Positions 1 to 64,000 of a stretch of 64,000 nt of DNA are shown in pieces. This DNA is from Gossypium raimondii (lineage: Eukaryota; Streptophyta; Magnoliopsida; Malvales; Malvaceae): NCBI RefSeq assembly GCF_025698545.1, contig NC_068569.1, forward strand, positions 248,001 through 312,000. Reading direction: 5' to 3'. Made by a program: the position numbers and the translations under genes. The number at the start of each line of letters is the position of its first letter. The stretch's first letter is position 1. The notes beneath the pieces were generated by a model, which had not been told where the DNA came from, ran no database searches, and was given only the letters and a program-made list of their open reading frames with translations.

Positions 1-410
1 CAAGCATTTCTAAATCCTTAGTATGAATGGTTAAAGTAGGGGCAGGGGGGACGGGGAAGAGTTTTGAAGGCAGGACCTTCATTTCAGAGGAGATGTAGAT
101 ACTAGATAACCATTAAGGCAATTCCTCAGAATGAAGGAAAGAAGCGATGTAGATTGGATAGAGTTAAGGCAATGCCTCAGCCACTTTGTAATTGCCAGAG
201 TAGAGCAGATGGAAGCAGGAGAAGTGACATGGAAAGAGACTGGGGAATGTTATCCAAATCTTATTTGTTTGCATAGCTACCTATGTTATTGTAGTTGCAT
301 TTAATTGTTCACATGGGCGTTAGTTGCATTTGATTATAGTAGTTTATTCCATTTAGAACTCGATTAATGGCAGTAAGATGCAGCCTAACTTGTGCTACTT
401 GTTTTGCAGG

Positions 411-482
411 GACTAACTTTGTTTAGCAGACATTCATATGGTGGAGGCAGCCAAGTCATGAAGTTTAGAAATGGGCATCTCA
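411..482 (+). CDS. possible last exon of an unidentified upstream gene
   Basis: After an AG acceptor at 409-410 an open stretch ends in TGA at 480-482 and reads ...LTLFSRHSYGGG... then QVMKFRNGHLKG. Its richness in Gly, Ser and basic residues looks protein-like. I do not recognise the family, and no convincing upstream exon was found in bases 1-400, which read like intron or untranslated sequence. It could equally be 3' UTR. Confidence is low. Confidence 0.25.
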
Positions 483-1546
483 AGGGTTGAAGTTTGTTTG
501 TAGAACATTATGTACACTTACTAGCCTGCCAACTTTTTTTTTTCCTATAAAAAAAAACCCTTATATGTGCAACAGTAGGTGCATTAAGTCATAAAAAGTA
601 ATGAAACCATAATACTCTAATCACTATTTTGAATGTAGGGGGGAAGGTGCATATAAAAGATGTGTGTTGAAGTGATGGATGCATGCATTTTTCCCAAATA
701 TGGGAAATGCATGAGCCTTGGGATGGAAAGACCACCGACCAATGTCCATGTCCCAATATATATTTATATAATATTAGAATAGTCGTACGTCGTAATACAT
801 GTATTTTGGTCTAATTTAATTTATAGTCAAAAGTGGTGCTATTTGCAGTCGTTCGTTCTTACCCCTGATCCCAATTCTTGTGTTTTTTGCTAAAGTAGTT
901 CGCACTTTGAAAATTTTATCACGGCTAATTTTTATAGTTATAAATCTGTATTTTTAAATCAATTCAAACTAAATTAAAGAAAAATCGGGCATGAAATTAA
1001 TGTCCAGGACTAAACTTTAATGTTTTTTTGGACATACTAGGACTAAACGTACGAATTCGCGTAATTAGGACGACCATTACCTTAAAAGTCAAAGCAATGA
1101 TTCTATCCATTTATCTTTCATTTATATATATATCTAAATGAAATGAATTCATCAAAATAACCAATATAAAATTTCTTATATATAACTTCAAATTAATTCT
1201 TTTTCTTATATATAAAGTTTTTTTATTATAATATTTTACCACAAATATAAAATAACTTTCAAAAGTGAAATTTTGGCAAATAAAAAAAAAGTATTTTAGG
1301 CAGAATGATTGAATGACTAAAAATAAAAAATAAAAAACTATTGTAAGAGGTTCTGGGAAACATCAAGGTCCCAATAGGAATAGGGATGTGAGACACGAGG
1401 GGAGCGCAGAGTGAGGTGAAGTTAAAACAAGGTAGGAAGGAGCAGTGGAAATGGAAATTATGGCTGATGCTTCTTCGTACGCGTCCGAAGCTTAATGGAT
1501 TGGACCCACAAAAGAAACGTTAAACACGCCATCCCCCATTCATTCC
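483..1546. other. intergenic, no gene seen
   Basis: AT-rich spacer with no ORF of note. The part just before the next gene (about 1370-1546) is less AT-rich and probably holds its promoter. Confidence 0.6.
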
Positions 1547-1554
1547 TATAAATG
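1547..1554 (+). promoter_or_regulatory. TATA box of the bHLH gene
   Basis: CTATAAAT lies 100 bp upstream of the chosen ATG at 1647, leaving a leader of about 65-70 nt that starts in a pyrimidine-rich tract. Spacing and sequence fit a plant core promoter. Confidence 0.6.
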
Positions 1555-1646
1555 TTTTAAGGTCGTTTCTTCTTTTTCTTCTTCTACTCTAAACTCTTCA
1601 ACTCAAGCTAAACAAATCTCTTCTGTCAAGTATATACATGCTCTGG

Positions 1647-2684
1647 ATGGAGAATATGGAGAATGTTAGTGAGGAGTACAACCAAAATATCTGGGAGCCA
1701 AACTATGTGTTTGAAAACGAAGAATATAGGTAGGTAGGTAATGTTGATGTTCAGTTGAATTTCGTTTTGGTTTATTAATCCTTACTTAGCAATTAGTACG
1801 TGTCGAATTGAAATGAAGCAGTTGGGCAATGGATGAACTGTATGATAATGATTGTTCAAGTTCTCCGGATGGAGCACCCGCTTCTGCCTCTCTCTCCAAC
1901 TCTAACAACATCCTTTCCGAGCGAAACCGAAGAAAGAAGCTTAACCAACGCCTCTTTGCTCTCAGAGCTCTTGTTCCTAATATTACCAAGGTCATCCCTC
2001 CTCCTCCTCTCTGCTCTTCCTTTTTCATCATTTTTTAATTACAAATATTGGGTTGATTGAAACTGGGCAGATGGACAAGGCTTCCATCATCAAAGATGCC
2101 ATTGACTACATCCAGCAACTCCAAGAACAGGAGGCAACACTCCAGGCCGATATTATGGAGTTGGAGAATAACAACAATAATAATCCAAAGAACCACGACC
2201 TACCAATGCTTCTAACATCCAAGAACACCAGCGTTTTCGATTCCCCTATCCAACTTCTTCAAGTATACCTAACCCCTGTCTCTCACTTTCTTTCATAGAT
2301 TGGATCTACTACTAGTATTCATTTCTTCTTCTAAATGTTGCAGCTCAACGTGACGCCCATGGGAGACAACACACTACTGGTCAGCATTACATGCACGAAA
2401 AGGGCAGACACCATGCTTAAACTCTGTCAACTTTTCGAATCATTGAACCTCAAGATTATTACAGCCAACCTCACTGTTGTCTCTGCCAATCTCTTTAACA
2501 CGCTGTTTATTCGGGTATCATATATATCCTTCTCCTATAATATTCTTTGTTTTCTCCTAGGTTAATTAATTTAGACAATGATAAATGCATGCAGGCTGAT
2601 GAAAAGGAGAAAGAAGAGTTAAAAATGCAGATCCAAACTGCCATTGCAGCTTTTAATGGTCCACAAACTCCTATCACCATCTAA
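1647..2684 (+). CDS. BHLH35: bHLH transcription factor, bHLH35-like
   Basis: Exons 1647-1729, 1822-1990, 2071-2262, 2344-2514 and 2595-2684 join in frame to 234 residues. The basic region and first helix (SERNRRKKLNQRLFALRALVP, residues about 60-80) carry the E-x2-RR DNA contacts. The second helix starts at MDKASIIKDAIDYIQQL (residue 85) and is followed by a short coiled coil. The C-terminal half (LNVTPMGDNTLLVSITCTK and ADEKEKEELK) matches the ACT-like tail of Arabidopsis bHLH35 as I remember it. It should be a nuclear E-box-binding regulator acting as a dimer. An in-frame ATG at 1638 would add three residues (M-L-W); 1647 is preferred because MEN- matches bHLH35. The gene is complete, with no breaks. 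Confidence 0.9.
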
Positions 2685-3435
2685 TCAAAACAACATCTCC
2701 TCCCTCTTGGCTATCTGCTTTGATGTATTGTTTTCAGCTTCTGCTGGCACACGCCTTCACATCGATCCACTATGTTTGAGTTTTTAATTATTTAATTTTA
2801 AGAAACTTTATTTTCTGTTCTATCATTTTGGTTGGTTGACTTTGGAATGGTTTCAATATGACAAAGCCAAAAGAATTAAGAACAAATATAGACGCAACTT
2901 CTGATCTTTTAAGGTTATCGAAAAATAATTTATATTAATAATACCAACTCAATTAAAAAAAACATTTAAATTTTTTTCTAAACAGTAATAAATATAAATA
3001 CTATTTTATTTTTAATATAAAATGTTTAAATAACTAAAAATTATACCTTAAAATAAGTTGAGTAATTTCGAATTTGAAGAAAATAAATGTTTTGCCTAAA
3101 ATAAATATATCAATTTTCTTTCCCTCGCACATAGACAGCTTATTACACCGGTTGGAATCAAATTTTTAACCTTTTTAATGAAATGGGACGGAATCCGTTG
3201 GATTACTGGTCCGGTTAAAACAGCGAGTGAGGTAATCTAGTTTTTAATACATGCTGTTAAGCTTAAATGGAAAAATAATCATCACAAATTAGAAGTGGAG
3301 TAAAAGCAAATGATTTATTGAAAGTTTCCATGGGCAGAGGTAAGACGATATTTATGAGCGACATTTTTAGCTTTCTAGCGAACGATCGGAAAAAGTAATC
3401 TTTCAACGGAACACCTCTTGCCTGTAAATTTTCCC
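2685..3435. other. intergenic / UTRs between the bHLH and KH genes
   Basis: Holds the 3' UTR of the bHLH gene, an AT-rich stretch (2880-3120) and the leader of the KH gene. No other gene was seen. Confidence 0.6.
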
Positions 3436-6400
3436 ATGGAAATTGCAAACGCCACGGAGAACGGTTCGGCCAAGACTGAGCCTCCCACCACCACCGCCCA
3501 AAACCCTTCAGAAGCAGCTTCCCTTAATCCTGCAATAGAGAAGTGGCCCGGATGGCCAGGCCACTGCGTGTTTCGGCTGATTGTGCCAGTTTTGAAAGTG
3601 GGGAGCATAATTGGCCGCAAAGGGGAGCTCATTAAGAAGATGTGCGAGGAAACCCGCGCTCGCATCCGCGTCCTTGATGGTGCTCTTGGCACTGCTGATC
3701 GCATTGTAACGCTCTTCTTCCCTCCTTTTGTCTTTGGAATCAAATTTGCAAAAGATTTCACCACCGTCGATTTTTGGTTCTGAGCGAAGCGAAGTTAAAA
3801 TTTTTTAGTTTTTAATGGTATCAAAGCAGTTACTTTTTCGTTTTGCCATTGAAGAAGCTAAAAGCAAGTAGTAATATGTAACAACTTTTTAAAACCATAA
3901 TGTCTTAGGCCAAGTCTCTATACCTAAGGGTGTGTGGCAAAACAATTGGAGTCTTACCTAGGGAGTAATTTTGGATTTCACTTTGTGACACTTCTTTAAA
4001 GTATTGGCTTTCCTTGTAGGTGCTAGTATCAGGGAAGGAAGAACCAGAGGCACTTCTTTCCCCTGCGATGGATGCTGCTCTAAGAGTTTTCAAACGCATC
4101 TCTGGGTTACCTGATAACGAAAGGGATCCTAAAGCAGCTAGAGCTGCATTTTGTTCAATCCGTTTGCTGGTAGCATATACACAAGCAATTAATTTAATTG
4201 GAAAACAGGGCTCTGTAATTAAGTCATTACAAGAGAGCACAGGTGCATCTGTGAGGGTGTTGCCAGCAGGTTTGTTTTGGACGCTTGAAAACATCATTTT
4301 AATTCATAAGACTTCTTTGGGTTCGCTTTCTTGCTTGGTTAAGCTTTTAGGTGATAGGACTTTGAATAGATAGAATAAAATGGAATTGATCGGTGTAATT
4401 TGAATGCTCTCATCTTATTTTGTGCAACATTATTCATGTAGGTTTAGACATGAAATGTACCTCAAATTAATAAAGTCCTGGCTAAATTCTGCATGGTTTA
4501 GTGCATTACATGGTAAATGATTGAAATTCCAAGCTTCATTGTTTGCAATTTTATGTATGCATATATGAGCATGTATGTACATCCTTCATTTATCTATGTC
4601 TAGGGGAATTCATGTGCTTTGGTTGTGTATTTGTGTCGGGTAGAGGGCTTTGTTGGAAGGGGCTATTCTGTCCCTTGTGAATTTTAATAAAGATTTAGAT
4701 AACTTAAGGGGGGCTCATTTTCTGATTGCATGTCTTCTTGTACCATCTTGCCTCGGCGGAGTTAGGGTTGTCCCTTTCAATTACAAAAGAAGGTTAAGTA
4801 ATTATTAATTTTGAAGTCCATTTCCTTTCTTTCAAGTCATCTTCTAAGCTTGTGCCTTATTACTGAAAGGATTTCAGTTGCCTGGACAACTTCCACCATG
4901 TGAAGAATGTAAATGAACTTTTTGATTGGTGCTTCTTGAATCCTGTTAATTTGAGATTCTTACCTTGATGGTGCACATGGTTTTGTAGATATGCTTAGCT
5001 GAAAACCCATTTTTCCAGAACTTGGATAAGATATTGCTACCTTCCTGCATGATGTTAGTAATACTCTAAATGACTGGCTTATGCTAAACATTATCAGATT
5101 GAGGAATCAGCATGTCTCCATCTTAGGCTGCAAAGTCCAAAGTTCAGACTGTTGGTGTGGCTGTTTGCTTTACCTTTTTGATTCTTCGGTACCGTTCATA
5201 TTTGACTACTATTTAACTCAAATCAAAATGTGATGTCTGGTTCTGGAGGATTCTACACTCCCCATCTATTAATAAAAAATGTGCAGCATGAACAGAAAGG
5301 GGATTTTGTCAGGACTCACTTTATGAAGTTGTTTAAGATGTTGCAAACTGTTAAGAATGAATCCAAGGTTGCATAAGGTTCCCTATGAACTTATCACGTA
5401 CAATTATAGCGAACTGATGCAGGCAGAAGTGAGGAACATTTTCTAGTGCTTTGAAATTTAAAAGAGCTCTTCACCTAGGAGGAGCAAATAACATTGGTTC
5501 AAAATACAAATTATCATATTTTTGTATCTACTTGGTTCTGTCGCGCTTGCATTTTGGGGGTATGTATTTAGCACATTGACAAACATGGTATCGTGCCCAT
5601 ATTGGCAACTAAGGGGGTTGGTGGTTAGACTGTGACTACCTACATTGTCGATATGTCTATTGTAGAGTCATGGTCATGTAAAAGTGGTCAGAAGAAGAGT
5701 AAAAAGAAAAAGATCAAAGTGAAAAGGAAAAATGGGTGATTTAATGCAGGCATGTGTTAGACATAATAGGTTGCCCTTTTGATCGGGTTATAAATTATTA
5801 ATTGACTGAGATTGTTTTGGACCTTGGTTATTTTCTTTAATTAATAATGGGGATATGTTGGTAGCCCTTTGCCTTGGTCTAAGACATGAGCTTTAGAGTA
5901 GCAATTTGGGCTATTAACAAGAACTATTGTTTTTTGAGCTGCATGCAAGCAACTTGACCATAAGCCTGTTGTTGTATTCTATGTTGGAAAGCTAACCCTT
6001 AAATTTGAACTTTTGCTCTTCATCTCTTTGATGAATTTGTGATGCTTTTGAAGTAATATTATAAAAATAAGATAGATTTATATTTCGTCCTCCAATTATT
6101 TTAGACCACCTTAGTACTGTAAATTGTACAGTGAGTCCAAGCATTTGTATCTTAATTTTGGTTCAAGAAGTGTCCATAAATAATAGGCTTTCAGGTTGTG
6201 AAAAATTTACAATGACATGGTATTGTCATGATAGCAGATGAATTGCCATCTTATGCGGCAGCATATGAGAGGATTGTGGAGTTGCAGGGAGAAGCCCTGA
6301 AGGTTCTTAAAGCTCTTGAAGAAGTGGTGGGGCACCTGAGAAAATTTTTGGTTGATCACAGTGTTCTTCCTCTTTTTGAAAAAACGGTAAGTTTGATTTC

Positions 6401-7846
6401 TGTCAAACTGTTGTTATGTGCACTGCAATTGTTTCTTCTAAGTGGCATTGTCTTCCTTTGCGGAATAATGCAATCATCTCTCAGGATCTTCAAGCAGAGA
6501 CTCGGGCTGAAATTACGGCTTCTCAAAGTGGAATTGGTATCGATCTTCCTGTTACAGCAAGAGGGGATTCTTTGTTCCTTGAACATGAAACACAGTTGGA
6601 GTCACGAATTCCATCTTCTGGAATTTCTTTCTATACACAGGATCCCACGCTTTCGGCAATATATTCTTCTTCTGGACTTGTTCGATCTGTTGTTCCTATT
6701 GTCACACAGGTATGTTTTTGTGTGTATAATTCCTGTTTGCAAAGGGGCAAAGGTGAAATTAGAGATTTTGAGGTCAAACAAGGAAGAGAAAGAGAGTAAG
6801 TGGAGATCAGATGGAAAATTAGAGGCCAGATGAAATTGGACAGAACAGGAATAGGGTAATTAAGAGATAGAGAAACAGAGAGAACAAGGAGAGAGAACCA
6901 AGTTCAATACTCCAAACTCTCAGTAATTCTTAGCCTAAACCTGGTTGAAAGATAATCCATCAAAGTATCTATAGGCACAAGCCAGAAAATCTGAATAACA
7001 TAAACTTAAATGTCAAATAAATCTATAAGCAGTAATAAATAACCCCAAGGTGATTCTCCATTATGTTAAATGTTAATAGAAAAAGATGAGAGCAATATTA
7101 CTTTGAGCATCTTTTTGGTTTCATTCATGCCCTACTTGGTCTGAAGGCAATGCGATTTGAGTTGCAGGCTTGAATGTAGAAAATTTTCTCTGTTATGCAT
7201 ATTCATCATTATGTACTTTCAGGGTTATCTACACCTAGAGTTTAGTGTCTTCATTCAATCTATATGTACACATATTGCCTTATGTATTATCAGTTCGCTT
7301 GATGCATACTTGGTATCAGATTGCTCAAACAATGCAAATACCATTTTCTTATGCCGAGGACATCATTGGGATAGGCGGAGCTAATATTGCACATATTCGC
7401 CGCACTAGTGGAGCTGTCATAACTGTGCAAGAGAGTAGGGGCATGTCTGATGAAATAACTGTGGAAATTAAAGGTACCTCAACACAGGTTCAGTTGGCTC
7501 AACAACTGATTCAGGTACGAGGCTTTTGAGATTGACTTATTTGTTAGTTTAGACCCAACAAAATTGAATTCTTTGGCCCGCTATGGGGGCTCTTTTCTTT
7601 TGGTAGTTCTCTTTAAAGGGTGTATGCATTAGAGAGGTACATATGAGGGGTGATTAAAGTTTTTGGTTCATGCAGGAATTTATGAGCAATCACAAAGATC
7701 CGGTAACAAGCGGCAACTATAGAGACTCAAGTTATAGGTCCTCGTACTCTCAGATGGGGAGCACATCTTCACTATCAACGCAACCCTATGGCGGATATGG
7801 GGGATCTTCTTCAAATGTAGGTGGCTACCCTACTTTTAGGCTTTAA
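3436..7846 (+). CDS. PEP: triple-KH RNA-binding protein, PEPPER/FLK type
   Basis: Exons 3436-3705, 4020-4269, 6238-6386, 6485-6709, 7320-7514 and 7676-7846 join in frame to 419 residues. Three KH domains are visible: KH1 with GRKG at 60-63, KH2 with GKQG at 151-154, and KH3 with GIGG at 315-318. The block PWPGWPG-like [11 protein letters not shown] before KH1 and the linker QLEGEAL-like [12 protein letters not shown] after KH2 are typical of Arabidopsis PEPPER and FLK. Those proteins are nuclear RNA binders acting on FLC and on floral MADS-box transcripts. The C-terminus is a short Gly/Ser/Tyr-rich tail ending in PTFRL. I chose PEPPER over FLK partly because a CIL-like gene follows directly, as beside Arabidopsis PEPPER (recalled). 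Intron 2 is unusually long, at 1,968 bp. The start at 3436 is the first ATG of this frame. Confidence 0.88.
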
Positions 7847-10800
7847 GGTCTTATTCTATCTGGGTGATTGCGGGATTGAGGTTGAGATAGAGAATGGTAG
7901 GCATAGGAGTGCAGGATCAGTCAGTTTGTGAGTGTTAGAATAGAATTTTTGTTGGGGGAGTATTATAAGTAAAATTAGTAGAGTTATCACATATTCGTGC
8001 TTTCTTCTTCATTCGAAGTAACGGTGATACCATATGGGAGAAAGATTGAAGAAATAGAGTTTCAATTCAAGCAGTTTGAGGCTGCGTAGAAGATGATTGG
8101 TATAAACTAGTGGACACATGTTTCTTAGTATTAAGATTTTTAGCTGAAATTATTAAATACCACTCACTCAGTTAATCATTAATTAGTTTTTTCTTAACAT
8201 ATTTGACGAATTACCATAAGCAACGCATGGATGGAATTTAATATAATATTATTTTTAGGGGAGAAATTTTATCCATTTTTGAAACAAACTAAGTACATTC
8301 ATCCAAAATTATTTTTGCATGGACCAGATTTCCTAGACACCTATCATGATATTTCCAGATGCGGTTCATTGGCATTTCAACAAGTTCAAATACCACCGCC
8401 TACAAAATCTATCATCAAACTTGTCTTCTCTGTCTGCAGCCCAATTCTCAAGTTTGCAACCTTTTTCTTCTTTACATAAATATAATATTTCAGAATTTTA
8501 ACATGTCGTTTTAAAACCGACTTGATTTAAGAATTAAGATACTACAAAGAGATGGTTTTTTGTAAAAAAAATTATAAGGGAATTGCTAGAGTGCTATAAA
8601 ATGAAAATTTTAATATTTTTTAACATGGAAAAGTAAAAAAATCAAAAAACCTTAAAACCGGACAGTGATTATCCAGAACTAAAGGCTATTCTTTGTACAG
8701 GATGACTATAATTCACCATGCCCTGCTTTCTACTTTGCCCATCCAATAAGACAAAACTTTCAAAAATAAGATATGAATCTATCTTTTTATGCAATATAAA
8801 ATTAATAATTAATTCATTATACAAATAATGAGGTTCAAAAGCAAGCTCGCATTTTTGGAATTTAAATGGATAACACGAAGACACTTGTTGAAGCAATAAA
8901 GAAAGAAGTAAAATTGATGTATGTAAAATATCTTGGAATGAAGGAAACACCTCTGACCCTCATCAACTCAAAATATCCTATACCCATTTCTTTTAAGAAA
9001 AAAAGGATGACACTTTCTAGAGTCCCACCCATTCTTTTACTTTGGTAGGATAAAAAAAAAATTACTTTTCATCCCTCATGTACTCTTTCCTTTTTATGTT
9101 TTACTCTTCTATGCTACCTTTTTATTAAATTTTGTTATTTATATATAGTGTACTTATCACCTCTTTCTATTAGGATCCAATACCATCTACACTTGGAGAT
9201 TTGAAAAAGAGGAGTGGGTGGCAGATTAGGAAATTTGAAAAAGGGAATATCATAGAAAGAAAGAAAGAAAGGGGCAGAATTGCAAAGGTGTCAAAATTAC
9301 ATAATAGTTTGGTTGATATAAATAATCACAACGTTTGCTTAGCATCTGCCACACAAAAGACGGCAAAAGACACCAAAAAGCCTCTATCAATGATTGATTA
9401 CTTCTTACATATACTATATCTGTATATGAAAGATGTCCAAAACCCTACCTCCTTACCTCGAGACACGTGAAAACGATTAAAGGGCATGCCACCTCAGCCC
9501 TAGAAAATCTAGAGTACCCAATCAGAGGATGCCAGTGCCATCTCAGCAGATAAGACCCTTTTCAAAGAATTTTGGACAACGTATGGGGTAGCATGCTACT
9601 TCCACCTTACCCTGCCCATCTTTACCATTACATTACTCAATTGCCCTTCATTTCCCCTTTTCAATTTCATTCTTCTTCTTTAAATCTATGCAACGCATCA
9701 ACAAATCCAACCCAACCCTTATGTTTTCAAATTGATTAGTTGTCCAATAAATTTTTGTAATAAGAGTTAGTTTATATTTTGTCTTATCTATTTAGAAAAT
9801 CGATATATTAATTTTTATATGTTAAATTATCGAATATTTTTATTTATTTATATCGTTAAAAATAGACATGATTGATTAATTTTTAAAAATAAAAAAATAA
9901 AACTTTAGTAAATAAAATGTTTACTTTTTAATCTAATTAATTTACCCCTTGAGAAAATAAGGGTAATTTTATGGTTGAATAGATTTAAGAAGAAGAGGTC
10001 AGAATGGTAAAAGAGCAATATGAAATAATTGAACAGTGAAAGTAAAAGGAGAGAGAGAGAGAGGGAGAGAAGGGGGGAGTGGTCCAGCAAGTGGGAGTGT
10101 GTGTCTTTTCCGTTGTTCCGATGTGATGTCATGTGAGATAGGATGATTCTCATATCTCATAATCATCTAATCAATTTGATTAATTTGTGAATTTTGAAGG
10201 GGTAAACATAGAAGAGAAGAGTGGCCAGCCTGCCGCTGCCAGCCTGCGTATATCACTGACACCATTAAATTCAACTCCCCCCAAACGGTTCTTTCTCTCT
10301 CTTTTATCTCTTCCTTTTTTCCACCTCGTGACCTACTGACTCTACTCTGCACTCCCTTCTTGTGCTACCCAAAATCCCTTCTTCTTTTTATATTATATTT
10401 AAATATCTCTTCTGTTCAGCTCAAATTTTAGTATTTTCGCAGACATATCTTCCCTCTGTCTATTGACACTTTTCATTCCTTTTTTCTCCATAAAGCTAGG
10501 GTGCCTCTGCATATCTGGGTTTTTGTGAATTTCATTTTGTTTGGTTGGTCAAAACCAATAGTATTTTTAAACTAGGTAAGCTACTATATAGCCTTGTTGC
10601 TAAAAGAATTCTTTTGTTTAGTTTTAGAGTTGCCCTACCTGTTGGGTTCTTTTATATATATATGTGTGTGTGTGGGTTTCTTCTTTGTAATTGCCGTCTT
10701 TGTTATCAAATTTACAACAAAAAAGCCAAAGAATTGTTTTAATTAATTATGTATATATATTGTTAGTAGGAGAGACTCTACCATTTTATTTCTTAAAATT

Positions 10801-11023
10801 GGTTTTGGCATTTTCCTGGGCTTCTATAATAATACTCCAACCAACCAGCAGGGTTTAGGGTTTTAATTTGCACTTGTTTTCCAAATGAGGAAACAGTTTG
10901 GGGGTCTGAAAGAAAGGTTATAGTTTGGGCTACTTTTTCTTTTCTTTATCTGATTTGCTAATACTAGAATTATGTTGCAGGTATGAAAGTAGAGTGAAAG
11001 TTGAGAAATCTCACTGGCGAGAG
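7847..11023. other. 3.2 kb intergenic region with the promoter of the CCT gene
   Basis: No gene was found. A GA-rich microsatellite runs at about 10047-10080. The stretch 9470-9700 is less AT-rich and contains a GATAAG I-box-like motif. The final 600 bp has pyrimidine-rich tracts and probably holds the promoter and leader of the next gene. An AG at 10979-10980 just before its exon suggests an intron in the 5' UTR. Confidence 0.5.
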
Positions 11024-12619
11024 ATGAGTTCGTCGTGTTTAGGCAGGACGTATGCTTTAGACCTTGAAATAATAAAATCACCACCCACATCAACCTCCTC
11101 CTCTTCTTCAACTCTCTCCGATGCCATCAATTCCCCACTCGCCATCTCCACCCGCAAACCCCGTTCCCCTCGTAAACGCCCCAACCAAACCTACTCTGAA
11201 GCTGCCGCCCTCCTTTCCACTGCCTATCCTTATATCTTCCCCGCCAAAACCTTCGCTAAACCCCCAAAATTCACCCTCCCTCCTCCTCCTTCCTCTTTCT
11301 TCCCTGATTCTTCTTCTCAATTATTGTTGTTCCCTTTCCGCCATCTCCACCACTCTGGTTTCTTGCTCCACCATCAATCACCCATTCGGGAAAAGCCCAG
11401 TTCCCTCATTGACTCCAAAGCCGACACCACCTCCTGGGCCTCCCAAACTAGTAGTGGAGAAGTCAATTCCCATGGAGGAGGAGATTCCATGGAAACTGAC
11501 TACTTTAACACTGAATTCCAAGATGATTTCGATGCAGAATCCATTATTCTGGATGAAGAAACTGAGCAAGGTATTGATAGCATTATGGGGAACCTGAGTG
11601 TCAACCAGGACACATGGGATGATGAATCAAACGGCAGATGTCGGTTTACCCATTTAGGTTCATGGTATACCAATCCCATCCCCATGGCCATGGGATTAAG
11701 GAAAGGAATGGGAGCATTGAGACATGTTGACCAAGGGAATTGCTGGAATTTCTCAACCGTAGATGTGCTTCAAATCTCACCCAAAACCAACCCCACAATA
11801 ACCACCACCAGTAGAGCCGACAAAAAGAAAAGGAAAAACAAGGCGGAAAAACCAATTGCGGCGGCGGAAACTCCAAATCCGAAGCCTAACAACACTGGGT
11901 TGAAACTGAAATTAAAATTGAATTACGAGAACGTGGTGAATGCCTGGTCTGACGGTGCCTCTCCTTTCTCTGAGAAACCTCCTGCAGATGATGATGTCTA
12001 TGTATGTTCTCTTCTCTTCTCCCTACAGGAATCACTGAAATTTTAATCAACTAAAATGTAAATTAATTATAATTAATTAAAAATAAATAAAATTTCTATT
12101 ATTATTTAAAAATTTGAATTTAATTTAAAAGTAATAATAAAAAAGAAGCCCCCACTTTTTTCAGCCTCCGCCACAGCTTTATTGTTTAAAAAGGTTTTGG
12201 ATTTTAGGTTATTTTAAAAATATAAAAATACCTTCCCATCCTTGCTTTGTTATTATAATGATAATGGAATGATAGGTTTGAGATTATTATATTATATATG
12301 AATGGGGCAGGCCAGGCTAGCGCAGGTGGAATTATTGAGTGAGGGGGAGGCGGAGGCGGAGGCGGAAGGCGGAGGGAGGAAAGCAAGCGTGCTTCGCTAC
12401 AAACAGAAGCGGCATACGCGCCTCCTCTCTACCAAAATCAGGTATCAAGTCCGAAAAGTCAACGCTGATCGACGCCCCAGAATCAAGGTTCCTTTCTCAC
12501 TTCCCTTTCTTATATATAAATTGGATGGAATTGATGGTTTGTTGATGATAATAGTAATAATGTTGCAGGGACGATTTGTAAGAAGACCAAGTTCTTCTAC
12601 CGTGAGTGAAGAAAGGTGA
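11024..12619 (+). CDS. CIL: CCT-domain protein, CIA2 / CIA2-like (CIL)
   Basis: Exons 11024-12001, 12311-12487 and 12569-12619 join in frame to 401 residues. The N-terminus ([20 protein letters not shown]) is followed by long Ser/Pro-rich and acidic regions and a Lys-rich stretch near residue 270. The CCT domain (about 349-392) reads [20 protein letters not shown], then [20 protein letters not shown], split by the last intron. This is the signature of CHLOROPLAST IMPORT APPARATUS 2 and its paralogue CIL, nuclear activators of genes for plastid protein import and plastid ribosomes. A GGAGGC microsatellite encodes an Ala/Glu repeat just before the domain. The ATG at 11024 is the first in frame after the likely 5' UTR intron acceptor. 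It is convergent with the PRHA-like gene. Confidence 0.9.
12337..12378 (+). repeat. GGAGGC microsatellite in the CCT-gene coding region
   Basis: An imperfect 6-bp repeat adds alternating Glu-Ala residues, then Gly, directly upstream of the CCT domain. It is in frame and so likely to vary in length between accessions. Confidence 0.7.
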
Positions 12620-13714
12620 GAACATTGGACAGCCAAGCAAAATAAAGAGAGAGAAAAAAAGATTACACACATTCAAAGTCGAAAGAAGAGGAATATAAAG
12701 CCAACGAGGTTTTTTTTTTTTTTGTTCTTTGAAATGGTTACTATTATTACCATTTTGTGTTTCTCTTCGTTTTTTAGTATTTCTATCACCTTTTTTTCAT
12801 CATATTATTGTTATTTTGTTCCAACGGAGAAAAGCAAGGTTTTGTTTCAATTCAATTGTAGCAAATAAAAAATGATAACCCTCAATTTTGATTGTTAGTT
12901 TCGGATGTGTGCAATTAAAGATAATTAATATTTTTCATTAATTGTACTTATTTTTAATTAAATAATAATACATTTATTTCTTAACGTTTACATATTTTGT
13001 CAATTTACTGTTTCATATTAAAATTCTAATACTTATATAATTGATTGTGAAAGCAGTTGATTCATCTAAATCTAAATTTATTTATCTCCACATTTTCTAA
13101 ACTCCTATGGTAGCGCTAATTTGATACTTTTTTGAATCAATACAAATTGATAAAATGCATAAAGATTGAGATTAAATTTATTAAATTGTTTAAAATCAAA
13201 ACCTTTAAGAGTTAAATATATTAATATATCAATCAAATTGATATAGAACATTAATGCGATGACGAACATAGATTGAAATCTCTATAAATGATTGAAACAC
13301 CCTAAATATGAATTTTTGTACAGAAGCATCAATGATGATCACTTAATTGTGCTGATAATATGAGAGCAAATTGAACAGATTTTTTTTCATAATTGTTTGT
13401 TTGCCCTAATTAGTTGAATTACCGCATACATCATAGCAACATATGTGATATTGGAGGGGTTCTTTGAATGCCGTCAAACAAACTCAACAACGAAGACTAA
13501 CATCTTCATTCATCAACTGTCATTACTTTTTTCTTTCTTGTGGTCAGCAACAACTATTCATGAGCTTTAAGTAATAATACAAGGGTAATTCACTCAATCA
13601 CCCACTACCGAGCTATTTGGCAAATAACAACCATATTATATCATATACCAATTGTCATTGCATCTTTAGGAAACAAAATCCTGCACCGGTACTGGAGTTA
13701 ATTTTTGCATACAC
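12620..13714. other. AT-rich spacer between two convergent genes
   Basis: Contains the two 3' UTRs and AT-rich sequence. No gene or repeat structure was recognised. Confidence 0.6.
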
Positions 13715-16700
13715 TCAAACCACCTTCTCCTTTAGCTCGGCAATCGGAATATAAATAACCGATTCTTCATGTACCCGCTGCCACCTTTTATTCAACTTCC
13801 TCGCTTTCCTACTTTCTAGTCCTAATAATGTTTGCTTCATGTTCTCAAGCCTAACCTTAGCCCTACAAAGTCTTTCCATCTCCAACTCAAATGCTTCTAA
13901 CCCACCACCCCCTCCAATAATCTTCACCCTCTTCTCCTTCCCCCACTTCTTTTTCACATTTAAAAGCTTCTTCAATATCACATCGTCACTCAACTCCTTC
14001 CTCACCTGAATGCAAAAATGTTTAAAAAATGTCAGAATGGAACATGCAACTTCAAGTACGCATGAATATGCCTATTTAGCATTTTCCATGCCTAACACTC
14101 AATTAAGCCATTACATGCTTATAATTCAAACGCACTCGAATAAGAATTCTTATTCTAATGGCCATTAAAATTATTTTTTTCTTCTTCAGCTTGCTTCTAA
14201 TTCTTTAATCACCACGATAAAACATGTGAAGAGAACAAAAGAGAAGGGGAAAGGGAGTCTAGGTTACAACCAAATCTTAGCCAAATTACCTTGTCGCTGT
14301 TTGTATGTGAAACAATTGAGAGTCCATTATGCGGACTTCTATCTACAGAGGTGCATACTGACTTTGAGTTTGGACTCTTTCTCAATTTTGTTTTCAATCT
14401 CTTTGGTGTCCGTACCAAAGCTGCTTCTGACATATCTTCCAATGCCATGATTTCAGTATCCTTCCTCTTTGGAGCTTCCACTTCAGGCTCCTTGGAGACT
14501 CTAGGAGAAGAGCTCTGAAGGTGATCTGATCTCTCTACCTGATCCACACAAAAAAAGTGAGAAAAGGCTTGACCTGCAAGAAAAAAAAAACTTGGCCAAA
14601 AATTACCAACTAAAATTCTTCTAGCTTTCACCAGTTCCAAAATAAATGCTATTGCATGGTAAAGGTGGGTAACTAATACCTTCTAAGAGAAAGCAATTTA
14701 TATCATCTAAGAAACCAGCCAAAGTTTGAGCGGAACCAAAGACTTGTGAATGTATTTTTCTTTTGAGAAATCTAAAGGTTTACCATAAATCAAAAACTTG
14801 CTACATTTGAAAGAACAACATACCTTTCTGCTTTTTAGTGCCAAGTAGCGGGCATTCTTGAACCATTTATTTACCTGGACCATGAAACTCATCAATAAGA
14901 ACTGGAAGGTGTGAGGATCAAACACTTAACAACTTATAAAATGCAACGTCTGGGAAGGATATAACATTATTCCTCTAATTCTCTATTGCTATTTTGAACC
15001 ACTATCAAATCCACGTGCCATAATGACCATTGCTTTATCTTGGTGATAACAGTGATACTAGCTCACATAGGTTAAATGCTAGTAGATATCATAGATATAG
15101 AATATTACCCTCTATTATACTGACATCAAGGTACACTCCAGTCAGTATCTCAGAAAGAATGCTTTCAGTAGGATGAATTAAGAATCATCGTGAAGCAATT
15201 GAAATGGTTAGTCACTCTGGTTTCCCAAGAAATATTTGTAAATATGGGCACCAAAATGCATTATCAATTTGTAGCCATCTGTCTTTGAAATTTCAATATT
15301 TTTGCAAAACTCAGTTGCTACCTTTTCAGGCTCAAGGCCTAATTCCTTTGAAAGGTTCTCCCTGACGACTCTAGATGGAAGTTCATTCTCAGCAAACACC
15401 TCTCGGAGTTTCTGTAAGGACATAGAAAATAAGGAGAGCAGCAAATAAGCATGATAAAAATTTTATTTACAGAGAGTTCAGAAAACAGCTTGGTGAATGA
15501 GACAAGTAGTCTCCAATGATATACTTCTATTGGAGAATTCAAGCGATTCCTACCTCTACTGCAGTGGGAGGAATTCTGAAAAATGGTCGCCTGCTCTTCA
15601 GGTCTGAAGGTAGCTGTCTTTTCATTTCTGTGGTTTCAATGTTAAGAAATTTTGTCTCACTTTCATACAGAGTCATAAGGGTGCTGGCAGCATCCGACTC
15701 TTTTTCTCTATGCTTTCTTTTACCAGGACCCCAATCTTCATCTTCACTGACTTGCTCATATGGAGGGGCATCCTTTCCAAACATTTCCTGCCCAGAAAGG
15801 AGAAACACACATTATGGAAAAACGGTCAAGCACTCTGCAAAAACATGCAAACCTCTGCGTTATTGCTTACCCTTATAAAAATCTTAGGAGTTAAAAGTGT
15901 TGTTTCTTAAGCAATACTATGATGGCAAACCATGAGCAAGTGTTCAGCAATTGTCTAACATTTGCTGATGTAACATACAGCCATACATGGTAAATTCTAG
16001 GTACAAAGCAATGACATATCACAAAAGCTTTCTTCTCTCAAACATTAGTACCAAGTTCAACTCCTATCCTTCACCCTAACCAATTCTAGAACTCCAAAAA
16101 GTGTCTTCCTTTTTCTTCTATTTCACTGTTACTAGCCCCTACCCATTTCTTTCCTTATCACTTAAAGATCAACTTGTTTTCCTTACTTCAAAGTTAAGAA
16201 TAAGCAACAAAAATTCTTCAAATACTCACATCATATAGCTTCCTGTAATCAACTGCTCTTCGCCTCCTACGGCCACTAAGAATTTCCCCATCACTGGTTT
16301 CATAAGAATCTCCGCCACTGTCAAATTGATGGTTTTCATGCCTTCCGAATCCAGAAAGATCTTCACTATCCACAGACCAACTTAAACTGGTTGAATTGTC
16401 TGTTTCATCCGATTCATCACCATCAGTGGCTGTTCCACTGATCCTGCAGCTGTTCTCCCTCCTCTCTGGATCATAATCATCATCTTCAGAATCATCTGAA
16501 GGCCATTCATCCCCTGGATTTAGTGATGCATTCGCATCATCAGGGAAAGCAGCTTCATCTTTGAAAATATCCTAATCCATGAAGAACAGATTGTTGTTAA
16601 TTTGATTGATAGAGCAATTAAATCCAATTCAAGTATAAAGGGCATCGGAAGGGATGAACACTTGATAAGATTGTGCTAATAACCTGCCAATGGCTGTCAA

Positions 16701-18082
16701 CAGAGAAATGGGTGCCAATATGTGCATTCATTGCTTCTATAATTTCCATCTTACATTCACAAAATTTGCAAAACCAGCCCTGATCTCCCGGAGGTACTGT
16801 CCATTGATAATTGAACCCATCTTAATGTGAAGCTATCTAATTCAGAACAACTTTATTTACACAACTGGAACTTACTATGTTCAGTGTCCAGTGGAGGATC
16901 CAGGCACTTTTGGTGGAAGGCCCGGTTGCATGTTCCATCACAAAGTACTATATCATTATCTGGAAAAGCCTCACGTAACTTGCACTTTGCACAAAATATC
17001 TAAAGGAAATGATAACAGAAGATAAGAAAAATTATATATAAATCATGCAAATCATGACTTAGATATAAACAACAATGGAAATTTACATGTTCATGGTAAA
17101 CAGAGCCATCTGGAGCAATAACAGAGCCTTCAATGCTCCCTACTGAACTAAGTGAATCCAACTGGCGAATTGCCTCGCGTATCCCAAGTTTGCACTTCAA
17201 GATTTGTTTCTTGGCTCTTTGCAGTTCCTTTTCTGGCTTAATCTTTTCTCGACTGTGATAAAACAAAATACTAGAAGTAAATGGATAATAGACAAAAAGG
17301 AAAAAAGAGCCACATCCAACAATAAGTAAATGAATATTTGTATAACTAGTAGTACTCTAATAATTAATTTCTGTTGAATGTTTGAACATGGTTAAGCTCA
17401 ATTGATAGCCTGTCTTCCCTAATTGCTATATAGGATTACTATGAGGGAAGTGTTAAGTTATGTTTTATCTTACAGTAGTTTGATTAGGCATTTGTTGTTT
17501 AGTTAAAAGATTGAGCCTGCAAGAAAGAAAAGCTCCATACCTTTGACCCTTCCAGCCTTCCCCAGAATAAGCATCAATAAGATTCTGTTCCAGCTTCATC
17601 TTAATCAGAAGGTACCTAGTTCTCCTCTGCAACCGAGATGCTTCATCTAGCTCCACCTTATCCTTTTGCCCCTTCTTAGTCTTACTGGTTAGTTTTTTAA
17701 TTCTAACATCTGCATTATCCTTTTTACCATTCTCCTCCAAACTAGCACATATAGCATTTTTACCTTGAAGCTTCGACAAACCCAGCTTCTTAGATGACCC
17801 TTTCTTGTTTGCTTTGTGAAGGTTTGTCTTACAACCGACTTTTCTGGCGGAAGAGACATCATTTCCCGTCCCCTCGGTAACAGAAGCAGTAACTTTCCTC
17901 TTCAACAAGGTCGAACTAACTTTCTTAACATGATGTTTGGGCTTACGTACTCTGCCATGGGAAATTTTGCATCGGTTTTTAAATTTTTTTAGCGTTGCAA
18001 TTAGCTTAGACCCAGCTTCTCTCTTAGAAGAAGAGGATTTGGCAGATCCGTGATCCGTTAATTTCTTTCCAGTACCACGCAT
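13715..18082 (-). CDS. PRHA: PHD-finger homeodomain protein, PRHA type
   Basis: Minus-strand exons in order: 18082-17541, 17252-17087, 16999-16876, 16796-16684, 16571-16230, 15787-15554, 15411-15322, 14874-14824, 14538-14290 and 14005-13715. They join in frame to 733 residues, near the size of Arabidopsis PRHA (about 800). The N-terminus is Lys-rich and nuclear-looking. A PHD finger begins at about residue 237 (IFCAKC, then [14 protein letters not shown], closing with [10 protein letters not shown]). An acidic [11 protein letters not shown] block follows. The homeodomain (about 494-554) ends with [17 protein letters not shown], giving the WFKNAR recognition helix. The tail ends in [19 protein letters not shown]. 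It should be a nuclear DNA- and histone-binding regulator, linked in Arabidopsis to auxin and pathogen responses. A donor-like GTCAGT at 18436-18431 and an acceptor near 18087 suggest a 5' UTR intron. Confidence 0.9.
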
Positions 18083-19908
18083 ACCGATCTATACAGTACA
18101 AAAACTGAAAACATTTAGGGTAATGCTAATAAGTAAGGGTTTCCCTATATAAACACCTAGAAATTTAGAATTGGATACAATAAGCATCCCCAAGATTTGT
18201 TAACTAAAGGAAGCAACCCAAAAGTAGTCAAGATCATATCACCTTTGTACTCGAGATTTGCTTAACTAACTATCAAAGAGACCTAATCAATCTACTCCAA
18301 TAAATTGTTCCATCTCATAATTAATATTTCTTATTTACGAATGACAAGAAGAAAAAGAGGAAAGGAAACTGGCGATGGGAAACAAATTAAGAAAAAGCAA
18401 GCATGATCATAAAAAAACAACCCATTGACAACTGACCTGCTCAAAGATGCTGAAACTGTTTCTTGGTCGGCATATAAAAGCAAACAAAGGGCTTAAAATG
18501 GAATTGGATGATTTGGATACCAATAAAAGGAAATAACAGAGTTTGGCATCCGGTACTAACGATGACAAGGAATTGAAGAAATTGGATTCTTCCCCAAACC
18601 GCCGCCTCTCTCTTTATAGATATGTTGGAGGAAGAGGACTCTACTCTTGTTTTCTCCTTTTTCCCAGGTTTTCTAACTTTTGATCTCTACATTCACTCGC
18701 ATCTTTCTTCCCTTTTATATATAGTCTCTGTCTGTTAAGTGTTAATACTCACGTCTATTAATTCCACTCATCAACTTTTCCCTTTTAATATATACACTTG
18801 AAATCCTATTCCAAACCATAAATTTAAAACATAAATATCCAATTAAAAATCACATTCAATAAATAATAAAAACTCAACTTATGCTTATTTATTTATTTTA
18901 TTAAAATTTTATTTTAAATGGATTTTATTTTTAAAGAAATCTCATTTATATAATTTTAATTACTGTAAAATTTTAAATTATAAATATGAACTTTAAAGTA
19001 AAGAAAAAATTTCATTAGATATATAATATAAATATATATCAACAAAAATTTTAATAATTTTCTACACTTTGTATATTTTTACAACACAGAAAAATTGTTC
19101 TATAATATATAGTTTCATTATTTTATTTTATTTTTCTTTTAACTTTAAATTGTTTTGATAATTAAGATAAAATGAAAGTTAATAAATTAATATAATTTTA
19201 AAACTTTAAATAAATAAAATATTAAATGTTTTAAATTATTTAAAATTAAAATTATTTCAAAATCATACAGGTTTCTTACATTTTGATTAAATAATAATTT
19301 ATTATTTATTTCTATTTTCTTTTCCTTTTTATTATTAAGTTATATTTTAAATATTTTGTTAGACTTAAATTAGTATTTAATAATATTCATAGTATCTTTT
19401 ATTATATGAAAAAGTTAATAATAATAAATTATAAGATAATGTTTCATTTTATTTAAAATAACTAATTTTTTATATATTAAATAAATAAAATTGGTCCATG
19501 CATGGCATGGGTAATAAATTAATATATTTATACACAAGGTATTGAATATAACAAAATCAAATTAACATAAAAATAGAATATTATTTATTTAAGGGTAGTA
19601 ATGTATTTTTAGGCTTATTACTTATTTCTTATCATCATGTTATCAACCGTACAATATGATATTCATTCTATTCAATGAATCAAGCCTAACATAAATGGTA
19701 AAAGTACAAACAAAAATCCAAATTGGTTATTTCTCCTTATTCCACTCATTTTGTTAGAAGAAACAATAATTTTGTTTTTTAATATATAGAACCAAAACAT
19801 TGCTTGATCTTTGTTTCTTTTTCCTGGGAAGGATTGTAGAATAGCTTCGAAATGTTTTTTTCTTTTTCTATTTCTTTGTAAAAGAAATAAGAAGAAGAAA
19901 ATACAGAA
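18083..19908. other. divergent intergenic region, very AT-rich
   Basis: Separates the PRHA-like and PICALM genes, which are transcribed away from each other. Bases 18083-18700 hold the leader and promoter of PRHA. From 18,800 to 19,650 the sequence is extremely AT-rich with no gene. Confidence 0.6.
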
Positions 19909-22711
19909 ATGGGATCGTTTAAGAGTTTCAGACAAGCTTACGGGGCTCTCAAAGATTCAACCACGGTTGGTCTTGCAAAGGTCAATAGTGATTTCAAGGT
20001 ATACTGTTTTCCAATGCTTGGGTTTATTTCATTTTTATTTCTAGTTTCTTAAAAATTTTAGTTATGAAATATTGGATTGAAGGATTTAGACATTGCGATT
20101 GTAAAAGCTACTAATCACGTTGAATGCCCTCCCAAAGAACGACATGTTCGAAGTACGTTTCCATTCCATTTATTAATCAAAACATTTTAAATTTATGGTA
20201 TTATTATATCATTCTCATCTGCGTATGTGGCAGAAATATTGGCAGCCACAGCTGTTGCCCGACCACGAGCAGATATAGCTTATTGCATTCATGCCTTGGC
20301 AAAGAGATTATCTAAGACGCGAAATTGGATTGTAACCATTTCTTCTTCTTTTTTCAAAACAATTTCTTATCTTATTATTGGAAGAACTATAACTTAATAA
20401 TTATATTGATTTAGGTTGCTATAAAGGTTTTAATAGTTATTCATAGAACATTAAGGGAAGGCGATCCTACATTTAGAGAAGAGCTTATGAACTACTCACA
20501 TAGAGGACGTATTCTTCAAATATCAAACTTTAAAGATGATTCAAGCCCTCTTGGTATGCATGCTTATCTAATCTTTCATACAGAAATACTTCATAATCCA
20601 ATAAAAATAAAAACAAGTGTGGTTGATATGCAGCATGGGATTGCTCAGCATGGGTTAGGACATATGCACTTTTCTTAGAGGAGAGGCTTGAATGCTTTAG
20701 AGTATTGAAATTTGATATTGAAACGGAACGGTTGCCAAAAACATCATCGCCAGCTGGCGCAAGCAAGGTTTTTTTTTTTAAAACCTTATAGTGGAAGTGA
20801 AGTTAGCATGAATGACACCATAATTTGAAATCATATGGTTTAATCGTTGCAGTCACGTAGCACTAGCAGAACAATACTTTCAGCTAGTGATGAACTAATA
20901 GAGCAACTACCTGTATTACAACAACTTCTTTATCGTCTTATAGGTTGTCAGGTATGTACAATTAAATTTCAGTTTTTACAATTCTGATGTCAAAATGAAT
21001 CTATTTTGAATACCGCAGCCAGAAGGAGCAGCCTATAGCAATTACCTCGTTCAATATGCCTTAGCTTTGGTACGCACTACGTAGTTATCCATTTTCTTAA
21101 TTTTCTATTTAAACCTAGTATTTTAGATTACTTATTTGCAATGTTTGATTCAGATACTAAAAGAGAGTTTCAAAATATATTGTGGTATCAACGATGGAAT
21201 TATCAACCTTGTAGATATGGTATGTCGTCTCTTCTACATTTAAATCAAAAATCATTTATGATCATTGAAATTTCCTTTTTCTTTTGTTTACAGTTCTTTG
21301 ATATGTCAAAACATGATGCCGTCAAAGCTCTTAATATATACAAAAGAGCTGGTCAACAGGTGGATTTAATGGTAATTTTATCATCAATGTTCAGTAAAAT
21401 TGTAAATTAATTTCATTTTTTTTTATACAGGCAGAAAGTCTTGCTGAGTTTTATGAATACTGCAAAGGATTAGATCTTGCTAGGAACTTCCAGTTTCCAA
21501 CATTAAGACAGGTTCTTTTCCTTTAAGAAATTTATAATTTCAAATCAACAACTTTGTTCATTAATACTTAATTGCTTGGGGCAGCCACCACCATCATTTC
21601 TTGCAACTATGGAAGAATATATAAAAGAAGCTCCCCAAACAAGTTCCGTCCAAAACAGGCTGGTGAGTGACAACCTTGAAATATTATTATGTATTATGAT
21701 TTTTATTTTTTATGAATTATAATAAAATTTGTGTTGTTAAAGGAATATGAGCAGAGAGAGGAGTCACCTCCACCAGCAGATGGAGTCGAAGAAAAACATG
21801 TAGAGGAGGAGAATAATAAACCATTGCAAGAACCAGCAGCAGCAGCAGCAGAAGAGACACAAGCAAAGGAGGAAGTGAAGGAACCTCAACCACTTGTGTC
21901 ACTTGATAGTACAGATGATTTGTTGGTATGTTTTATAAATAAATTTCTCAACACCACAATACCTTATTCATCAAATTTTATTATACAAACTAATCATTGG
22001 TCCTTCAGGGTCTAAATGAAATCAACCCAAGAGCTTTGGAATTAGAGGAAAGCAATGCATTGGCTCTTGCAATTGTTCCATCAGGTAGGTTACCATGTTA
22101 TGTTTTATTTCAATAATTAATTTCTAACTGCCCCCCCACAAAACAAACAAGTTGATGCTAATCCCTTTTAACCAAGGTAATGAATCAACAACAAATCGTG
22201 GGTTAAATGAAATCAGTGGCACGGGATGGGAACTAGCACTTGTTACAGCACCTAGCAATCATACAGCTCCGCCGGTAGAAAGCAAATTGGTTAGTTCCCT
22301 CTACTCACAACTTGTATGTTAAATAGACTTTCACCCCTTCTAAGTTTGAAAATTGGACAGGGGGGAGGATTTGACAAGTTATTACTAGATAGTTTGTATG
22401 AAGATGATGCTGCTAGAAGGCAGTTGCAACTAAAAAATGCAGGATATGGATATGGATATGGAAGTATGGATGTTCAACAAAACCCTTTCCACCAGTATCA
22501 ACACAATGACCCATTCATAATGTCCAATGACATTGCACCCCCAACAAATGTACAAATGGCCTTACTTGCTCAACAACAACAAATGATGATGATGGTGCCT
22601 TATCAATACCCTCAACAACAGAACATTCCCCCTTCTAACCCATTTGGAGATCCATTTTTTAGTCTCCCACCAACTTCTACATCCCAACCAGGAAACCATA
22701 CCCTACTTTAA
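19909..22711 (+). CDS. PICALM2: ANTH-domain clathrin assembly protein (PICALM/AP180 family)
   Basis: Exons 19909-19998, 20083-20152, 20234-20331, 20415-20553, 20634-20767, 20853-20951, 21019-21069, 21154-21219, 21294-21359, 21431-21511, 21585-21662, 21743-21925, 22009-22084, 22177-22289 and 22361-22711 join in frame to 564 residues. The ANTH domain fills about residues 1-290. It starts [18 protein letters not shown], contains the lipid-contact region [16 protein letters not shown], and ends near [18 protein letters not shown]. The C-terminus is disordered, with acidic DLL/GLNEINP-type clathrin-box sequence, two NPF and two DPF motifs ([18 protein letters not shown]) and poly-Gln/Met runs. It should bind PI(4,5)P2 and clathrin at the plasma membrane or TGN during coated-vesicle formation. 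It is closest, from memory, to Arabidopsis At5g57200/At4g25940. Introns are mostly short. It is convergent with the PPR gene. Confidence 0.93.
21833..21852 (+). repeat. AGC microsatellite in the PICALM coding region
   Basis: Six consecutive AGC-type codon steps encode the run AAAAA within the acidic linker of the clathrin assembly protein. Confidence 0.7.
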
Positions 22712-23508
22712 TTTTTTTTTTAATGTAATTTACTTGTATATTTGTTCTTTTTTCTTTTCTTTTTGAAAAATTGTATATTTTGTACTTGTAACTCTTTGAT
22801 GTAGAGAATGTGTAAAGTATTTCTTTGTTACAATATTAAATTTATGTTATGTTTTAAACTTTCAACAATAATTTACACACTTTAAAAGTTTTATATTAAC
22901 TCCATCGTTTATTATTATGGAGTAAGGTGAAAGGTAGCAAATCCAAATTTCAGAACTTCTAATAATAGATAAATTCTAGACCTTTTATCAATATTCCATC
23001 CTTATTCATGAGCTTTGAAATTTATGTTCACCCTTTTTCATTGAATTTTAAACTCTAAAGCATTAATATTAAGGAAATATTTCATGTATCTCACATTTTT
23101 TATATATTTATTTTATTAATATTTTATTATACTAAATACTAGCCCTTAATATTAATCATTTTATTATATTTTGAGTTTTGATGGTGAAACCTATAGACTT
23201 TTGAAAAAATTCAAATTCAAATATAAAGGTTAAATGCTTATTTGGAATTTTCAAATAATATATATTTACTTAATTTATCAGTAAAAATATAAATATACAC
23301 ATATACAATAAAATATTTGTCTTAATTTGTATGGGACGATAGTTGAAATATTTGGTCAGACACTACAAGTTCAAACTATGTCACCTCTTCCCTTACTTCA
23401 ATAAAGCATATTTATTTTGAATTTGTAATATACGAATGAAAAGAAAAAGGAAAAGAAGTAGCGGAAGCTTAGTGAACGAGGGTTTGTAATTGGCGTAAAA
23501 CCTTTCAC
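22712..23508. other. AT-rich spacer between convergent genes
   Basis: Contains 3' UTRs of the PICALM and PPR genes and AT-rich filler. No further feature was seen. Confidence 0.6.
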
Positions 23509-25278
23509 TTATAGAAAAACAGAGCTCGTAAGATGAAAAGAAAGTCGAGCTAAAGTTGTGAGGGTGTCTAACATCTCATCAATCCTTGTCTGAGAAAAAT
23601 CCCCAACCGTAAATTTTTCAAAATTACCCTTTACTTGAACCAAACTATACCCGGCTTCCTTCTTCAGACCACTACCCTTCAACTTCTTTCTGGCCTTTGC
23701 TACACTACCCCATTTCTCATCTGAAGCATACAGGTTTGACAACAGAACGTAAGGTGATGTGCTCACTGCTTCACGTTTCATTAGCTCTTTAGCTATCCTT
23801 TCCCCCATCACTACATCTCCGTGCACTCTACATGCAGACAGCAGGCTCCCTAACACCACTGTATCTTCTCCATACGGATATTTCCTCATGTATGCTTCTG
23901 CCTCGTTTAATCTCCCCGCCCGTCCCAGCATATCGATCAGACACGAAACATGTTCTATTTCAGGAGCAATCCCATACCTTTCTTGCATAGAATCGAATAC
24001 AACAAGGCCTTCATCCACCCTACCAGCATGATTGCATGCCATCAGAATCCCTACAAATGTGACGGAATCTGGCTCTAGTCCGACTGCCCTTAGCTGCTCA
24101 AAAAGCTCCAGGGCTCTGCTCCCAAGCCCATGGTTTCCGAATGCAGCAATGATGGTATTCCATGACACGAGATTGTGATGGGGCATACCGTTAAATACTT
24201 TATATGCATATGCAATGGAACCGCATTTTGCATACATGTTGGTGAGGGAATTACCAACTCCCACGTCTTGGTTCAGCCTTGTTCTTATCAGATGACCATG
24301 GATCTGCTTGCCGTAAAGTATTGAAGCAAGCGCAGCAGAGGCAGAAAGGGCACCAGCAAAAGTGAAATCATCTGGTCTCATGTGGTATACATTAAGCATC
24401 TCTCCGAAAGCTCTTAAACTTTTTTCATGATCTTCACAGTGAGAACAAGCAGCTATGAAAGTGTTCCAGGAAATGACATCCTTTTCCTGGATTAATTCGA
24501 AGACCTTCTCTACCTCTTTCATCAAACTAAAATTTGAGTACATTGTCATTATCACATTACCTATACAGGCGGTGGAGTCCAGCGCAAGTTTGATTGTCTG
24601 GCAATGCAATACCATTCCGCTGTGTAAAGCATTTGAGTCGGCACAACTCCGGAGCAATCCAATAAAAGTAAAACGATCTGGCGCAAGGCCTTGTTGACGC
24701 ATATGTTTAAAAACTTCAAAACCCTTTTCAGGTTGTTGGTTTTCTATGAATCCCGTAATTATAGCATTGTAAGATACAACATTTGGTTGTAAAGCACCAG
24801 AATAGACTGACAATGCATCCTTAGAATGACCACATTTCATGTACATTGAGATAAGGGCGTTAGAAACAAATGATACTGATGCGTATCCACCCTTGATTGA
24901 TTGAGCATGAATTTGCCGTCCTTCACTTAACAGCATGAGATTGGAGCAAGCACTAATGGCACTGGAAAATATGTACTCGTTGGGTGCAAGGCGCATTTGG
25001 GAAAACAAATCAAGTGCTAATAAAGGTTCCCCAGCCTGTTCATAACCAGAGACCATGGCGGACCAAGAAACAAGGTTTTTTTCAGACATTTCATCAAATA
25101 CCTGACGAGCAAAGTTAATACTGCCACACTTTGCATACATGTTAAGGACATGGTTGGAGACAATGACATTGGCCTGTATACCAGTCTTCAAAACAGCAGC
25201 ATGAAGAGAAAGACCAGAACGAAATGATTTGGTTTTGGAGCAGTGGTGCAAGAGTGAGCCAATAGTTTCAGGAACCAT
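23509..25278 (-). CDS. PLS-class pentatricopeptide repeat protein (E/E+ type), intronless
   Basis: A single open frame of 589 residues. Repeated units such as SNHVLNMYAKCGSINFARQV and VSWNTIIAAFGNHGLGSRAL are P, L and S type PPR motifs. The end (ACRVHGDVVMGERIAKEL, then YVLLSNLYASDEKWGSVAKA) is an E/E+ extension, and there is no DYW deaminase. Such proteins bind organelle RNA one repeat per base and usually guide C-to-U editing or processing in mitochondria or plastids. A partner DYW protein would be needed for editing. The first in-frame ATG is at 25278; a TAA lies further upstream in the same frame. I cannot name the Arabidopsis counterpart. The gene looks whole. Confidence 0.9.
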   Translation of the reverse strand: MVPETIGSLLHHCSKTKSFRSGLSLHAAVLKTGIQANVIVSNHVLNMYAKCGSINFARQVFDEMSEKNLVSWSAMVSGYEQAGEPLLALDLFSQMRLAPNEYIFSSAISACSNLMLLSEGRQIHAQSIKGGYASVSFVSNALISMYMKCGHSKDALSVYSGALQPNVVSYNAIITGFIENQQPEKGFEVFKHMRQQGLAPDRFTFIGLLRSCADSNALHSGMVLHCQTIKLALDSTACIGNVIMTMYSNFSLMKEVEKVFELIQEKDVISWNTFIAACSHCEDHEKSLRAFGEMLNVYHMRPDDFTFAGALSASAALASILYGKQIHGHLIRTRLNQDVGVGNSLTNMYAKCGSIAYAYKVFNGMPHHNLVSWNTIIAAFGNHGLGSRALELFEQLRAVGLEPDSVTFVGILMACNHAGRVDEGLVVFDSMQERYGIAPEIEHVSCLIDMLGRAGRLNEAEAYMRKYPYGEDTVVLGSLLSACRVHGDVVMGERIAKELMKREAVSTSPYVLLSNLYASDEKWGSVAKARKKLKGSGLKKEAGYSLVQVKGNFEKFTVGDFSQTRIDEMLDTLTTLARLSFHLTSSVFL

Positions 25279-25770
25279 TTGATGTAGGCATGTAACATGA
25301 GGTTCCAAGAAGGAAATGGGAGCTTGTTATGCAATCCAAGTTTTTAAAAGGCAAGTGGATAATAGGTAAGTGTGCCAAAGCATAACAAGAATGGCTCAAG
25401 TTTTTTAGCATCTTAAACCAACAAAACCCCATGAAACTCTCATTATCAAGTTTTTATCAAACTTCAAAGTGCCCCAAAATGGTGTGCTTAATTTGCAAGG
25501 TAGTTAATGAAGCAGAACCCAAAGTATTTTCCAAGTGAGCGGAAAGTAAATAAATGTTAGGTCGTGTAACATCCTGGGTATTTTGTATTAAAATTAAGAT
25601 AAATATACTAACAATTATTCAACTTTAATTAAAATAATAAAAGTCATTAAATTTTAAAAAATTATAACTCAAGTCATTAATTTTTACGGAAATAACAAAA
25701 TATATATTTATTACATTAAACTTTGAAAAGTATGCTAACATGAAGAAAAAGAAGAAAAAATGGAGATGCC
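25279..25770. other. intergenic, promoter side of the PPR gene
   Basis: Leader and promoter of the PPR gene, then AT-rich sequence up to the MITE. No gene was seen. Confidence 0.5.
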
Positions 25771-25780
25771 ACTTTTAATT

Positions 25781-26412
25781 AGAGGTGATCATGAGCCGGG
25801 CCAGGCCTAAAAAAATTTTCGGCCCGGGCCCGGCCCGAAATATGGGACTAAAATTTTGTCCAGGCCCGACCTGAGAAAAAATTCCTAAGCCCGGCCCGAC
25901 CCCTTTTTTTTAGTAAACACCAAAATTGTATAAAAAACCTGCAAAATATCCATACATTAACCAATCAACATATTTAATTTTATAATAAAATATAAATTGT
26001 AAGCTAAATTAAATTTTCAACAATTATAAAAGAAGTATCCTAAAAAGCAACCGAAGAAACATCATCCTCATCGTCCTCATCGTCCTTTTTGCAACCAATT
26101 TATTATATTCGAAAATGTATTTTAAAAATAAAAAATAAATATTTATTATATATATTTATTATATAAGTACTAAATGTCTAACGAGAAATGGAGAAATGAG
26201 AAATGTATTTTAAAAATAAAAATATATATTTATTATATATTCGGGCCCGACGGCAGGGCCCGGGCCAAAAAAGTTTTGCTCGAGGCCCGACTCGTTTTCT
26301 AAACGGGCATCATTTTTTGCTCAAACCCATATTTCAGGCCTATATTTTACCTGAACCCTCCCATATTTCGGGCGGGCCGTCGGGCCGGGCCGCCCAACCC
26401 ATGATCACCTCT
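25781..26412. mobile_element. Mutator-like MITE with GC-rich GGCCCGG arms, 632 bp
   Basis: The ends are inverted repeats: AGAGGTGATCATG at 25781-25793 and its exact complement at 26400-26412. The flanks 25771-25780 (ACTTTTAATT) and 26413-26422 (ACTCTTGATT) agree at 8 of 10 positions and look like an aged 9-10 bp target-site duplication, the size made by Mutator-type transposases. Both arms are full of GGCCCGG runs, while the core is AT-rich. No coding capacity. The element sits directly in front of the DiT1 gene fragment. Confidence 0.75.
26113..26245. repeat. AT-rich tandem pair inside the MITE
   Basis: AAATGTATTTTAAAAATAAA followed by a TATTTATTATATA tail occurs twice, near 26113 and 26200, about 87 bp apart. 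It looks like an internal duplication within the element. Confidence 0.5.
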
Positions 26413-26475
26413 ACTCTTGATTTAAGTTTCCTCTTTCGTTTTCTTTTCTTTGTTGATTTTCTTGATATCCAAACA

Positions 26476-26814
26476 ATGGAGAGTTTAGCCCTCCACTACT
26501 CTTTCACCACCGCTACCATCATCACCACTCCTTTCTCACTTAATCTAGGCGTTTTCATCCATTTTCGCTCTAAACCCATATCCGAACCGTCCCTTCCGTA
26601 CATTTTCCCACCATCTTCTTCATTCCCCGCCTTCCGATCCCCTTTCAATTCTCTCTTGTTTTCCTCTCTTCCCAAATGAAGAAACCCTTTACTTTTTCTT
26701 CCCTGTGCCACTTCTCAAAAAGGCAAGGATCCACCACCTCAAACGACACCTTTTCTTCTTCCGCCCCCGCAAGGAGCTAAACTCCTTCCTTTCCTCATCT
26801 CAATTTCAATAGGC
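26476..26814 (+). pseudogene. truncated 5' fragment of a plastid dicarboxylate transporter gene (DiT1)
   Basis: A 113-codon stretch from ATG at 26476 begins MESLALHYSFTTATIITTPF, a Ser/Thr-rich plastid transit peptide. It ends PPPQGAKLLPFLISISIG, which matches the segment just before the first membrane helix of 2-oxoglutarate/malate translocator DiT1 (family motif PPPQGAKLIP...ISVSIGLIVRF, recalled). One in-frame TGA interrupts it at 26677-26679. After ISISIG the match stops abruptly and MULE transposase sequence begins about 50 bp later. None of the roughly 12 membrane helices of a whole DiT1 is present. This is a captured or duplicated gene fragment, not a working gene. Confidence 0.75.
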
Positions 26815-26864
26815 AGTAACAATAGGGGAAGAAGAATAAGAACAGTGAGAGAGCAAGAATTTGA

Positions 26865-27215
26865 GTGTTTGATGCACTTCGTTATCCATGCGCTCATGTT
26901 ATTGCAGCTTGTCAGAATCTCCGTCTGGATCCGATGAGCTATGTGGACGAAGTGTACAAATTAGAAAACAAGTACAGCGTCTGGAGACACGTTTTCCCAC
27001 TGGTCCCAGATGAACGTAAGTGGCCGTCCGTATCTCTTGCTCCTTTTAAGCTGTTACCGGATAGAGAATTACGTCGTAAACCAAAGGGTCGACCTTGCTC
27101 GACTAGAATACGTAACAATATGGATATCCGAGAAACAACCAGCCAACAGAAGTTGTGCAGATGGTGTAGGGATCCAGGCCATACAAGCCGATCATGCCCT
27201 AATCGGAATAGTTGA
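26865..27215 (+). mobile_element. 3' tail of a Mutator-like (MULE) transposase gene
   Basis: The open stretch reads VFDALRYPCAHVIAACQNLR, the end of a SWIM zinc finger. Then come YVDEVYKLENKYSVWRHVFP and a CCHC zinc knuckle, CRWCRDPGHTSRSCP, before the stop at 27213-27215. This order is the C-terminus of MuDR/MULE transposases. The catalytic part is absent, replaced upstream by the DiT1 fragment. It cannot encode an active transposase. It is convergent with the PMD remnant, recalling the convergent gene pair of MuDR elements. Confidence 0.8.
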
Positions 27216-27354
27216 ATGTAATTGTAAATAAATTATATTTTTTCAATTATTTATTGATAATTGTATTAATTGTTAGTAACAGTCAAAATATTTTTTCAAA
27301 TCTAACATTATGTGAATGTAAAAATATTAACTGATAATTGTATTAATTGTTAGT

Positions 27355-27582
27355 AGAATTATCAAATAATATCAAAATATTTAAAATATTTGTACAAATT
27401 AATTAATCTCATTTTATTACATCAAATAATATCAAAATAACTCAAAAAAATTTCTATTTTATTACGTCAAATAAACTTCTATTTTATTACATCAAATAAT
27501 ATCAAAATTAATCAAAAAAATTTTCTATTTTATTACATAAAATAATATCAAAATATTCAAAATATTTGTACAAATAAATTTA
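27355..27582. repeat. degenerate AT-rich tandem repeat
   Basis: The phrase ATCAAATAATATCAAAAT recurs four times, at about 27361, 27420, 27499 and 27538, separated by TTTCTATTTTATTAC blocks. This gives an irregular array with 40-80 bp spacing between the two convergent transposon gene remnants. Confidence 0.6.
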
Positions 27583-28006
27583 AATACGGCAATCAATGTC
27601 TATGCCCGAGGGGTTCAGTGCCACATGGCGGCCGTCGACGGTTATGCGCTGGATTCCTCCTTTCTCTAGCTTCCGGCGACGGTTGTTGTTCCTCCGGTAG
27701 GGATTCTGGTTCTTCCGGTACGGCATCTGGTTGTCAGACTTGGGACGATGATCCACCTTCAAAGAATAGTGTATGTGGAGGTGTTTGCATCACGAACGGC
27801 GAAGGTGTTTGAAACCCATACGTTGGTGGGGATTGGTAAAAAGGAGAGCTCCCCGACAGCCCCTCTTGCGATACCTCGTGCGCCACTGGCCTATACATCG
27901 GCGGTCCACTCAACATAACAGGAAATGAAACTGAATCGGGCATTTGGCTCCAACCTGCTATAGGACTCGGGTTAGGATACATATAAGGGCTAGGAAACGC
28001 ACCTGG

Positions 28007-30622
28007 TGTAACACCCCTTACCCGAGACCGTCGCCGGAATCGAGTACGAGATGTTATCCAATTTAACTTACCGATTCGGAGCATAAAAATTTGCCTTTAA
28101 AATTAAATTCACTGTTCACAGCAAAACCGTCTACCTGTATAACTGTCACTAATTTAATTATAACTCGAGTTACAGAACTCAAAATTTAAATCCGTAAATT
28201 TTCCCTGAAACTAGACTCATATTACTACTTACCATAAAATTTTCAGAATTTTTGACTTGGCCAATTAGTACAGTTTATTCATTAAAGTATCCCCTGTTTC
28301 ACAGCTCGACAGATCTGACCTCTCGGCACTAAAAATCAATTATCTCTTTGTACAGAATACATATAAGGTTATCGTTTTTTTTCTTTTGAAAATAGACTCA
28401 CTAAGAAATCTACACATATAAATTATGACCCATAATTCTTTCTGTACAATTTATAATGATTTTTCAAAGTCAGAATAGGGGACTTCAAAAACCATTCTGA
28501 CCCTATCTCACTAAAATTAAAATATCTCAAAATACAGAATTCCTTTGCCTACACCGTTTCTTTCATATAAAAATAGACTTGATAAGATTTAATTCCATAT
28601 ATAATTCACTCTCTAATTCCATTTCTACTATTTATGGTGATTTTTCACATTCACGTCACTGCTGCTGTCAAAGAAACTGCTTCTTTGAATTAGTTACCAT
28701 TTTAACATACATAACACCAAAACATATTCTTTAATAGCTACTTCAATAGCTAATATTAGCTATATCATTTGAACATGCTCAAAATGATCAAGACCCCATA
28801 CATGCCATAGTTTAAACATTTTGAAAAGCACATAATACCGAGATGATTATGATAGTGTGATACGAGCTCCGACGATCCCCACTTCGATCAAGTTCAAATC
28901 ACTATATAACAAAGGAAAAGAAGAAATGTGTAAGCTATAAATAGCTTAGTAAGTTACATGTAAACAATAATTACTCATTTAATAATTAACACTTTTAACA
29001 TATAATTAATCAAAACATTTCTTAGCAATTTCAATCACTTATACATGCACAATCTTACCAATTCACTTGCATGTACATTTTCACACTTAACATTTATCAC
29101 TATGCTCATTCTTTTCAAATGTACCTGCATACACACTTCATTTCATATTCACTTTAACTCATTATTAATCCCGTTGAACACTGGAATATACACAGATATC
29201 GTAGAGATTTAGCACATAAGTGCAACACTGATATGTAGCCGGCTACCACTGTTATGTAGCCGGCTACCACGAAATGTAGCCGGTTACCATCAAACGTAGC
29301 AAAGCTACCACCGATCAATAACACTGAAATGTCCACGGGCTGCTCACACAAGGCTGTCAGTGTCTCGCAACACATGCTAGATCACCCAGCACCGGGACTC
29401 ACTGTAACATCTGTAACATCGATCTCTAGTGACATGTCACTTGTATCCACTTCTATTCCTAAGTTCAACCGGAATTTACACTTAACACTTTATTTTCAAC
29501 ACTTTAACACTTGAATAATTCATGAATAATTTTCCTTCCACATTGAATATTAATTCACATATCAAATATAATTCACAATTTATAAAAATATAACTATTAT
29601 TTACACGTAACTTACCTCGGATGCAAAACGACTATTTTTGTAATTTAGTCGATAACTTTCTCTTTTCCCGATCATTTCCACTATTTCTTCTTTCTTGATC
29701 TATATTAACACAATTTAATACATTTTATCAACATTTCATTCAAATACAATTCATACACAACATTTTGGCAAATTTACATTTTCCCCGAAACTTTTCAAAA
29801 TTCCACTTTTGTCCCTAAGCTCGTAAAAATAAAATTCACTAAATTTTAAATTTCAAACTTCACTAAATCATATTTCATGCTCATAACAGCCCTCAATTTC
29901 ACAAAATCACAACTTTATGCACACTTTACCATCTTTCACAATTTAGCCCTTTTCAACATTTTCATCAAAATTCATCTAGTAAAACTTGTAATTAACACTT
30001 CAAACATTCATTATCTAACATCACTAATCAATTTACAATTATATCATGAATGGGTCAATTTTAAACTTTAATTTCATTTAAATTAAATGGTAGAAACATG
30101 AAATTCAAGCTTCAATAAGCATAAAAATACGAAAATAATCAAAAGCGGGCAAGAAATCACTTACAATTGAGCTTAGGAAGTTCAAGAACCCTAGCTATGG
30201 TGACATGAATTTTTTGGCAGCAAACGTCTGATTTTAAGAAGATGAACACTTGTTTTCATCTTTATTTTGTCTTTATTCAATTTGGACAAAATGCCCTTGA
30301 CCCATTACTTAGATATTTTTCTAGAAATACCCTTTTGTGTCCATAACACTAATTTATGGTCTAATTGCCACATAAACACTTCCAATTTCATGCAATAATT
30401 CAATTAAGTCATTTAATCACTAATTAGACACACTTTGCATTTTCTCGATTTAGTCCTAAAAATTCAATTAGGCACTAAATCATTAAAATTTTCTATCCAT
30501 ATTTTCACACAATATTTCAATCAATCAGTAATTAATAAAAATTTATAAAATTAAACTATTTCACTTCGGATTTGTGGTTACGAAACCACTATTCCGATTA
30601 GGCCCTATTTCGGGCTATCACA
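28007..30622. mobile_element. solo LTR of an LTR retrotransposon (probably Ty3/Gypsy), 2.6 kb
   Basis: The sequence begins TGTAACACCCC and ends GGGCTATCACA, so it has TG...CA ends, and it is flanked by the identical 5-bp duplication CCTGG (28002-28006 and 30623-30627). There is no gag or pol and no second LTR, so it is a solo LTR left by recombination between the two LTRs. It sits inside the Pro-rich tail of the PMD remnant and is therefore younger than that gene copy. The family call rests on the size and the end sequence, which resemble Gypsy LTRs I recall from cotton. Age cannot be measured from one LTR; the perfect target duplication suggests it is not ancient. Confidence 0.85.
29233..29312. 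repeat. short palindromic tandem repeat inside the solo LTR
   Basis: Four units of about 20 bp, the first two centred on the perfect palindrome GTAGCCGGCTAC and the later ones diverged. Confidence 0.7.
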
Positions 30623-32354
30623 CCTGGCATCATCTAAAAAGGCGGTTGCGTGGGTATCATCGGTTGAACTGCTGCGTCGGGTGACTGTGTCGGTGCTCTC
30701 GTTGGGCTTGGTGATTGCATGGTCGCTGATGATAAGCCGGGTGAATGTCTGGGCCTCGTTGAGGGGCTGCCTTCGTTGTTTTGTCATCTTGGATTTAGAG
30801 GCCCGCGTCTTTCCCTTTCGACACGTATTTGCCGCTGCCTATCCTCTGGCATCAGTAAATACGGCTTTGCCATGGATCCTAAACCATGGCATGTATTCTG
30901 GAACGCATGCTAACTCCGGAACGATGATTGGTTCCCGAGTAGGTATATATTCATACCGATCTTCCCACATTTCCATGTACTCGGACCAGTATCTTGGTCA
31001 ATCCATATTCAATTACCGAAGGTCGACTTTGTATTGATCGTCAAACACCTCAGGATCTACGGGAATCGGTTGTCTACATCCAAACTGTCGTAGCACTCTG
31101 TCTGACTGGTGCGGCTCCACAGTTGCGTAGTTGATCAACACGACTTTCACGTGCCAAGCTTGTGGATTTTGTAAGAACTCTTCCGGAATTACTGCCCGAA
31201 TTACCGGATCCTCGTATGGTGTCTATTGAAACTATATGAACATGATAGAAATATTAGTTATACACATAATACTAAATACTAAATACCAATCGACTAGCGA
31301 ATGTATGGAAATATCTATTTTATTTAATACTTACTTGTGCTTCCGACCGTTGGTCCAATAGAAGCCGTATATCTTCAAGAGAAGTAGGTAATCGAGCATG
31401 ACTTGCCGGATGGTTCCACCTAATTAAATAAATTTTTAGCATACTTTTATTTTTAAAAATCTACATAATAATTGTAAAATCTAATATAAAATTTACCTCG
31501 TTATGAGTGGGAATGTATATGGGTCGTCCACTAGAGGACGTAGAAATGGAAAGCGAAACCGTGCCTATGACTGCAGTAATGACAGGCAACCTCCGATTTT
31601 TGCTCTCCTCGGTAGCGTCGCCCCGCACATCTCCCGATATAACGTTGCCAAGACGGCAGACCCCTAACTCAATTCACCGGCTGCTCTAAAATCAACGAGT
31701 TTCAGCAGCCATCTTAGATGTATGCGGCTCCTTGACGTGTCGGGCATCAGATAACCTCCAATTAATTGAAGAATATATGCCCGAGCATATTGGATTCTTT
31801 CAATTTCAGTTGAATCTTCATTCGGATTAGGTGTCACGTAACCAGCCCATCTCAATCTTACCTCCCTCCATTTTCTCCGGAATAGCGCCCAAAAGATCGT
31901 AGCACACCGCCCCCCCAATCGCTAGATTGGGCAGACCCGGTGACTGGGTACCCGTCCACCAGCAATCCCAATTTAGACTGACATCTTCTAGAGTGATAGT
32001 GCACTCTCTACATGGAAGATGGAATGTGTGCGTCTCGGGTCTCCACCTCTCGATCAACGCACTGATTAGTTTCGGGTCCACCTTGCATCCCCGGCCTACC
32101 GTCGCCACGTGCCAAAAACCCGCTTCCCGCAGGTAGTTCTCTACCAACGGTGATGGAGGACCATGCATATTCCAGATATTGCATTCCAATACCCGATCTA
32201 CAGACTTTTATAACAAATAATAAATTAATAATTATCTAAAAATGAATAAATAAAAATTTCTTAAATAATATTTAGAAATTAAATTTAACACTTACCATTT
32301 TCATTTGTTCCACCGATATGTGATGCTTATCAAGACAGTCAATTCTCCGGCCAT

Positions 32355-33092
32355 TTAAAACAAAATTTTTAAAATTATTTAAAAAAATAGAGTTAGGAGA
32401 AATTTAAGAGGAACTTGAGAGCAAATTGAGATTAAATATGGATTTGAGAGAAATTTGGAAGGAATTTGAGAGCAAATTGAGAGGAAATTTAGAGGAAATT
32501 GAGAGGAAATTTGAGAGAGGATTAGTTTGTGAAAAAAAAAAGGTGGGGGTATTTATAGTTTTTTTTTGACCGTTGGGGGGGCAACGGTCAAATTTTTGAC
32601 CGTTGCACTGTTCACACGTGGGGCAAGTCTAGGATGCGATTTGTTGCCACGTCAGCAAAGCGTGCTGACATGGCCGCGACTTGCTGGCGCGTCCCCTGAC
32701 ATCGCGCTGACGTGGACGAGATTTACCGGAAAATGATCCATTCCGGTAAATAATTAAATATCGAGCCTATTTTAGTAATTTAAAAAAAAAAGTCTTTTTT
32801 GTGTAAATTGCCCACTATCCTTTACCCTAAAATTAATTTCCTATACAAAATTGAACGCGAAACTAGAAAGAGAGATTAAAGATTTCCCCTAGTTTGGCTT
32901 TCATTTGTGTCCTCCATATGAATTCGCGTGTATTGGAGTTTGGAATGGTCATTTCTTGCTCAATGCATTCAAGCTCGTAAAAACATCATCAAATACATTA
33001 TATTAAAATATTCTATCTATGACTATCTACTTCTGGCTAAACAAACACCAAGGTCAAACACTAAAATGTTTTTACAATTGCAATGATTATAA
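32355..33092. other. upstream part of the PMD element, then spacer
   Basis: Purine-rich degenerate repeats (GAGAGGAAATTT-like) lie at 32395-32520. The inverted pair GACCGTTG / CAACGGTC is at 32568-32590, and GC-richer sequence at 32610-32760 repeats GCTGACGTGG / GCTGACATGG. I read about 32360-32830 as the promoter and end region of the transposon that carried the PMD gene; no terminal repeat partner was found. The rest is the 3' side of the DUF4228 gene. Confidence 0.4.
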
Positions 33093-33611
33093 CTAAACAT
33101 TTTGGACTAGGTTTCCTTCCTGCAAATCCGATTCGCTTCGGCGATTAAATGATTTTTCTCTGATGGTGTCCAAGACAGGTTTCCAAGGACGCATGCGGGA
33201 CAACCTTTGTGCCCCACAAGACACAAGCCCTGAATCAGGCGAGGGCCAGAGCGGGGTGGAGGCAGGCTGAGTGGAGGAGTTGGGCTTGGTGGACTTGGCT
33301 TTGGCAGTGAGCTTTCTGGCAATAGATGCCAAAGACACATGAGACACATCAGACTGCAGAGTGGTGTAAGGTAGAAGAAAATAAATATGGCCAGCTTGAA
33401 GAATAGTATCAGGTTGAAGACCCAACTGGGAGCAGTCGGAAAGGAGTTGAGCTGGAGTGCAAAGGAACTGCTTTGGTGGGCGATCGGTGCCAGTGACTTC
33501 ACTCACCGAAACAGGGTGGTCAAAATCTTGTACCAACCCATTCAGGTGAACCACTCGGATCATATTCTTCACTCCACACGATGATGATCTACAAGACAAA
33601 CTACAACCCAT
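33093..33611 (-). CDS. DUF4228 (PADRE) domain protein, intronless
   Basis: A complete 172-residue frame. The N-terminus MGCSLSCRSSSCG offers Gly2 for myristoylation and nearby Cys residues for palmitoylation, so membrane attachment is likely. The DUF4228 core follows: IRVVHLNGLVQDFDHPVSVS, then ATG-x-PP-like TDRPPKQFLCTPAQLLSDC, then LQAGHIYFLLPYTTLQSDVS. The C-terminal third is Ser/Pro-rich and basic. DUF4228 genes form a plant family often induced by pathogens and abiotic stress; the biochemical role is unknown. The start at 33611 is the only sensible ATG. A TATA box lies about 110 bp upstream. The neighbouring transposon nest ends just downstream of its 3' end. Confidence 0.88.
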   Translation of the reverse strand: MGCSLSCRSSSCGVKNMIRVVHLNGLVQDFDHPVSVSEVTGTDRPPKQFLCTPAQLLSDCSQLGLQPDTILQAGHIYFLLPYTTLQSDVSHVSLASIARKLTAKAKSTKPNSSTQPASTPLWPSPDSGLVSCGAQRLSRMRPWKPVLDTIREKSFNRRSESDLQEGNLVQNV

Positions 33612-33718
33612 TTGATATCGATCTCTCTTGCCTTTGCCTTTGCCTATTCTTGTAGAAACTAAAAAGGAACAAAGGCTAATCTACCAATTGAGTAAGACGC
33701 TGTGCAACTACTTGGGAT

Positions 33719-33726
33719 TTTTATAT
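33719..33726 (-). promoter_or_regulatory. TATA box of the DUF4228 gene
   Basis: On the minus strand TATATAAA lies about 110 bp before the ATG at 33611, giving a leader of roughly 80 nt. Confidence 0.55.
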
Positions 33727-33729
33727 ACC

Positions 33730-34844
33730 AACTATCCTCCTAATTTCAAAGTTATTACTGTTTTGGATAGTAACAAGTGGAAATTTCGGAATCAAAATAC
33801 TTTTTCTGTTTTTCGTCTTACATAGAAGGAAACTCGTTGGTATTACTCAGATTTTGATTGGTTGAACAAGTGGGAGTAGTGGGCGTGGAGTTCGGGTAAT
33901 TAAATTTAAAGTTGAGATGGACTTGGTCAAGATTCCAAACACTTGATAGGAACAGACTTCGTCCAGTCCAAACCCCCTAATTCAAGTTACCCCAACCATA
34001 GCTCACGTCAACTTTCCTCAAGTCTGGTCCCTTTGTTAATGTTTAACCAAACATTACTTTCACTTTTTCTTTTATTATTTCACACACAAATTTAGATTTT
34101 TTTTTCGTCTTCTTTTTTCATGAGAAGAGTATTTCTAACTCAAGTTAAACTTTGTCAATTCATATGAAATTCGAAATTAATTCCGGTCAAATCGGAAGCA
34201 TTAACAAATGCATTGCACAAACTCAAATTCATCATCTTATCCTTATAGAAATGAAGCCACTTTCACCTTAAACAACTTAATCAAATTCTACTATTAATTT
34301 TTATGTGTAAATTGCCTCTCTTCTTTAATTACGTCATTGTGTAAACATAGCAAGTTAACATGCATTACACACCTAACAATTTAATCTCAACTCGATTGAC
34401 GTCAATATTGTTGTTAGTGTAAAAAGATGTAGTTTTGAACTTGCTAAAACGCCTTTAAGGGTAGGGAAGGAGTTATGGTTAATTTTAAGCACTGTATAAA
34501 AAAAGAGTTATCATGGATTGAAATTTCAATATTCAAGAAGTGCAAAGATAAAAAAACGACCAAATTACAATATAAAGACTCAATCTGAAACTTACATATG
34601 GTACGAGGATTAATGGTAAAATTTGACCTTTTCATATATCTAACCAAAGTTGCCTATAAGAACTTATAAAGAAAATAACAATGTTACAATAATTATTAGA
34701 AAAAGGGTGCAAGCAGCAGCTTTGTTTTTGAACTTCAAAATTATTACATCCCCAACAATTCTCTCTAAATCGGAAAAAAATCTACATGCAATTGACGTAA
34801 ACCCAGCAAGTTGTTATTGTCACATCCAAACAAAAAATTTATAT
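33730..34844. other. intergenic, no gene seen
   Basis: Promoter side of the DUF4228 gene and 3' side of the GT14 gene. AT-rich, with no recognisable element. Confidence 0.5.
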
Positions 34845-37800
34845 TCAAAAATTGTGAAGCTTCATCAGTTTATGTAGGGTTTCTGGATAGAATTTCCTAG
34901 CAAATAGGTAGCATGGTCGTCGGACACCGTTCCATAGGCAGGCCTGTACCTGCTCTTCTCTCTATGAATCCACAACCAGAATTAATTTCAGAATCTAGTA
35001 ATCTTTACCTATTCAGAAGCATTTAAAATGCATACCTTTTCATCACTTGTTACATGCACACTCAACTCAATTGACTGCAAAATTATGATATAAAATTTGT
35101 CAAGTTCATTCCTACTATTACACTTTATCCATACATTAGGATCAAGTGGTTGAAAATAAAGAGATAAGCAGTATTACCGTAATATTCTTCAGTAGCTCGT
35201 ATGTAACATCCCGAGCCCTATAGGATTTAGGGTGCCACTTTCTCTCAGACCAGTCAACATGTGTTACTGACCAGTTCGCAATACCACCAGGATCTATAAT
35301 CTGTTGGCACAGATATTAAATACCTCATTAGGATAAGCACAAGTGAAAAATAAGAAATATGATTCGGACCGTGATTCTTACATGGAAAAAAGTTGGCAAG
35401 TAATGTTCATCAGCAATGCAATTTTTGCCATCAAAACCACGCTGTAATAATCAAGAACATGAATTACAATTTACAACTAGTGAGTGGCATGAATCATAGA
35501 CATATTCATAGAGTGTCAATTCTCTAATCCATGAATCAAAGAGACTTCTCTTTGATTCAAACCAGTGCAACTACATTTTAAGATCAAATTCACCTTGCAG
35601 TAATCGCGGAACCTTGAGTAGTAAAGACTGTCAGCCATAACTACCAGAGCATGCTGCCGCCTGATTGAGAACCACTGCACAATTCACTCATTAGATTTGC
35701 CACAACAAGACATTTTCATAACAAAAGGCTTTCTTTTCTACTACAGGTAACATATAATAAGCAGATTTAACTGTGGTAAAGTTCATCTCCACATCCGAGC
35801 TACAGATTTCCATTTAGATTGATCTATAGTATCGCATATTCATCTAAATAAATCGATTCAGACATACCTGCGCACCCTTTCTGAAGTCTTTCTTTTCTAC
35901 TACAGGTAACATGTGCTTTGAGTACCTACCATGTCCATGTGGTCCAGGATCGAAAAAGCTGGCAAAAAAGCCAAGGAGGAGGTGATGAACAAGTCAAACA
36001 AGGGCAAATGGTGCAAGAACTCCATCACATGTTCATGTAGATGAAAGTGTGTGCAATACTCTGAAGATTTCCTTACCAGTCAACGAAACTCATATTAGCA
36101 TGCATCAGATAGTCATAGACATAGTCAAAACTATGCAAGGGAATACAACTGCAATGTCAAAATCCATGCTTCAGATTTTGATAACAGCTTAAGTCAAAAG
36201 CAATAAAATCCTTGGAGGGTAAGCGAGACAAAGTATATTTACCTTTCAGAAAGTAACACAAACTGTTGGTTATCTGGATCTTTTAGAGCATGTGCCAACA
36301 ACCTTCTCTCTGCATCAACCATAGAAATTTTCCCCCACCCAACCTACAAATTCAGTAAATCCGAGAATTAATACTTCACCAAATTGTGAAATACAGTAAA
36401 TACTAATAAATATGATTAGCAGCTCATTAAATGACACGAGATGTTTCATGTCAATAATTACAGTAGTCAAATGACACGGTAAGTGCTAAGATCACATCTT
36501 TTCATTGTACTTTATATTCCAAGAGATTTTCCTAAATGCAAATAATGTTGGACAATAAATTATGACAGACCTCGTAAAGCAGAAACATGGAGAGAGACAG
36601 ACCTTATCACTGTGAATTTCTCGGTTAAGAAAGTAACGGCTCACATGAACTGGTTGTTCTTTTGATGCGTGAACATAAACAGAAAACTTCCCCTCATGTC
36701 CCTGCCAGGAAAAACAAGGGAACTATTGATAAAGATACAAGGGAAATAACATCTTAAAAAAGTACCTCAAAACCACAAATATAAGCTGAGCAGACACAAT
36801 ATCTGGAGGCATATAAAACAGGAAACCTGCCTTTTTCTGTTTCCACCTTAGCATTTCTATCCAATCATAATATGCCAGATTGATATCACTAAAACTTTCA
36901 CCACACGCATTAAATCATATTAACATCCACAATCAACAAAGGAAATTCTTTTCACTACAATGAAATACCTATGACTTATTTATATTAGATAATGCCTTGA
37001 CATTTAATCTGATTTAAACCAGTCATCCAGCCTTCCCTTTCTATTGACATGTAGCATAAAATAGCTTCAGTCCCTCGTCGAACTCAACCATTTTAGTTTT
37101 TCTACTTCTAAATCTAGTTCATGACCTGAAATGATTCTTAATTCCCATCTTGAGGTTATAAATAACAAATATTGACACCTTCAGATGATGATCTTAAATA
37201 TACAGATCACACATGCAAACATCATTCTGATGCAGCATAAAAACACCTACGGAAAATGTTTCTGAAAATACCCTGGAAAATATTATGAAAAACCCTTATC
37301 AATTTCCACATAGGGTCCAGTGGTTCGTATCTGTCCTACTATCTGCGGCATCAATCTTTGAGAAACCTCCAGTAGTTAATATCATTACTGGCACTAACCA
37401 AGAAATTTCCAGTCAAAAAGAAAGGAAGAAAAGATCCTAAAGAATCCAAACTATATAGTTATCGTAAGCAAGCTGCTCCAAGACAACAATCTTCTCCTCC
37501 AATTAATGGTACAGATAAATGGCAGCTCTACAACCCAGAGTTCTTGTTTCACCACCTAACATTATGGTCCGGGCCCTAAATCTCTACTAGGTTTTCCTAG
37601 CTGCCACAACTGAGATGTTATGGCTACGTATGTATAATATTTCTCCTGTAAGGCCTCGCCCTTCATCCAAGGTTTCTCAACTAAAAAAATTTGCCAATTT
37701 TGTATAAATACCAAAATCTATACATTAATGAATAAACAAATACAAATCACTCCGGGAGAAAGAAGAAAAAACTGATACTAAATAGGCAGGGTACTTGAGA

Positions 37801-38412
37801 CCTGCTCACAAAAAGTGTTATTTCTTCCTTAGCAAACATCCTTTACATGGTAGATTTTGCATGCTATCCATCCAAACCTTTTATACAAGACCAGACCTTG
37901 AATGAATTTCTTCCCAATACATCAGTTCATGAAAGGGGAGTTCAAGGATAATAACCATGACACTAAATGGGATAAGAAAATATATACGAAGTACATGAAG
38001 AGTTCAGATTTTAGAGAAGAAAAACAAACTAGCAGCCGAAAAGGAAATAACTTACACAGAAGAACCTATCCCAAAGCTTCTCGAAAGGCAGTGAACTTGG
38101 AGTTAAGAACATGAATGCAATTTTAGAATATTTAGGCTGGATGCGAGGTATATGCAAAATATCCCTAAAAACCACCTTAGATGCAAACTCCTCATCAGTT
38201 AGTTCCCTTGCAGGAGAAGGTAGAGGCCGATCAGTAACGGCCTTGCAACCTTTAGAAGAAAATACGTAGCAAGCAGCATCGCCATGTGGTGGATAGATAT
38301 AAGAACAAGCTAGAAAAAGGCTGACTAACGAAACGAAGAAAATAATCCATACGGGCCTCTTCAAAGCAGGGCGGTGGCTAGACCCTGGCAACATCTGCAT
38401 ATCACCACCCAT
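34845..38412 (-). CDS. GT14 family glycosyltransferase (BC10 / core-2/I-branching-like, DUF266)
   Basis: Minus-strand exons: 38412-38056, 36701-36603, 36343-36243, 36148-36077, 35958-35868, 35674-35594, 35441-35382, 35300-35178, 35074-35036 and 34961-34845, in frame to 379 residues. A short cytosolic tail (MGGDMQMLPGSSHRPALKRP) precedes one membrane anchor at about 19-40, the type II layout of Golgi glycosyltransferases. The catalytic region shows KIAFMFLTPSSLPFEKLWDR, GHEGKFSVYVHASKEQPVHV, FVLLSESCIPLHSFDYVYDY and ADEHYLPTFFH, all typical of plant DUF266/GT14 proteins. Rice BC10 acts in cell-wall and arabinogalactan-protein glycosylation; the acceptor here is unknown. It best recalls Arabidopsis At5g57270/At4g25870. 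Intron 1 is 1,354 bp, and a 5' UTR intron with a donor near 38972 is likely. The last exon diverges just after its start but keeps NGVRRPCYLFARKFYPETL. Confidence 0.9.
35729..35753. repeat. 25-bp intronic copy of GT14 exon 5 sequence
   Basis: These 25 bases are identical to 35888-35912 inside exon 5, 159 bp away in the same orientation. The copy lies in the intron between exons 5 and 6 and looks like a small local duplication. Confidence 0.8.
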
Positions 38413-40148
38413 GCTGCCTTTATCTAGTACAAACACCAAAGCTTTATATTCATGTGATTCTCTCTCAAAAAAAGAGAGTAAGCAAACAGCAACCAACCAG
38501 GGATTCTTCAATTGATCAATGGACTGTGATCTGGGAAAGCAAACCACAGGTAAAAGCGTCAGTATTTGTGACAAAGTATCAAGTCCATGAGATCAAAATC
38601 AAAACTTGGGTCGTAAGTGGCGACTTGAATACCCAATGAAACAAACCCCATCAAATCCTTAACCTTAAAACTTGGGTAATGGAATTATAACTTTTTTTAA
38701 TAAGAAACTCCAAAATTGATCTTCGGTTTTACTTGGGAAATGAGTAAAGAATGCAAAACAGATATATGGCGTAAATAGACCAAACACAGCATCTTTCAAC
38801 AATTTCCAACAAAAATCAGGAGAAAAGCCAATACAAACCAATGACCTCGTTGGTCCAACCTAGCGCTCACAGTACTCTCACCCCAAAAAGTGATAAAATA
38901 TGAAACTAAATCATTTCCTTAAAAGAAACACACAAAATGAAGCAGCAACTGAAAGAATGAGAGAAGCAAGTACCTGAAGAATGGAGCTGATTGAAGAAAT
39001 TGAAAGAGATCTTAAAACTCGCTAATTCCAAAGACGTTAAGATCTAGGGTAGACAGAGCATGAAACAAGAAAAAAGAGAAAGGAAAGATTTTGTGCTGGT
39101 GTGTGAGTATATAAGATTAGGCTCTGTAAAACGGGCTTTTTGTTGTTGTTGTTGTTGTTTCTTTAGAGGATTCGGTTTTGTGCTTGTGTCTGGGTTCTTC
39201 CTTTGATTTTGTACTAGCTATATTATTTTGTACTTTATGAGTTTTGTAGTGTTGTTAGTGAGAAGAGAGGAAGAACAGGGTCGAAGAAGAAGCTTCCGGG
39301 GACTAAATGACTGCCAATTCACCCAACATAAGCAAGATTGTAGCTATAATCCGAATCCAGGACGGGAGTTTTTAAGGTGAAGGTGAGTGGCGCTGGATCA
39401 AGTGTTGTGTTGTTTTTATGTGCGTATCGAAGTTTAAAGCTGCTTGCTTTTTGGCTTTTGGCTTTTGGCTTTTAGGATCAACTGTCAATGCATTGCCGCT
39501 TTACAAGCGCGTGTAGTTTCCCGCCAACTCAACCAATAATGCAATCCCTCACAAATACACACTGTTTTTACCAAAAAATATATTTTCCTATTTTATAATT
39601 AATAAACTTTTTTTTATTTGTTTTTGTTTTTTTTAAGGTACTTCATTAGTATGTTGTATGATTTTCATGTGCACACATACATTCTATCATAAAATACATC
39701 ATCTTAGTAAAAAGTTTTTAAGGAAAAAATAGCTAATTCTTGAATCATTTTTCCTTTTCTATTTACAGCCACTTTTCAAATCTCATATTGTACTAAAATC
39801 TTTCATAATTAATTTTGAAAAGAAAATTAAAATTAAATTATTTTAGAAAAGGAAATCAAACATCCTTACAAAAACAATGATTTTCATGAAGAATTGAAAA
39901 ATGAAATGTTGCAACATAAAGAGATTAGAATTCAATGCTTTATTCAATCTGGTGGCCCACAAAGAAATTAGGAAATCATCAATTAACCACAATCCATAAT
40001 TTTGTACCCAGAAAATGAAAATTCCCAACGCAACACAGAGCCATAAATATTTGTTGGTATACATGTTTGTCCAACTTAAAAATAATAATACTTTACAAAT
40101 TAATTAAGAGATAAATACAAAAATAAATGATAAGACGTTTGGCATAAA
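38413..40148. other. GT14 leader/promoter and spacer
   Basis: Contains the inferred 5' UTR exon (about 38973-39120), a GTT microsatellite at 39141-39161, a promoter-like tract to about 39500, then AT-rich spacer. No coding region was seen. Confidence 0.5.
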
Positions 40149-40297
40149 GCAAGAGAGAGCAAAGGTGAATCAAGAACAACTTGCCGAAAGATTAAATGAA
40201 AGCCGGGTAATATTAAATGAAAGCCGGCTAATCACCTATTACCTTTGACGTAAATCCGGCAAGTCATTCTTGACTCAAACCCCCACTCTCTCTCTTT
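40149..40297 (-). ncRNA. MIR169: MIR169 microRNA precursor
   Basis: On the minus strand a foldback of about 149 nt carries a miR169-like mature strand on its 5' arm at 40277-40257. It starts TGAGTCAAGAATG and ends ACTTGCCG. The star strand at 40185-40165 reads GGCAAGTTGTTC then TTGATTCAC. The two arms pair over about 17 of 20 positions plus G:U, and the stem extends through GAGAGAG/CTCTCTC at its base. miR169 is known to sit on the 5' arm and to direct cleavage of NF-YA transcripts. The mature strand differs from Arabidopsis miR169d at position 5 (C to U) and position 10 (G to A). The loop of about 70 nt holds a 21-bp tandem duplication. A TATA box lies about 80 bp upstream. The pairing was judged by eye. 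Confidence 0.85.
40191..40232. repeat. 21-bp tandem duplication in the MIR169 loop
   Basis: ATTAAATGAAAGCCGG followed by GTAAT and then by CTAAT, two adjacent copies differing at one base. Confidence 0.8.
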
Positions 40298-40359
40298 CCA
40301 TGCAACAATGCCCTTCATTGACGCTGCATGCCTATGCCTTCCACCATTGCTAATATCAC

Positions 40360-40369
40360 CTATTTATAG
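40360..40369 (-). promoter_or_regulatory. TATA box of the MIR169 gene
   Basis: The minus strand reads CTATAAATAG, about 80 bp upstream of the mature miR169 strand. It predicts a transcription start near 40330-40338, just ahead of the hairpin, as is usual for plant MIR genes. Confidence 0.6.
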
Positions 40370-41704
40370 ATAGACATGGTTGACTATATAACACGGACCT
40401 CTCATCTTACGACCTTTTCAAGCATCAATTTTGTACTCCCCTCCTTATCTGTTTACTCCAACTTTGCTCATTTCTTTCTCACATTTCCTCTTTTCCTTTT
40501 TCATGTCATCCATTTAAATATAAAAAATATAGCAAAAAGTTAAAGATTTCTCATGAGCTTTTTTATTAGTTAAATTAACTGTTAAGTTAATTATTTAATT
40601 TAGCATTTATTAAATCGGAAGTGTCGCGAATTAAATTCAATATATATTTATATTCATATATTGTTGCAGTAGTTTAAATGTATTTATCCTTATATAGAAA
40701 ATATTAATAAATCTATTTAATATATAATACAAAAGCAAAATGATACTTAATTGCCATCCACTGGGATAAAATTGAGCATTGTGGGAATCGAACCATTGGA
40801 AAGATAGGGGCTGAAAAAGTGACATGTTCAAATGGGAATTTCTTCCTTTCTTTTTCAATATTACTTGCATCACAATGATGATTACTTTATTAAACATTTG
40901 AATTATTGGATTAATTTTTAAAATTTAATTGAGATAGAAATAATGGGATAAAAGGAGGCAAAGTGTTTTTTAGTATCATGTTAAATTAGTGCAGAAGCAT
41001 TTACTACGCTTCTTTTAAACTCGAAAACTATATTACATGTCGGATTCCTTTTTCTACATCGAGGTGGACTGACTGCATTGCACCAACAAATAGAATTTGT
41101 GAATTGATAATTCAACATTTTTGTCCCACTTGTGTTAATAATTGATTGGTTCCATCATTGTTGGACCACCAATAAACGTAAAACAATCGAGCACTAGGTC
41201 AATGCCCAAATACAAGCTTAAGGAGTTGCAGCCCGTATCTTAATGGAAGCCTTTGCATTGTTGTAACGGTAGCATAACTAATAAATGATTAAGTTTTGAA
41301 CTAATATTTGATATATTGTTTGACTTTACAAATAAATTTAAAATTTGACAACTATCCTTTAACCTATACTAAATATTTTTAAAAATATTCATAACAATTT
41401 TTTAGAGTTATTTATGGGATAATAAACAAACACAAGTGTAAGGTTTTATTAATAATTTTAAATATTAACAACATTTTAGAATTCACTAATGTTGGCCAAT
41501 GACTACCAGCGCAAGCAAGAGAGATAAGGCAATCACCATCAGTGGACAGAAAATCAAGCAAATGAGTCATGATTTACTGTTCTAGTATTTGAATATAAAT
41601 TTCAACCTCACATATACTAACTTGTATACTTTATATATATATATCATTACAATAAATGTTACAGACAAAACAACACATTCAAAGTACCTGAGACCAAACA
41701 TTTT
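40370..41704. other. intergenic, MIR169 promoter side and HMA 3' side
   Basis: AT-rich with no gene seen. A B-box-like GGTTCGATTCC on the minus strand near 40785-40795 is not part of a foldable tRNA. Confidence 0.5.
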
Positions 41705-44700
41705 CTATTCAGTGACGATTTCTGTTAAACCAGATCTAAAATGTCCGTGCTTACCACAACATTCTTTCATATAGCTCTTGCAACAACCACCCATTTCTCT
41801 CTTCTCCACACTCATACAAGCTTGCGCTGTCTCATGGCTTGTGTTCATTGGAATGTCTATGGCAGTGTGAGGTGACTCCCAATAATCTGTAAAACACTTG
41901 TTTGAATAAGGATGAGCCTCTGGTTTCGGGCTCTCTAAACAACTATGCTCTACAAAGGTTCCTAAAGTTTGACGGTCAGTATGGTTTCCACCACAAGTGG
42001 AATGACACTGATCAGCTTTTGTCCCTTGCTGATTAGACGAATGATGGCAGTGCTTTTCCCCTAACTTGCCATGGCTTGAACAACATTTACTGGGCAAATT
42101 GTGAGCCTCAATCTTGTGATTGACTATGTTACAGCTTCCCTGGTCACAATGCTTCATTTCACGTGTCCCTGTTGACTCTGTACATTTGTTGCTCCCACAT
42201 GAATTTGAAGATGCATCTGAATTGGAAGGGTTAGATTGACATCTAGAGGCACAGCTACGGGAGGAACATTTTTGGGGCTCACATGCCTTTTGGACCTTTT
42301 TGTCTATACTAGAATGTTCATGGTTATGAGATGAATGGCAATGACTGGTGTTACATCCTTGCTTGTCTTTATGTGATGCAGCTGAAGATTTGCTACATTT
42401 TCCAGCATGCTTGTGTGTTCCGTGTAAAAGGAGCATGCTATTGAAGATCACCAACAAGCATGTGCCAACGTCGGCAAGAACAGCTGCCCATACAAGTGGA
42501 TGACCAGCAAATGCCAGTGCAAGAATAGCCACCTTAGTACTGATTGACAAAATTACGTTCTGAATCACTTTCCTATGAGCTTTTCTCGCGAGTCGGATAG
42601 CTTTTGGTATCTTTCTAATGTCATTTGACATGAGAATTACATGACCTGTCTCTGTTGCAAGTGCTGAACCCGAAATGCCCATTGAGATGCCAATATCAGC
42701 TGTAGCAAGTGCAGGTGCATCATTGATGCCGTCTCCAAGCATTGCTGTTGGCCCCTCTTTCTTAAACTCTTCAACTATTCTTGCCTTGTCTTGGGGAAGA
42801 AGGTCTGCATGGATCACATCTAGACTATTCCCCAGCTGCAAGTTCCTGCCATGTTATTCTCTACTAACAAATGAAGGCAAAAAGTACAAGACATGAGTTG
42901 TAGATTGGAAGTGCACCTGTTCTTGTACATGTATGGCTGCTGCTTGATTGTCTCCTGTAAGCATAGCAGTCTTGATCCCCATTGACTTGAGCTCATTTAC
43001 TGCTTCTGCAGCCCCAGTTCGGCAAGCATCCGAAAGACTGAAGATTCCAGCAGGGGTTGCCCCACAAAATACATATCCAATGGTCTTTCCTTCCATCATA
43101 TTACCTTCTACATTCGGAGCTATATACATAACAATACTCAAATTAGAATATGAACTCAGAATTATAAAATGGATTATTGATCAATAATGCTATGAACAGG
43201 GGTGGGTGTCCACTGATTAAATAAGGTGAAGCAATAGCTTTCACCTGTTCCATGGGCTCTCACTGATACTTTTCTGCTCCCAATGTAAATATCTCTTCCA
43301 TCAATTCTCCCGTAAATACCTTCGCCAGGGAAATTTTGATAATCCTCCACAGTTTCAGGCTTTGGTTCAATTGAATGTGATCTTCCATATTCTATAAGTG
43401 CAGCTGCCATTGGATGACTTGACTTACTCTCTATGCTTGAAACCCTTCAAAAATAATGTAACATAATGATTGAAAATCTTAACTGAGCCACTTTTATTTT
43501 ATTACATGTTGCTCTCTGTCTTAATCGTAAATTCACTACATTATTCATAGAAAATGTCTCAAAGCCCGTACCAGTAAAGCAATGAATTGAAGCTTATATC
43601 TTGGCAGAGAGATCGAAAATTGGTCACAACAAATTCACCCCTGGTAAGTGTACCAGTTTTATCAAAAGCTGTGATCTTGATGTTGGAAAGAATTTCGAGA
43701 TAGTCACCCCCTTTAACCAAAAGCCCCGATGTTGCAGCTTTTGTAAGTGTACAAAAGCTGGCAACAGGAGTGGAAAGTATAAGCGCACATGGACATGCAC
43801 TCACCAACACGACCAGTGCCAAGTGAAACCAGTGGCGAAGGTTATGCACTCTAAATGCAGCTGGAATCACAGCGATGGCGACTGATACAACTATAATTGC
43901 TGCAAATAAGTTGAGTAGTATTATTATGTTTGCATTTTAGAAAGATGGAAATTGATACAAAAAAAAAAAAAAAACCTAACCTGGGGTGTAGAACTGGGCA
44001 CATTTGTCTATGAATCTTTGGGTGGTGGATTTGCTATTCTGAGCTTCTTCCACCAGCTTTGCCATTTTAGCTACTACACAGTCTTCTGCCACAGCAGTAG
44101 TTTTAACACTAATGTAACCTACATTATCATTATATATAGAAATTAGAAGCAGCCATTGAGCACCAAAAGTGATGGAATGTAGGTACCATTTAAATTAATG
44201 GTGCCAGCCCAGACAGTTGAGTCCTTTTGTTTGGAAACAGGAAGCGATTCACCGGTGAGGGTTTTCTCATCCACTTCACAATTCCCATCTACAACGATTC
44301 CATCAATGGGTATGACTTCACCCGCCTTAACAGCCAGGACAGTGTTCAATTTGACTTCATCCACATCCACTTCTTCTCCACTCTCGGCAATGACCGCTTT
44401 TTGAGGACTCATACTCATCAATGACGACATAACAGCAGTTGCCTGAGACATCAGGCAATGCATGGTGTGAGATAGGAGGTTGGAATTTGTGTAAGATGAT
44501 AGGTACATTCACAGTGGTGAGAGAGGCAAACCTTATGGCTTGCTCTTGACTCAAGCCATTCCGCAATGGTGAAGAGGAAGACTATGGTGGCAGCTTCAGT
44601 GTAGTCTTTCATTGCAATGCTCCCTATCACTGACAAAACAAAAAACAGATACTGTTTAAGACCAAGTTATTACACATAATTCTTTGTTATCATATTTTTT

Positions 44701-47669
44701 TAAAACGAGTTTCTACGTATGTTCCTTAAAGAATACTGTTAAAATGTTTACTGAATGTTTCATGTAGTATAATTTTGGACTCATGCCTGTAACAATGGGC
44801 CAAGTCTGACTTCAAACTTATTATTATGATTTAAAATGGATTAATCAAATATCAATTTAAAATATATTTTCAATAATTAAATAAATAAATTTTCACATTT
44901 TTAATGTTTATTTATATAAAAAAAAGTATATCAAACATGTAGTAATTCGAATCAAAATGACCAACCCATAACGTATTATATTTAAAATTTCACATGGTAT
45001 TAGGTGATTTTCAATGATTTAATTCAAGTAATGAATGAAATAAATTGGGAATTTCCTTAATGATACTGAAACATCTATTTTGGAATGAAGGCTACTTCCC
45101 AATTAACAAACAACAAAAGTAGCCTAAGGTTGAAAGGAGCATTATGCCAAAGCAAGATAAAGTTACATTAAAGGGAAAAAGGACGAAAGAGTAACAACTA
45201 ATGGCAATGGACTGTCTCAAGGGACTCAAATTCTACAGTTTTCTTTTTCTTTTATAGAAAGAAACTAAAATCTCTAGTAAATCTCTTCCTTGAAGAACTG
45301 GCAATTCATTATATGTAAATGGAATAATACGTAGACTATGCCTATGACGGTGGCTTTGAAAATTGTTGTCTTCTTTTCTAAGGAAAACGTATCTTTATAT
45401 ATTTTGTGGATATAAAGTATCTTTCTTTTTTCCCTTTTTTGATAAAGTATTTGTCAAATTAAAGACCGCAAGAAAATAAAGGGAACAATAACTTAAAATT
45501 CAACCCGACTTCAAATTTTAATTAAAAAGAAAGAACAATCAAAACTCAAACTATACGTGCATTTGATATATATATATTTTTGAATTTTCGATTGTCATAG
45601 GGCAAGTTTCCATGGGGAACAAATTAAAGAACTTTTGGGCACGTGCATATCAATTCATATAATTTGAATGGGTTACAAAAAAAAAAAGGCAAGTCAAAAG
45701 AGGGGGGCAACATTAGCTTTACTTGCATTTGGACTCCACCTCAAAAAGTGCCTTATCTCATGTAATGCAGTACTATTACCACAATGAAGCAAAGCCACCA
45801 CTAAGTTTTATGATTTTGTTGCATGCACTACTGTTATACATATTTGATTTTAATTTTTAAAAAATATATTTGATAAGATCCTTTAGGGTTATGTATTAGA
45901 CAACTTCATTTAGATGAATCTCAAATGCATAAAATTCATAATTAAATCATCATCATCATCCTAAAAGGGAGAAATTACTTCCACCCTTTTTTATTCTCAT
46001 CTCTTTCTCCTTTTGAGAAGCTCCTTCGTTATTATTCTGATCACATAACATGAATCAGTTGTGTTAATTGATAACCAGATTTCTTGAATCAGCTCTCTTT
46101 TCTTCTTATTTCCTATAAATGTTTGAGTTTTTTTCTATATTACAACTGGAAACAATTAAAAGAAAGAGGAAGAAGATGTTTGTTTTGATGGGTAATAAAC
46201 TAGTAGGAGCTTCTTAAAAAGATGAGAATAAAAAGGGTTGCTGTGTATAATAGGAAATGGCATAATAAAATTTTGGGTCAATAAAAAGTTGCCAACTAGC
46301 CTAAGATGCCACGTCAAATCTCGTGTAATTTCATGTGTGCGAATCAGTTTATTCTAAATCCAAAATTCGGATTTTTATTCTCTATAAGATTTACTTGTAT
46401 ATGGAATCAATACGTAGCTAACCCTCCAAATTATAAATTCTCATTATCTCTTTTATTAAAAAAATAAATTACTTCTCATATATTAAATAAATATTAAATT
46501 AATTTTTAAAAATTTTATTCATTTCTATTATTAAAATCTGAATAATTAAATAGTTACACATGACGTGTTAGGTATAACTCAGATTGACGTACAAAAATTA
46601 ATTTTTAACCATAAAATAAATAATTTTTTAAGAAAATAATCAAATTACTATTTAATCTAAGACTAATTTATTTTTTAATAAAAAAATGCAACCTACTTCT
46701 CTCCCCTACTTTTTACTCCATAATAAAAGCACATATCCAAACAAATAAATAAAGCATACACGTATCCTATATCCTGCATATGCCCAAATAATGAATGACC
46801 CATCGAAGGAAAATAGACATTATGATTTGTATGATAAAAGAAGATGGCATCAAACTATAATAAGTAAGTAAGGAATGACCCTTTACGCCATCTGTGGTTT
46901 TATCTCTCGGCCGGTTTCTGGCCTGTTGTTTGTCTGTTTTTCAAAGAGAAAGTAGTTGTATTTTTTTGGTTAAAGAAAAAGAAATAATACCTGCTATTAG
47001 CATGAGAATGTTGATATCCAGCCTGAAATTGGTGATAGCAGCATAACCCTTCAAAAGAATGGGGCAGATACCAATAACCACCGCTCCCACCGCCACCCAT
47101 TGTAAAGGACGGTAGACATACTTGAAAAACGATATCAAAAGTAGCAACCCACAAGCCATTGCAAAAGGACTTGGCCATTTCTTTTGGTACTTTATCTCCC
47201 CATGTGCTCTCACATTTGCTTCCAGTCTTGCTTGATTTAGAGCCTTTACTGTTAAAAAAAAATAACACCTAATTTCGTAACAAATTCTAAAAAAGAAACG
47301 CTTAGTGTGGTCCTCTTAGCATTCCATACTGGGGCCTGAGGGCACTCAACTCGCTACAATATCTTTCTTGACTCAACCTAACATACCCCTTTTTCCATTA
47401 AAAAAGGGTGGCCAATTATTACTTTTCAGAAATCAACTTGGTAAATATATTGTAATAAGAATACTTGTTGAGGGTTTACCAATTTGAAGCTGAGACACAA
47501 GGAGATTGTCGTGAACAACAATGACAGTTCTTGTAGGAACAATCACAGATACTTGTTTCACTCCTTCAAGGGGTTTCAATATGTTTTCTATCAGCGGAAC
47601 CTCAGAGGAACAACATAGTCCCAACACGTCGAAGTAACTCCTCTGCAGTTTTTTCTTATTTGCAGCCAT
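41705..47669 (-). CDS. HMA2: P1B-type Zn/Cd-transporting ATPase, HMA2/3/4 group
   Basis: Minus-strand exons: 47669-47480, 47248-46991, 44629-44532, 44442-44187, 44118-43981, 43899-43572, 43444-43245, 43119-42917 and 42835-41705, in frame to 933 residues. The N-terminal metal-binding domain has the GLCCSSE di-Cys motif (Cys19-20) typical of plant Zn/Cd pumps. Later come TGES in the actuator loop, the CPC membrane site (about 349-351), the phosphorylation motif DKTGTLTR (Asp about 393), SHP and GDGINDAP. The last 240 residues are rich in Cys-Cys and His-x-His, a cytosolic metal-binding tail. The protein exports or sequesters Zn2+ and Cd2+ at the plasma membrane (HMA2/4) or tonoplast (HMA3). The tail is shorter than Arabidopsis HMA4 and lacks its poly-His end. 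Intron 2 is 2.36 kb. The exact orthologue among HMA2/3/4 is unsettled, and the symbol is provisional. Confidence 0.92.
44630..46990 (-). other. large intron 2 of the HMA gene
   Basis: 2,361 bp of AT-rich sequence between exons 2 and 3. No ORF, terminal inverted repeat or LTR was recognised, so the cause of its size is not apparent. Confidence 0.6.
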
Positions 47670-50600
47670 TTTTTATTCCTTCAAACCAAACAGCGAAAAT
47701 TAAAATTAAGAGTTTGGAAATGGGTATTAGAAACAGAAAAGCGGATGGGTAGAAATGGTTGAGAGGTAGGAAGGTTTAAGTAGAGGCGGAGGAGGGGAAA
47801 CTGCTCATTGAGAAGACACAATTCAGTAAAAAAGAGAGTATGTGGAAGGGAATAAATAGAGAAAAAGAAGTGTGTTTGATTTGGGATGTTGGGGTGGGGA
47901 ATATAATGGGCTCATATCTCTAGTAGGACGAAGTCAGGGAAATAATGGAGAATGAAGGCTTTGCAAATTGCAATGCAATGGAATCCACATCTGAATCCAC
48001 CTTTTTTCATACGATTTATAGTTCATTTATTAATAAAGTTACTGTCTCTCCCTTACTTTGAACCTCAGTTGGTATATCAAACGACAATAAGAAATTAATA
48101 TATTATTCGGCTTGCAATTTAACTTTGTCCAGCAACGCATGTTGGTTGTTTGTGTTCAGAAAAATATTTTAGATTAGCATTATTTTTATTTATTATTAGA
48201 TTATTTTTCTAGTTTTTAAGTGAATATATGTGGACTGTTACACGTCAATATCATTAAAATTTCATAGTTCGATCAATTTTTCTATCTAAAAGAAAATAGT
48301 TTAACTAATTTTTAAAGTCGAGAGTTAAACTAATAAAAAAACTTTAAAGTGACAAAAAATGTAAACTTTAAAAGTTAAATTTATCATTATATCTAAACTT
48401 ATCAAATAATATTTCACTAAATTTAAAATGGTATAAGTATCAAAAAATTTATTTCACTCCATTTAAAATGGTATAAGTATTTTTTTTTGAAAAATTTTAA
48501 ATTTCATGAGGATAAGAATTCTTAAAAATATAATTGGGTAAGAACTAATTACTTAAAATTGTGATTTAAATATGAATTAATATTTTTCTTCAAAGAAGTA
48601 ATACATTAATATTTTATTGTTTTTGAGATAATTTTAATTTATGAATATCAACAATCAGTATTAATATATATTAGATTTTGTCACACTACTCATAATGTGC
48701 GTGAAAGAAAATATCTTAGGTTTATAGATGGAGTGGTAATGGACCTGTAATTTAATGTATTACTATTGAACACATATTCGATCCTTAAATTTGTAATTGT
48801 TTTATTTAAAATAGTGTAAAAGTATGAAAATATAAAAGTTCCATCATTATAATTTTAATTATAAATTAAAATGAAGGTATATTTCTATAAATTTTAAGTT
48901 GGTGACCTAATTAAGGGTGATATCAACTTAATAAAATACTTAAATAACAATATAGATAATTATCAATTGATTATAAGATATTTCAAAATATTTATGGTAA
49001 AAACTATTTGCAAGTAGATATTATTATGTATCAAATAATAATAAAAGTATCAAACATCGAATATATATAATTTATATAAAAACATGAGTTTGGAGAAACT
49101 TTTAAATTAACTTTAAAAATAATTATAATTTAATTTAAAATTATTAGTTAAAATTTGTGCTAATTTTAAAATGTAGCTATTACTCGAATAGAATCCTAAA
49201 CATAAAATATATATAAAAATTGTGATAATTATATTCATGCAAAATAGAGTATTATTTGAATAGAATTTTAATAATCTTAATTAATGCTAGAGTTATATGC
49301 CGATCAAAATTAAAATTTAGTTTTATAAATAACATTCAATAGTTAGACATATTCAATCAATCAAGTAACATATAAGAAAAATACCAATAAAATAGAGAAT
49401 TAAATCAATATTAGTTATTTGAAGAGCAATGTTAAATTATATTCGAATGACGGTGACATCGGAGAGTGATCCAATATTATGTTTAATAGATGATGAGGTA
49501 ATATAGTATTATGATATTATTATTTTTAAATCTATAAGTTTATATTGTGTGAAGTAAACACTCTTAAAATATGTTTCTTTTTTTTATCTATATGTTGTTT
49601 GGTGCATGCAAAATTGTTTTGTAGGTTTATTTTGAAAAGAAAATCAAATTTCAATAATTATTTTTAATCACTATTGTTTAAATATCTTTCATATTTTCGT
49701 GACCTATTATTGTAATTATTGTATGTGTAATTTTTTTCAAATTAACATTACAATTTACTTTCTCATATAGTCCTAAACTTGTATAATATTTAAAATTAAG
49801 ACAAATTATCATCATCAAGATGATAATATGTAATGGAATTTAAAAATTAAACATGTAAAATTACATATAATGCATGTAGTAATAAAACCGAAAATATCAA
49901 ATGATCATATGACTTAAATGTTTTTTTTCTCAAAAATCATTACCTTATAATATTCCGCTTTTTTGTAAATATCATTAAACAGGTTTTGGTATTTACATTT
50001 TGAATGGTCTGATTTGTTGGTTTGCTTATTGCACAAAGACATATACATGTACTACGTTGAAACCAAAATAAGTAGAACTTAGCTTGTTCCTAAAATAAAA
50101 TTTTAGCTTTCCCAAACCACAGATGATTGGGCTACCAAACATTTTTGCCATCTGGGCTGTTAACAAGATTTGTTTTATTAGAAACTAGCATTTATTCACA
50201 GAACATAAGGTTCTCTTTTTCTGCTATAGTTTGTCACTTGGTTCATTGCCTACGTCAAGAGTCAAGAGTCAAGACTCAAGATAAGGGATAATGATTTTTG
50301 AAGGGTCGATTATCATGGGATTTGGCAATGATGTTGAAGTAGTTCCAGCCATTTTTGCTTGCTTTTGAGAGCTCAATTTTCTGTTAATCTATGGTGGAAT
50401 GGAGAATCAAAATGAAATTAAGATAATTAATAAATGTTAGAGGTTAATTTTTTTTAGAATAATAATCAAATTGATATAACGTGTAAATAATGATATATTT
50501 CAATTTTAAAATTATCACATTATCTCCTATCACAAATTTAACGGAACTGGGTAAAAAGATTAACACAATTAATTGAATAACAAATGATAAAAAAATTTAA

Positions 50601-51284
50601 TCATAATTAAGTACCTAAGTATAATTTACCCTTAAAAGTACTATGGAACGATTGGAAACGTTTATCTTCGTATTTTAGATTTTTTTTATGACAAAAGTTA
50701 TAAGAATATTTTTGGGTGCTAAGTAATGCATCTTTTAAAAATGTAATAGAATCCATAGCATATTAGCCATCGTTTAATATAATAGTATTATTTTGATTGA
50801 TTTTAAATTTACTTTTCAATAAAAAATTTAAATAAAAAGCGAAAAGTTAAAGGTTATCTTTCATTGAAAAGAAAATTATCCTTCACAAAGAATATTTTAA
50901 GATTTGTACTTTTGGGTGGCACCTATGTTTCCATTTTCAACCTGTTAGCATTTAACTTACAATTTTATTTCGGATTGTATCTTTAGTCAGATGCACAATT
51001 TGTTTAACCATCTAATCACAAGCCATATTTTCTAAGAACAAGAATAAGAATAAAGGAGCAAATATTCTCAAAGGATAATCTTACTTCTCATTTACAATAT
51101 AAATATATAAATTTCTATAATGATAAGTTAGAGTGGACACAACCTTTCGAGTGACATTTAGCATTTTTACTAATAGATAGGTTCTCAATTTTCAATTTGG
51201 GTGGGCGGCACAAAAGTCGACCCCTTAATTTTCATATACCCCAATTTGAACTCTATGCCCATACCAATCGCATTATTTAATTAA
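47670..51284. other. HMA promoter, then long AT-rich gene-free region
   Basis: The first 350 bp is GA-rich on the + strand and should include the HMA leader and promoter. The remainder is AT-rich with no gene, RNA or clear repeat. Confidence 0.5.
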
Positions 51285-51491
51285 GGGTAAGTTATATTAG
51301 TACTTATCTAACTTGGGTTTTTTTTTTTTTTTTGTCATCCAACTATGAAAAGTTACAAAATAACCACTTAACTATTTAATTGCCTTTTTGGGTGACAAAA
51401 AAAAAGATAATATTGGATGAAAATTTTGTAACTTTTCATAGTTATGTGACAAAATAAAACATATTTAAGTGACTATTAATGTAACTTACCC
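51285..51491. mobile_element. foldback MITE, about 207 bp
   Basis: Ends GGGTAAGTTA and TAACTTACCC are inverted. The interior halves also pair (AACTATGAAAAGTTACAAAAT against ATTTTGTAACTTTTCATAGTT), so nearly the whole element is one long hairpin. A TTAA/TTTAA-rich flank prevents a firm target-duplication call. Confidence 0.7.
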
Positions 51492-53284
51492 TTTAATTTA
51501 TCATAGCCAACCATTGGATAAAGTATTATATCACCTATGTACAGAGGCAGATTGAGGGGGCTGGCAGGGCCTCGACCCCCGTAAAATGAAAATTTTGTCA
51601 TTTTGAGAAAATGAGAAAGGATATCCAAGAGATGCTAAATGCTAATGTTTTATATAACCTCTTTTTTCCTTTAATTGTGTATGATGTGCATTTCTTTAAT
51701 ATAGATTGTGTGTATGAATCAAATAGGTTAGAGCCGAGTGCTAAGTGCTAAGTGAATGGTATTGCACGCCTTTTTATATAAATCTTATTTCTAGGTTTAT
51801 TTTTTTATGGTGCATGAGTTATTTTTTTCTATTAATTATAGGCTCATTAACCATTTCCTGTAATTTCTTCGTTATAAATTAATAATGTTGTGGGGATGCT
51901 AATTGCATAAAAATCATATTAATTTTGCACGATTATACATTCAAACCATAAACTATAACTTGATATCAGGATAGATAATAAGCGAATGGCAACAATTGCA
52001 TATGCATCTTCTTTTAACTCTACAATTATAAAATAAACAAAAGGAGCACATTGCGCTCTGCGTCATCAACTAAATTACTTGAGGATGCCCACTCATTTTG
52101 CAATGTCCTTGCCCAATATTATTCCACCAACTCAAGATATAATAATTATATACAAACCCTGTTTCAAGTCTTGGGACAAGCTAACTTATATTTGTTCCCT
52201 CACCTGTTGGCTTTTATGCGACATAAACTGCAATTCTTAGTACTATTGCAAATCTACATGTTTCCTTTTTTGTTTTTTTAATCCTTTTTCCACACGATTG
52301 GAAAAGCTTCCATTTATATCATTTCATATTGCACTTCAAAAACCTTAATTCATTTCGTCCTCAAATAATATATACATGCCAACACAACCTAACAAGGATA
52401 TCTGGCTTCTTTTTTCAGATATTTGAAATTTTATGGTTGTATTTTAATTCAAATAAAAAGAGAAAAAAATAATAAGTTTGCATTGAAAATGGAAGAACCT
52501 TTTGGTTCAACAACAACATCATGGTAATGTTCAATGGGAAATAAGATGATATAAAAAAAGAAAAAGAAAAAAGGATGGTGGCCACTGAGATATCATTAAA
52601 TTCCAAAAAACCATGATATGAGAGTAGAGGAGAAATCATCAAAGTCATCCCCATTTCCTAATCATTGAGTCGTAAATCAATTATCGCCATGCAATAAGCG
52701 GAAGGATTGTATATATCTGGTACAATAATCTACACCTACACCTACACCTACACCTACTAGTGGGTTGCCCACTCCTTTCTTTCTTAATGGCCCAAGCTTG
52801 CTTTAAATATCAATCATGTTGGAATAAGTTGGTCCACAAGATCAATTTTGTGAAGCTAAAATTAAGTTTGTTTTGTTTTAGTAATAAATTCTTACGTATC
52901 ATCAAATAATATAAAAATGGACAGTTTCTGTCGCAAAAGAAAAGAAAAGAACAAATAATGGTGCGTTCCATATATCAAGAATCATGAGGAAATGGGATAT
53001 TGCTTGGCCAATCCTATCTTTACTTTAGGCAAAGATACAAATGAAAGTGGGATATGATCCCTCTCCCAAACAGCAAAATAAAGTGGGTGGACAACGTGTC
53101 ATTACATTGAAAAATAACGACAACCTCATAACAGTCCGCATCAAATTCCATTTATGTCTGATGCGTATTTGTTGATAATCAAGAAAATGGGCCGAGTCGA
53201 GTCGTCCAAATCTATTTCCATGCTTGTTTGAGACATGATAATTTATCTCAGGGCCTCATGAGTGCTAATAATTCTACTTCAAAC
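51492..53284. other. gene-poor spacer
   Basis: Bases 51540-51600 have a G/C-rich motif (GAGGGGGCTGGCAGGG ... CGACCCCC) resembling the end of a decayed DNA transposon. A six-base TACACC repeat lies at 52731-52757. Otherwise AT-rich with no gene. Confidence 0.5.
52731..52757. repeat. TACACC microsatellite
   Basis: About four and a half perfect copies of a six-base unit. Confidence 0.8.
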
Positions 53285-53287
53285 TTA

Positions 53288-53870
53288 GGGTCTGTTTGAT
53301 TGACGGAATTGATTTTCTGAAAAATCATTTCCAACTTTTCCAGCGTTTAATTGGCGGAAAACATTTTCCATTTGAGAAATGAACTCCAAAACAAGAGAAA
53401 TTGGGTTACATTTTAGGGAAAATGTCTTACCCTTTCAATTTCCGTAAGACATTTTCCGTGCTCTCCTCTCTATCGCCTCATTCATTCCTTCCTTCATTTC
53501 CGGTAGAAAACTGCTTCTGTTTATCGATTTGCTAGTAACTTGTTTTTTTAATTATTCAATACTTGTTTTTTAACACAATTACAAATAATTTATTTGATAT
53601 TAATTTTTTTTTAATTTATAAAGATTAATATTGTAGCTTAATAATTGAGTATTATTATAAATAAATCATTGCAATATATGTAAAAACAATTTAAAATATA
53701 AAAATTTATTAATATATATTAATATATGTAAAAACAACTTTTCCGGAAAATATTTTCAAGAAATCTGCCAAACAGCAGAAAATATTTTCTAGTAAATCAT
53801 TTTACAGAAAGTAAAACATTTTCCAGAAATCATTTTACGGAAAACATTTTACTGGCAATCAAACAGACCC
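53288..53870. mobile_element. Tourist-like (PIF/Harbinger) MITE, 583 bp
   Basis: Terminal inverted repeats GGGTCTGTTTGATTG and CAATCAAACAGACCC are perfect over 15 bp. They are flanked by TTA at 53285-53287 and 53871-53873, the 3-bp target duplication typical of PIF/Harbinger elements. Subterminal ATTTTCC/GGAAAAT repeats occur on both sides. No transposase. Confidence 0.85.
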
Positions 53871-53873
53871 TTA

Positions 53874-54203
53874 TAATCCTATTCAAATTTATTATCAACC
53901 AATATAAAAACCAAGATTCAAACACTTTATCATCTAAAATTATAAATAAAACTTGTAACATAAAACATGCCAATAGAAATAAAACCCAACAAAAAGGTGC
54001 CTAAAATAACAAAGCAAACCCTCACTCCCCTTTAGAGACAAAACTAAGAATATAATAGTAAACAGAAACAGAATGAGACACCTATATCATTGGATGATCT
54101 AATGGGTCTCTCAATTCACAGCAACACAGAAGAATTATGTATCACCGTGACCCATGACTTGGAAGAGTTTTACGTACGGTGAAAAATGCTCCTGAAAAAG
54201 GTT
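53874..54203. other. 3' flank of the IMP3 gene
   Basis: AT-rich, with the 3' UTR of IMP3 in its right part. Confidence 0.5.
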
Positions 54204-55497
54204 TCAGTTCATTGCATCATAATCATCCAACTTCTCATTGTATTCCAACACCTTCCTCCGTATTTTCGATGTGTCTACCCATGTAATGAAGTCTTCCATG
54301 TTCCTTGTTACAAGGAATGCCGGGTCTGTCACTGTCTCTGGACCGACACGAATGTGTCCCTGCTCAACATACGTGACTGCTTCTTTCAAGTGTTCTGCAA
54401 ACTTTAGGTGCACCAACACAGTTGAGAGCCTACGCCTGCAAGCAAAGAATATAATAACAGAGTAAACATACCAAAGAAGCAATGCACATGAAGCACTTCC
54501 ATGTTTGCTTTAATTAGGCAAACAAAACAAAAACCATTCTCTGCATTCATATCAGCCATGCATTTGAACAAATATTTGCTTACCTACAAAAAGATGACAC
54601 TGATAACCGATCGCATAGAGCCAAGCTTTTCCTGGTCGGGATTACGCCCATATTGTATCTGCCGATGATAGGAAAATGATATATAAATCAATGTCTTTTG
54701 TTTAAGATATACAATTCATTCATTCGAGGAAAAACTCAACCCAACAATTATGGAATCTTTGCATCTTGATCTCATAACAAGCATGTATAAGTAAAAATCA
54801 AGTAATAATGTATCTATTAGCACAAAAGCATAGTCAGAAAGGCAGGGCAACATAGATTTTAAACCACCTTTTGGGCATTCTTATAGGATTAATCCTCAAA
54901 ATAACTACAGTCACCATAATTCAAAAGTTTCGGGATGTTTGGAGATTGAAATCTTTCTCCATATTCACTCAGCAAAGTAAGAACAATGACAAACATAATT
55001 CTGAATGTTCTATTATATAGTTCTAGATCTTAACAACATGAAACATTTATGCAGAATATTACAACATAATTAAATATAAATTACACAAGTGAAGTAGCAA
55101 AACCTACAAGTTTAAATGAAGTTAAACTATAACAAGTTATAAAGAAAAACCCACAGTTTCTCTAACAGTAAATCAGTCATCTCGATCCGAAAAGGGTCTC
55201 GAGGATCCATCTGCTTCAATATATTCACCAATTTCTGGACCATCCGGCACAAACTGGAATATCTGTTTCCAATTTCAACCCACCATAAATAATATATAAA
55301 CCCAAAATCAATGTCAATCAATATCAATATCAAGAATGCACTGACTACAGAGAAATTACAGACTTCTTATAATCGTCACGACCAGTGACATGATAACGAT
55401 GCAGAATGAGATTCTCCCGGTGACCACCTTCTCTTTTCCATTCCAAAAAATTTACTTTCTTCAACAGTTTTTTCTCATGAAACTTTAGCTTCCTCAT
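54204..55497 (-). CDS. IMP3: U3 snoRNP protein IMP3 (S4 domain)
   Basis: Minus-strand exons 55497-55364, 55262-55155, 54658-54584 and 54435-54204 join in frame to 182 residues, the normal IMP3 length. The start [20 protein letters not shown] and the segment [20 protein letters not shown] match the conserved N-terminal region. The S4 RNA-binding fold follows ([20 protein letters not shown], then [20 protein letters not shown]). The C-terminus keeps [23 protein letters not shown]3 works in the nucleolus within the SSU processome, helping U3 snoRNA pair with pre-18S rRNA. All key parts are present and the gene is complete. Confidence 0.94.
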
Positions 55498-57515
55498 CCT
55501 ATGGCTACTTAAGAAAATTAAAAAAAGAGAAAAAAAAGAAAAAAAAAAACCACGAGAGAAATCAGCGGCAGCTTTAAACTCGGAAGAGAAAGAGGGAAGG
55601 GTTGAGGCAGGGAGAGGAATTTTGCTTTAGGGTTTAGTTTGTATTTGATTCAAAGCCCATATTTGAAGCCCATATAACTGTTTTTCAAAAGCATTTTGCT
55701 TTAGGATTCCGTATCTGAAGCCCATTTAAATCTTTTCCAAAATACTTTACTAATATCGACCTTAATTACTGATTATAGCTGAATAATGTTGAATTTTACT
55801 TTTAAAATCATTAAGGAGCGGGATAGAAATAAAGAACGCCACATATCTTCATTTTATTTACATTCCTTCAATCCATCCCTTTAACCATACCATACTTGTT
55901 CATCTTATAATTTAAAATTCTTTTGTAAAAATACATATTTGCGAAAACATATTTTATTATTAATTTTTTTTAAAAATTAAACAAAGTCAAAGGCAACGTA
56001 ACTAAGGTTTCAAACTCCTCGAAAGTTGAATCGAATATAGCTGAAGTGGGTGGATTACTTTTCAAGCAAAACTCTAACACAGAAAATTAGACAATGGATT
56101 GAACCTAAAACAGGACAATGTTTTGTCCAAATCTCACTCATCCATTTTTATTATTAAACTAAATAAAATGGAATAAACTTAATGTTCTTTACATATCAAG
56201 CTGAGACAGCCTTTACCATATAACCTACCTCAACCTAAACCATAAACAAGTCTTACCGACAATAATACAATATCCTAATAGGTAAAAGATTGAAAGATCA
56301 TTTGTAGCTATGCTATCAATTAAACATATATATATATATACATATTTATGCATCCCAGGTGAATTTCTGTCTTCAACTGATGTCATCTGAAACAAAATTT
56401 AAAATCCTCACAAGGTAAAAGATGCTTTTTCTGAGAAATTAGTATGAAAATTTAAATGAATACAAGAAAGGATTAGAGTGCAACCTGTAAGTATCCTGTT
56501 CTTCTAGATCTACAAATAGCAGTTCCGCTTCAGAGCTCAACCATAAGCTAAACATTTGGTTGTTTCTTTTAAATGTACCATGTATACAATATCTTATACA
56601 ATCACCATGTTGCTGCTGCTCAACACATCAGGAAACACCATTAACCCATGAAAACCAACCTGTCAAAAAGCAATGTAAGAGAAAGTTCATAAAAAGACAA
56701 AATACCATCAGCAAATGTAACACTCATACAGCGCCTAATTGCATATAAAGACATACCTTGTCAACAAGTACTGTGTATGAACATAAAAACTTATGATCCA
56801 CTAGAACTACAACTGTTTGTTGGACAAATAGATATGCTTGTGGTGAAGAAGAAAGGGTGAATGATAAAATCATTTCCATAACATTTTAAACATATACACA
56901 TTGCTCTTTTGGGGCCACAAACAAGATAGGTTTTACCTAGGTATGTTTGCATATATAAAAGCACGCTAGGCACAAGTGACTTGGCAGCTCATATCCGAGT
57001 TATTAAAACTCGTTCATAAAAACATGTTAATGATACTAGTATATCAAACCAAGCAGTTAATTAGTGTTAGATTAACAAAGAAAAAAAGGATCTTACGACT
57101 TACCAGTTTGAAAGTTATAGAAACTCAAAAGGCTACAATAGAAATTACTTCAAGTAAAACTTCATAAAAAGAAAAAGAAAAAAGAGAGAAGTTACTTCAA
57201 GTATGTAATTTTCAACATGTAGTGATTGTTTCCAGAACCAAGAGAAAAATATTTGTGACATACTAAATGCTTAATGCTGAAATTAACCTATTGACATGCT
57301 TCTTCACACATCACACATCTTTGCAACAAATGCTTTTGTGGTGATAGGCCTTCCATGAAAAATTTACAATCATAATCAGCATAGAAGGTTAAAATAAAAT
57401 ATTTAGAATATTTTGCCCAAACTAACAAACCTGCCACAGAGGAACTCTGAGCGTGTTTCTTCAGCATTGAAACAATTACGACGAAAGAATGTTTCTGAAC
57501 TCTCACTTCTATTTG
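55498..57515. other. IMP3 promoter and long spacer
   Basis: Divergent side of IMP3, then AT-rich sequence with an AT microsatellite at about 56327-56342. The right part (from about 56,300) may include an extended 3' UTR of the PPR gene. No gene was seen. Confidence 0.5.
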
Positions 57516-59913
57516 TTAATCAACCTTTGGAATATATCCTTCCCTCTTCATCTCCACATTCAACAACTCAAACACTTGATGAAGCTCACTTGAATGATAT
57601 AGCAAGTCATCTCCGGCAAGAAATTCATGAAGTTGACCTTCAATGTCAAGCCAGCTACAACCAGGAGTTTTACTGACACCCCTATGTCTCATCAATGCCC
57701 TCATTTGTGCTGATTCATCCCACCTTCTTGATTTCGCATATATCTTTGATGAGATAACATAGTTTCCAGAATTTGAAGGCTCCATTTGAAGAAGAAGTAG
57801 CATCACCTTCTCACTAAGATCAAGATTTTTGGACTTTTGACAGGCACCAAGTAGTGCTCCCAATACAATTGCATCTGGTTTTTCAGGCATCTTCTCAATG
57901 AAGTCCCAAGCCTCATAAAGTTTACCAGCACGTGACAAAAGATCAACCATGCAAGAGTAATGCTCAATTTTTGGTGTTAACCCATATGACAAGTTCATCA
58001 AGTTAAAATACCGCCAGCCTTCATCAACCAATCCTGCATGCACACATGCTGAAAGTACTCCCACAAATGTCACATCATTTGGACAGGCATCCGTACCCTC
58101 AGTTGACATGCGCTCAAATAGTGATAAAGCCTCCTGAGATCGCCCATGAAAAGCAAGAGCAGAGATCATTGCATTCCATGAAACCTCATTTTTAATAGGC
58201 ATGTTTTCAAATACTCTTCGTGCATCATCCAAGCTCCCACACTTAGCATACATATCAACCAATGCAGTAGAAACAAAGATATCATGTTGTAAGCCTCTTT
58301 GTGATGCATATGCATCAATCCATTTGCCCAATTCAAGGGCCCCAATTGAGGCACATGCTGAAAGAACTCCGGCCAATGTTCTTTTGTCTGGGTTAACTCC
58401 TGCATCGTTCATGCCATGAAACAACTTGATTGCTTCATCTGACATTCCATTTTGTGCATACCTATTACGTATAGATAGCACAGCATCTAATCATAAAATT
58501 CGGCGAAGATAATCATTTGATATAAAAATCATTAAGTTTTAAATATTTTAAGAATTTATTGCTAGAAAAATGCTTTTCTAGTACACATTATATCTAACAT
58601 AAGAACCGAGTTAATGTATCTCAAGGCTACTATTTAACCTCCACCATCTGAACTTCTAACTTTAATTAATTGTATAAAACTGTTAGCCCATATGACCGAA
58701 CCAACATAACCTGTTCAAAACAATTTTATTTTGAGGGAGTTCAAAACAATTTATCCAATTATTACTGCTAGCGATTCATGCTTTATACAAAGTTTAAAAT
58801 TTTAACTTCTTGAAGTGTCATTTACGATTAAAATTTTGCCACCATTCTAGTAAAGAGGCTTTTTTACGTCAAGACACTATTTTAAATTGTCATCCCTAAA
58901 ATTATTGCCTAACTAGTCCAACTTAAAAAGAAAACTTCTTATGCTATGGCACTTAAATAAATTAGATTAAAAAAAAGGGAAAAAGAAAACAATTGCACGG
59001 AATAGAATTTTACTTACCCAGTGATCATGGCATTCCAGGTGACCACATCCTTCCCCAGCATTCCATCAAAGACCCTCCTTGCCGATACCAAATCCCCACA
59101 CTTTCCATACATATCAACCAAAGCAGACCCAATATATGAACTCAATTGAATCTTATGTTTCACAACAAACCCCTCCACCCACATCCCTAGACTTAAATCC
59201 CCCAAGTCCCCGCAAGCCCCCAAAACACTGACTAATGTCATCTCATCAGGTACAAATCCTTCTTCTCTCATCTTCCCAAACAATCCCACCGCCTCACTCG
59301 CCTGCCTCATTTTAGAATACCCCGAAATCATCGAGTTCCATGACACCAAATCCCTGTCGGTTATTTCATCAAACACCTTACGAGCACTACCCAATTCGCT
59401 ACAACGGGCATACATAGTTATCAAAGAATGAGTAGTATGAGAATCAGCGTCCAAGCCAAGTTTAAACACGGAGGAATGAGCTAACTGGCCATGGGTCAGC
59501 TGTAAAAGATTAGCACACGCAATAAACAGAAAAGGGTAAGTGAATTTATTTGGTTTTAAACCCAAAAACTTCATTTGATAATAGAAATGAAGAGTTGCAG
59601 GGTAGTTTTGCCATGCGGTGGTAAGGCCACGGATCATGACATTGAAAGCGTAATCGTTGGGTTGCGGGATTTGGGAAAAGAGAAGAGAAGCGTAGGCGAA
59701 GTTCTTGAGGTCAATGATTTTGGAGAGAAGGAAGTTTGGTTTTTGAATGGCATTGACGAGCATTTGGGTGTGGATTTGTTGTAAGAGCTTGGTGGACGTG
59801 CATTTTTTTAACAGGGATAACAGCTTCTCTGCAAAAGATTGGTGAAAATGGGTTTCCGAAAGAATGGTGATTTGGCGGGAAACCAGGTTCGAAGAGCCTT
59901 TCGCTTTCTGCAT
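57516..59913 (-). CDS. PLS-class pentatricopeptide repeat protein (At2g34400-like) with one intron
   Basis: Exons 59913-59018 and 58461-57516 on the minus strand join in frame to 613 residues. The intron (556 bp) splits a PPR motif between NAMITG and YAQNG. PPR units such as [20 protein letters not shown] and [20 protein letters not shown] are regularly spaced. The end ([18 protein letters not shown], then [38 protein letters not shown]) is an E/E+ extension without a DYW domain. The N-terminus is a plausible mitochondrial presequence ([14 protein letters not shown]). The likely role is organellar RNA editing or processing. The Arabidopsis match is from memory and moderate. The downstream frame alone (from 58481) would not be a gene. 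Confidence 0.9.
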
Positions 59914-60376
59914 TGTACGGCGACGGCTGGGTAGTTACCTACCTGCGCAGTGGCAGGGAGTGCGATTTTTCTTGTTTTCTCTAGAAGGCGGAGGGAAGAA
60001 AGTGATCGAGAGCGGATGAATCCTTTGGATCTTGGCCTTTTCTTTTGTTCTTAAATACTTGGTTATTACAGATATAAGTTAATTCGAAATATCATTCTTT
60101 TACTAATGCGTTCTCTCAAGATTAGAATTCATCGCACCCATAAGTCTTGTATTTATTTGATAAAACCGAAAGACACTGTAGTTTTAAAAACCAAAAGTAA
60201 CTCATGGAGATGCAATACAACACCTTGGCAAAGGTCGTAATTGATAATCAAGCTTAAGGTTTTAGTTTATTCATATGAATATGGTAATTGACTGGTCGTT
60301 TTATCAAAAACAGATGCTAAGCCTACTTGATTTGCTGCATTTAATAGCGAAAATAAAGCATATATCATGCATCATT
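59914..60376. other. promoter of the PPR gene and 3' flank of CYP59
   Basis: Short spacer between two genes on the same strand. Nothing else was seen. Confidence 0.5.
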
Positions 60377-63300
60377 CTATCTCTTCCTATCACCTCGGCT
60401 TCTTTTATCCCTATCATGATCATCATCACTTTCAGTTCTCCGGTGCCATCTTCTATCCCTATCATGATCATCATCACTTTCAGTTCTCCGGTGCCTATCT
60501 GTCCGTTCTTCCCTCCGATCTTTATGGCCATGGTCATTTGCACCACTTCTTCTGTAACTCGACTCATTCCTCGAATCTCGTCTGTTACTATCCGCATATT
60601 TCTTCAAATAATCACTTTCACCCTTCTTGTCAGTGTAGGCATCATCATCACGGCTTCTTTTTCTGTGCTCATCTTGTCTTCTATTTGGAGGACTATTGTC
60701 GTCAGCATATCTCTTTCTGTTACCTGCATCACCTCTCCGGTCATCACCGCGAATATTTGAACTACTCTTTCTGTGACTTTGCTCATCTCTTCCTCTTTGT
60801 CTGTCTACATGCCTTTCTCCATCAAATTGATCTTTAAGATGTTTCTCATCTCTCCACCCACCAGATCGGCTCATATCCGCTCTGTAATCTCTACTTCTGT
60901 TTCTCTGTTTATCCTTATCATTGAAGTCTTTCCCCTCCATAGTATGAGAACTATTCCTGTTTATTTTGTATCTGCGCTCATTGCCATCAAACTCATGGGA
61001 CAGATCCATTTTTCCTTGCTGAGGAGTCTCAGGAGCATCCCCATCAAATACCATCTCATATCTATTACAACCATCACATTGTCAGAAGAAAAGAAAGAAG
61101 AAAAGAGGGCCTAGAAGGAATGCAGATATAAGCATCCAATGTCACGGACCTTGAGCTATTATCTCCACCATGCTGTGCATTTTCATCCTTTAAAATATAT
61201 TTAGAATTTTGCAACTGGGTTGAGGGTCCCCCAGTACAATCCTTAGCAACGTGATCAATAGCACCACATTTAAAACAACCTCCACCTACACCCAAAACAT
61301 ACAAACAAGTTTGATGTGCAAAGTTCAGCTACTGTGAAATTTATATGTATAAAGGAACGTGATATTCAGAGACAAACAGACATTCAGATGAAGGAATTAG
61401 AAAACATGTTTAGAAGCGAAGAACCAAACTTCTAAGATAAGTGCATGCTTACAAATGTTTTTATTATCAAATATCAATAACCATTGACCAAATATTGGAG
61501 GCAATCTTTACTCCAATCTTTAGAGGATTTCTCAAAATAAAACAGATAGGATCAGACATGAGGCAGAAAAAGAACCATCACCCAGCTAATCTTTTACAAG
61601 GTCCCTGTCCTTGCATATTTCATTGCTAGGTTTTCACATTCAGTTCAAAGCCAAAAGGATTTCTTCTACAAGTGCAACTTGCAAGTGTCTAATTCAGAGC
61701 CCATATGAACCAATTCAATGTAATTCAAGTCCACTTACAGTTAACTTTCTTTTTTACCGATTACATTAACAAAGACTCAATGGATTCATCTCATAAAACA
61801 CTGTGGGATCAATTGAACCAAATCAGAGTATAAAGGCTTAAATGCATATTCTACACAAAATTTAAGGATTTTTCTATTTGTTTTTAAGTCTTCCTGTTCC
61901 GAGTAATTAAGCACTTTGCAGATGGCTTCTTGTGCATTCAACTTTCCCATCATCTACGGATCAATAGAACCCATCACTTTAAGAACTTGATCATCTAAGT
62001 TGCAAGAATTTCCTTATACCGACTCTAAACAACTTAAGAGGTCAGGTGTGTCCAATGCACTAGTCTCAATCTAACAGGTTCACTAACTGATTGAACAGAG
62101 AAAGGTTTAAGCAACTTGACTATTTCTATTTTTTCGTAACAAATATATATCTATGCATCAAATTGCATAATAAGCGCCAAAGCATTGACGATGGGCAGGG
62201 TAGTTCAACAGGTAGGCCTAGGATCTCAAGTATGTAACCTTTGAACACTGCAATGTGGCAGTAAATTTACCTTTACCCTTCTGTTGATCCTTGCGCCTGT
62301 ATTGGGACCAAAGTTTTGCAACACTTTGACTAAAATCCACATGTATCCTTCTGTCATCAATCAACGCATTATCCATCTACAATGAAAAATTCAGTCAACA
62401 ACAAAATCTCCATGCCCACATGAAAGAAAAGTTAAACTAAAAATAAATATTTGATCCACAAAAAGAGCCTGCTTTTTAACGGACCAGTGGCATCAATTTT
62501 ATGTCCAAAAGAAAGATGTACAGCTTATTCCCAAGGACAAGAACCATGCCAAATGGAGTGTTTAATTACGTAGGAATGTGTTTTATTTACACTGTAAATT
62601 TTATGAGCTAAATTTGAAATTTTATATATTTAGAGCATTTAAGTTATATCACATTAACTTTGCATGTTAAGTATGTACTAGCTCTAGAAAGAAGGCAAAC
62701 ACTTGCAAAGGACTATCTCGACAAGGCTTTTTCACCATCAATCAAAACTTGAAGAGTAAAGGCTGTGCCAAACGATAATTAAAAAAAACCAAACCTGTGC
62801 TAAAATAGTCCTAGTCTGAAATATATTATTTTCAAATGCAACCATTATGTTTGATAAATTAATAAAGTATATCTGAGTATTAAGGTAAATCTAGGCTTAG
62901 TTAGAGTAAGATTTAAGGCCAATTAGATTACACTTTTGGTCTAGCAGTCATTAGGGTCTCTAAACTTAACATAAAACAAGTTTTATTAGGAAAGTCTAAT
63001 GTTCTTTTTTAAAGACATTGGTAATTTTCACCAGATGTAAATATTCTTCACACACGATTCTTGCTTGGGTCATTGAAATTTAACACATGCTAAGTTACAT
63101 AACGAAGTAAATCCTGATATAAGTGTTAAGATTGTTAACAAAATGCTGACAAGATGGCCATATCAGCATCCACGTCAGTATTATTGATGAGCTACATGAA
63201 AGTAGGTAACCCCCTCCCACCCCCATTAAAAGCCATCTATCCCAAGATTTTAAATTTAGATCCTCTGAGTTTTAGTCTCAAGTCCAACCAACAAGGTTTA

Positions 63301-64000
63301 CCCTTGAGGATGACTTAAATCCACATTGACAAATAAGGTACTTGAAGCAAAGGAAAAATAGTTTTTCCCAATTAAATTCAAGAAACCTGAGATTTTAAAT
63401 AAAAAACAACAGTAGTACTATAACTCCTTGGGAACCCATGCCTCAAGTAGAAACAAAATTGAACAACAAAGAATAAAACAGCTGTGTGATCAGTTCACGT
63501 AATCTTCAAATATCAAGTAAGAAACATGAAAGAAAGAACATTTATTGTGTTATACCTTGAAATATGCTTGTTCACATGCCTCGTTGGTCTCAAATTCTGA
63601 ATTGATAAAATACCATTGACAGTATTATTAATCCAAGAGAACAAAACGCAAGTAATAAAGTGTTGACCAAAACAAAAAGGAAGAAATTTTAATGAAATAG
63701 CAATAATTATCTTTCCTTGATGTCATGAATATCCATAAAGATCTGGTGGATATTTAATCATGAACGTTCACTGTGACACCAAAGTGTTTGACTCAAACAC
63801 ATTACTTTGTCTAATTTAACATACAAGACTCAACAACTATTAATGAATTATCATGAGACTAAATAATCAAAATCCAAACCACCAATTTGGATCAGGCTTA
63901 CGGCACACTATTTTGCTTATCATCTTATTCTATCTAGGTTCATCTTCAGTCTTCAAAATAGCATTTTCAATCAAAAAACAATAACCACCTTCCACTCAAA
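60377..64000 (-). CDS. CYP59: CYP59-like nuclear cyclophilin, 3' part (partial at window edge)
   Basis: Minus-strand exons 63596-63556, 62376-62271, 61285-61150 and 61061-60377 keep phase; earlier exons lie beyond 64000. The visible protein reads EFETNEACEQAYFKMDNALI, then DDRRIHVDFSQSVAKLW, the end of an RRM. A CCHC zinc knuckle follows (CFKCGAIDHVAKDC), then YEMVFDGDAPETP and about 220 residues rich in Arg, Asp, Glu, Ser and His. This order is that of Arabidopsis CYP59, whose N-terminal peptidyl-prolyl isomerase domain should be in the next window. CYP59 binds RNA and the RNA polymerase II C-terminal domain, linking transcription to pre-mRNA processing. The tail contains a 16-residue tandem duplication. 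Large introns (0.98 and 1.18 kb) separate the first three visible exons. Confidence 0.9.
60406..60496 (-). repeat. 48-bp in-frame duplication in the CYP59 tail
   Basis: Bases 60406-60447 recur at 60454-60495, giving the protein repeat HRRTESDDDHDRD twice near the C-terminus. Confidence 0.85.

Follow-up and report, generated by a model that had tools for sequence, protein, structure and literature searches.

The window, a 64,000-nucleotide stretch of Gossypium raimondii DNA, carries on its minus strand what looks like an unremarkable MIR169 gene copy (Table 1). The presumed mature strand differs from the 21-mer of miR169d, which we take as the reference, at position 5 (C to U) and at position 10 (G to A), as the original prediction held. 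We consider it probable that this is a functional-looking MIR169 gene in which the variant bases favour target sites with U opposite position 10 (U-type) and disfavour sites with C there (C-type). The locus is chiefly of annotation value, as one more MIR169 locus.

Table 1. Features of the MIR169 locus and the basis on which each was placed.
Feature	Position in window	Strand	Basis
MIR169_2 (RF00645) precursor core	40154..40287	minus	cmscan, 67.5 bits, E 4.9e-17
Extended MIR169 stem-loop	40142..40303	minus	minimum-energy fold
Presumed mature miR169 strand TGAGTCAAGAATGACTTGCCG (U5, A10)	40257..40277	minus	similarity to miR169 and position within the fold; ends presumed
Presumed star strand GCAAGTTGTTCTTGATTCACC	40164..40184	minus	2-nt 3' overhang on the pairing table; ends inferred
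21-bp tandem duplication	40188..40229	minus	distal loop and upper stem
TATA-like box CTATAAATAG, a candidate core promoter for MIR169	40360..40369	minus	place upstream of the hairpin

A cmscan search with 4227 Rfam families returned the MIR169_2 match, above its gathering score of 50 and spanning model positions 1-118 of 118, and no other gathering-level match in the 64 kb. On the plus strand, a match of 39.8 bits, which is below gathering, covers almost the same stretch; we take it to be the foldback seen in mirror image. Allowing for as many as three mismatches, the canonical miR169 21-mer matches the window at this locus alone, and a blastn search at E 0.01 found no second copy of the hairpin in the window, returning the hairpin itself. 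The presumed mature 21-mer occurs once on the minus strand (40277-40257). A pattern for NF-YA-like sites matched the window once, at the antisense of this hairpin's mature arm, and that match was set aside.

Both arms had been described as readable on the minus strand, and folding bears this out. The 171-nt fold has an energy of -78.8 kcal/mol (z -9.48), and none of 200 shuffles was as stable. The mature strand lies on the 5' arm and pairs with the 3' star arm at all of its positions 2-21; position 1 is unpaired in the minimum-energy fold. The star-strand ends were set with U1 facing A40166, a pairing that differs from the minimum-energy one. Foldback of the core motif gives 18 of 18 pairs at this locus; among 48 bacterial and viral stretches the maximum was 14. 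Core-motif matches in those stretches (12 from viral contigs and 36 from genome contigs; 300 bases 3' of the core motif covered) were taken as chance, none of the 48 reaching 15 of 18 pairs.

Below the miRNA, the lower stem first has two bulged nucleotides on its 5' side, then 16 pairs and then a two-by-two internal loop; in a 256-nt fold it is extended further down. Sequential processing from base to loop has been reported for ath-miR169b, and miR169 is counted as one of 14 families whose processing mode is conserved (PMC8688358). The long paired lower stem modelled at this locus would be compatible with such processing, and a longer loop would then be expected to have little effect.

The loop holds the predicted 21-bp tandem duplication, which is present as 40188-40208 and 40209-40229 with 90% identity (40191-40232 and 95% in the TRF version). 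Shuffling the 69-nt loop 1000 times with its composition kept never produced a comparable repeat. Tandem arrays are not rare in the window: TRF gave 11 rows with a period of at least 10 and a score of at least 70, some of them overlapping and the loop duplication counted among them. Elsewhere, 27411-27562 holds overlapping tandem arrays with periods of 25, 46 and 70 and TRF scores up to 235.

A TATA box had also been claimed on the minus strand, and the TATA-like 10-mer is there (40369-40360), with one more copy in the window, on the plus strand. By itself it is weak evidence because the window has 23 copies of the shorter TATAAATA (9 minus, 14 plus); its position upstream of the hairpin suggests a promoter role.

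The two variant bases are accommodated by the hairpin. In the cmscan alignment to the Rfam consensus, C5-G has become U5-A and G10-C has become A10-U, so both changes are two-sided, with the star arm changed too, as expected of a hairpin under constraint. Two further changes are one-sided and produce wobbles (G4-C to G4-U and U12-A to U12-G), and no pair is lost at mature positions 2-21. Each of the four arm changes is a transition or can be reached by way of a wobble pair. The pattern would fit drift under a fold-keeping constraint, and a decaying copy less well; as a comparison of a single sequence with a consensus, it is suggestive.

The original prediction called the base at the slicing position unusual. 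It does differ from miR169d, whose 21-mer is also the one printed for miR169l, m/p and o of grape, but a homologous A is not rare across the miR169 family. It occurs together with C5 in soybean miR169f-5p, g and h (PMC3141666), in 5 of 11 5p-type miR169 rows examined from an Acacia table (aa, j-5p, k, r and z; PMC3981707) and in a castor miR169 form (PMC3722108). The soybean forms and Acacia aa, k and z start one base later, which makes this A their position 9. In the UGAG register of the window, A10 without U5 is printed for Acacia (PMC3981707), and the literature listing adds A10 in pomegranate and mulberry. Grapevine miR169r, u and t are printed with U5 and G10, again in this register (PMC3145640, PMC3353164); the literature listing gives U5 in this register in 7 papers, every one on grapevine, and A10 in 3. 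The combination of U5 and A10 was not found in the main texts searched, those of CC0, CC BY and CC BY-SA papers; its core was absent from all 24 papers that contained at least one of six cores, and within these openly licensed main texts alone the double variant is unreported.

Whether the targets carry compensating bases or are cut less well, the two outcomes originally proposed, was approached through the seven miR169 rows of Table 2 in a Brassica napus paper, which are predicted from a degradome resource (PMC3909011). In the register of the window miRNA, the base opposite position 10 is U in two of these printed rows (ath-miR169b and mtr-miR169d) and C in the other five, so that position 10 is paired in 2/7 predicted sites and mismatched in 5/7. 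Opposite U, the usual G10 forms a G:U wobble and A10 a Watson-Crick pair; opposite C, A10 gives an A:C mismatch at the slicing position. U5 forms a U:G wobble with all seven printed sites, which weakens pairing.

Pairing scores on these sites separate the two types. On the U-type sites (S1 and S2) the window miRNA scores 3.0 and 4.0, the same as a C5-G10 miRNA, with duplexes that are about 2 kcal/mol weaker net (-27.5 versus -29.7 and -26.2 versus -28.4 kcal/mol) because of U5. On the C-type sites S3 and S4 it scores 5.0 and 5.5 versus 2.0 and 2.5 for C5-G10, with duplex energies of -22.8 and -21.8 versus -31.9 and -31.4 kcal/mol. Each of the four C-type sites printed ungapped is penalized by +3.0; the fifth, gapped in print, has the same A10 mismatch. 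Together, U5 and A10 reduce duplex energy on C-type sites by about 9-10 kcal/mol. Each proposed outcome thus fits some of the printed sites: a compensating U is present at two of the seven, and since C stands opposite position 10 at the other five, poorer cutting would hold for the C-type sites. A10 is not simply the worse base, and the idea that it suits most NF-YA sites was dropped on the same count (2 U, 5 C).

We take the ath-miR169d row to be NF-YA2/10-like and the remaining printed sites to be NF-YA sites. Several NF-YA genes are U-type. In Table 1 of the Brassica napus paper, mtr-miR169d alone is tied to NFY (PMC3909011). Preferred NF-YA targets have been reported for miR169 isoforms (PMC5239796, PMC11885863).

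From these observations a course of events can be proposed. Transcription would proceed from below the TATA-like box, and the transcript would fold into the hairpin, which DCL1 would process in the base-to-loop order reported for the family. This would release a 21-nt miR169 with both variant bases matched on the star arm. After loading into AGO1 it would be expected to slice NF-YA mRNAs. A10 would favour host sites with U opposite position 10, of the CAUUCUUGGCUU type, and would disfavour those with C there, of the CAUCUUUGGCUCA and CAUCCUUGGCU types. U5 and A10 most likely narrow or shift the choice of targets, and it is more probable that they change which targets are cut than that they break the miRNA. 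Both miR169 forms and printed target sites vary in the base at the slicing position, and the A10 and G10 forms therefore lend themselves to a natural test of how a single base at position 10 governs the choice among NF-YA targets. A further-reaching version, which we regard as possible but unlikely, is that the double variant is a separate isoform that co-evolved with U-type NF-YA sites and leaves the C-type NF-YA genes, presumably NF-YA2/10-like, uncut. If true, one slicing-position base would split NF-YA regulation between MIR169 loci.

A rival reading, the second of the outcomes originally proposed, that this is a weakened MIR169 copy, expressed, poor at cutting NF-YA mRNAs and perhaps heading to loss, we hold to be improbable. 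It would account for the A10:C mismatch in five of the seven rows, the U5:G wobble in every row and the energy lost on the five C-type sites when both variants are present. Two two-sided arm changes and an intact set of pairs at positions 2-21 speak against decay, and A10 improves the pair at U-type sites; U5 and A10 are moreover each printed singly in miR169 forms of other plants.

That the hairpin is a non-expressed relic, or yields siRNAs instead of a miRNA, seems to us quite improbable. Long near-perfect stems can suit other Dicer-like enzymes, and this locus has such a stem, but a TATA-like box lies just upstream of the hairpin, and the Rfam score, the conservation of the arms and a duplex free of mismatches at positions 2-21 point to a miRNA gene. 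Chance pairing or a sequencing artefact is exceedingly improbable, and no observation spoke for either: chance is excluded by the Rfam E value, by the fold shuffles and by an expectation of 0.00 occurrences, over 100 window shuffles, for the canonical 21-mer with up to three mismatches.

The gene lies between two coding-like regions on the same strand. Upstream are ORF pieces matching E1-E2 ATPase and hydrolase domains, with a Cys/His-rich tail (41705-42853); we presume that they resemble plant heavy-metal P-type ATPases. Roughly 1.3 kb separate the miRNA gene from the stop of the ATPase piece. Downstream is an ORF (38029-38592) with a weak Core-2/I-branching match below the Pfam cut-off (E 0.041). 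GC content is 0.245 in the 4-kb bin at 48001-52000, and the window's remaining bins range from 0.317 to 0.388.

Two further miRNA-like matches fall below their gathering scores and were rejected as miRNA genes. An AT-rich inverted repeat at 46504-46633, seen on both strands, resembles Rfam MIR7502, with 51.9 bits on one strand and 34.7 on the other where gathering requires 71. Short partial similarities to it occur elsewhere in the window, for example at 9875-9936, with 73-95% identity among the matches listed (12 rows, the first being the repeat itself), and the repeat could be a MITE-like element instead. The MIR2679 match at 31927-32046 on the minus strand (31.1 bits against 97) is within an ORF with a plant mobile domain.

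Among known systems, the locus resembles the MIR169_2 family (RF00645) in its full-length model match, in the arm that carries the mature strand and in its hairpin plan. It departs from the family model, which has C5 and G10, by U5 and A10 with their partner changes on the star arm and by the 21-bp loop duplication. We take the mature strand to be in the miR169d/e/f/g-type register. As printed, grapevine vvi-miR169r/u (UGAGUCAAGGAUGACUUGCCG; PMC3145640, PMC3353164) shares this register and U5 with the window miRNA and differs at one of 21 nt, having G10 in place of A10. Acacia acr-miR169r (UGAGCCAAGAAUGACUUGCCGG; PMC3981707), entered against cme-miR169r in the Acacia table and printed there with 16 reads, shares the register and A10, and its one difference over 21 nt is C5 where the window miRNA has U5.
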